Source of the DNA: a virus
Direction: 5' to 3' (one strand)
Virus record (IMG/VR): IMGVR_UViG_3300008120_000626
Coordinates: 1-34,243 of that record
DNA length: 34,243 nt
Below, piece by piece: positions 1 to 34,243 of the stretch. Each line of letters starts with the position of its first letter. Position 1 is the first letter of the stretch. The position numbers and the translations under genes were made by a program. The notes under the pieces are model-generated. The model had not been told where the DNA came from. It made no database searches and was given only the letters and a program-made list of their open reading frames with translations.

Positions 1-148
1 TATATATGTATATATAGAGTATTATATATTATAGTTAACTAAAAAACAATAATAATTTTTAACTATCTTTTCTTTTATAAAAAAGTTTGATACACTTAGA
101 CTTCACTTAAAAATTAATCAATCCGTATGGCGGAAGAAAAGGCGACAA

Positions 149-2083
149 ATGAAAAATACTATTGAAAATCCTTATGAAAACTTTATTGCACTATCAAGAT
201 ATGCTAAATGGGTAGAAGCAGAAGGACGTAGAGAAACATGGGGAGAAACAGTAGATAGATATTTTTCTTTCATGACCAATCACTTAAAAGAAAACCATAA
301 TTACATTCCAAATGAGAAGCTTGTTGCGGAATTAAAAGAGTTTGTATTTGAACGAAATGTTATGCCGTCAATGAGATCTGTAATGACTTCTGGCGCAGCA
401 CTTGAAAGAGATAATGTAGCAGGATACAATTGTGCTTTTTTGCCAGTCGATTCACCTAGATCATTTGATGAAACAATGTATGTACTTATGTGCGGAACTG
501 GTGTAGGATTCTCAGTTGAGTACAAGTATATTAATAAACTTCCTGCCGTCCCAGAAAAACTAGAGAAGTCAGACACTATTATTGTTGTTGAAGATTCAAA
601 GCAAGGATGGGCAAAAGCTTATCGTGAACTATTGGCACTTCTTTGGACAGGACACATTCCAGCAATAGATGTAACTAAAGTTAGACCTGCTGGTGCAAGA
701 TTAAAGACAATGGGTGGAAGATCTTCTGGTCCTCAGCCGCTAGTCAATCTTTTTGATTTTACTATTGCTAAGTTTAAAAATGCAGCAGGTAGAAATCTTA
801 AGCCAATTGAATGTCATGATATCATGTGTAAGATTGGTGAAGTAGTAGTTGTTGGTGGAGTAAGAAGATCTGCAATGATTTCACTATCAAACATTAATGA
901 TATTGAAATGGCTCAGGCAAAGGCTGGTAATTGGTGGGAAGGTAATACACAACGAGCATTATCTAATAACTCAGTTGCATATTCAAGAAAGCCAGAAATG
1001 GAACAGTTTATTGCAGAGTGGAAATCTCTTTACGATTCAAAGTCTGGTGAACGTGGTATTTACAACGTAGCCGCAGCTCAAGCTCAGGCAGCTAAGTTTG
1101 GTCGTAGAGATCCAGAGATTCATTATGGGACTAACCCATGCTCTGAGATTATTTTAAGGCCTTATCAGTTTTGTAATCTTTCAGAAGTAGTATTGCGTGA
1201 GAAAGACACCAAAGAAGATATTGCAAACAAAGTAAGGCTTGCAACAATACTTGGAACCTGGCAGTCAACTCTTACAGACTTTAAGTACCTAAGAAAAATA
1301 TGGAAAGATAACACAGAAGAAGAGAGACTTCTTGGTGTTTCTTTGACAGGACAATTTGGACATAAATTTATGTCTGGTAAGCAAGATATAGTTGCTTTAG
1401 AATCTTACTTAATGTCTTTAAGAGAGTATGCTCGTGAAACTAATAAAGAAGAGGCTGGGAAAATTGGGATTCCTGAGTCTGCAGCTATTACATGTGTAAA
1501 GCCTTCTGGAACAGTATCTCAATTGGTCGGGGTATCTTCAGGAATGCATCCATGGCATTCACCATATTATATTCGCACAGTTCGTGGTTCAAAAGGAGAT
1601 CCAATTTCTGTTTTCCTAAAAGAAGTTGGAATACCAGTAGAAGATGATGTAATGAAGCCTAATGAAACATATGTATTTTCATTCCCAGTAAAAGCACCAG
1701 AAGGTGCAATTGTTAGAAATGATTTAACTGCAATTGACCACTTAAATATTTGGCTTGTTTATCAAAGAGCTTGGTGTGAGCATAAGCCTTCTATTACTGT
1801 TTCAGTGAAAGAAGAAGAATGGATGGAAGTAGGAGCTTGGGTATACAAGAATTTTGATGAAGTATCTGGAATTTCTTTCCTGCCACACTCAGAGCATACA
1901 TATAAGCAAGCACCTTATCAAGAAATTTCAAAAGAAGAATATGAAGAGCTTTTATCTAAAATGCCAAAGAATATTAGGTGGGAAGATCTCTCTTTTTATG
2001 AAACAGAAGATGGAACTTCAACAAACGCCACTTTGGCTTGCAGTTCAGACGGAAATTGCGAACTTGTAGATATATCTGCCTAG
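149..2083 (+). CDS. nrdJ: Adenosylcobalamin-dependent (class II, monomeric) ribonucleoside-triphosphate reductase
   Basis: Reduces ribonucleotides to deoxyribonucleotides for phage DNA synthesis in the cytoplasm, using a thiyl radical generated with coenzyme B12. The 644-residue length and layout resemble the monomeric Lactobacillus-type enzyme. Visible key residues are Cys95 (GYNCAFLP) and Cys342 (QFCNLSE), the likely active-site redox pair; Cys331 in NPCSEI, the likely radical cysteine; and a C-terminal pair Cys631/Cys637 (CSSDGNC) that would re-reduce the active site. CVKPSGTVSQL near residue 450 is the usual phosphate-binding segment. Family members normally read NPCGE, so the Ser after the radical Cys is a small variant. 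ATG 149 is preceded by a purine-rich stretch (GGAAGAAAAGG). The 148 bases upstream are very AT-rich and hold no gene I can recognise. This is the only nucleotide-metabolism gene in the window. Confidence 0.93.
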   Translation: MKNTIENPYENFIALSRYAKWVEAEGRRETWGETVDRYFSFMTNHLKENHNYIPNEKLVAELKEFVFERNVMPSMRSVMTSGAALERDNVAGYNCAFLPVDSPRSFDETMYVLMCGTGVGFSVEYKYINKLPAVPEKLEKSDTIIVVEDSKQGWAKAYRELLALLWTGHIPAIDVTKVRPAGARLKTMGGRSSGPQPLVNLFDFTIAKFKNAAGRNLKPIECHDIMCKIGEVVVVGGVRRSAMISLSNINDIEMAQAKAGNWWEGNTQRALSNNSVAYSRKPEMEQFIAEWKSLYDSKSGERGIYNVAAAQAQAAKFGRRDPEIHYGTNPCSEIILRPYQFCNLSEVVLREKDTKEDIANKVRLATILGTWQSTLTDFKYLRKIWKDNTEEERLLGVSLTGQFGHKFMSGKQDIVALESYLMSLREYARETNKEEAGKIGIPESAAITCVKPSGTVSQLVGVSSGMHPWHSPYYIRTVRGSKGDPISVFLKEVGIPVEDDVMKPNETYVFSFPVKAPEGAIVRNDLTAIDHLNIWLVYQRAWCEHKPSITVSVKEEEWMEVGAWVYKNFDEVSGISFLPHSEHTYKQAPYQEISKEEYEELLSKMPKNIRWEDLSFYETEDGTSTNATLACSSDGNCELVDISA

Positions 2084-2149
2084 TGGTAGAATTAAGTATT
2101 GGGTAAAACCAAAATTCATGGGCAACACCGCCCAAATGGAGATGATAAT

Positions 2150-2392
2150 ATGGCTATCAAAAATTTTGATAAAGCTGATTTAAATAAAGACGGGAAAGTA
2201 ACTATGCAAGAACAGATTTTATCTGCACTAGGATCATACGGAAGAGCGTTTTTAGCAGCAGCAATGGCTCTATACATGACTGGAAATACAGATCCAAAAG
2301 ATTTAGTTGCCGCTGGATTTGCAGCAATTGCTCCAGTAATCTTGAAGGCATTGTCGCCTAGCGACCACAGCTTTGGATTTAAGTCTAAGTAA
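2150..2392 (+). CDS. Small holin-like membrane protein with an N-terminal EF-hand loop
   Basis: 80 residues. Residues 10-21 (DLNKDGKVTMQE) form a textbook 12-position EF-hand calcium loop, with Asp, Asn, Asp, Gly, Val and Glu at positions 1, 3, 5, 6, 8 and 12. Two hydrophobic stretches follow: SYGRAFLAAAMALYMTG, and an Ala-rich one around LVAAGFAAIAPVILKAL. The short charged tail ends in Lys. Size, two hydrophobic helices and a basic C-terminus fit a phage holin that permeabilises the host membrane; small proteins of this look recur in actinophages. The start is ATG 2150 because GGAG lies 7 bases upstream. A longer in-frame TTG at 2099 has no such site and adds only polar residues. No endolysin is adjacent, so the holin role rests on shape alone. 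Confidence 0.6.
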   Translation: MAIKNFDKADLNKDGKVTMQEQILSALGSYGRAFLAAAMALYMTGNTDPKDLVAAGFAAIAPVILKALSPSDHSFGFKSK

Positions 2393-2408
2393 TTATTAGT
2401 CGATTAGG

Positions 2409-2441
2409 AATGCCCTTATGCTAAAATAGTGTAAGGGCATT
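2409..2441 (+). terminator. Hairpin terminator with an extended -10 promoter in its loop
   Basis: A 10-bp stem, AATGCCCTTA (2409-2418) with TAAGGGCATT (2432-2441), is followed by TCTCTTT. It lies just after the holin-like gene. The 13-base loop contains TGCTAAAAT (2419-2427), matching the extended -10 found before many other genes here. It could therefore end the upstream unit and start the fibre unit, whose ATG at 2461 has an AGGGG site. The T-tract is imperfect and no clear -35 is seen. Confidence 0.55.
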
Positions 2442-2460
2442 TCTCTTTAGGGGTAAAAAA

Positions 2461-2805
2461 ATGGCAGCGCAAAAAAATTTTCAAGTAGACGAAAATACCA
2501 CATTTACGTTTGAGGTTCAATACCTAGACGAAGATAACTCTCCTATACAATTAAATCATCACACAGCTAAAATGCAAGTAAGAGATACCCAGGGTGGCAA
2601 AAAACTTGCATTTACTTTGACAGATCAAGATGGAATTACAATAACACCTTCACTTGGAAAATTGTCTATATCTGTATCCTCAGAAAGAACAAAAAAACTT
2701 TTTTATCCAAAATCAGCTTATGACCTTGTTTTAATTGATCCAAGTGTAAATATAACAAGACTTTTAGAGGGATACTTGACATTGAATAGGGCGGTAACAC
2801 TATAA
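2461..2805 (+). CDS. Small beta-rich phage structural protein, probably baseplate or fibre-associated
   Basis: 114 residues. No signal peptide or membrane segment. The pattern of alternating hydrophobic residues (TFTFEVQYLDEDNSPIQL, then AKMQVRDTQGGKKL, then a closing LLEGYLTLN) is that of a compact beta-sandwich. It resembles a family of small phage proteins commonly found at the head of fibre gene clusters. I do not recognise a precise function. It is first in the fibre block, has an AGGGG ribosome site, and its stop overlaps the next start (TAATG), so the two are probably translationally coupled. A role as baseplate or fibre adaptor is inferred from position. Confidence 0.6.
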   Translation: MAAQKNFQVDENTTFTFEVQYLDEDNSPIQLNHHTAKMQVRDTQGGKKLAFTLTDQDGITITPSLGKLSISVSSERTKKLFYPKSAYDLVLIDPSVNITRLLEGYLTLNRAVTL

Positions 2806-3242
2806 TGGCAACCCGCCTCATAGTAACAGAAAATAATCCATTAGTAGTTGTAAGAGCATCTGGCTCTCCTGGAAGAACAATAATTAGCGGAGAAGGAAAT
2901 CCAGCCAATTCATTAGGTTCTCCAGGGGACTTTTATTTTGATACATTAACTACAAGATTTTGGGGACCTAAGTCTTTAGCCTCAGACTCTTGGGATATAG
3001 AAAACAGCTTTGTGTTAGACAAGCAAGTGTCCTATATGTATTCTTGGGAAATGAGCCAAATTACTGGTCCAGTAAATGGAATATATTCTGTCTCTATAAC
3101 TCATAATTTGCAATTTCACCCTAACGTATCAGTTAAGTCTAGTTCTGGAGACTTGTTAGAAACTGGAATAGACTATAATAGTATTAACCAAATAACATTG
3201 ACAATGGCCCAGCCATTTTCGGGGACAGCATACCTGTCCTAA
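2805..3242 (+). CDS. Short tail-fibre-like protein
   Basis: 145 residues. The N-terminal half has GSPGRT and GSPGDFYFDTLTTRFWGP. The latter is a variant of a module (Gly-x-x-Tyr-x-Asp-Thr-x-Thr ... Trp) that recurs in the fibre proteins starting at 3258, 4460 and 11457. The C-terminal half (YSVSITHNLQFHPNVSV ... GTAYLS) resembles the beta-rich tip domain seen at the ends of phage fibres; compare YTITHNLG in the next gene. The start overlaps the preceding stop by one base. Probable role: accessory fibre or adhesin tip. The assignment rests on motif likeness only. Confidence 0.65.
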   Translation: MATRLIVTENNPLVVVRASGSPGRTIISGEGNPANSLGSPGDFYFDTLTTRFWGPKSLASDSWDIENSFVLDKQVSYMYSWEMSQITGPVNGIYSVSITHNLQFHPNVSVKSSSGDLLETGIDYNSINQITLTMAQPFSGTAYLS

Positions 3243-3257
3243 AAAGGAGATAAAAAG

Positions 3258-4457
3258 ATGGCAAGAAAATTTTTAGTTAGCGTTGATTTAAATAAAAATG
3301 AATTACTCAATGCTAGAATTCAAAACTTAGGAACTGCTCCATCGAGTCCAGTATCTGGTCAAGTTTATTATGATACATCTAATAACACAATGTATTACTA
3401 CAATGGACTTACCTCTCCTAACGGTCCATGGATGCCAATGGCTGCATCTTCAGAAGCAATACAAGACATAATTAGTAGCTCATTACAAGGTGGAACAGGC
3501 TTAACTTCAACATATTCAGATTCAACTGGCGTAACAACTTTAGATTTAGATGATACTGCAGTAAGTTCTGGATCTTATGGATCACAGACAAAAATACCTA
3601 CATTTACAGTAGACCAGCAAGGTAGACTTACTGCTGCTGGAGAAGTAGATGTTGCAACAGAACTTTCAATTACTGGAGATATTGGAACAACATCAATTTC
3701 ACTTCTTGAAGAAGGATTGACAGTAAGCGGCGGAGAAGGAATTGATGTATCTGTAACAAACAATACAATTACAGTTTCAGCAGAAGATGCATCTACAACA
3801 AATAAAGGTGTTGCTTCATTTGCAGATGCAGACTTTAATGTAAATGCAGGCGTAGTATCTATAAAAGATATCGATTTAGACTCACAAACAACTGGAGATT
3901 ATGTCGCTACAATTGTAGGAACAGAAAATCAAGTAGATGTATCTCCAAACAGTGGACATAATGCTGCTGTAACCATTGGTTTACCAGACGATGTAGAAAT
4001 TGTTGGTAACCTTCAGGTTGGCGGAAACTTAAATGTTATTGGAACTGTTAATTCTGTAAATACAACACAGATTAATATAGAAGATAATAAAGTAAAGCTT
4101 AATAGCAATTTTACTGGAACTCCAACAACAGATGCTGGAATAACAGTAGAGCGTGGCACTGAAACAGATGTAGAAATTCTTTGGAATGAGACATCTGATA
4201 AATGGACGCTAACAAATAATGGTTCAAATTACCATGAAATTGCAAGAAAGTATGCACAGACTTTAGGTGCATCTTCTACATCTTACACAATCACACACAA
4301 TTTAGGAACAACTGATGTAACAGTTCAGATATTTGAAGCAGCTGTTCCATATGCACAAGTTGAGGCAGATGTTCTTAGACCAAATGCTAATTCAGTAACA
4401 ATCAACTTTGCGTCCGCTCCATCAGCTGGAGAATACAGAGTAGTTGTAGTAGGTTAA
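3258..4457 (+). CDS. Tail fibre protein
   Basis: 399 residues with a strong AAGGAG site. The N-terminus has the phage-fibre attachment-like stretch VDLNKNELLNARIQNLG followed by GQVYYDTSNNTMYYYNG. The middle is low-complexity, rich in Ser, Thr and Gly, typical of a beta-helical shaft. Residues roughly 250-330 form a module (NLQVGGNLNVIGTVNSVN ... LNSNFTGTP ... WNETSDKWTLTNNG) that recurs in the 1003-residue fibre encoded from 11881. The C-terminus (TSYTITHNLGTTDVTVQIFE ... GEYRVVVVG) looks like a small tip domain. Probably a trimeric adhesin of the tail tip; the receptor is unknown. Confidence 0.8.
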   Translation: MARKFLVSVDLNKNELLNARIQNLGTAPSSPVSGQVYYDTSNNTMYYYNGLTSPNGPWMPMAASSEAIQDIISSSLQGGTGLTSTYSDSTGVTTLDLDDTAVSSGSYGSQTKIPTFTVDQQGRLTAAGEVDVATELSITGDIGTTSISLLEEGLTVSGGEGIDVSVTNNTITVSAEDASTTNKGVASFADADFNVNAGVVSIKDIDLDSQTTGDYVATIVGTENQVDVSPNSGHNAAVTIGLPDDVEIVGNLQVGGNLNVIGTVNSVNTTQINIEDNKVKLNSNFTGTPTTDAGITVERGTETDVEILWNETSDKWTLTNNGSNYHEIARKYAQTLGASSTSYTITHNLGTTDVTVQIFEAAVPYAQVEADVLRPNANSVTINFASAPSAGEYRVVVVG

Positions 4458-4459
4458 TC

Positions 4460-4915
4460 ATGTCTAGACAGATGCTGGTACCTTTAAGGCTATTAGCCTT
4501 GTCAACAGACCCAGCATTTGGGCAAGTTGGAGAAGTATACATAAATACTACTACAAAAAACTTGCGTGTTCACAATGGAACTACTTGGATAGAGCTTACT
4601 CCTCCAAGTACAGATCCAACTCCATTCTATATGCACACTCACACATTTGATGGAGATGTACACACAATAGATATACAGAATCAAATTGACTTTAAGAATC
4701 TTGATAATCCGAATACCCCTGGACTTGTTTTACCTGAGATAATTGGATATGACGGAGGATTGCCTGGTAGCAATCTTAATAGCCCGTCGTTTGTTGAAGA
4801 AACATTATTTGACGCTGGCCTTTTTGACGGAACACAAGAAGTACAAGAAGAAGTTTTGGGAGGCGGAGGCTCAGAAGATTTTGATGCACCATCACTTGAC
4901 GGAGGAAATTCATAA
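4460..4915 (+). CDS. Small fibre-associated protein with acidic Gly-rich tail
   Basis: 151 residues. The first 50 residues (FGQVGEVYINTTTKNLRVHN then TWIEL) repeat the short strand module seen at the N-termini of neighbouring fibre proteins. A histidine-rich patch follows (YMHTHTFDGDVHTID). The last 40 residues are acidic and flexible (EVQEEVLGGGGSEDFD). Two bases separate it from the preceding stop, and its own stop overlaps the next ATG, so it is part of the fibre operon. It is too short for a full fibre and may be an adaptor or tip protein. No ribosome site is obvious. The function is not recognised. Confidence 0.6.
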   Translation: MSRQMLVPLRLLALSTDPAFGQVGEVYINTTTKNLRVHNGTTWIELTPPSTDPTPFYMHTHTFDGDVHTIDIQNQIDFKNLDNPNTPGLVLPEIIGYDGGLPGSNLNSPSFVEETLFDAGLFDGTQEVQEEVLGGGGSEDFDAPSLDGGNS

Positions 4916-6495
4916 TGGCATATAAAATTCAATTAAGAAGAGACGTTGCAGCAAACTGGGCAGCAAATAACCCATTGCTTTTAAATGGTGAAATAGGAAT
5001 AGAAACAGACACCCTTAAGTTTAAAATAGGTAATGGAACTCAAAGATGGAATTCAATAACTTCTTATGCCCTTAAGCCTGGAATTGCTAACGGAGTTGCT
5101 ACTTTAAATTCGGATGGCAAAATTCCTTTATCTCAATTGCCAGATCAGGTTTCATTAGATTCTGAAGCCCTACTTGCGATACAAAACGCTTTGTCTTCTA
5201 TTACAACAAACGACATTGCAGAATCAGTAAATTTATATTTTACAGAACCTAGAGCAGTAAATGCAGTGCAAGGGTTATTTGACCCAATAGGATCTGCAGA
5301 TGATGCACTAGATGAGGCAAAACAAGATGCCACAACAAAAGTAAATGCAGCTCAACTAGCTGCAGCAATAGATGCAACAGACAAAGTTGCTGCCGCACTC
5401 GTAACCGCTAAAGCAGACGCTGAAGAATTTACAGTAGCATCAATAAATGCTTTAAGCACATCTGATATAGAAGAGGGAACAAGACTTTATTTTACAGAAG
5501 CAAGAGTTGACAGTATAGTTGATCCACTTATTTTACAAACTAGAGGATATGTAGATCAGGAAGTTGCTGGAGCTAAAACATATACAGATGCAGCTTTAGA
5601 AGGCTTTATTCCACCAATAACCAATATAGGATCTACTTCAGATGTTCCAGAAGGATCTAATTTATATTTTACAAATGCAAGAGCAATTTCAGCAACAAAT
5701 AACGCAAGAACAGCAGTCCTTGTTTCTGCACTAACAGCAGTTGATGATTTAAGAACAGAAATCAACACAAGTCTAACTAATTATATTCCATTATCAGATA
5801 GAAATTCTTCTGGAGGAATTGCTGGACTAGATTCAAATAGTCAAATATTAGAATCTGCTATCCCCTCAACAATAGCAAGATCATCAGAAATAGTATCTGC
5901 AATTGAAGGAGTTATAGACTCTGCTCCAACAGCATTTAATACTCTTAAAGAAATTGCTGATTATATAGCTGCAGATCAATCTGCAGCTTCTGCAATAACA
6001 GCATCTATAGAAACAAAATTAAATATAACTTCAGCAGCATCAACATATGCTCCAATTTCCTCACCCACATTTACTGGAGTAGTCACAATACCAACAGGTG
6101 CACTAATATCTGGATATGCTACAACCATTAATTTGACATCTGGATTAGCTTCTACTTTGACAGACGCTAATGACTATACAGACTTAGCAATAGCTGGAAT
6201 TGAAAACTCGCTTGGAGGATATCAGCCAGAATCTGAAAGAAACCAAAATAGCGGATATGCTGGACTAGATTCAAACGGAAAAATTTTAACTTCTGCAGTT
6301 CCAACAATTTCTAATTCAATGATTGAAAATAATTCAATCAATATAAATGGAACAGCCGTAGCCCTTGGCGGAACAGTTATTACTGGATATACAAATGGAG
6401 TTTCTGGTTCTAATGTAAATAAGATTACATATGGAACTGGCTTGACACCACCCTCAAGCGGAAATTCTGCTGGAGACATTTACATTCAATACTAA
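4915..6495 (+). CDS. Tail fibre with Mtd-like N-terminal domain
   Basis: 526 residues. The opening IQLRRDVAANWAANNPLL then GEIGIETDTLKFKIGNG and RWNSI matches the N-terminal fold of major-tropism-determinant-type fibre proteins. The rest has fibre-shaft features: SSGGIAGLDSNSQIL and NSGYAGLDSNGKIL occur as internal copies, DIAESVNLYFTEPRAV, DIEEGTRLYFTEARV and DVPEGSNLYFTNARAI form three copies of a 'LYFT-ARAV' repeat, and TYAPISSPTFTGVV is shared with the 11881 fibre (TYAPIANPTFTGTV). A GGAGG site lies upstream, and the start overlaps the previous stop by one base. Likely a trimeric receptor-binding or decorating fibre. Confidence 0.8.
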   Translation: MAYKIQLRRDVAANWAANNPLLLNGEIGIETDTLKFKIGNGTQRWNSITSYALKPGIANGVATLNSDGKIPLSQLPDQVSLDSEALLAIQNALSSITTNDIAESVNLYFTEPRAVNAVQGLFDPIGSADDALDEAKQDATTKVNAAQLAAAIDATDKVAAALVTAKADAEEFTVASINALSTSDIEEGTRLYFTEARVDSIVDPLILQTRGYVDQEVAGAKTYTDAALEGFIPPITNIGSTSDVPEGSNLYFTNARAISATNNARTAVLVSALTAVDDLRTEINTSLTNYIPLSDRNSSGGIAGLDSNSQILESAIPSTIARSSEIVSAIEGVIDSAPTAFNTLKEIADYIAADQSAASAITASIETKLNITSAASTYAPISSPTFTGVVTIPTGALISGYATTINLTSGLASTLTDANDYTDLAIAGIENSLGGYQPESERNQNSGYAGLDSNGKILTSAVPTISNSMIENNSININGTAVALGGTVITGYTNGVSGSNVNKITYGTGLTPPSSGNSAGDIYIQY

Positions 6496-6504
6496 GGAGA
6501 CCAA

Positions 6505-8778
6505 ATGCCGCTAAATATTTTTGACGGTTCCAGTTGGAATCCTTTAAAAAAAATACAGATTCATGATGGCAACACATGGAATGAATCTAAAGCGGCATAT
6601 ATATGGGACGGATCCGAATGGAAATCCTTACTTGATCTAAAGCCAAAAAATACAGAACTTCCTATACTTTCATTGCAAGGAGGAGCTTTCTGGTATGCAG
6701 CACAAGAAACTGTTTCTGTTTCAAACGGTGTTTGGGAAAATTCTCCAACTTCATTTAAATATCAATGGCAAAAGGCAGCATGGACTGGATCTTCATATAG
6801 TTGGTCAGACATTGTAGGCAAAACATCTAACACACTATACCTAGATGAAGATGAATGGAATTCTACTAAAACATTAAAATACATTGGGTATGTTGTAAGA
6901 TGTAAAGTTACAGCTACAAATGCTGCTGGAGATAATGACCCAGATGTATTTACTTTGCCAAGTCCATTAATAGGTCCACAAAAACTTTCTATAGTATCTG
7001 CATCTGTAGTGTCAAACGGAATAATAAAAGTAGATTGGACAAAGCCAATTGGAGCAAATGATTTTTATATACAATATTCAGGTGCAGCTTCTGGAGAAAT
7101 ACAGCTTACTGGAGATGTAAATACATATGAGATAGATACTGGAAATGGAAGCGGCGGACTTTTGTTGTTAGTAAGACCACTAAATACATCTAATATTAGC
7201 GGAACTACGGTTCAAGGTATTGGTGCTAATGCATCTGTTTCTGATGTAAAGCCTAATAAGCCTGGAGTTACAACAACTATGTCTTCAAGCTCAAGTGGAG
7301 GAACCCTATCTTGGTCTTTAAACTTAATCCAGCCAACAGAATGGATTATTTATGATAATGGAGAAACAGAAACCAGTTCATATTTTTCTGGTGGAGCCAG
7401 CCAAACTTCTTATACTATTGATAGAATAGGAGTAGGAGGAACTACTTACGGATCATACACAATTACTGTAACTGGAACTGCACCAAGATTTACCGAAACT
7501 TCATGGTCTTCTTTCCCAGGGTTATCTATAGCATATCCATCAGTTCCTTTACCAGTAAATCAAGTTGCACCAACAGTTTCTGGAACTGGAAGATCATTTA
7601 CATCAACAAACGGAACATGGAGTAACTCAGGTTCAATATCTTCTTATATTCATGAATGGTATGCGGATGGTGTTAATATACCATTTGGAATTGGAAGCAG
7701 CTTAAATCTAGGTGATACAACACAATATGACAACAAGTCAATAACATCTTCTGTTTATGTATTGACCACTGATTTAAATACTACTTCAAAAACATATAGT
7801 AGTAACTCTGTTCAGTCTACTACAAAGGAAGCAGAAGAGCCTACTTCACCAGTTCAATATTGGGCATGTTGCAATAATGGAGATGGCGTAACTGGAACTT
7901 ATGCAAATAGCAGCGCAGCTCTTACAGGATTAAACTCAGCATGTGCTGCATCTGAGCCAGGAATTAATAATCAGGTTCAGGGAGGTGTATCTAGAACTCC
8001 AGTTTGCGTTCCTACAACTTATACTATTCCTAATTTAGTTGGAACATACAATCCTGCTAGCACATCAAGTTATAACATTTCAGTTGGAACAGCAGTAGGT
8101 ACAACTGACTATACTAAAGAGGGGCAAGTGTCTTCACAATCTCCAGTTGCTGGAACAGTTGTAAATGCATCCCCAATTCCTACAATTACAGTTTATAAAT
8201 TTACTTATCAAGCTCCACCAGATGAGCCTCCATCAAAGCCAGCATGCCCAGGAACAATAACAAATGCAGCAGCTTACACTTGTGCAGAGCTAGGAAGAAC
8301 ACTTCTTGGCAACTCTACATGCTGCAGTGATGGCGGAGGAGTAAGTGGAAGCTATACTTCTTCATCAGCTGCAGTTACTGGGCTAGGTGCAAAATGTTCT
8401 GAAAACGAATCATTTGTTACACTAAGCGGTGGAGTATATACAACTCCTCAAGGTTGCAATGCACCACCACCATTTTTCCCACCGAGCTTCTTCGCACCAC
8501 CAAGCTTCTTCGCACCACCAAGCTTCTTCTCGCCACCAGGGTTCTTCGCACCACCGAGCTTCTTCGCACCACCGAGCTTCTTCGCACCACCGAGCTTCTT
8601 CGCACCACCAAGCTTCTTCGCACCACCAAGCTTCCCAGCATTACCTACAACAGGTAAAACCTGTACATCTGCAAACATATCAATGGCTATATGTAATGGC
8701 GGAGGCTGTGACAATAGTGGATGTGCAACTGGAGCAACATGCAACAATCCGCAAAACTTTAGCGGAACAGGATGCTAA
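6505..8778 (+). CDS. Large adhesin: Ig-like, PASTA-like and Cys-rich domains with a Pro-Pro-Phe-Phe repeat
   Basis: 757 residues with an AAGGAG site. Order: N-terminal Trp-rich strand repeats (IFDGSSWNPLKKIQIHDG, then NTWNE and IWDGSEWKSL); several Ig/FN3-like beta domains to about residue 440; a cysteine domain (WACCNNGDGV ... RTPVC); a PASTA-like domain near residues 505-567 (YTIPNLVGTYNP ... GQVSSQSPVAGTVV); a second copy of the cysteine domain (TYTCAELGR is read as AYTCAELGR here, with STCCSDGGGVSGSY ... TPQGC); a hexapeptide PPSFFA repeat at residues 653-711; and a C-terminal segment with seven cysteines. PASTA domains bind peptidoglycan in other proteins, which would suit adhesion to a Gram-positive-type wall. 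The cysteines suggest a disulphide-stabilised extracellular particle protein. It has no signal peptide, as expected for a virion protein. Confidence 0.75.
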   Translation: MPLNIFDGSSWNPLKKIQIHDGNTWNESKAAYIWDGSEWKSLLDLKPKNTELPILSLQGGAFWYAAQETVSVSNGVWENSPTSFKYQWQKAAWTGSSYSWSDIVGKTSNTLYLDEDEWNSTKTLKYIGYVVRCKVTATNAAGDNDPDVFTLPSPLIGPQKLSIVSASVVSNGIIKVDWTKPIGANDFYIQYSGAASGEIQLTGDVNTYEIDTGNGSGGLLLLVRPLNTSNISGTTVQGIGANASVSDVKPNKPGVTTTMSSSSSGGTLSWSLNLIQPTEWIIYDNGETETSSYFSGGASQTSYTIDRIGVGGTTYGSYTITVTGTAPRFTETSWSSFPGLSIAYPSVPLPVNQVAPTVSGTGRSFTSTNGTWSNSGSISSYIHEWYADGVNIPFGIGSSLNLGDTTQYDNKSITSSVYVLTTDLNTTSKTYSSNSVQSTTKEAEEPTSPVQYWACCNNGDGVTGTYANSSAALTGLNSACAASEPGINNQVQGGVSRTPVCVPTTYTIPNLVGTYNPASTSSYNISVGTAVGTTDYTKEGQVSSQSPVAGTVVNASPIPTITVYKFTYQAPPDEPPSKPACPGTITNAAAYTCAELGRTLLGNSTCCSDGGGVSGSYTSSSAAVTGLGAKCSENESFVTLSGGVYTTPQGCNAPPPFFPPSFFAPPSFFAPPSFFSPPGFFAPPSFFAPPSFFAPPSFFAPPSFFAPPSFPALPTTGKTCTSANISMAICNGGGCDNSGCATGATCNNPQNFSGTGC
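8461..8634 (+). repeat. 18-bp tandem repeat encoding PPSFFA
   Basis: About 9.5 in-frame copies of an 18-bp unit (GCACCACCAAGCTTCTTC with CCA/CCG wobble) encode the hexapeptide PPSFFA, with PPGFF and SPP variants. The stretch is visibly more GC-rich than its AT-rich surroundings. It contains about ten Pro-Pro pairs. Several long open frames on the other strands here are by-products of the repeat. The 18-bp periodicity makes copy-number change by slippage likely. Confidence 0.95.
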
Positions 8779-8796
8779 TAAAATGAAAGGAATACA

Positions 8797-9219
8797 ATGT
8801 TAACAGATTCAAGCGTTTTATATGTTAGAGGTGAAGACGGAATTAATGGAGTCCCATTAGTTTGGGTAATAGACGGAGAGTGTTTATATGACATTCCAAC
8901 ATGGGCATATTATGCCAATATGTTTATGCTTTCTGATGAAGTTATTGATATTTCTGAAGAACATCCAGAGCACAACGGCATTACAGTTAGATTTATAAAA
9001 AATGGAACAGTTGTTGATGATTTTCAAACTTCAGAGTATTTTGGCAGTATTCTTTTGAGCAACCCACAGGTATTAAATTTATTAGATTACCCGTATGGGA
9101 TGTACGTAGTTTCTCCACACGCAACATTTGATGGAGAAAAATTTACTATTTTAAATGCTAATATGTCTTCTCTTTTAGAATGGCATCCAATTCAGAATAG
9201 ACAAACAGATAACACTTAA
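8797..9219 (+). CDS. Hypothetical protein within the fibre cluster
   Basis: 140 residues, not recognised. An AAAGGAAT site precedes ATG 8797. The sequence is acidic, with aromatic strands (VPLVWVIDGECLYDIPTWAY, SSLLEWHPIQ) and no membrane segment or signal peptide. SEEHPEHNGITVRFIKNGTV looks like a beta hairpin. It sits 18 bases after the large adhesin and before a promoter. A chaperone or accessory of the adjacent adhesin is one possibility from position only; a small structural protein is another. Confidence 0.55.
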   Translation: MLTDSSVLYVRGEDGINGVPLVWVIDGECLYDIPTWAYYANMFMLSDEVIDISEEHPEHNGITVRFIKNGTVVDDFQTSEYFGSILLSNPQVLNLLDYPYGMYVVSPHATFDGEKFTILNANMSSLLEWHPIQNRQTDNT

Positions 9220-9227
9220 TGTATAAT
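9198..9227 (+). promoter_or_regulatory. Putative sigma70-type promoter
   Basis: TAGACA (9198-9203), an 18-base spacer, then TATAAT (9222-9227) preceded by TG. It lies about 28 bases before the GTG start of the six-cysteine protein, leaving room for its AAAGGGG ribosome site. Confidence 0.55.
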
Positions 9228-9255
9228 AGTATTTTACTTATTTAAAGGGGATATT

Positions 9256-9486
9256 GTGTCTAAATCAAGGTGGCAAGAGTACAAGGAAAAAAATGGAGTT
9301 ACTCCTTTGGACCTTCTCAATCCAATGACAATGCATGCCGAAGAAGAGGTATCAAATTCAAGAATGTCTATATGCAGATCATGCCCAGAATTAATCAGCC
9401 TTACATCTCAATGCAAAAAATGCGGATGTATAATGAATCTAAAAACAAAGCTACAGGCAGCCAAGTGCCCATTGGGCAAATGGTAA
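9256..9486 (+). CDS. Small six-cysteine, probably zinc-binding, protein (CPxGKW type)
   Basis: 76 residues starting at GTG 9256, supported by AAAGGGG five bases upstream and by its own promoter. Cysteines are arranged CRSC (40, 43), CKKCGC (53, 56, 58) and CPLGKW (71), a zinc-ribbon-like pattern. Small phage and bacterial proteins with this CPELxxxxxQCxxCGC...CPxGKW signature are common near structural genes; I believe this is the DUF6171 type, but cannot confirm. The N-terminal 35 residues are polar. Its function is unknown; zinc-dependent protein or nucleic-acid binding is inferred. A competing reading frame from 9270 lacks the conserved pattern. Confidence 0.75.
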   Translation: MSKSRWQEYKEKNGVTPLDLLNPMTMHAEEEVSNSRMSICRSCPELISLTSQCKKCGCIMNLKTKLQAAKCPLGKW

Positions 9487-9495
9487 ACTATTTAT

Positions 9496-9526
9496 TTGAT
9501 ATTTAAAGAATAAAATAGTGTATAAT
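9496..9526 (+). promoter_or_regulatory. Putative sigma70-type promoter
   Basis: TTGATA (9496-9501), a 19-base spacer, then TATAAT (9521-9526) with TG immediately before it. It lies upstream of a strong AAGGAGGT site and the GTG start at 9560. Confidence 0.6.
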
Positions 9527-9559
9527 TAAACAAGAAAGCAAAGCTCAAGGAGGTAGCCA

Positions 9560-10117
9560 GTGGCCACCAATTATCCAAACAATCTAGATGAATTAATTAA
9601 TCCAAACGGGACTGATCAGTTATCAGCCCCTTCACATTCTGAGCAGCATGCAAATGCAAATGATGCAATTGAAGCACTTCAGGTAAAAGTTGGAATAGAT
9701 GGTTCACAGGATCCAGATTCACTAACATATAAAATTAACGATATTGTTTCTATCTTAGGAGATCTAGACAACAACACAGACACAATAACAGAACTGCTTG
9801 GTCTAGAAGGAAATAATGACCTTACAGTTTATGGGATTGAAAATCCAACAAATGTAGACTCATTTGCAAAAAGCACATGGAAAACAGTAAAGTATAATCT
9901 ACAAGTTACAAAGGGATCAGATGTGTATGCATCTGAGATCATGGCAACACAAGATGGCCTAGACATGCTAGTATCAGAGTCTAACATCATATCAAACACA
10001 AACAATAGCTTATTTACTTATACCTTTGAAGAAAATTCAGGTATAATTAGTTTAAGAATCACCCCTGTTTCTGGTGAAATCGCAGTAAGATTTGTAAGAA
10101 CAGCATTAAAGGCATAA
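9560..10117 (+). CDS. Short tail fibre protein
   Basis: 185 residues from GTG 9560; AAGGAGGT five bases upstream decides the start. The N-terminus (YPNNLDELINPNGTDQL then HSEQHANANDAIEALQ, KVGIDGS) is a well-known phage-fibre opening with a short helical segment likely to trimerise. The C-terminal 80 residues from WKTVKYNLQVTKGSDVY form a beta domain. Its layout (Trp, SEI, ITPVSGE, closing R-T-A-L) parallels the C-terminus of the next gene (WAKADYRSAKLLVKIDNG ... VSGTLLK). Probably a short fibre or tip subunit. Confidence 0.75.
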   Translation: MATNYPNNLDELINPNGTDQLSAPSHSEQHANANDAIEALQVKVGIDGSQDPDSLTYKINDIVSILGDLDNNTDTITELLGLEGNNDLTVYGIENPTNVDSFAKSTWKTVKYNLQVTKGSDVYASEIMATQDGLDMLVSESNIISNTNNSLFTYTFEENSGIISLRITPVSGEIAVRFVRTALKA

Positions 10118-10146
10118 TAAAAAAAGCAGTAAGAGGAGTCATATAA

Positions 10147-11385
10147 ATGGCAACAGTAGTAAAGAATTTTAGAATTAAAAGTGGCCTTATCGTCGAAGGC
10201 GCAACAGGTACAATCGGCGGCCAAAATATACTTACAGAGACAGGCGGAAACGCCTATATCCTCAACCTCGTTGGTGGAGCAACTCTTGTAAAGTCTGTTG
10301 ATGCAGGCGTATTTAATGTTGATGGTGCTGGTAACCTCACAGTAAATGCAAATACATTTGATTCATACGGATCAGCCTCAGCAGCTCAAGCAGCAGCAAT
10401 ATCAACTGCAGCATCAGATGCAACTTCAAAGGCAAATGCAGCACAGTCTGCAGCAATTACTGCAGCAGCAACAGATGCAACATCTAAGGCTAACGCAGCA
10501 CTTGCATCAGCAAATACTTACACAGACGGAAAGGTTGCAGATCTTGTAGATTCTGCACCAGAACTTCTAAATACTCTTAATGAGTTAGCAGCAGCACTTG
10601 GTGATTCACCAGATACCATTTCTAACTTAACAACATTAGTTGGAACAAAAGCTAATTCATCTGATGTAACAGACGGACTTGCAGGTAAGCAAGATACGCT
10701 AACTGCAGGATCAAATATTGACATTACAGGATCAACTATTTCTGTAACTGGCCTTGATTCAGCAGATATATCAGACTTTAACACAGCAGCCGTTGCAGCA
10801 ACAGCAGCAGCATACGATATGTATGGTGCAGCAGCAGCAGCACAAGAAGCAGCAGAAGACTACGCAGACGGACTTGCAATCAACTACGATGCAGCAGGTT
10901 CTGCGTCAGCAGCACAGAATGCAGCACAAGGATACGCCGATGGTCTTGCCGTAAACTACGATGCAGCAGGTTCTGCGTTAGCAGCACAGACTGCAGCAGA
11001 AGCAACTGCAGCAGCAGCTAATACAGCTCAGCAAAACGGCACAACAGCATTCACAGCGCTAAATGTAAATGATCAGGCAAAGCAAATTGCAGCATCATCT
11101 TCTGGAACAGCAACAGTTCCTGGAACAGCTTATCAGTGGGCAAAGGCTGACTATCGTTCAGCTAAGCTCCTTGTTAAAATTGACAATGGAACACACAATG
11201 AAATTTCAGAAATCCTAGTAACCCTAGATTCATCAGATAACGTAGCAATTACAGAATATGCAATTGTTGGAACTAATGGATCAAGAGGAACAATTACAGC
11301 AGAAGTATCTGGTGCAAATGTTATCGTAAAGGTTACACCAACAGACAACTCAACAGTTAAAGTATCTGGAACATTACTTAAGTAA
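10147..11385 (+). CDS. Ala-rich coiled-coil tail fibre protein
   Basis: 412 residues with an AAGAGGAG site. N-terminal VKNFRIKSGLIVEGATGTIG is a strand-rich fibre head. The long middle is extremely rich in Ala and Gln with repeats such as YDAAGSASAAQNAAQGYADG and SDATSKANAAQSAAITAAA; related short Ala-rich repeats occur in the fibres starting at 4915 and 11881. These are expected to form a trimeric coiled-coil shaft. FNTAAVAAT and QDTLTAGSNIDITG are beta inserts. The C-terminal 85 residues form the same kind of small beta tip domain as in the preceding gene. Runs of GCA codons make this region prone to length variation. Confidence 0.8.
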   Translation: MATVVKNFRIKSGLIVEGATGTIGGQNILTETGGNAYILNLVGGATLVKSVDAGVFNVDGAGNLTVNANTFDSYGSASAAQAAAISTAASDATSKANAAQSAAITAAATDATSKANAALASANTYTDGKVADLVDSAPELLNTLNELAAALGDSPDTISNLTTLVGTKANSSDVTDGLAGKQDTLTAGSNIDITGSTISVTGLDSADISDFNTAAVAATAAAYDMYGAAAAAQEAAEDYADGLAINYDAAGSASAAQNAAQGYADGLAVNYDAAGSALAAQTAAEATAAAANTAQQNGTTAFTALNVNDQAKQIAASSSGTATVPGTAYQWAKADYRSAKLLVKIDNGTHNEISEILVTLDSSDNVAITEYAIVGTNGSRGTITAEVSGANVIVKVTPTDNSTVKVSGTLLK

Positions 11386-11399
11386 TTAAATAAAGGTTT

Positions 11400-11424
11400 T
11401 GGGGGATTCCTTAAAAATCCCCCA
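11400..11424 (+). terminator. Intergenic hairpin after the Ala-rich fibre gene
   Basis: TGGGGGATT (11400-11408) pairs with AATCCCCCA (11416-11424) around a 7-base loop. No T-tract follows on the + strand; an A-tract follows instead. It may be a weak terminator or an mRNA-stabilising stem at a gene end. Confidence 0.5.
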
Positions 11425-11456
11425 CAAAAAAACACTTAGGGGATATGTGAACTTAA

Positions 11457-11819
11457 ATGGCAACAGAAAATAAAAATTTTAAAGTAAAGAATGGCCTAAA
11501 TGTAGCTGGAACAGCAACATTTAGCTCAGATATTGTTTTAGGGACAGCCCCGATATCATTTGATACACAAACAAATAGGCTAAAGATTCAAGTAGATGGA
11601 ACTTGGCAGCCTATTGCTTTATACTCAGAAATTCCAAATGAAGCTGAAATGCTTTCATTTATGGATGTAGGATTGGCTATTGATTACAATGGTCAACCAA
11701 CATATATAATTCAAGCAAATGGAGTGACTCCAACAGGAACTAGTAAGTTCTTATCTGGCGGAGATCCAAGTACTTCAGAGTTTGGAATGACTTTCGATTC
11801 AGGAGCATTAGTAGCATGA
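11457..11819 (+). CDS. Small fibre-associated protein
   Basis: 120 residues. NKNFKVKNGLNVAGTATFSS resembles the opening of the preceding fibre and of pelagic-phage fibre proteins. LGTAPISFDTQTNRLKIQVD then GTWQP is again the short strand module shared by several proteins in this block. The remainder (QPTYIIQANGVTPTGTSKF) is strand-rich. An in-frame stop immediately before ATG 11457 fixes the start, yet the nearest Shine-Dalgarno-like AGGGG is about 15 bases upstream, which is unusually far. Probably a fibre head or adaptor; not otherwise recognised. Confidence 0.6.
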   Translation: MATENKNFKVKNGLNVAGTATFSSDIVLGTAPISFDTQTNRLKIQVDGTWQPIALYSEIPNEAEMLSFMDVGLAIDYNGQPTYIIQANGVTPTGTSKFLSGGDPSTSEFGMTFDSGALVA

Positions 11820-11841
11820 TGCTTAAATATAACAGTTTTAA

Positions 11842-11850
11842 TGCTATAAT
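11842..11850 (+). promoter_or_regulatory. Extended -10 promoter before the long fibre gene
   Basis: TGCTATAAT is a perfect extended -10 hexamer (TGn + TATAAT). No strong -35 is visible. An AAAGGGGTGG ribosome site and ATG 11881 follow, so the predicted leader is about 24 bases. Confidence 0.6.
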
Positions 11851-11880
11851 TTCAATATATCAAATTAAAGGGGTGGCATA

Positions 11881-14800
11881 ATGTCAACAGTAAGAATTCA
11901 AGTACGTAGAGGTTTATCTTCAGAATGGACCGCAGCTAATCCAGTATTAGCTGCAGGTGAAATGGGTGTTGAAACAAACACTAATAAATTTAAATTCGGT
12001 AATGGTTCATCTACATGGACCGCTCTTTCATATGCAGCAGCCGACACAGCAGCAATTGGTGAAATTTCCCAAGATGCTATAGATCAGGCTCTTTCAATGG
12101 GTGCTGGATTAACAAAGACTTATAATGATGGTACAAACACAATAACAATAACTGTTGATACAGATGTTATTTCTACAAAAGCGTTTGCAACATCAGAAGC
12201 AGCTGCAGCAAAAACAGCAGCAGAAGCAACTGCATCAGCAGATGCAACTTCAAAGGCCAACGCAGCACTAGCAGCGGCAGAGGATTATACAGATAACGCA
12301 ATAAGTGGAGTTAATAACTCTTTGGGAGATTATATTCCAGTTTCAGACAGAGGAGCTCAAAATGGAGTTGCCTCACTTGACACAAATACTAAAATTCCAG
12401 TAGCACAAATTGCATTAAATAATTTTAATGGGGTTATCAGTACAAGTGAAAATATATTCGGAAACACAATAACAGGAACGAACCTTGTTTCAGAAAATTT
12501 GCTAACAGCAAATGATGTAAATATTAGCGGCAATTTAACTGTTAGCGGAACTTCAACTACAGTTAACTCAACAAATGTTTCGTATGATGACCCAATGATT
12601 TACATTGGTGATGGCAACCAATCCAACGTCCTTGACATTGGTGTTGTGGGAGCATTCAATAATGGAACATATCAGCATGCTGGTCTTGTACGTGATGCTT
12701 CTGACGGAATTTGGAAGCTTTTCTCAGGAGTTACATCAGAGCCTACAACTGTAGTAGACTTTACTACATACACAAGATCACCTCTTGAAGTTGGTCAAAT
12801 ATATGCTACTGCAGCTCAGATAGGAGCAGTTGGACCACAACAGATTCAGATGCTTTCTGATGTTACTGGAAACATTCAAGAGCAACTAGATGCAAAGCTT
12901 AATGAGGTTCCAGATAATTCTGTTACAACAGCTAAAATAACAGATGATGCCGTAACATCAGCTAAAATTGCAGAATCTTCAGTTACTTCAGTCAAGATTG
13001 CAAATGATGCAGTTACTTCAGTCAAGATTGCAAATGATGCAGTTATTGAAAGTAAAATCGCAAATGATGCAGTTAGCGAAGATAAAATATTTGCAGGTTC
13101 TGTAACTACTGACAAAATTAGAGCAGCTTCAGTTACTGAAGTTAAAATTGCAAATGATGCAGTTACTGGAATTAAGATTGCAAATGACGCAGTTAGCGAA
13201 GATAAAATATTTGCAGGTTCTGTAACTACTGACAAAATTGCAAATAATTCAGTTACTGATATTAAAATTGCAGATGATGCCGTAACAGTTAACAAAATTG
13301 CGGATTCGGCTATTACAAATGCAAAGATCTCAGCTACAGCAGAAATTGCTCAATCAAAGATTGCTGGATTAACTCAAGCATTAGACTTAAAAGCAACAAT
13401 TGATTCACCAAATTTAACTGGATCAGTTGTTCTTCCTTCTACAACAACAATTGGATCAGTTGATGCAACTGAAATTGGCTACCTAAATGGAGTTACATCT
13501 TCAATTCAAACTCAGTTCGAATCAGCTGCAACAGCTCTTACAAACCACTCATCAGATACAACTGATGTACATGGAATTGCAGATACATCACTTCTAGCTA
13601 CAAAGTCATATGCAGATGGAGCAGTATCAACACACAATGACGATACAACAAATGTCCACGGCATTGCAGACACATCACTTCTAGTAACAACAACTGGAAC
13701 ACAAACACTAACAAATAAGACTCTAACAAGCCCAACAATTAATGGAGCTACAGTTGGCGGAAACATAGTCCCATCTGTAGATAATACATATGACCTAGGT
13801 TCTCCTACTCAAATGTGGAAAGATATCTATGTTGGTCCAGGATCACTTTATGTTAATGGACAGAAAGTTCTTCAAGATGAATCAGGAGCAATTGTTGTTT
13901 CTGCAGACATTAATGAGAACCTTGGTTTAAGAACAAGCGGAAGTGGTAATATCGAGTTTGATCCAACAGGAACAGGCGTAGTTAATGTTAAGGGCCCTCT
14001 TGTTATGGAATCAGGCGCAAATATTTCAAGTGCTGATGGAAATGGAATCAACTTCTCTAATACAGTAAAGGTTGACTCAATTGCCAGCAAGACAGCAGAT
14101 ACAGACTTATCATTATCAGGAAACGGCACAGGAAAAGTTTATCTTAATGATAATGCAGAAGTAAATGGAAACCTTGTTGTTGGTGGAAACCTAACAGTAA
14201 GCGGAACAACTACAACTGTTAACAGCGAAACAATTAGTTTGGCTGACAATATCATTGATTTAAACAGTAATTTTACTACTGGAACTCCAACAGAAAACGC
14301 TGGACTAAGAATTATGCGTGGAGATTCTAATGCGGTTCAAATGCGTTGGAATGAGTCTACAGATGTATGGGAGTTCACAAATGATGGAACAACATACTCT
14401 TCAGTACTATCAATAAACGATACAGCATTAACAACAGCACTAAACGCAAAGCTAGCATCTGCTACAGCAGCAACAACCTACGCACCAATTGCTAATCCAA
14501 CATTTACTGGTACAGTAACAGTTGCAGCATCTGGTGTAGCATTTACAGACGGAGCACAGACAAAAGCTGGAGTTCCTTCTCTAACAACAATTGGAACAGC
14601 AATTGGAGCAGCATACAACCTTTCAACAGGTGGTTTAGGTCTACGGGATCAATTAATTCCAGTTTCTGGAGCACACACAATTACAGTTCCAGCAAATGCA
14701 ACTACAGCTTATCCAGTAGGAACTTCAATAAGCTTCTACCAGTCAGCAGGAACAGACGCAGCATTTGCAGAAGCAGCAGGAGTTACAATTTTAAGAACTC

Positions 14801-14892
14801 CAGGATTAAAGCTTAGAGCACTTCATTCATCAGCAACAATAACCAAGGTCGCAACAGACACCTGGTTACTTGCTGGAGACTTGAAAGCATAA
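11881..14892 (+). CDS. Long tail fibre with Mtd-like N-terminus and decapeptide repeat
   Basis: 1003 residues, the longest complete gene here. The N-terminus (IQVRRGLSSEWTAANPVL, GEMGVETNTNKFKFGNG, TWTAL) is homologous to that of the 526-residue fibre starting at 4915. An Ala-rich coiled-coil segment follows, then a fibre module NLTVSGTSTTVNSTNVSYDD, then 14-15 decapeptide repeats at residues 347-495. Later come ATKSYADGAVSTHNDDTTNV-type repeats (DVHGIADTSLL twice), YDLGSPTQMWKDIYVGPG, and a second copy of the module (NLTVSGTTTTVNSETISL ... LNSNFTTGTP ... WNESTDVWEF). The C-terminal domain contains GAHTITVPANATTAYPVG and ISFYQSAGTDAAFAEAAGV, a beta-rich tip. Probably the main long receptor-binding fibre. 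AAAGGGG supports ATG 11881. Confidence 0.85.
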   Translation: MSTVRIQVRRGLSSEWTAANPVLAAGEMGVETNTNKFKFGNGSSTWTALSYAAADTAAIGEISQDAIDQALSMGAGLTKTYNDGTNTITITVDTDVISTKAFATSEAAAAKTAAEATASADATSKANAALAAAEDYTDNAISGVNNSLGDYIPVSDRGAQNGVASLDTNTKIPVAQIALNNFNGVISTSENIFGNTITGTNLVSENLLTANDVNISGNLTVSGTSTTVNSTNVSYDDPMIYIGDGNQSNVLDIGVVGAFNNGTYQHAGLVRDASDGIWKLFSGVTSEPTTVVDFTTYTRSPLEVGQIYATAAQIGAVGPQQIQMLSDVTGNIQEQLDAKLNEVPDNSVTTAKITDDAVTSAKIAESSVTSVKIANDAVTSVKIANDAVIESKIANDAVSEDKIFAGSVTTDKIRAASVTEVKIANDAVTGIKIANDAVSEDKIFAGSVTTDKIANNSVTDIKIADDAVTVNKIADSAITNAKISATAEIAQSKIAGLTQALDLKATIDSPNLTGSVVLPSTTTIGSVDATEIGYLNGVTSSIQTQFESAATALTNHSSDTTDVHGIADTSLLATKSYADGAVSTHNDDTTNVHGIADTSLLVTTTGTQTLTNKTLTSPTINGATVGGNIVPSVDNTYDLGSPTQMWKDIYVGPGSLYVNGQKVLQDESGAIVVSADINENLGLRTSGSGNIEFDPTGTGVVNVKGPLVMESGANISSADGNGINFSNTVKVDSIASKTADTDLSLSGNGTGKVYLNDNAEVNGNLVVGGNLTVSGTTTTVNSETISLADNIIDLNSNFTTGTPTENAGLRIMRGDSNAVQMRWNESTDVWEFTNDGTTYSSVLSINDTALTTALNAKLASATAATTYAPIANPTFTGTVTVAASGVAFTDGAQTKAGVPSLTTIGTAIGAAYNLSTGGLGLRDQLIPVSGAHTITVPANATTAYPVGTSISFYQSAGTDAAFAEAAGVTILRTPGLKLRALHSSATITKVATDTWLLAGDLKA
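12919..13366 (+). repeat. 30-bp tandem repeat encoding a decapeptide (consensus AVTSVKIAND)
   Basis: Fourteen in-frame decapeptides (residues 347-486) plus one degenerate unit with the Lys shifted by one. Each unit has the pattern (A/S)-V-x-x-x-K-I-x-x-x. Units 5-7 and 9-11 are nearly the same at the DNA level 120 bp apart: about 60 bases starting at GCAAATGA differ at a single position. This indicates a recent duplication of a four-unit block. Two consecutive units near 12990-13040 are also identical. Confidence 0.95.
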
Positions 14893-14912
14893 TTGGGAAA
14901 TAGGAGAATAAA

Positions 14913-15686
14913 ATGTCAAAAAATATAGGTAGAAGAGCATCAGCTCAAGACAACTTCATTGGCCCAGATGCACCAACTGGGCTAACCGCAGCAGATCATT
15001 TAAATGGAGTTAATAACCAACGGAACTTTAACGATGGAATGATTAACCTTTCATGGACAGCACCTGCAGCAGGAAATGCACCAACCCAATACAAAATCTT
15101 TAGAAGCGGAGTAGAGGTAGGAACAGTAAATGCTCCTACTACTACCTTCTCTAATACTGGACTAGTTGGTGGCACTTCTTACTCTTACACAGTAAAAGCA
15201 GTTGATCTTTATGGAACATCAGTAGACTCTAATACAGCATCAGCTACAGCAACAACAAAGCCAGCTGCCCCAACAAGTGCTTCAGCAACAGCTGGAGTTA
15301 ATGCAAATACAGTTCAGTGGGCAGCACCTGCAACAGGTGGAAAGCCAATCACTAACTACTTTGTTCAAGGTAATGATGGAACAACTGGAAATACAACTAA
15401 CTTATCTATATCGATATCAGATACTGCTGGAACATCACAGTATTATAACGTATACGCAGATAATGCTAATGGAAGATCTGCTGCATCAAATAACTCTAAT
15501 ACAGTTACTACGCTTGCACCGTCGTTCTTCTCTCCACCGTTCTTCCCACCGTTCTTCCCACCAGGGTTCTTTGCCCCACCAGGGTTCTTTGCCCCACCAA
15601 GCTTCTTTGCCCCACCAAGCTTCTTCTCCCCACCAGGGTTCTTCTCCCCACCGAGATTTGGCTTTACGGGCCTAAGAGCTTACTAA
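14913..15686 (+). CDS. Two-FN3-domain virion protein with Pro-Pro-Phe-Phe C-terminal repeat
   Basis: 257 residues with a TAGGAGA site. After a short polar N-terminus come two fibronectin type III domains: residues about 19-112 (PDAPTGLTAAD ... INLSWTAP ... YKIFRSGVEVG ... YSYTVKAVDLYG) and about 114-200 (PAAPTSASATAG ... VQWAAPATGGKPITNYFVQG). From residue about 202 the protein becomes a Pro/Phe repeat (SPPFFPPFFPPGFFAPPGFF onwards) with eight Pro-Pro pairs, ending in a short basic tail. FN3 domains on tail or capsid surfaces help weak adhesion to carbohydrates. It is the last gene before the dioxygenase operon, separated by a hairpin and a promoter. Confidence 0.8.
   Translation: MSKNIGRRASAQDNFIGPDAPTGLTAADHLNGVNNQRNFNDGMINLSWTAPAAGNAPTQYKIFRSGVEVGTVNAPTTTFSNTGLVGGTSYSYTVKAVDLYGTSVDSNTASATATTKPAAPTSASATAGVNANTVQWAAPATGGKPITNYFVQGNDGTTGNTTNLSISISDTAGTSQYYNVYADNANGRSAASNNSNTVTTLAPSFFSPPFFPPFFPPGFFAPPGFFAPPSFFAPPSFFSPPGFFSPPRFGFTGLRAY
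15523..15654 (+). repeat. Second Pro-Pro-Phe-Phe coding repeat
   Basis: Imperfect 12- and 18-bp units encode PPFF, PPGFFA and PPSFFA. The peptide is nearly that of the repeat at 8461-8634, but codons differ: here TTCTTTGCCCCACCA and TTCTCCCCACCA, there TTCTTCGCACCACCA. The two arrays are therefore not a simple recent copy of each other. Confidence 0.9.
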
Positions 15687-15697
15687 AAAATAAAAAA

Positions 15698-15727
15698 ACA
15701 ATAGCAGGGGGAAACCCCTGCTATTGT
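15698..15727. terminator. Perfect 13-bp hairpin with GAAA loop, between fibre and dioxygenase units
   Basis: ACAATAGCAGGGG, loop GAAA, CCCCTGCTATTGT: a perfect stem with a stable tetraloop. The + strand lacks a T-tract after it, while the A-rich stretch before it (15684-15698) would give a U-tract on the - strand. By classical rules it is thus a better terminator for - strand transcription, though it probably also ends the upstream + strand mRNA. Confidence 0.75.
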
Positions 15728-15752
15728 GCTGTATATATACAAATGATACAAT
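15724..15752 (+). promoter_or_regulatory. Promoter of the dioxygenase operon, predicted leaderless
   Basis: TTGTGC (15724-15729), a 17-base spacer, TACAAT (15747-15752) with TGA before it (extended -10). The -35 overlaps the terminator stem. The start codon at 15759 is 7 bases past the -10, where transcription should begin, and no Shine-Dalgarno sequence is present. Confidence 0.65.
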
Positions 15753-15758
15753 GTATTT

Positions 15759-16472
15759 ATGACAAATTTTAATAACAATTATTTATTTTCTTCAAAAGAG
15801 CAGCTTGCTCCTGGTATTTGGGTTTATCGAGATGTAATTAAAAAAGAAATCAATGTGATTGATAGATTAAATAAAATTGGAGAATCTGCTATTAGAGATG
15901 GAGACTCCAGGTACGAATGGACTTTTGGCTTTGTAGGTTATAGCGAAAAGAGACCTTCATACAGGGATTGTGAAGATATTAAAGTTGGTGAAGTTGTAAA
16001 TATTAATTCTGAAACAGAAAATTTAGTCAATGATCTATGGCGGGATTTAAAAAATCATCAGTCTCCAGCAGTGGATGATTATTGTGGAATGTATAATGTA
16101 AAAATGAACTATTGGGAAGTTATGAATTGTATCCGCTATGGCAAGGGTCAGCATTTCCAAGAGCATGCAGATCATGGATTTTCATACAGCGCTACAGTTT
16201 CTTTGGTAGCATATGTCAATGATGATTATGAAGGAGGAAACCTTTATTTCCCTAAATTAAATTTAGACATTAAGCCAAAGGCGGGAGACCTATACATATT
16301 CCCATCTACATATTTATTTTCACATAGAGCAATGCCAGTTGAATCTGGAATGAAGTTTTCAATTGTTACTATGCTAGATTATAATGATCATGCACACAGA
16401 CCAGAGTTTATGCAAATGAGAGCAAAATGGGTTGAAGAAGATTCAAAAACTGGTAAAAATTCTCATGTATAG
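15759..16472 (+). CDS. Prolyl-4-hydroxylase-like 2OG-Fe(II) dioxygenase 1
   Basis: 237 residues. Members of this superfamily use Fe(II), O2 and 2-oxoglutarate to hydroxylate protein prolines or other substrates in the cytoplasm. The double-stranded beta-helix core is clear: iron ligands His136 and Asp138 (QEHADH), distal His189 (FSHRAMP) and the 2-oxoglutarate-binding basic residue Lys199 ten residues later. Between them lies the family stretch YVNDDYEGGNLYFPKL, then KPKAGDLYIFPS. Residues 1-100 are a variable N-terminal lid. The closest family architecture is the 2OG-FeII_Oxy_3 / P4H alpha-subunit type. It is the first gene of a five-dioxygenase operon and probably translated from a leaderless mRNA. 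The substrate cannot be read from the sequence; adjacent Pro-Pro-rich fibres are candidates. Confidence 0.88.
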   Translation: MTNFNNNYLFSSKEQLAPGIWVYRDVIKKEINVIDRLNKIGESAIRDGDSRYEWTFGFVGYSEKRPSYRDCEDIKVGEVVNINSETENLVNDLWRDLKNHQSPAVDDYCGMYNVKMNYWEVMNCIRYGKGQHFQEHADHGFSYSATVSLVAYVNDDYEGGNLYFPKLNLDIKPKAGDLYIFPSTYLFSHRAMPVESGMKFSIVTMLDYNDHAHRPEFMQMRAKWVEEDSKTGKNSHV

Positions 16473-17211
16473 GATAGAAGTATTTAATACTAGAGAGTGC
16501 CTAGGAGTACTTGAACCACTTTCTGCAAAAAGAAGTTGGATGGAAGAGACGTTTGAGTCTCATGCCTATAAATGTTTTCCAGTTAGCCTAACAAATCAAT
16601 TGGGATGGGGAATATCTTTTCCAGAAGACATATCTTTTATTTGGGATGGAATATCTGATAGCAGTTCAGATCATGTAAAAATATTATCTGGAGAAAAATA
16701 TGCTTATCCTGGCAGAGCGAATGCAACAATTAGTTTTTATAGTGGACTAGTTTTTAAAACCAGTGAAAATTTAAGTCTATTATCAATGCCAGTACCAAAT
16801 TTATTTATTGATGGTGCAGTTCCATTTACAACACTAATTAGTAGTTCGTTTTTTACAGGAGAGTTGCCTATTGCCTGGATGATAACAAAACCAAATGAGG
16901 TTATAACAATAAAAGCTGGGACCCCAGTTATATCTGTAATGCCAATAGATTTAGAGTCATTGAATAATTCAGAAATGATTTTTAAACCACTTTCTGAATT
17001 CCCAAAGCCAGTATATAATGATATAGAAAATCCTAATGACTACTCTGAAGCTATTAGAGCTTTAAATCAATCTGGAACATGGTCTAACTTCTACAGAGAC
17101 GCAGTTGATCATTTAAAAAGAAAAATTGGCTCTCATCAGGTAAAGTCAATAAGATTAAAAGTTAATAATGCTATAATGAGTTATGGAGGCAAAAATGAAA
17201 GCACAAAATGA
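16465..17211 (+). CDS. DUF6065-like protein inside the dioxygenase operon
   Basis: 248 residues from ATG 16465, which overlaps the preceding stop by 8 bases (ATGTATAG). A longer reading from TTG 16432 would add 11 basic residues with no ribosome site. RSWMEETFESHAYKCFP, SLTNQLGWGISFPEDI and FTGELPIAWMITKPNEVITI resemble, from memory, the DUF6065 family, whose function is unknown. VITIKAGTPVISVMPIDL suggests a cupin-like beta-barrel, but no complete metal triad is obvious to me. It is translationally coupled to dioxygenases on both sides, so a role in the same pathway (accessory, second-step enzyme or substrate binding) is inferred. No membrane segment or signal peptide. Confidence 0.7.
   Translation: MYRIEVFNTRECLGVLEPLSAKRSWMEETFESHAYKCFPVSLTNQLGWGISFPEDISFIWDGISDSSSDHVKILSGEKYAYPGRANATISFYSGLVFKTSENLSLLSMPVPNLFIDGAVPFTTLISSSFFTGELPIAWMITKPNEVITIKAGTPVISVMPIDLESLNNSEMIFKPLSEFPKPVYNDIENPNDYSEAIRALNQSGTWSNFYRDAVDHLKRKIGSHQVKSIRLKVNNAIMSYGGKNESTK
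17169..17177 (+). promoter_or_regulatory. Possible internal extended -10 promoter
   Basis: TGCTATAAT matches the extended -10 used elsewhere in this phage. It lies inside the end of the DUF6065-like gene, 17 bases before ATG 17195, so it could boost the four downstream dioxygenases independently. No convincing -35. Confidence 0.4.
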
Positions 17212-17869
17212 TTGGGCTGGTAAAGCACCTAAGTCTATAACTCCATCTGGATTTTTTGGGAACTCTTCAGACAATATTGTTGAAATAAAAGATTTTCTTT
17301 CTTTAGAAGAAAGAGAAACGCTAATGAATTTTGCATTAAACAATAAAATTTGGGATATTACAGAAACACATAGAGATGAAGATGGGCTAGTTTTATACGA
17401 CCATACAATTTGGGAAGATCGTGTATGTACGTACAACTCTCTTATGGCCTCAGACCCAAGCATACTTGAGTTAATATATAGCATGATAAATAGATTAAAA
17501 ATAGAAGTAGATGCATTTTTTAACGTAGATGCAAAAGAGACTGGACCAGCAATTGTGCGTTGGCCAGTAGGAGCAAGGCAAGAGCCTCATGCAGACAAAG
17601 AGTTTCATTCTGGACCAGAAAAAGGAAGGCCAAACGACTTTCCATGGTATGATCTAGCTGGACTATTTTATTTTAATGACGACTATGAAGGCGGAGAACT
17701 TTATTTCCCTCAACACGGAATTGAATTTAAACCAGTAGCTGGAGCAGCATATTTTTTTCCAGGCGACATGAATTATACGCATGGAGTTAGGCCAGTTAAA
17801 TCTGGTAATAGATTTACGTCGCCATTTTTTTGGACGATAACTAAGCATACAGGAGAAAGACAGCCATGA
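17195..17869 (+). CDS. Prolyl-4-hydroxylase-like 2OG-Fe(II) dioxygenase 2
   Basis: 224 residues. ATG 17195 is chosen over in-frame ATG 17183 because GGAGG sits five bases before it. Iron ligands are His132 and Asp134 (EPHADKEF) and His196 (YTHGVRP); Arg206 (SGNRFTSPFFW) is the 2-oxoglutarate anchor. The core stretch FYFNDDYEGGELYFPQHG then KPVAGAAYFFPGD is the best family match of the five. The N-terminal part (EIKDFLSLEERETLMNFALN) is the usual helical entry of P4H domains. It overlaps the previous gene by 17 bases and the next by 4 (ATGA), so expression is coupled. Sequence outside the core differs strongly from its neighbours, so these are diverged paralogues or independent acquisitions, not recent tandem copies. 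Confidence 0.9.
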   Translation: MKAQNDWAGKAPKSITPSGFFGNSSDNIVEIKDFLSLEERETLMNFALNNKIWDITETHRDEDGLVLYDHTIWEDRVCTYNSLMASDPSILELIYSMINRLKIEVDAFFNVDAKETGPAIVRWPVGARQEPHADKEFHSGPEKGRPNDFPWYDLAGLFYFNDDYEGGELYFPQHGIEFKPVAGAAYFFPGDMNYTHGVRPVKSGNRFTSPFFWTITKHTGERQP

Positions 17870-18681
17870 GCAATTTAGAATATGTAGAGATTTACCCAAA
17901 TATAGATGTATACAGAAATGTTTTGAATAACCCATCTGAACTTTATGCAACAATGAATGAGTCAGAAAAAAAATCAAATGGTAAGTATTTTTTGAAAGCT
18001 TGGGATCAGTGGTCACATTTTGGAACATATACGCAAAAAAAAGAGATGTCAGAATGCTCGACAGACATAGTTAGCTCTGAAATGTTTATAAAAGAAAAAG
18101 CCTTTGTTGATGAGATAGAAGACGCATATACTAAGGTTGTTTTAGATTATGTAGAAAGACACAATATTGATCTTCCAGAAGGATGGCGTTTTAGCGGATG
18201 CTCGTACTCTAAATATAATGCAAAAATAGATATGCTTCAGAACAATATGACTATGCAGTATCATACTGACCACATTACGTCTCAAAGAGACATGCCTGGA
18301 GACAAGTTCTTTTTGACATGCACCATGTATATTAATGATGACTATGATGGTGGAGATATAGAGTTCTACGTAGATGGCAAATTTATAAATCACAAACCAG
18401 TTTCAGGAGATATCCTAGTATTTCCTTCTGTTGAACCATATTTTCATGGTGTTAAAACAATTAATACAAATGAAAAGTTTTTTGTTAGAAACTTTATAAT
18501 GGTTCCTCATAATGGAACAGAAGAATGGCTGGCTAATCAAAGACGTTATGGTGCATACAAGTGGGCACAAATGGAAGCCAAAAGAATAGACTATGAAGAT
18601 AAAAGAAACATGGTATATTTTAAAGACGGATCTGTTGTCTCATACGAAGAGTATAACCCTCAAGATATGGGAGGGCAATAA
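17866..18681 (+). CDS. Prolyl-4-hydroxylase-like 2OG-Fe(II) dioxygenase 3
   Basis: 271 residues, the longest of the set. Iron ligands are His133 and Asp135 (YHTDHIT), distal His194 (YFHGVKTI) and the basic anchor Lys204 (NEKFFVRNF). The core reads MYINDDYDGGDIEFYVDG then KPVSGDILVFPS. The N-terminal 130 residues include many aromatics (WDQWSHFGTYT). The C-terminal 45 residues beyond the barrel (WLANQRRYGAYKWAQMEAK) form an extra charged helical tail not present in dioxygenases 1, 2 and 5. The start overlaps the preceding stop (ATGA). The divergent insert and tail suggest a different substrate from the others. Confidence 0.86.
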   Translation: MSNLEYVEIYPNIDVYRNVLNNPSELYATMNESEKKSNGKYFLKAWDQWSHFGTYTQKKEMSECSTDIVSSEMFIKEKAFVDEIEDAYTKVVLDYVERHNIDLPEGWRFSGCSYSKYNAKIDMLQNNMTMQYHTDHITSQRDMPGDKFFLTCTMYINDDYDGGDIEFYVDGKFINHKPVSGDILVFPSVEPYFHGVKTINTNEKFFVRNFIMVPHNGTEEWLANQRRYGAYKWAQMEAKRIDYEDKRNMVYFKDGSVVSYEEYNPQDMGGQ

Positions 18682-18684
18682 AAT

Positions 18685-19437
18685 ATGGAAAGAGAAATGG
18701 TTATAACAAGACATAAAGAAGACATTGTGTCTTATGACAACTTTCTTACCAAGCAAGAATGTGAAGCAATTATAAATGTGTTAGCAATTAAAATGGAAAA
18801 AGATCAGCTAAGATGGATGCCAATTTCTTTTTATGAGTCATACTCTTCTGGAACTCCAGAACTAAATGACCCAGACACAATTGCCTGTGGCTTGCCAGGA
18901 GATTTTTTTCAAGACCTTAGACAAAGAGTCATAAACGCAACAGCAGATATGGCTGGCAAAGATCCAGAACAAATGTCTCAAATAAGCTGGCATTCACAAA
19001 GATGGGCACCAGGAGCATTTGCCAATATGCATTCCGATAATACTTCAAATGAAGGTGTATCTGGAGCATTTACTAGAAGTAGATACGCAACCTTTCTGTA
19101 TTTAAATGACGACTTTGAAGATGGAGTACTAAACTTTAAACACGGATTAACAATCGTTCCTAAAACTGGAACCCTTGTAACTTTTGCTGGTGGTTTTCAT
19201 AATATGCATGAAGTTACTACGGTTAAAAAATCAATACGATACACACTTGGATCATTTTGGGATGACAGAGAAGAAGAAGATTATCCTCAAGAAGTTAGAG
19301 ATGCCTGGGCCGCAGAGCTTGCTGAAGTTAGGGCAATGCAAGCAGAACAAGCCATAGAGTGGGAAGACTACAGAAATAAAGGCATAAGAATAACACCTAA
19401 AGGCGAACAGTATCCAGCATCAGAAGTAGAGGGATAA
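18685..19437 (+). CDS. Prolyl-4-hydroxylase-like 2OG-Fe(II) dioxygenase 4
   Basis: 250 residues. Iron ligands are His116 and Asp118 (NMHSDNTS), distal His175 (NMHEVTTV, with a further His at 172) and anchor Arg185 (SIRYTLGSFWDD). The core strand is FLYLNDDFEDGVLNFKHG, slightly divergent from the EGGxLxFP consensus, followed by PKTGTLVTFAGGFHN. RWAPGAFANMHSDN is a classic P4H entry to the first ligand. A C-terminal charged helix (AAELAEVRAMQAEQAIEWED) extends past the barrel, as in dioxygenase 3. It begins 3 bases after the previous stop with GGGAGGG upstream. Confidence 0.87.
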   Translation: MEREMVITRHKEDIVSYDNFLTKQECEAIINVLAIKMEKDQLRWMPISFYESYSSGTPELNDPDTIACGLPGDFFQDLRQRVINATADMAGKDPEQMSQISWHSQRWAPGAFANMHSDNTSNEGVSGAFTRSRYATFLYLNDDFEDGVLNFKHGLTIVPKTGTLVTFAGGFHNMHEVTTVKKSIRYTLGSFWDDREEEDYPQEVRDAWAAELAEVRAMQAEQAIEWEDYRNKGIRITPKGEQYPASEVEG

Positions 19438-19438
19438 C

Positions 19439-20089
19439 ATGCAGAATCAAATAGAGTTCAAACAATTTGTAATGTTTGATTTACAAGTGCTGGATCCACA
19501 AATATGGTATTGGGAAAATGCTCTTAGCTATCCAGAACATTTAAAACAGTTTATTGAAGAAATAGACTCAGATCCGCTTTCATATAAAAGAATATCAAAA
19601 TGGGAAAACTGGACGGCAAGCGACGATAGCTCTTTTGTATATGGTGCTACTAAAAATATAATCACCTCTAATTTAAAAGATACAACTGGATCTGATTCAA
19701 TAGATAAAAAAACACTATATATTGGAAATAGCTTTTCGATGGCATTTGAAATGTGTTCAGAAAGATATCTATCTGGACACGGATTAGATAAAAATAATTA
19801 CAATTTACCACTAAGCAAATTGCCTATTAAAAAATGGAATCAAGGTCAATACATGGGGCCTCATTTTGATGGACAAGACGGAGACTCTACTTTAGCATTC
19901 TCTCTTGTTGCATACATAAACGATGATTACGAGGGAGGGGAAATTCATTTCCCAAATCAAAATATCACACTTAAGCCAAAGGCTGGAAGCATGATTATGT
20001 TCCCCTCACAACTTCCATACCTACATGAAGTAAAGCCTATTATTTCTGGCACAAGGTACATGAGCCCAGCACATGTATATATTAAGTAG
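19439..20089 (+). CDS. Prolyl-4-hydroxylase-like 2OG-Fe(II) dioxygenase 5
   Basis: 216 residues. Iron ligands are His142 and Asp144 (GPHFDGQD), distal His196 (YLHEVKPI) and anchor Arg206 (SGTRYMSPAHVY), again with ten residues between the last two. The core reads AYINDDYEGGEIHFPNQN then KPKAGSMIMFPS, closest to dioxygenase 1. The N-terminal 130 residues contain an aromatic lid (WYWENALSYPEHLKQF). It starts one base after the preceding stop, with GAGGGA as ribosome site. It is the last gene of the operon; a fresh promoter for the collagen-like fibre follows within 25 bases. Confidence 0.88.
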   Translation: MQNQIEFKQFVMFDLQVLDPQIWYWENALSYPEHLKQFIEEIDSDPLSYKRISKWENWTASDDSSFVYGATKNIITSNLKDTTGSDSIDKKTLYIGNSFSMAFEMCSERYLSGHGLDKNNYNLPLSKLPIKKWNQGQYMGPHFDGQDGDSTLAFSLVAYINDDYEGGEIHFPNQNITLKPKAGSMIMFPSQLPYLHEVKPIISGTRYMSPAHVYIK

Positions 20090-20094
20090 ATAGG

Positions 20095-20103
20095 TGGTAT
20101 AAT
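20095..20103 (+). promoter_or_regulatory. Extended -10 promoter, predicted leaderless start of the collagen-like fibre
   Basis: TGGTATAAT (extended -10) ends at 20103 and ATG 20110 begins 7 bases later, at the expected transcription start. There is no Shine-Dalgarno sequence between them, only A residues. The -35 is weak. Confidence 0.55.
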
Positions 20104-20109
20104 AAAAAA

Positions 20110-21222
20110 ATGAGCACAACAGGCAAAGGGTTTAGATACCCACAATATACAGATACTCCAGATGTCCCTAGAGACCTCGGATACCTTGCCGCTGATGTAG
20201 ATGCCTATCTGGATGATCATCCTGGCCCACAGGGCCCTTCAGGAACCTTAGAAATAGGTACTGTAACAACTGTTAGCGCATCAACTCCAGCCTCTGTAGT
20301 AAATGTTGGAACCCCAGAGGCTGCTATACTCAATTTAGTTTTACCAAGAGGTGTCGATGGAATAATTGGTGGGCCAGGCCCATCTAATGTTTTATCAATA
20401 GGAACTGTTGACCAAGGCGTGTCTGCAAGTGCAACAATAACTGGAACTAGCCCATCTCAAGTATTGAATTTAGTTTTGCCACAAGGGCCTGCGGGTCCAC
20501 AAGGGCCACAAGGGATACAGGGCCCTACAACCTTAGCAGTTGGAACAACTACAACAGGTGCGGCTGGAACAAATGCTTCAGTAGTTAATACTGGAACAGC
20601 TACAAATGCTGTATTTGCATTTACGATTCCAAGGGGGGCAACTGGTGCAACAGGTGCTCAAGGACCACAAGGAATTCCTGGATCAAGCGCAACAATAGAT
20701 CCAATACCAACAACTATTTCATTAAACATACCTACAACATCTGGTTATGGAGTAAATTCAAACTGGTATCCACTAGCAAACAACTTATACTCAATAGGCC
20801 AGCCTATAGATGCAGGTGCTGGAGTAGCATCAAATAGATTTTGGAAAACAATATACTCTAACACAGGAACAATAAATACATCTGACGAAAGATTGAAAAC
20901 AGGAGTTTCTGACTCACTTCTCGGCTTGGACTTTGTTAATTCTTTACGTCCAGTTAGCTATAAATTTATTGAAGGCGGTAAAGAAGTAGTTGACGGAGAT
21001 ATAGTTTCAGTTCCTGGAACAAGAACTCATTACGGATTAATAGCACAAGAAGTTAAAGAGGTTTTAGATCAGTCTGGAGTAGAAGATTTTGCGGGATGGG
21101 TAAAAATAGACATGTCTCAAGAAGACTCAATGCAGGGATTAAGATACGATCAATTTATTTCACCACTAATAAAAGCAGTTCAAGAGCTTACAGCGAGAGT
21201 TAAAGCCTTAGAAGAGAATTAA
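20110..21222 (+). CDS. Collagen-like tail fibre with S74 intramolecular chaperone
   Basis: 370 residues. Three Gly-X-Y tracts (residues 39-45, 126-140 and 176-193, for example GPAGPQGPQGIQGP and GATGATGAQGPQGIPG) should form short collagen-like triple helices separated by beta segments (ASVVNVGTPEAAILNLVLPR type, repeated three times). The C-terminal 115 residues are an S74 endosialidase-type chaperone: SDERLK at 258-263 holds the Ser/Lys dyad for self-cleavage, followed by LRPVSYKFIEGG, HYGLIAQEVKEVL and LRYDQFISPLIKAVQEL. The chaperone drives trimer folding and is then cut off. Prolines are mostly in the X position of the triplets; only GIP has Pro in Y. The gene directly follows five P4H-like enzymes. 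Confidence 0.92.
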   Translation: MSTTGKGFRYPQYTDTPDVPRDLGYLAADVDAYLDDHPGPQGPSGTLEIGTVTTVSASTPASVVNVGTPEAAILNLVLPRGVDGIIGGPGPSNVLSIGTVDQGVSASATITGTSPSQVLNLVLPQGPAGPQGPQGIQGPTTLAVGTTTTGAAGTNASVVNTGTATNAVFAFTIPRGATGATGAQGPQGIPGSSATIDPIPTTISLNIPTTSGYGVNSNWYPLANNLYSIGQPIDAGAGVASNRFWKTIYSNTGTINTSDERLKTGVSDSLLGLDFVNSLRPVSYKFIEGGKEVVDGDIVSVPGTRTHYGLIAQEVKEVLDQSGVEDFAGWVKIDMSQEDSMQGLRYDQFISPLIKAVQELTARVKALEEN

Positions 21223-21225
21223 GAC

Positions 21226-23031
21226 ATGTCATATAAATACACTGTCTTAAAAGATAATCCAGTTGCATTTTTCTTATTGGATGAAGTTCGTTCTGGTGAA
21301 GCTGGAGTATACAGCAATCTAACTACACTATATTCAACATACGCAGACTTAAGAGACAACGGAGTTTCATATGCTGCCGTTAGTGGGTTGCCAATAATTG
21401 ATTACACTGGAAACTCCATGGAAGGGTATGCAATTAATACTTCAAGCATGGAAGTGCTTCCTATTATTGGGGCGGGAGTTAGAGGAACTGAGATAAATGA
21501 AGATGCTCAAATAAGCCTGAAAGCACTAGGTCTTGGAATGAATAGAAATCCAGACGGCGCATTTGCATTCGAAATATGGTTTAGTCCAGACAAAGATGAC
21601 AACGAAGAATATCTTATTATGGGAGATGCTGCAAACTCAATTGGCCTATTCTATAAAAATGAAAACATTATTTTTAAATGCAGCGCCACACAATCCGTTT
21701 GGCACAAAGTCACAAAAAATGAGGCTATGCATGTCGTTGGAATATTTTCCAAGGATAAAATATCTTTGTATGTAAACGGCAAAATAGCTTCCGAAAGTCC
21801 AGTCACCAAGGGCTTTAAATTTACCAATACAAGCTTAAATTTATCTTTAGGCCCAGCTAATGTAGGAAAAAAGTTTATTGTTGATTCAGCAGCAATTTAT
21901 GCTTACGAGCTAACTGAACAAAAAATATTAAATCACTATGTGTCTGGGTATAAAGAAACTAAGTATTCACAAATTGTTTATTCAAACAATGGAATATTTT
22001 TCTCATTAAATTCAACATCAATAAGACCAGACATTTCATACACATATCCTGGAATAAAAAGCTTAGAAGAAATTGCTTCTGGAGACGGATATTATAATTC
22101 TGTTTACAATAGGATTGAGTTTGAAAAAACAGATATAGCAGAATCAAAATCTTTTGTGTTTGAAGACAGACTATATATTTCAAACCCTGAAGATATTGTT
22201 TCTTCTAGACTTTCCTATGGTCAAGACGTAGACAATGTTTTAGTTGAAATAAAGATACCAGATCAGCCATGGGAAATATGTAAGAATAATTCACCCATGC
22301 CTTATTACAACAAAAACCAAAACTCAGAGAGCCCGATATTTGATATAAGAGTGACCATGACCACAGATGACTCATCCTTTGATCTTCCGTATTTTAATAA
22401 GCTAGAAATTGATATGTATTCAAATAAAGATTTCTATTCAGATAACTCTGGCTCAAAGATATATTCGGAATACGACTACGCTCTAGGTCAATATAATTAT
22501 CCAGTAAGAATGCAAAATAAATATAATGGTATATCTATGTATTCTGGACATGGATTCTCGGTAGACCTTTCTATTGAGCCACGTACAATAGAGATGTTCT
22601 TTACACCACGGGCGGGGCAGAATGTATTATTCTCTTCAGCGTCTTCATCAATTAAGTGGGGGGCAAATGGAGCAATAACAAAAGCTGGAATTTCTGCTAT
22701 ATATGTAAACGGTATAGATAGAACATCGGAAGCCAACATATCTACATTTCTTCTAAACGACGTATCACACCATATATTAATAGTCTTGAGCCAGCCTGCC
22801 TTAAACATTAAGTTTAATCAAAATCAATTAGACACAGAGTATGGAACTTCAAACCTATACAACAATATAGCTTTTTATGAAAAGGTATTTACCCCTACAG
22901 AGGCAGCCAATAACTATAGACTGTATTGCTCAGATAATTCAAAAATTGTGGTTGATCCAGGGCTAACTGTATCTGAAAGCAGTCAGGGTCTTGACGGAAC
23001 CTCCTATTTCGTAAGGTCATTTGGCGAATAG
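21226..23031 (+). CDS. LamG-like (concanavalin-fold) minor tail or adhesin protein
   Basis: 601 residues starting 3 bases after the fibre gene. Residues about 110-240 form a laminin-G/concanavalin-type jelly roll (FAFEIWFSPDKDDNEEYLI ... MHVVGIFSKDKISLYVNGKI ... LNLSLGPANVGKKF ... DSAAIYAYELTEQKI). The opening VLKDNPVAFFLLDEVRSGEA is the usual lead-in for phage LamG proteins. A second, weaker jelly-roll copy appears near residues 420-580 (YSGHGFSVDLSIEPRTIEMF ... AFYEKVFTPTEAANNYRLY). These domains bind glycans. No signal peptide or membrane helix. It is the last gene before the 82-base gap preceding the head block. Probable role: baseplate-associated carbohydrate-binding subunit. Confidence 0.8.
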   Translation: MSYKYTVLKDNPVAFFLLDEVRSGEAGVYSNLTTLYSTYADLRDNGVSYAAVSGLPIIDYTGNSMEGYAINTSSMEVLPIIGAGVRGTEINEDAQISLKALGLGMNRNPDGAFAFEIWFSPDKDDNEEYLIMGDAANSIGLFYKNENIIFKCSATQSVWHKVTKNEAMHVVGIFSKDKISLYVNGKIASESPVTKGFKFTNTSLNLSLGPANVGKKFIVDSAAIYAYELTEQKILNHYVSGYKETKYSQIVYSNNGIFFSLNSTSIRPDISYTYPGIKSLEEIASGDGYYNSVYNRIEFEKTDIAESKSFVFEDRLYISNPEDIVSSRLSYGQDVDNVLVEIKIPDQPWEICKNNSPMPYYNKNQNSESPIFDIRVTMTTDDSSFDLPYFNKLEIDMYSNKDFYSDNSGSKIYSEYDYALGQYNYPVRMQNKYNGISMYSGHGFSVDLSIEPRTIEMFFTPRAGQNVLFSSASSSIKWGANGAITKAGISAIYVNGIDRTSEANISTFLLNDVSHHILIVLSQPALNIKFNQNQLDTEYGTSNLYNNIAFYEKVFTPTEAANNYRLYCSDNSKIVVDPGLTVSESSQGLDGTSYFVRSFGE

Positions 23032-23075
23032 CCTACACAATTATTAAAAAAAGTGCATTGTCATGGCACACAGGC

Positions 23076-23104
23076 TGGACTTTTGCTAGAAATAATGATA
23101 AACT
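23076..23104 (+). promoter_or_regulatory. Promoter of the head block, near-leaderless
   Basis: TGGACT (23076-23081), a 17-base spacer, TAAACT (23099-23104) preceded by TGA. ATG 23114 is 10 bases past the end of the -10, with no Shine-Dalgarno sequence, so the leader would be 0-4 bases. Confidence 0.5.
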
Positions 23105-23113
23105 GTTTTACAT

Positions 23114-23452
23114 ATGGAAATCTTAAATCAAAAAAGTCAAGTTATCGAAGAGACAACTCTAGGAATATATGTTTGGGAAATGCCAGACGGACGCTGGATT
23201 GGTGACGATGATGGTAACTTCTTGTCTATAACATCTAAAAAGGGTAATCGTTCTAGAATGGCTACGCTAGCAGATGCTGTAAGACACTATGGTATTTATG
23301 AGGGACAACCAAAATTTTTAGCGGGCAGACGCAAAATAGATGATGAAGAGTTTGAGTATCAAAACCAAAGACTAAAATGGGGACTTACACCAGACCCATT
23401 AGATATTGGAGAATATAAAGATTCAGTTCTTCGAGGGGGCTCAGTAACATGA
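23114..23452 (+). CDS. Hypothetical protein preceding the portal
   Basis: 112 residues, soluble, rich in charged residues. GIYVWEMPDGRWIGDDDGNF and KKGNRSRMATLADAVRHYG suggest a small mixed alpha/beta domain; the remainder (KWGLTPDPLDIGEY) looks disordered. Its stop overlaps the portal start (ATGA). In many actinophages the terminase or a small head gene sits here, but I see no ATPase or nuclease motif, so it is not a terminase. Function unknown; head assembly is inferred from position. The start is ATG 23114, predicted to be translated from a near-leaderless mRNA. Confidence 0.7.
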   Translation: MEILNQKSQVIEETTLGIYVWEMPDGRWIGDDDGNFLSITSKKGNRSRMATLADAVRHYGIYEGQPKFLAGRRKIDDEEFEYQNQRLKWGLTPDPLDIGEYKDSVLRGGSVT

Positions 23453-24916
23453 CACAATTTTTAGAAGATGGCCCAGAAGATTCTTACGAGGTATCTGTAA
23501 AAAATAGCTCTGATTTATTTTCTTTTAAGAAAGAAAAAGAGCACGTCGATCCATTTGCAATAGGCATAGAAGAACTTAAAAAAGTAAGAGGCCTTGGCAC
23601 AAACTTTAAGAGAAAAGTAAATAGAGATTTTGCAAAATCATTTACTGGCAAAGACGGAGCAGCAACACAGCAGAATTTATTGCAGCAGGCGGTAACTGGC
23701 TACGCTATGTTTGACCTTGTTCAACCAATATATAATTTAGAGTATCTTTCACAAGTATACGAAGTATCAACATATAACTATGCAGCAATCAATGCAAAGG
23801 TTGCAAACATAGTTGGGCTAGGATATTCGTTTTCTGAAACAAGAAAAACCAATGACGCAATTGACGCAATATCAGACAACAAGCAATTAGAGAGAGCCAG
23901 AAGAAAGCTTAATAAGTTAAAGCAAGATCTTCAGGAGTGGATTGATTCTACTAATGATGAAGACACTTTCACAGAAACTTTAATTAAAGTATATACTGAT
24001 TTAGAAGCTACAGGCAATGGATACATTGAAATAGGAAGAACCACAGCAGGAGACATAGGATATATTGGTCATATCCCAGCTAAAACAATGAGAGTAAGAA
24101 GACTTCGTGATGGATTTATGCAATTGCTTTATGGCAAGGCTGTATTCTTTAGAAACTTTGGAGACCTAGAAACACCAAATCCAATCGGTGATGTAGAAGA
24201 TAGACCAAATGAAATTATTCATCTCAAGAAGTACACTCCAATGAATAACTATTATGGCATTCCAGACATAGTAGCAGCCCAAGTACCACTTGCTGGAAAT
24301 GAATTTGCTGGCAGATATAACCTGGACTACTTTGAAAATAAAGCGGTCCCAACCAGCAGACACTCAAGATAATAAAGTAGAATTTAAAATGGAGCCAGTC
24401 GAGGCTGGAGCCCAAGAGTCATCATTTAATGTATATAGACAGTCTAATAGAGATGAAATTTTATTGGCCCACAGAGTTCCAATTACTAAAATTGGAGTCC
24501 CAGAAGGAGTATCGCTTGCGAATGCTCGTGATGCAGACAAGACATTTAAAGAGCAGGTCTGTAGACCAGCACAAATGAGACTTGAAAAAAGAATTAATGC
24601 AATAATTGAAGAAAAAACAGATGCTCTAAAAATTAAATTCGAAGAGCTCACTTTGACCGACGAAGATACGCAATCTCAAATAGATGAAAGATATTTAAGA
24701 ATGCAGGTAATTACCCCTAACGAAGTTAGAATTAGAAAGGGTATGATTCCAGTAGATGGCGGAGACGAAATGGTTGAATTAAAACCTCAGCAGGCAGCAG
24801 ATCAAAGAGCAACTGCTGGCAAAACTAGGGCCAGAGATTCAGAGAGATCCGCAGCCTCTCCAGACAAATCAGGAGAAGCAAGAAATCCAAAAGGCGACGG
24901 CAGTCAAGTCGACTGA
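23449..24916 (+). pseudogene. Portal protein gene with an internal deletion and frameshift
   Basis: The portal forms the dodecameric ring through which DNA enters the head. The first part (23449 to about 24351, 301 residues) is a good PBSX/HK97-type portal: YNLEYLSQVYEVSTYNYAAI, ATGNGYIEIGRTTAGDIG, HLKKYTPMNNYYGIPDIV, FAGRYNLDYFENKAVP. It then runs into six unrelated residues and a stop at 24370-24372. Portal sequence resumes one frame over at about 24353 (PADTQDNKVEFKMEPVEAG ... SNRDEILLAHRVPITKIGV ... DADKTFKEQVCRP) and continues to 24916. From memory of the family, roughly 35-40 residues (a stretch like RYVI..., ending GLKG..HRT...PLP) belong between AVP and PADTQ. They are absent, and the missing length is not a multiple of three. 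An in-frame ATG at 24290 lies in the wrong frame upstream of the junction and is unlikely to be a true start. Confidence 0.85.
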
Positions 24917-24962
24917 ATCTAATTGACTACGATTTGCCTTTTTAGATAGATAAGTATAAAAT
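24889..24962 (+). promoter_or_regulatory. Combined terminator/promoter element before the protease gene
   Basis: AAAAGGC (24889-24895) can pair with GCCTTTT (24936-24942), with an inner stem AGTCAA (24902-24907) / TTGACT (24923-24928). The descending arm supplies TTGCCT (24934-24939) as a -35, followed after 17 bases by TAAAAT (24957-24962). ATG 24970 begins 8 bases past the -10 with no Shine-Dalgarno sequence. The same arrangement recurs at 30594-30641. Confidence 0.55.
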
Positions 24963-24969
24963 TAAGCAT

Positions 24970-26337
24970 ATGAACATCGAAAAAAGTCAGTGGTCCTCTG
25001 ACGGCCAAAACCTTCATTTATCTGTTCCGTTTACAAAAGTAAACAGAGAGAATAGAACTGTGTCTGGATTTGCAACGTTAGACAATGTTGATCAGACTGG
25101 TGATGTCGTAACAGCAGAGGCGAGCCTAAAAGCATTTGAAGCTTTTAGAGGAAATCTTAGAGAGATGCATCAGCCACTTGCAGTTGGTAAAGTTGTTTCT
25201 TTTAAACCAGAAACCTACTACGATCAAAAATCAAAAGAATTTTATAATGGCGTTTATGTAACTTCATACATATCAAAGGGCGCACAGGATACTTGGGAAA
25301 AAGTTCTTGATGGAACTTTATCTGGATTTTCAATCGGCGGAAAAATTAAAGATGCAGACAATGAGATTAATAAGTCAACAGGAGAAACTGTTAGATTTAT
25401 CAAAGAATATGATCTAGTAGAACTTTCAATTGTAGATTCACCAGCCAATGAAATGTGTAATATTATTTCAATTGAAAAGGCAAACGGTCAGCTTATTTTT
25501 AAAGGAATGGCAACAGAGGTTGTCACAGAAAATATTTTTTATTGCGAAGATAGCGACTCTGTTTTCATCTCGACAGACAAGACATACTCTTCTCCAGTAA
25601 CTGGAAAAGAAGCTACGCTAATTGGCTGGGTTGAAAGCTCAGACATAAACAAATCAAAAGAGATAGACAAAGTTCTTGCTTCATTTAAGAAGTCAAGAGT
25701 TCCGTTGCCTGCAACACAAACAATAGCAAAACAGGCAAACGTACAAGGAGGTAATGAAGTGGAAAAACTAAACGTACACGGTACAGATTCAGTTGCAGCA
25801 GAAGCACCAGTTGTGGAAGCACCAGCTGCTGAAGAAGTTGTAGTCGTTGAAGAGACCATGGCAGAGACTAAGGTCGAAGCCGTCGAAGATGCACCAGCTG
25901 CTGAAGCAGAAGATGCAGATTCTGCTTCTGTAAATGTCTTTAAGTCAGTAGATGCAGATGCATCAGCTGCAGTTGAAGTTCAAGAGCCTGATTTTGCAAA
26001 AATGTTAGTAGACCTAAAGGGATTCTTTGCAGATACTCTTAGCAAGGCTACAGAGGCAAATGCATTGCAGGTTTCTGAAATTAAAGAAACTGTAGAGACT
26101 TTTAGCAAGGGCTTAAATGCTCAGATTACAGAATTAGCAGAAAAGCACAGCGCACTTAGTGCAGCTGTAACAGAAATAAAGGGCACCATTGATGGTGTTC
26201 AAAAGCGTGTAGATGCCGTAGAAGGCGATACAGCAATCAAGAAGTCCTCAGACCTTGGCGGGTCTGCGGTATTAGCAACAAACAAATCAAAATGGAACGG
26301 TTCTTTCCTCGGTTCCGTAAACGAAATATTTAACTAG
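24970..26337 (+). CDS. Prohead maturation protease with scaffold-like C-terminal region
   Basis: 455 residues. The N-terminal 170 residues are an HK97-type prohead protease: RTVSGFATLDNVDQTGDVV, catalytic-type His67 (LREMHQPLAVG), GTLSGFSIGGKI, and the serine motif YDLVELSIVDSPAN with Ser153 as likely nucleophile. The protein continues through a linker with CEDSDSVFISTDKTY, an acidic Ala/Glu/Val-rich stretch (about residues 265-330), and a C-terminal coiled-coil part (LNAQITELAEKHSALSAAVT ... IDGVQKRVDAVEG). That layout fits a protease fused to the scaffolding delta-domain, which would template capsid assembly and be degraded. An internal GGAGG before GTG 25760 could start a separate scaffold product. 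The start at ATG 24970 has no ribosome site and is predicted to be leaderless. Confidence 0.85.
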   Translation: MNIEKSQWSSDGQNLHLSVPFTKVNRENRTVSGFATLDNVDQTGDVVTAEASLKAFEAFRGNLREMHQPLAVGKVVSFKPETYYDQKSKEFYNGVYVTSYISKGAQDTWEKVLDGTLSGFSIGGKIKDADNEINKSTGETVRFIKEYDLVELSIVDSPANEMCNIISIEKANGQLIFKGMATEVVTENIFYCEDSDSVFISTDKTYSSPVTGKEATLIGWVESSDINKSKEIDKVLASFKKSRVPLPATQTIAKQANVQGGNEVEKLNVHGTDSVAAEAPVVEAPAAEEVVVVEETMAETKVEAVEDAPAAEAEDADSASVNVFKSVDADASAAVEVQEPDFAKMLVDLKGFFADTLSKATEANALQVSEIKETVETFSKGLNAQITELAEKHSALSAAVTEIKGTIDGVQKRVDAVEGDTAIKKSSDLGGSAVLATNKSKWNGSFLGSVNEIFN

Positions 26338-26352
26338 GGTAGGTGAAATAAT

Positions 26353-27402
26353 ATGAGTAATGAAACATTAGAGAAAGCAATCGCAGCTGGTACAACAGCT
26401 ACAGGTACTTTCGCATCCACAACTGGTGGAGATGGAATTCACACTGCGTCTGAAAACGGCAATGGTGGTCTTCTCAACCCAGAGCAATCAGCTCGTTTCC
26501 TAGACTATATGTTCGACGCAACCGTAATCGGAAAAGTCGCACGTACAGTTAGAATGAAGTCTGACACAACAGAAATCGACAGAATCGGCGTAGGCGAGAA
26601 GCTTATGAAGCTCGCTTCAGAAGGTGACAACACAGGCGTTAACGCTGCAGTCACATTCTCAAAGATCTCTCTCACAACAAAGAAGCTACGTCTTGACTGG
26701 GAGCTCTCAACAGAGTCACTAGAAGACAATATCGAAGGTCCAGATCTAGAAGACCACATCGCACGTATGATGGCAACTCAGGCTGGAAACGATATTGAAG
26801 ACGTTCTACTTAACGGTAACACAGCACTTTCTTCAGATGCTCTATACAAGGCATTTGATGGTGTTGTAAAGAAGGCCAAGGCAAATGCACACGTCGTAGA
26901 CGCAGCAGGTGCAGGACTTTCTCGTGCTGTATTTAACTCAGCACTTAAGGCACTTCCACGTAAGTACAAGCAGCGTCGTACAGACCTACGCTTCCTTGCA
27001 GGATCAAACTTGATCCAGGATTACCTATACTCAACATCACAAAACATTCAGAATGTTAACCCACAGGATATTGCTTCAGGCATCATCCGTGGAGATGTTG
27101 CGCCACTAGGTGGACCAGCAGGATACGTAGCTCCATACGCTTTCGGTATTCCAATCGTTGAAGTTCCACTTCTTCCAGAGACACAGACTGGCGATTACGC
27201 ACAGGCTACAGGATCACACGGAGATGTTCACTTGACATTCCCTAACAACGTTGTTGTTGGTGTTAAGCGTGACGTAACTGTTTACCGATTCTTCTGGCCA
27301 CGTAAGGACTCAATCGAGTACACAATGTATACTCGTGTTGGCGTTCAAATCGAGCAGGCAGACGCTTGGGTAGTTGTAAAGAACGTTAAGGTTGCTTCCT
27401 AA
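26353..27402 (+). CDS. Major capsid protein (HK97 fold)
   Basis: 349 residues. After a flexible Gly/Thr-rich N-terminus comes GGLLNPEQSARFLDYMFDAT and a long helical spine, then MATQAGNDIEDVLLNGNTAL, the characteristic P-domain helix of HK97-type capsids. LRFLAGSNLIQDYLYS, ASGIIRGDVAPLGGPAGYVA and GIPIVEVPLLPE complete the A-domain; the closing strand is YTRVGVQIEQADAWVVVKNV. An AGGTGA site precedes ATG 26353. Codon choice differs visibly from neighbours: more CGT, ATC, CTC, AAG and GAC, as expected for the most highly expressed virion gene. A strong terminator follows. Confidence 0.9.
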   Translation: MSNETLEKAIAAGTTATGTFASTTGGDGIHTASENGNGGLLNPEQSARFLDYMFDATVIGKVARTVRMKSDTTEIDRIGVGEKLMKLASEGDNTGVNAAVTFSKISLTTKKLRLDWELSTESLEDNIEGPDLEDHIARMMATQAGNDIEDVLLNGNTALSSDALYKAFDGVVKKAKANAHVVDAAGAGLSRAVFNSALKALPRKYKQRRTDLRFLAGSNLIQDYLYSTSQNIQNVNPQDIASGIIRGDVAPLGGPAGYVAPYAFGIPIVEVPLLPETQTGDYAQATGSHGDVHLTFPNNVVVGVKRDVTVYRFFWPRKDSIEYTMYTRVGVQIEQADAWVVVKNVKVAS

Positions 27403-27423
27403 TTAGGAATTAATCCAAGAAAG

Positions 27424-27449
27424 GCCCCCAATTAATTTTGGGGGCTTTT
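27424..27449 (+). terminator. Intrinsic terminator after the major capsid gene
   Basis: GCCCCCAA (27424-27431), loop TTAATT, TTGGGGGC (27438-27445), then TTTTC. A GC-rich stem followed by a short T-run lies 22 bases after the capsid stop. Confidence 0.9.
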
Positions 27450-27465
27450 CATTTTAATTATACAA

Positions 27466-27474
27466 TGCTATAAT
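27466..27474 (+). promoter_or_regulatory. Extended -10 promoter before the connector genes
   Basis: TGCTATAAT, identical to the elements at 11842 and 17169, lies directly after the capsid terminator. An AAAGGAG site and ATG 27502 follow, giving a leader of about 20 bases. Confidence 0.6.
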
Positions 27475-27501
27475 GGTTTTACCTAGAAAAAGGAGTATTA
27501 A

Positions 27502-27897
27502 ATGTCTTTTGACAAATTAAAGGTCTCAGAGCTAAAGGCAATTGCAGAAGAGTTTGCAGTTGAAACAGACGGACTAAAGAACAAACAGGATATAGTTGCA
27601 GCCCTAGCAGAAGAAGGTGTTACATATGCGGTATATGAAAAAACACTTAAAGATGTAGAAGATGCAAAAGAAGAGATTGAAGTCTTACCCGTATTTGATC
27701 CAAAGGCAGAGCGCACAGAAGATACAGTACTAGTTATGATGACAAGAGCAAACCATAGATACGATATTATGGGGCACACATTTACTCAGACCCATCCGTT
27801 TGTAGCAATGAATAAAGATTCAGCTCAACAAATTTTTGATAAAGAGGAGGGTTTTCGTTTAGCCACACCAAAGGAAGTTCAGGAATATTACGGCTAA
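27502..27897 (+). CDS. Small head-region protein with SAP/HeH-like N-terminal domain
   Basis: 131 residues with an AAAGGAG site. Residues 2-45 (FDKLKVSELKAIAEEFAVET then KNKQDIVAALAEEGV) form the helix-extended-loop-helix of SAP/HeH domains, which bind nucleic acid and are often found in head genes just after the capsid. The C-terminal half (VLVMMTRANHRYDIMGHTF ... RLATPKEVQEYYG) is a short beta-strand domain. It could be a head-stabilising or DNA-contacting decoration protein. This is inference from fold likeness and position between capsid and connector. Confidence 0.65.
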   Translation: MSFDKLKVSELKAIAEEFAVETDGLKNKQDIVAALAEEGVTYAVYEKTLKDVEDAKEEIEVLPVFDPKAERTEDTVLVMMTRANHRYDIMGHTFTQTHPFVAMNKDSAQQIFDKEEGFRLATPKEVQEYYG

Positions 27898-27912
27898 GCT
27901 TAAACGCAACAA

Positions 27913-28893
27913 ATGGAAATTATAGTAGGAACAAACTCACCAGTAAAGCAGAGAGTCTTTTGGAAGGGCGGGATAGCCCAAGCAGACTCTTTGCCTACTG
28001 TTAAATTTTATGACGTAACTAACGATCCTTCAATAGAGCCTTCTATAAATCCAAACACTTTACTTCTAACTGAAATTGCAGAAGAGGCAGAAACAGATAG
28101 AGGCGTGTATATAGTATATCCTCCAATTTCTCTTACAGATAGACCAAGAACATTAAAATTGGTATGGGAGTATGAGGTCGACGAAGAAAGCGTAACTAAA
28201 GAGCACCTTCTTGATGTAGTAAAGCCATATGTTGATTTAACTGAAGCTGCAGACTCATTAGGATTTGGCTTTGACCAATCTGACCCGAACTATAAAACTT
28301 TTGCAGATTTAGCGGCAGCTGAAAAATATGCAAGAAAGCTTATCGAGAGCTACACTGGTCAAGAGTTTTATTTGTATGATGACGTAAACATAGTTTATGC
28401 TACTGGATCAGAAGTTCTCCCTCTTCCATATAAGATAAATGAGATACACTCTATACATCTTAATGACATACTATTAGTAGATAGATTAAATAATATTGAT
28501 AACTGGAATGTACCAGTAGAAATATCTTCAAGTGGTTTTGGAATAAAGGTTAATAAGTCTGGCCTTCTAGACAATGTTGTTTATACAGCTAATGGAATGG
28601 TGCCTCCAAGCATCAATGATTATGGCAGTGGATCTTTTGTAAACGGGGGATCATACAGAATTGAAGGAAGATATGGCTGGGACGAAGTTCCGCATGAAGT
28701 TCAATTAGCCACTATAGAGTTAATGAAAGACTTCTTCTCTAAAGATAAAGACTGGAGAAACAAGTACTTAAAGAGCATACAGACATTTGACTGGCAGTTT
28801 GAATATGACAGTGCAATATTTAGTGGCACAGGAAACAACTATGCAGATCAGCTTTTGTCAGATTATGTCTTAAGCACAATGGTTTTGATATAA
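27913..28893 (+). CDS. Head-tail connector (adaptor) protein
   Basis: 326 residues. The N-terminal 110 residues are beta-rich (YIVYPPISLTDRPRTLKLVW ... YEVDEESVTKEHLLDVV). The middle, FADLAAAEKYARKLIESYTG then FYLYDDVNIVYATGSEVLPL, resembles the helical gp6-type adaptor that docks under the portal. The C-terminal part (GRYGWDEVPHEVQLATIELM ... DFFSKDKDWRNKYLKSIQ) is a typical connector ending. I see no good ribosome site before ATG 27913, 15 bases after the previous stop. The next gene overlaps by one base. A DNA-packaging ring function is inferred from family and order. Confidence 0.75.
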   Translation: MEIIVGTNSPVKQRVFWKGGIAQADSLPTVKFYDVTNDPSIEPSINPNTLLLTEIAEEAETDRGVYIVYPPISLTDRPRTLKLVWEYEVDEESVTKEHLLDVVKPYVDLTEAADSLGFGFDQSDPNYKTFADLAAAEKYARKLIESYTGQEFYLYDDVNIVYATGSEVLPLPYKINEIHSIHLNDILLVDRLNNIDNWNVPVEISSSGFGIKVNKSGLLDNVVYTANGMVPPSINDYGSGSFVNGGSYRIEGRYGWDEVPHEVQLATIELMKDFFSKDKDWRNKYLKSIQTFDWQFEYDSAIFSGTGNNYADQLLSDYVLSTMVLI

Positions 28894-29321
28894 TGAACAG
28901 AATCGTAGACTCTATTCTTAGCATGAAAATAGACGTTTATTCTCAAGAAGATTATCAGGATCCAAACACTGGCTCCATCAAAAAGTCTTGGATATATCAA
29001 AGAACTATACCTTGTTTTGCAAAAGGAATAATAACTAATTCTGCTACAAGTAGAGGCGGAGACAACAGATCTATTTCTGTTAAGTATGTAGATAACCAAA
29101 CTATTGAAATTAGAACCCAGACTAGATTGACATATAGGGAAAAGGTTACAAACATTAGGGATAACTCTGGCAACCCAATTTGGGTAGAATTGAATTACCC
29201 AAATGACACACCGACAGTATTTGAAATAACAAGCTCAACACCAATAACAGACCCATTTGGTAACTTGATGGCTTATAACGCAATAGCTAAAAGATCAGAG
29301 AGCCAATTAATTGGAGACTAA
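28893..29321 (+). CDS. Probable head-closure / head-tail joining protein
   Basis: 142 residues. Compact beta-rich protein: MKIDVYSQEDYQDPNTGSIK, KSWIYQRTIPCFAKGI and DTPTVFEITSSTPITDPFGN follow the usual pattern of gpFII/gp16-like stoppers, where an early 'dVY..e.....G...r.W' strand is common. The start overlaps the connector stop by one base (TAATG). Size and place (after connector, before gp10-like protein) agree with head closure. The assignment is by context and weak motif likeness. Confidence 0.65.
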   Translation: MNRIVDSILSMKIDVYSQEDYQDPNTGSIKKSWIYQRTIPCFAKGIITNSATSRGGDNRSISVKYVDNQTIEIRTQTRLTYREKVTNIRDNSGNPIWVELNYPNDTPTVFEITSSTPITDPFGNLMAYNAIAKRSESQLIGD

Positions 29322-30105
29322 CGGAGTAGCACTGCTTCAAGCTTCTTCTGGTCTAGAGAGATTGATGGTAGGCTCAGCCCAGGCGGGTGTTCTAAGAGAT
29401 AGCAATGTGGCACAGATATCTGCATTCTTATACTATCAGGCTAATGTAGCAGCAAGACTAGAATCAAATAAATCATTTCAAAGACTATTTAAAACAACAA
29501 TATTTAATCAGATAGAAAAAGATTTTGGATTGTTTATAGACTCTCAAGCAAGAACAAAACCTAAATCTCTTCATCATGTTTATGAATGGAATAAAACAGG
29601 ACAATCTACAAGTCGTCTATTTAAGTTAAATCAATTAGATGGAGTCGGATTATCATTCAGAATTAATTACGAGTTTAAATTGTCAAAGTCTTCAGTCCCT
29701 TCTAAAAATAGAGAGCAGACTAGCAAGTATGTGTTTGAAAGAAAAGCATCTGTTATGGAAAAGGGAATGCCTATTACTATTAGGCCAAAATCTGCAGAGC
29801 GTCTTGTATTTGAAATAGATGGCGAAAAAGTTTTTATGCCAAAGGGCAAATCAGTTACAGTTAAAAGTCCTGGAGGAAGAGCCTCAACTAACCAGTTTGA
29901 TTTAACATATAGCAGATACTTTAGTGGACCAATGGTAAGCAACTCAATAAAAATGTCTGGATTTCAGAACCTATTTGGAGCCAAGTTTGAAAGAGCAATG
30001 AAAGTCCCCTCATCTATTGCTAAGGTGCGTTATTCCTTTAGTCCAGGTACAATTAGACTACAGGCCGAAGCGGCACTAACAGAAAAATTCGGAGGAGTAT
30101 TTTAA
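29311..30105 (+). CDS. gp10-like minor virion protein of the head-tail neck
   Basis: 264 residues from TTG 29311, overlapping the previous gene by 11 bases; ATG 29365 (residue 19) after GAGAG is an alternative start. GLERLMVGSAQAGVLRDSNV and VAARLESNKSFQRLFKTTI are helical, followed by beta-rich segments (RPKSAERLVFEIDGEKVFMP). Proteins of this size and order between head closure and tail terminator are usually HK97 gp10-like neck or tail-completion factors. I cannot point to a diagnostic motif. It is coupled to the following gene (GGAGGAG, TAATG). Confidence 0.6.
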   Translation: METNGVALLQASSGLERLMVGSAQAGVLRDSNVAQISAFLYYQANVAARLESNKSFQRLFKTTIFNQIEKDFGLFIDSQARTKPKSLHHVYEWNKTGQSTSRLFKLNQLDGVGLSFRINYEFKLSKSSVPSKNREQTSKYVFERKASVMEKGMPITIRPKSAERLVFEIDGEKVFMPKGKSVTVKSPGGRASTNQFDLTYSRYFSGPMVSNSIKMSGFQNLFGAKFERAMKVPSSIAKVRYSFSPGTIRLQAEAALTEKFGGVF

Positions 30106-30611
30106 TGCCTAACTATGGAATAGACGCTATGTACGAGATAAGAAAGCATATATGGCAAGAACTTTTGTCAAACAATATAATTGATGCAAACGCTTACTAC
30201 AGCGATAACCTTGGCGAATCTATAATCCCAATCATTCCAGTTCAACAGGCACCAGAAATGAATCAGTTCTTGAGCGGCAAGACTCATATAGTCTATGACA
30301 AGATAGGTAGCACCTATGAAGAAAACTGGCTTATATGCTGTGAGAAGATATCCTTTACAATATACTCAGTAGACTTTGCTGAAATCAATATAATAAGAAA
30401 TATGATGATGGATGTATTTAGAAGAATGGACGATTCAGCCAGAGACCTAAATAACTCAAAATCAACAGACAAGATCATATTTCACAACACCCTAATCCTA
30501 GAGATGTCTCCAACAGAGCCATCCACAGAGCTAGCAGGGTTCCTGGCGGCAGATGTCATAATAGAGGTCAAGTACTCTAGGACAGTAGGCCCTAAAGGCA
30601 GATTTGACTAG
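30105..30611 (+). CDS. Probable tail terminator protein
   Basis: 168 residues. MYEIRKHIWQELLSNNIIDA is a terminal helix, followed by strands (SIIPIIPVQQAPEMNQFL; ICCEKISFTIYSVDFAEI), a helix (INIIRNMMMDVFRRMDDSAR) and a final sheet (LAADVIIEVKYSRT). This alpha/beta order matches gpU/gp17-type tail terminators, which cap the growing tail tube. Position directly before the tail-tube gene agrees. It starts at a TAATG overlap with GGAGGAG upstream. The 110 bases to the next start hold a terminator/promoter element. Confidence 0.7.
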   Translation: MPNYGIDAMYEIRKHIWQELLSNNIIDANAYYSDNLGESIIPIIPVQQAPEMNQFLSGKTHIVYDKIGSTYEENWLICCEKISFTIYSVDFAEINIIRNMMMDVFRRMDDSARDLNNSKSTDKIIFHNTLILEMSPTEPSTELAGFLAADVIIEVKYSRTVGPKGRFD

Positions 30612-30641
30612 TTTGCCTTTTAGTTGATTGTAAGATAAAAT
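30594..30641 (+). promoter_or_regulatory. Combined terminator/promoter element before the tail-tube gene
   Basis: AAAGGCA (30594-30600) pairs with TGCCTTT (30614-30620). TTGCCT (30614-30619) is a candidate -35, with TAAAAT (30636-30641) 16 bases downstream. The sequence TTGACTA, then TTTGCCTTTT, then AAAATTA, closely parallels 24923-24963. The rest of the 110-base gap is an AT-rich leader ending in GGAGG before ATG 30722. Confidence 0.55.
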
Positions 30642-30721
30642 TATACCAAGAGGAAAAGAGCCTAGCCAGCTTAATTTAAAGTAAGTCAATATATATATTT
30701 ATTTAATGGAGGTTTTACAAC

Positions 30722-31438
30722 ATGGCAAATCAAATTGCAGGTAATGCTAAGAATATTCTAGTTGGTGCTTCACCACTATTTATTTCAAACTTAGACGTTA
30801 CATCAGCAGGATATGTAGAAAATTTTGCACCTGGAGAACAAGGTTCTACAGCACCAGCATTTTCAGCACCAACAACAACAGTTGATGGAAAGTCTTACAC
30901 AGATACTTTGAACGAGGTAACTGCATCAACAACACCAGCATTCTATTACAGAAACGTTGGTTACACAAACAATGGTCTTCAGGTAACATACAACCCATCA
31001 TACGGTTCAGTTACAGTAGATCAGCTTCTTGATACAGCAAAGCTTTTCAAGGAGTCAATGGAAGTTATGATCGCTACAGAAATGGCAGAAGGTACTCTAG
31101 AGAACGTTCTTACAGTATTTGGTCAGAGCTCAAGCACACTAACACCAGGATCAACAGTAGATAAGCTTGGTATTGCTGGTGGAGCACTAGGTGAGGCTCC
31201 AACAGAGCGTCAGCTTGTTGCAGTAGGTCAGGCACCAACTTCTGGAGCAGGCGTAACAAAGGCAGAGCGTGTATACTATGCACGTCGTGTTCTTTCTGTA
31301 CAACAGTCACAGTTCTCTTTGGCTCGTAACGCAGCATCAACATTCCCAGTTACATTCCGTTTGCTTCCAGACGGCTCAAAGGCTGGTCAAGAATACGGTT
31401 TCATCGTAGACCGAGTTCTTAGCGCAACAGGCGCTTAA
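30722..31438 (+). CDS. Major tail (tube) protein
   Basis: 238 residues with GGAGG 9 bases upstream of ATG 30722. AGNAKNILVGASPLFISNLD is a typical actinophage tail-tube opening, and GLQVTYNPSYGSVTVDQLLD then AKLFKESMEVMIATEMAEGT is the classic strand-helix segment. The C-terminal half (RVYYARRVLSVQQSQFSLAR, AASTFPVTFRLLPDGSK, EYGFIVDRV) is the second half of the tube fold. Like the capsid gene it uses more CGT and GTT codons than its neighbours, consistent with high expression. A strong terminator follows. Its place just before the chaperone pair and tape measure is canonical. Confidence 0.88.
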   Translation: MANQIAGNAKNILVGASPLFISNLDVTSAGYVENFAPGEQGSTAPAFSAPTTTVDGKSYTDTLNEVTASTTPAFYYRNVGYTNNGLQVTYNPSYGSVTVDQLLDTAKLFKESMEVMIATEMAEGTLENVLTVFGQSSSTLTPGSTVDKLGIAGGALGEAPTERQLVAVGQAPTSGAGVTKAERVYYARRVLSVQQSQFSLARNAASTFPVTFRLLPDGSKAGQEYGFIVDRVLSATGA

Positions 31439-31457
31439 TTAATTCTTATTAATTAAT

Positions 31458-31487
31458 AAAACCCCCCTAAGAAATTAGGGGGGTTTT
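31458..31487 (+). terminator. Strong intrinsic terminator after the tail-tube gene
   Basis: AAAACCCCCCTAA, loop GAAA, TTAGGGGGGTTTT: a perfect 13-bp stem with a GNRA-type tetraloop and a T-run in the descending arm. Confidence 0.93.
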
Positions 31488-31490
31488 CTA

Positions 31491-31519
31491 TTGCTATGGT
31501 ATTTATGATATGATACAAT
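31491..31519 (+). promoter_or_regulatory. Promoter for the tail-assembly chaperone and tape measure genes
   Basis: TTGCTA (31491-31496), a 17-base spacer, TACAAT (31514-31519) with TGA before it. It resembles the dioxygenase-operon promoter (TTGTGC-17-TACAAT with the same TGA). Here a leader of about 24 bases with AGGAGG follows. Confidence 0.65.
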
Positions 31520-31549
31520 AATTAAGACGAGATCCTAGGAGGATTTAAA

Positions 31550-31882
31550 TTGGCAACAACAGTATATGATGTAGAAGAAATTCAGCTACAAAACGGGGCA
31601 ACCGTAAAGCTAAAGCCTTTAACAATTAAAGAGCTTAGAAAGTTTATGGCTGCAATTAGCAAGACAGCAGAAGTAACTACAGAAGATGAAACTTTAACAA
31701 TTCTTATTGATGCTTGTGCAGTAGCACTAGAGAAGCAGCTTCCAGAATTAGTTGCAGATAGAGACGCATTTGAGGACGTATTAGATGTACCAACAATTAA
31801 TCGTATCCTTGAAGTTTGCGGCGGCATTAAGATGGATGATCCAAATTTGCTAGCAGCAGCGGTTCTAGCTGGTCAGAACTAG
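31550..31882 (+). CDS. Tail-assembly chaperone, short form (gpG-like)
   Basis: 110 residues from TTG 31550; AGGAGG 7 bases upstream decides the start. Mostly helical after a short sheet (YDVEEIQLQNGATVKLKPL, IKELRKFMAAISKTAEV, FEDVLDVPTINRILEVCGG). This is the usual shape of lambda gpG-type chaperones that coat the tape measure protein before tube polymerisation. Its 3' end overlaps an open -1 frame, and a slippery heptamer lies at codons 98-100. The TTG start next to a strong ribosome site may lower initiation. Not a virion component in known cases. Confidence 0.85.
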   Translation: MATTVYDVEEIQLQNGATVKLKPLTIKELRKFMAAISKTAEVTTEDETLTILIDACAVALEKQLPELVADRDAFEDVLDVPTINRILEVCGGIKMDDPNLLAAAVLAGQN

Positions 31883-32211
31883 ATCTAGCTGCCTTAGAAG
31901 GAGAAGTATTTCTAATAGGAAACTATAAGAATTACGAGGAATTGGAAGACAACCTTTCAATGCCAGAACTTATTCAGACTTTTACATCTATGCAAAAGTC
32001 TGAGTCAGAAAAAAGAAAGTTCTTAGCTGCAATACAAGGTGTAGACCTTGAAGGTGGCGAGGAAGAAGAAGGCACCAAGAGCTTTGAAGATGTAAAAAGA
32101 AAAGCACTTGGAATTACTGCAGATGCATCAGATGTTGTTTCGTTACAAGGTCAGTTTGCATCAGACGCAGGATTTGGTATCGGAGCTGGCCTCGGATACA
32201 AAAAGGAGTAA
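31550..32211 (+). CDS. Tail-assembly chaperone, frameshifted long form (gpGT-like)
   Basis: Predicted fusion made by -1 frameshifting at A AAT TTG (31843-31849). One hundred residues of the short form are followed from 31849 by 120 residues in the -1 frame, 220 in all. The downstream frame is open from 31840 and reads ASSSGSSWSELDLAALEGEV, FLIGNYKNYEELEDNLSMPE, LIQTFTSMQKSESEKRKFLA, then an acidic linker and GFGIGAGLGYKKE. The LDLAALEGEVFL/YKNYEELE stretch begins upstream of any start codon in this frame, so it can be made only by frameshifting. A separate start at TTG 31942 is therefore unlikely to be the main product. The T part is expected to recruit the tube protein to the chaperoned tape measure. 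Confidence 0.85.
31843..31849 (+). promoter_or_regulatory. Programmed -1 ribosomal frameshift slippery site
   Basis: A AAT TTG, with zero-frame codons AAT and TTG, fits the X XXY YYZ rule exactly (AAA, TTT, G). It lies within the 43-base region where both frames are open (31840-31882). It is followed by a GC-richer stretch (CTAGCAGCAGC) that might fold as a stimulator. Confidence 0.85.
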
Positions 32212-32214
32212 GAG

Positions 32215-34243
32215 TTGGCAGATCAAAATATAGTAACCAACATAACTGCGACGGCTAATTTTTCTAGCCTAACAGCGCAGTTACAAGCGGTTACTCAGCA
32301 ACTCTTAAAACTCCAAGCTACAACAATTGGTTTAAATAAGAATCTGACTAGCCAGGTTGGAGTCATGAATCGTCAGTTTGACGAAACCATGCGCTCCACT
32401 GGCCAGTTCTCTAGACACTTCGTAACATTAACTTCAGACGTATCTAAGTTTGGTCAAAACCTAGATAGCGGAAGAATGAAGCTTGGCCAATACTTTAGAA
32501 CTTGGCAAGGACATACACAAAAGACTAGTTCACTAGTTAGAGATTTAGCCAAGCAGCAGGTTATGCTTGAGAATGCAATAATCCAGCCTATTGGTAAGAA
32601 TGCACAAGGATTAATGCAGTACAACGTAATGGTTCAATCTGGACTAGACGTTACAAAGAATAAGTCAGCGCTTCTAAGACAAGAACTAGCCATCATGAAT
32701 AAGGTTATGATGGATGGATCTAATCAGCTAATTAACTGGGGTAAGAATACACAGTGGGCTGGTAGACAGCTTACTGTAGGTTTAACTGTACCACTTGCAG
32801 CTTTTGGTATGGCGGCAGCAAAAGCATTTAGAGAAGCAGATCAAGAGTTAGTAAGATTAACAAAGGTTTATGGCGGATTAACAGCAACATCAAGTGCTGA
32901 TTTACTTAAAGTTCGTAAAGATGTTATGGCATTGTCTAGAGAACTGGCTTCTGGATTAGGTGCAAACTTTACAGAAACAATCGCACTTGCTGCTGATATT
33001 GCAGCAACTGGCAAAGAAGGAGAAGACCTTCTAAACTCAACAAGACAAACTACAAGACTTGCAATACTTGGTGAAGTAGATAGACAAGAAGCAATGAAAG
33101 CAACTCTTTCTATTCAAACAGCATTTGGCCAGAATACAATGGAGCTTGCAGAGTCTATTGACTTCCTTAACGCAGTTGAAAACCAGACATCTACAACACT
33201 AGAAGATTTAGTAACAGCTATTCCAAAAGCAGGTCCAGTAGTAAAAGCATTAGGTGGAGACGTACAAGATTTAGCACTTTATTTAACAGCAATGCGTGAA
33301 GGCGGAATTAATGCTTCAGAAGGAGCAAACGCACTTAAGTCAGCATTAGCCTCTGTTATCAACCCAACAAAGGTTGCAAAAGAAATGTTTATGGGATTTG
33401 GAATAGACCTTTCTGGAATTGTAAATAAAAATGCTGGAAACCTAACAGGAACTATTATGGCTCTGAAGGATTCCTTAGATTCACTTGAGCCTCTACAAAG
33501 AGCAAGAGCAATTGAACAGTTATTCGGTAAGTTCCAGTTTGCAAGAATCAATGCATTGTTTGAAAATTTAGGTAAAGAAGGAAGCCAGACTCTTCAAGTT
33601 CTAGACTTGATGAAAGCTAGCACACAAGACCTAGCAAGCATTTCAGAACGAGAATTAAAAGCACTTACAGAATCTGCATCTGGTAAATACAGAAGAGCAC
33701 TTGAGTCTGTAAAGGCAGAATTAGCTGGAGTAGGAGAGCAATTCCTAAAGGTTGGAGCATTTGTATTAAATGCAATTGATGGAATATTAAAGTTTATTGG
33801 TAACCTTCCAGCTCCAATAAAAGCGGTACTAGGATTTATTGGTGGATTAACAGCAATTGCTGGTCCTATAATCATGCTTACTGGTGTGCTAGCAAACTTC
33901 TTTGGCTATATTATAAAGGGAGTTTTAGCTCTTAAAAATATTGGTAAGGGCGGAACTGGATTTAAGTTATTAACTCCAGAATTAATGGCAGCATCAGCTG
34001 CAGCTAAAACAGTAGAGCAATCATTCTACAGCGATACAAAAGCAGCAGCAACATTTTCAGATGCAGTACTTACTTTAGCAGCCTCGTTTGATAGATTAAA
34101 GGCAAGCGCTATGAGCGCAACAGTTGCTACATCTAATGGAATTTCTACAGTTGGCGGAAGCACAGTACTTGCGGGTGGCGGAAGAATTGTAGATAAAGAC
34201 AACCCTCTTGTAGGTAAGCCATACTCAAGAGACATGTCTCATG
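32215..34243 (+). CDS. Tape measure protein (N-terminal part; runs off the window)
   Basis: Open from TTG 32215 to the window end, 676 codons without a stop. AAAAGGAG lies 6 bases upstream and no ATG with a ribosome site is nearer. The protein sets tail length and helps DNA entry. It begins with helical segments (QLQAVTQQLLKLQATTIGLN), then a TP901-type core: WAGRQLTVGLTVPLAAFGMA, ADIAATGKEGEDLLNSTRQT, LEDLVTAIPKAGPVVKALGG, ALYLTAMREGGINASEGANA. A hydrophobic stretch at about residues 533-575 (AVLGFIGGLTAIAGPIIML) is the usual membrane-active region. Its 3' end is missing. It follows the chaperone pair by 3 bases, the canonical arrangement. Confidence 0.93.
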   Translation, partial: MADQNIVTNITATANFSSLTAQLQAVTQQLLKLQATTIGLNKNLTSQVGVMNRQFDETMRSTGQFSRHFVTLTSDVSKFGQNLDSGRMKLGQYFRTWQGHTQKTSSLVRDLAKQQVMLENAIIQPIGKNAQGLMQYNVMVQSGLDVTKNKSALLRQELAIMNKVMMDGSNQLINWGKNTQWAGRQLTVGLTVPLAAFGMAAAKAFREADQELVRLTKVYGGLTATSSADLLKVRKDVMALSRELASGLGANFTETIALAADIAATGKEGEDLLNSTRQTTRLAILGEVDRQEAMKATLSIQTAFGQNTMELAESIDFLNAVENQTSTTLEDLVTAIPKAGPVVKALGGDVQDLALYLTAMREGGINASEGANALKSALASVINPTKVAKEMFMGFGIDLSGIVNKNAGNLTGTIMALKDSLDSLEPLQRARAIEQLFGKFQFARINALFENLGKEGSQTLQVLDLMKASTQDLASISERELKALTESASGKYRRALESVKAELAGVGEQFLKVGAFVLNAIDGILKFIGNLPAPIKAVLGFIGGLTAIAGPIIMLTGVLANFFGYIIKGVLALKNIGKGGTGFKLLTPELMAASAAAKTVEQSFYSDTKAAATFSDAVLTLAASFDRLKASAMSATVATSNGISTVGGSTVLAGGGRIVDKDNPLVGKPYSRDMSH

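Follow-up and report, generated by a model that had tools for sequence, protein, structure and literature searches.

Among the genes of aquatic viruses that lack an explanation, those for oxygenases dependent on Fe(II) and 2-oxoglutarate (2OG) belong to the most common. According to a survey from 2022, the viral use of prolyl 4-hydroxylase 'remains cryptic' (PMC9301287); for the chlorovirus enzyme, too, no role is known yet (PMC7019647). What, then, do five such genes serve in a phage that carries them directly downstream of a gene for a repeat-bearing virion protein? The question is raised by a 34,243-nt stretch of viral DNA (the window), in which the following features were recognized; the source phages of the cassette are uncultured and from fresh water, with Actinobacteria as putative hosts on the strength of a relation to Streptomyces phages.

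6505–8778, plus strand: structural-type protein of 757 aa whose C terminus carries PPSFFA repeats, a second probable substrate (translation, TRF array)
About 8461–8634, plus strand: PPxFFx repeat tract of the 6505 product (TRF, translation)
14913–15686, plus strand: fn3 virion protein ending in PPxFFx repeats, the main probable substrate (PF00041, E=3.6e-10; PHROG tail protein; C-terminal tract at about residues 195–257)
15523–15654, plus strand: P/F-rich repeat tract (PPFFPPFFPPGFFAPPGFFAPPSFFA...) of the 14913 product (ORF translation, TRF)
15698–15727, plus strand: 13-bp stem-loop between fibre gene and array (z = -7.0)
15759–16472, plus strand: OG1, 2OG-Fe(II) oxygenase with predicted prolyl-hydroxylase fold, core member (PF13640 53.0 bits, motif, model)
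16465–17211, plus strand: DUF6065 protein, core member (PF19541 match; predicted dUTPase-like beta-clip fold, weak)
17183–17869, plus strand: OG2, 2OG-Fe(II) oxygenase of Arg type, core member (PF13640 33.1 bits, motif, clade)
17866–18681, plus strand: OG3, 2OG-Fe(II) oxygenase of Lys type (PF13640 32.2 bits, motif, clade)
18685–19437, plus strand: OG4, 2OG-Fe(II) oxygenase of Arg type (PF13640 32.9 bits, motif, clade)
19439–20089, plus strand: OG5, 2OG-Fe(II) oxygenase (PF13640 45.1 bits, motif, clade)
20110–21222, plus strand: Peptidase_S74 tail fibre with short Gly-X-Y tracts, a neighbour and probably not a substrate (PF13884, E=4e-14)

An earlier, sequence-only reading had described five intact oxygenases in a row. 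All five ORFs indeed exceed the Pfam gathering score of PF13640 (2OG-FeII_Oxy_3), OG2–OG5 scoring below OG1, and each carries a complete HxD...H...K/R motif, made up of the iron triad and the basic residue for 2-oxoglutarate; they are not contiguous, as a DUF6065 gene separates the first from the second. This gene, which that reading had missed, matches PF19541 with 93.1 bits (cut-off 26.6, E=2.5e-26) and is a constant member of the cassette. The basic residue lies 10 residues after the distal His in all five enzymes, as had been pointed out, but this spacing is the norm of the family, since 873 of 888 relatives have the motif with the same spacing or one residue more. Pairwise identity among OG1–OG5 is only 18–31%, and strong purifying selection on all five genes (dN/dS 0.03–0.12) indicates that they are genuine and working. 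Both Pro-Pro tracts noted previously are real, being recovered as TRF arrays at 8479–8634 (18 bp x 8.7) and 15557–15652 (18 bp x 5.3), and the Gly-X-Y protein was confirmed and identified by PF13884 as a Peptidase_S74 fibre. The 6505 product found no match in Pfam or PHROG.

The association between repeats and enzymes extends far beyond this window. When IMG/VR was scanned for (PPxFFx)3 without regard to the enzymes, 117 loci emerged, 97 of which contain a 2OG gene. Where at least 3 kb of downstream sequence was available, a 2OG gene lies within 3 kb downstream in 63 of 67 loci; upstream, one was found in 1 of 63. Among loci of at least 6 kb, a 2OG gene accompanies 75 of 85 (PPxFFx)3 loci versus 8 of 89 GPx-collagen loci (Fisher 2.7e-28). 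A portal-anchored sample, chosen blind to the repeats, comprised eight loci with array and repeats, 17 with neither, three with one or two 2OG genes and no repeat, and two with arrays lacking a repeat, both in sequences cut at the array start. The array state changes nine times on the portal tree; of the independent pairs that lie on well-supported branches, all six show the repeats following the array (p=0.031). In array-negative phages, homologues of the fn3 protein end in Gly-rich tails with no P/F repeats. Only one full-length record, G020, has an array while lacking the PPxFF pattern; it was considered as an exception to the coupling and rejected, as it bears a variant P/F repeat, FPFFPPYFPYF, immediately preceding the array.

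Array and repeat protein are conserved, gained and lost as a unit. The survey had been set beforehand as a refutation test, asking whether arrays are equally common in phages without Pro-rich proteins; by four approaches (pattern scan, portal sample, tree and DUF6065 anchor) they are not, which supports the earlier proposal that the genes form a module dedicated to Pro-rich fibres. Because repeats and enzymes appear and vanish together, the enzymes probably modify the fibre chemically. The usual reading of phage 2OG oxygenases is a different one, namely that they are auxiliary metabolic genes acting in the host's metabolism of 2-oxoglutarate, iron or nitrogen, or that they modify host proteins or small molecules, the position beside a fibre gene reflecting an insertion-tolerant region. 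Those of cyanophages have been read as serving nitrogen metabolism or DNA repair (PMC3037559), those of pelagiphages are co-located with ferrochelatase (PMC9599517), and in lagoon viruses their function was called unclear (PMC13184970). If the role were metabolic, however, no link to one particular repeat protein would be expected, whereas the observed tie is near-absolute and directional, is seen in both of two unrelated lineages and extends to how a single protein's tail is built. We regard this explanation as distinctly improbable.

The second lineage consists of contractile-tailed phages unrelated to the first, in which PHROG assignments identify a tail sheath and different capsid and portal families; a search for a T4-like gp23 capsid found no match there or in any control genome. 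The same core is present, namely a PPxFF protein, OG1, OG2 and DUF6065, and some of these cassettes have an OG3 orthologue as well. The cassette core is therefore common to two unrelated lineages of tailed phages, a recurrence that the earlier reading had also missed, and the cassette is a mobile set. Anchoring the survey on DUF6065 recovered a 2OG gene within 5 kb in 67/67 cases and a P/F repeat protein in all 34 with enough upstream sequence. The pairing of DUF6065 with 2OG genes is not exclusive to P/F repeats, since two loci (L434 and L478) place a diverged DUF6065 beside 2OG genes with no P/F repeat. Used as a distant query, the L434 protein retrieved itself alone, and DUF6065 of the second lineage found no match among cultured phages.

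Gain and loss as a unit, together with the additional 2OG genes elsewhere in these genomes, could also be accounted for if repeat protein, oxygenases and DUF6065 travelled together as a host-range module suited to the same kind of host, the enzymes never touching the repeat. Such co-travel would leave unexplained both the exact minimum of repeat protein, OG1, OG2 and DUF6065 in two unrelated lineages and the swap of tails on the same fn3 protein when the array is lost, and we consider it very unlikely.

The double-stranded beta-helix fold predicted for OG1 is closest to that of prolyl hydroxylases. The OG1 model (pLDDT 91.9) has prolyl hydroxylases as all of its 50 best PDB matches, at moderate TM-scores of 0.50–0.62; they include PHD2, the enzymes of B. 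anthracis, P. putida and PBCV-1, and the Chlamydomonas P4H with (Ser-Pro)5. Its best sequence matches are prolyl hydroxylases as well, LH3 and PiuC matching weakly. The evidence for the fold comes from the OG1 model, while OG2–OG5 are placed by the PF13640 profile. The five enzymes fall into five separate clades, with basic residues typical of their class, which would fit a division of labour among them, such as the one enzyme per site or repeat type suggested in the earlier reading. In the repeats themselves (1145 hexads), P1, P2, F4 and F5 are nearly invariant and positions 3 and 6 variable.

The coupling in itself proves neither that the enzymes act on the repeat nor that they would modify its proline instead of Phe or the residue at x. 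It is conceivable, for example, that the P/F repeats are indeed the target but that the chemistry is not prolyl hydroxylation, the enzymes hydroxylating or otherwise oxidizing Phe or the x residue, forming cross-links or carrying out a multi-step modification. PF13640 also covers lysyl and other hydroxylases, LH3 and PiuC being among the weak matches; within the repeat, Phe varies no more than Pro does; at least five distinct enzymes exceed what simple 4-hydroxylation would need; and an AurF-like or luciferase-like oxygenase is added in some cassettes. Against this stand the prolyl hydroxylases that OG1 matches best in both structure and sequence, and the repeat variants FPPFFPPHF and FPFFPPYF, in which the aromatics vary more than the prolines. 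On balance we judge non-prolyl chemistry unlikely.

We conclude, with a probability of roughly 0.73, that the locus is a cassette dedicated to hydroxylating virion proteins, with P/F-repeat tails as its target. Using Fe(II), O2 and 2-oxoglutarate, the oxygenases would hydroxylate repeat residues in the infected cell, either while virions assemble or beforehand; the likeliest sites are both prolines of every PPxFFx unit. The enzymes may differ in the position or product they serve, such as the first versus the second Pro, or C3 versus C4, and DUF6065 could be an adaptor or a partner in assembly. The probable outcome would be an adhesive tail on host-contact fibres that is stiffer, less greasy or open to glycosylation; in a few cassettes hydroxyproline may anchor a sugar through a GT60 glycosyltransferase.

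A GT60 gene (PF11397) lies just 3' of the repeat protein in four loci (L068, L168, L176 and L553), which hints that hydroxyproline can anchor a sugar. As a general cassette member GT60 was rejected: its enrichment at record level (6/50 versus 2/50) is not significant, and none was found in the window. The neighbouring Gly-X-Y fibre, put forward earlier as a further substrate, is unsupported in that role and was rejected, since GXY tracts do not follow the array (2/10 array-positive versus 1/17 array-negative loci) and collagen-repeat control loci seldom have a 2OG gene (10/120).

Several known systems resemble parts of this arrangement. The prolyl 4-hydroxylase of PBCV-1 (vCPH, PDB 5C5T) is likewise a small virus-encoded P4H fold and among the best structural matches of OG1, but it is a single enzyme of a eukaryotic algal virus, with no array and no DUF6065. 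It is active and sequence-specific on Pro-containing peptides, viral Pro-rich proteins being its suspected targets, and yet hydroxyproline was not found in purified virions (PMC7019647); by analogy, this would count against virion hydroxylation here. The Skp1 system (PhyA and Gnt1) also combines a P4H with a GT60, a GlcNAc transferase that requires hydroxyproline (PMC6939170), but modifies one site of a cytosolic protist protein, and GT60 is missing from most cassettes. Plant and algal P4Hs (Chlamydomonas P4H-1, PDB 2JIG/3GZE) share the fold and an extended Pro-rich repeat substrate with the cassette, although their extensin-type substrates are cell-wall proteins of the secretory pathway, lack the FF pair and are not encoded in a genomic cassette. 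In these proteins hydroxyproline is subsequently glycosylated. Collagen-like phage tail fibres are similarly repetitive, Pro-containing virion proteins, but their GPx repeats are rarely near 2OG genes. Phage 2OG-Fe(II) genes annotated as auxiliary metabolic (PHROG 61 and 81) belong to the same superfamily; in cyanophages and pelagiphages a single genome carries several copies that are not orthologous and in some cases are co-located (PMC9599517, PMC3037559). A linked substrate protein has not been described for them.

The open-access literature that was searched yielded no earlier report of the link between repeat and oxygenases, closed-access papers and preprints lying outside its scope. Modification of fibres by these enzymes would answer what phages use such common oxygenases for: virions would bear enzymatically hydroxylated, perhaps glycosylated, adhesive repeats, part of the gene class would be re-annotated from 'metabolic' to 'virion maturation', and DUF6065 would gain its first functional context. 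Since the candidate substrate sequence, the set of enzymes and a partner protein are all specified, the question becomes experimentally simple. A more far-reaching version, for which we see the odds as evenly balanced, is that a transferable multi-enzyme system serves solely to write a dense hydroxyproline pattern, in some phages probably with sugar, on a dedicated PPxFF-repeat adhesive tail, with DUF6065 as a previously unknown scaffold or accessory factor. No hydroxylation system dedicated to the virions of tailed phages would have preceded it, and the tail would represent a new kind of material for receptor contact.

As for the origin of the parts, a bacterial source of the PPxFF repeats was rejected, 257 Gb of genomes giving 13 pattern matches, none near a 2OG gene and most resembling chance low-complexity reading frames. 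Among cultured phages, tblastn with the repeat protein returned Listeria fn3 matches only, and the best OG1 matches have <40% identity and coverage of at most 78%. A sigma-70 promoter scan across the array gave no more sites than shuffles. The DUF6065 model resembles dUTPases weakly (E 7e-4, TM by target 0.60–0.68), and its sequence found no match in the PDB; the ORF opens at TTG 16432, ATG 16465 being the likelier start. One repeat protein (L168) ends in what reads as a Peptidase_S74-type tail-fibre chaperone sequence.

The oxygenase genes lie in a linear IMG/VR fragment of 34 kb. It comes from a tailed phage with a major capsid protein 59-62% identical to its counterpart in Streptomyces phages of the Stanwilliamsviridae. 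In cultured relatives, the stretch from ribonucleotide reductase to portal is short and free of oxygenases; in the window it is enlarged by fibre-type genes and an oxygenase cassette, arranged as follows.

14913-15686, fn3-domain protein ending in PPxFFx (P/F) repeats (the repeat protein)
15698-15727, strong stem-loop of 13 bp, separating OG1 from the repeat-protein gene (z = -7.0)
15759-20089, plus strand, array of 2OG-Fe(II) oxygenase genes OG1 to OG5
20110-21222, Peptidase_S74 tail fibre (S74 fibre)

A profile search placed five ORFs above the PF13640 cut-off; each has a complete HxD...H...K/R site, and any two share 18-31% identity. The sequence-only reading had described five such enzymes with intact sites in a row; the sites are indeed intact, but the row is broken: DUF6065 (PF19541), a sixth gene that this reading missed, separates the first oxygenase gene from the second. 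From OG1 through the S74 fibre, adjacent genes overlap or lie at most 20 bases apart, and therefore look like one transcription unit. Against four relatives, the oxygenase genes have dN/dS values of 0.03-0.12, and DUF6065 has values of 0.09-0.16. The hairpin recurs in relatives, where a change in one arm is matched in the other (AGGGG/CCCCT versus AAGGG/CCCTT); a long hairpin is present in 23 of 93 intergenic regions.

Comparison with L009, a 99.9%-identical record, shows length differences in the window. The window portal gene (23449-24916) is broken into two frames, while that of L009 is intact (527 aa); 116 bases are missing at 24352/24353, probably because of misassembly or a short deletion. 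The window also has 206 bases fewer at 8319, ahead of the first PPSFFA tract, and a repeat-length change at 10381-10489 in the 10147 gene, as expected of unstable repeats or their assembly.

A survey for co-occurrence of arrays and Pro-Pro repeats, proposed in the sequence-only reading, found the two linked in four tests. Among portal relatives retrieved with a query taken from a phage that lacks the array and followed at least 8.5 kb upstream, 8 loci have both array and repeats and 17 have neither; three contain one or two 2OG genes but lack the repeat, and two have an array with no repeat visible because the available DNA ends at the array start. On a 60-row portal tree the array state shifts nine times, and the repeats shift with it in 6/6 independent pairs on well-supported branches (p = 0.031, the minimum attainable from six pairs). 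Around DUF6065 proteins that share 52% or more identity with the one in the window, a 2OG gene lies within 5 kb in 67/67 loci, and a P/F-repeat protein lies upstream in all 34 loci with enough DNA. Scanning IMG/VR for DNA coding (PPxFFx)3, with oxygenases ignored, yielded at least 117 new loci; among the matches listed, 97/117 have a 2OG gene, compared with 10/120 from an equivalent scan with a GPx collagen pattern. The gene lies within 3 kb downstream in 63 of the 67 listed loci with at least 3 kb there, and upstream in only 1 of the 63 with 3 kb on that side. For loci of at least 6 kb the counts are 75/85 versus 8/89 (Fisher 2.7e-28, which exaggerates independence because many loci stem from related phages).

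G020, a 120-kb record with an array and no PPxFF pattern, was ruled out as an exception by a variant tract, FPFFPPYFPYFPPYF, at the expected place; further variants include FPPFFPPHF. Array-less phages retain relatives of the fn3 protein with Gly-rich tails of a common phage type: one carrier with different tips. In near-complete relatives (L408, G019:10000-24000), six more 2OG genes form another, dispersed group well away from the fibre region, and no P/F-repeat protein was found near them.

Sorting the oxygenases into five clades reveals a core set. Of 143 repeat loci in which three or more genes follow, all 143 have OG1, 142 have DUF6065 and 134 have OG2; OG3-OG5 occur in 95-106, in part because contigs end. 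The most frequent order (58 loci) is repeat protein, OG1, DUF6065, OG2, OG3, OG4, OG5. The basic residue is typical of the clade (Lys in 138/139 OG3, Arg in 173/176 OG2 and 141/145 OG4), which fits specialised enzymes. A second lineage (L168, L180, L184, L211, L219 and others), with tail-sheath genes and different capsid and portal families, encodes a short PPxFF protein, OG1 and DUF6065, plus OG2 on the opposite strand. Its OG1 and OG2, and in some members OG3, fall within the same clades as those of the window type, and the module has therefore been transferred between unrelated phages. A luciferase-like monooxygenase (PF00296) or AurF-like N-oxygenase (PF11583) also occurs near second-lineage oxygenases (L168:6984-7790, L184:9358-10473).

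The nearest solved relative of OG1 by sequence is the Bacillus anthracis P4H (E 2e-7), the PBCV-1 P4H being a weaker match. For its predicted model (pLDDT 91.9), prolyl hydroxylases, including an algal enzyme with bound (Ser-Pro)5 peptide, make up 50/50 best structure matches at TM-scores of 0.50-0.62, with PHD2 over-represented in the PDB. For the cassette, the analysis shows the fold and active sites of the enzymes, together with conservation, joint inheritance and gene order.

Prolyl hydroxylases use extended Pro-rich peptides, as is established for the algal and PBCV-1 enzymes. In PPxFFx, P1, P2, F4 and F5 hardly ever vary; the remaining two positions are free, mostly G/S/A and A/S/G. The carriers, among them fn3 tail-type proteins and one ending in an S74 chaperone sequence, look like virion proteins, and from the tight gene coupling we infer hydroxylation of the P/F tract. 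Most likely, the cassette would be co-expressed with tail genes late in infection, OG1 and OG2 would hydroxylate prolines of the tract on the new fibre with help from DUF6065, OG3-OG5 would supply or refine further positions, and the modified tract would be displayed on the virion, changing stiffness, solubility or host-surface binding. PBCV-1 urges caution, as no hydroxyproline was found in its virions although its P4H is active (PMC7019647). A GT60 glycosyltransferase (PF11397), rare among cassettes and not found within the window, directly follows the repeat protein in L068, L168, L176 and L553; the GT60 enzyme Gnt1 adds GlcNAc to Skp1 solely after proline hydroxylation (PMC6939170), an analogy suggestive of glycosylated hydroxyproline.

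Phage 2OG oxygenases are usually classed as auxiliary metabolic genes (PMC3037559, PMC9599517, PMC13184970), and viral use of P4H was termed cryptic in 2022 (PMC9301287). In the open-access literature we found no earlier description of a link between the repeats, the oxygenases and DUF6065, nor any paper that mentions DUF6065; viral protein hydroxylation is already known, and there is a fair chance that the cassette is categorically new.

A Hint/intein-like domain directly follows the last repeat in about 50 of 120 different PPxFF proteins (for example L033, L071, L158, L169, L226, L406); its PF01079, PF14890 and PF13403 matches fall under the Pfam cut-off. The junction is often PPGFC then D/E-x-T, the Cys missing in some, and the repeat end might undergo self-cleavage or coupling. 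Short-tailed PPxFF proteins (window 15670-15686 and relatives) share a C-terminal motif such as GLRAY, FIRAY, FIRSY or LRFY.

The predicted DUF6065 model (pLDDT 90.1) weakly matches dUTPases; speculatively, the protein could be a beta-clip trimer that partners trimeric fibres. In L434 and L478, where no P/F repeat was found, a diverged DUF6065 accompanies 2OG genes and further enzyme-like genes, raising the question of a different cargo for this partner protein. DUF6065 and 2OG genes also occur at three GPx collagen-pattern loci (L277, L297, L372), and DUF6065 may therefore accompany hydroxylation of other repeat proteins.
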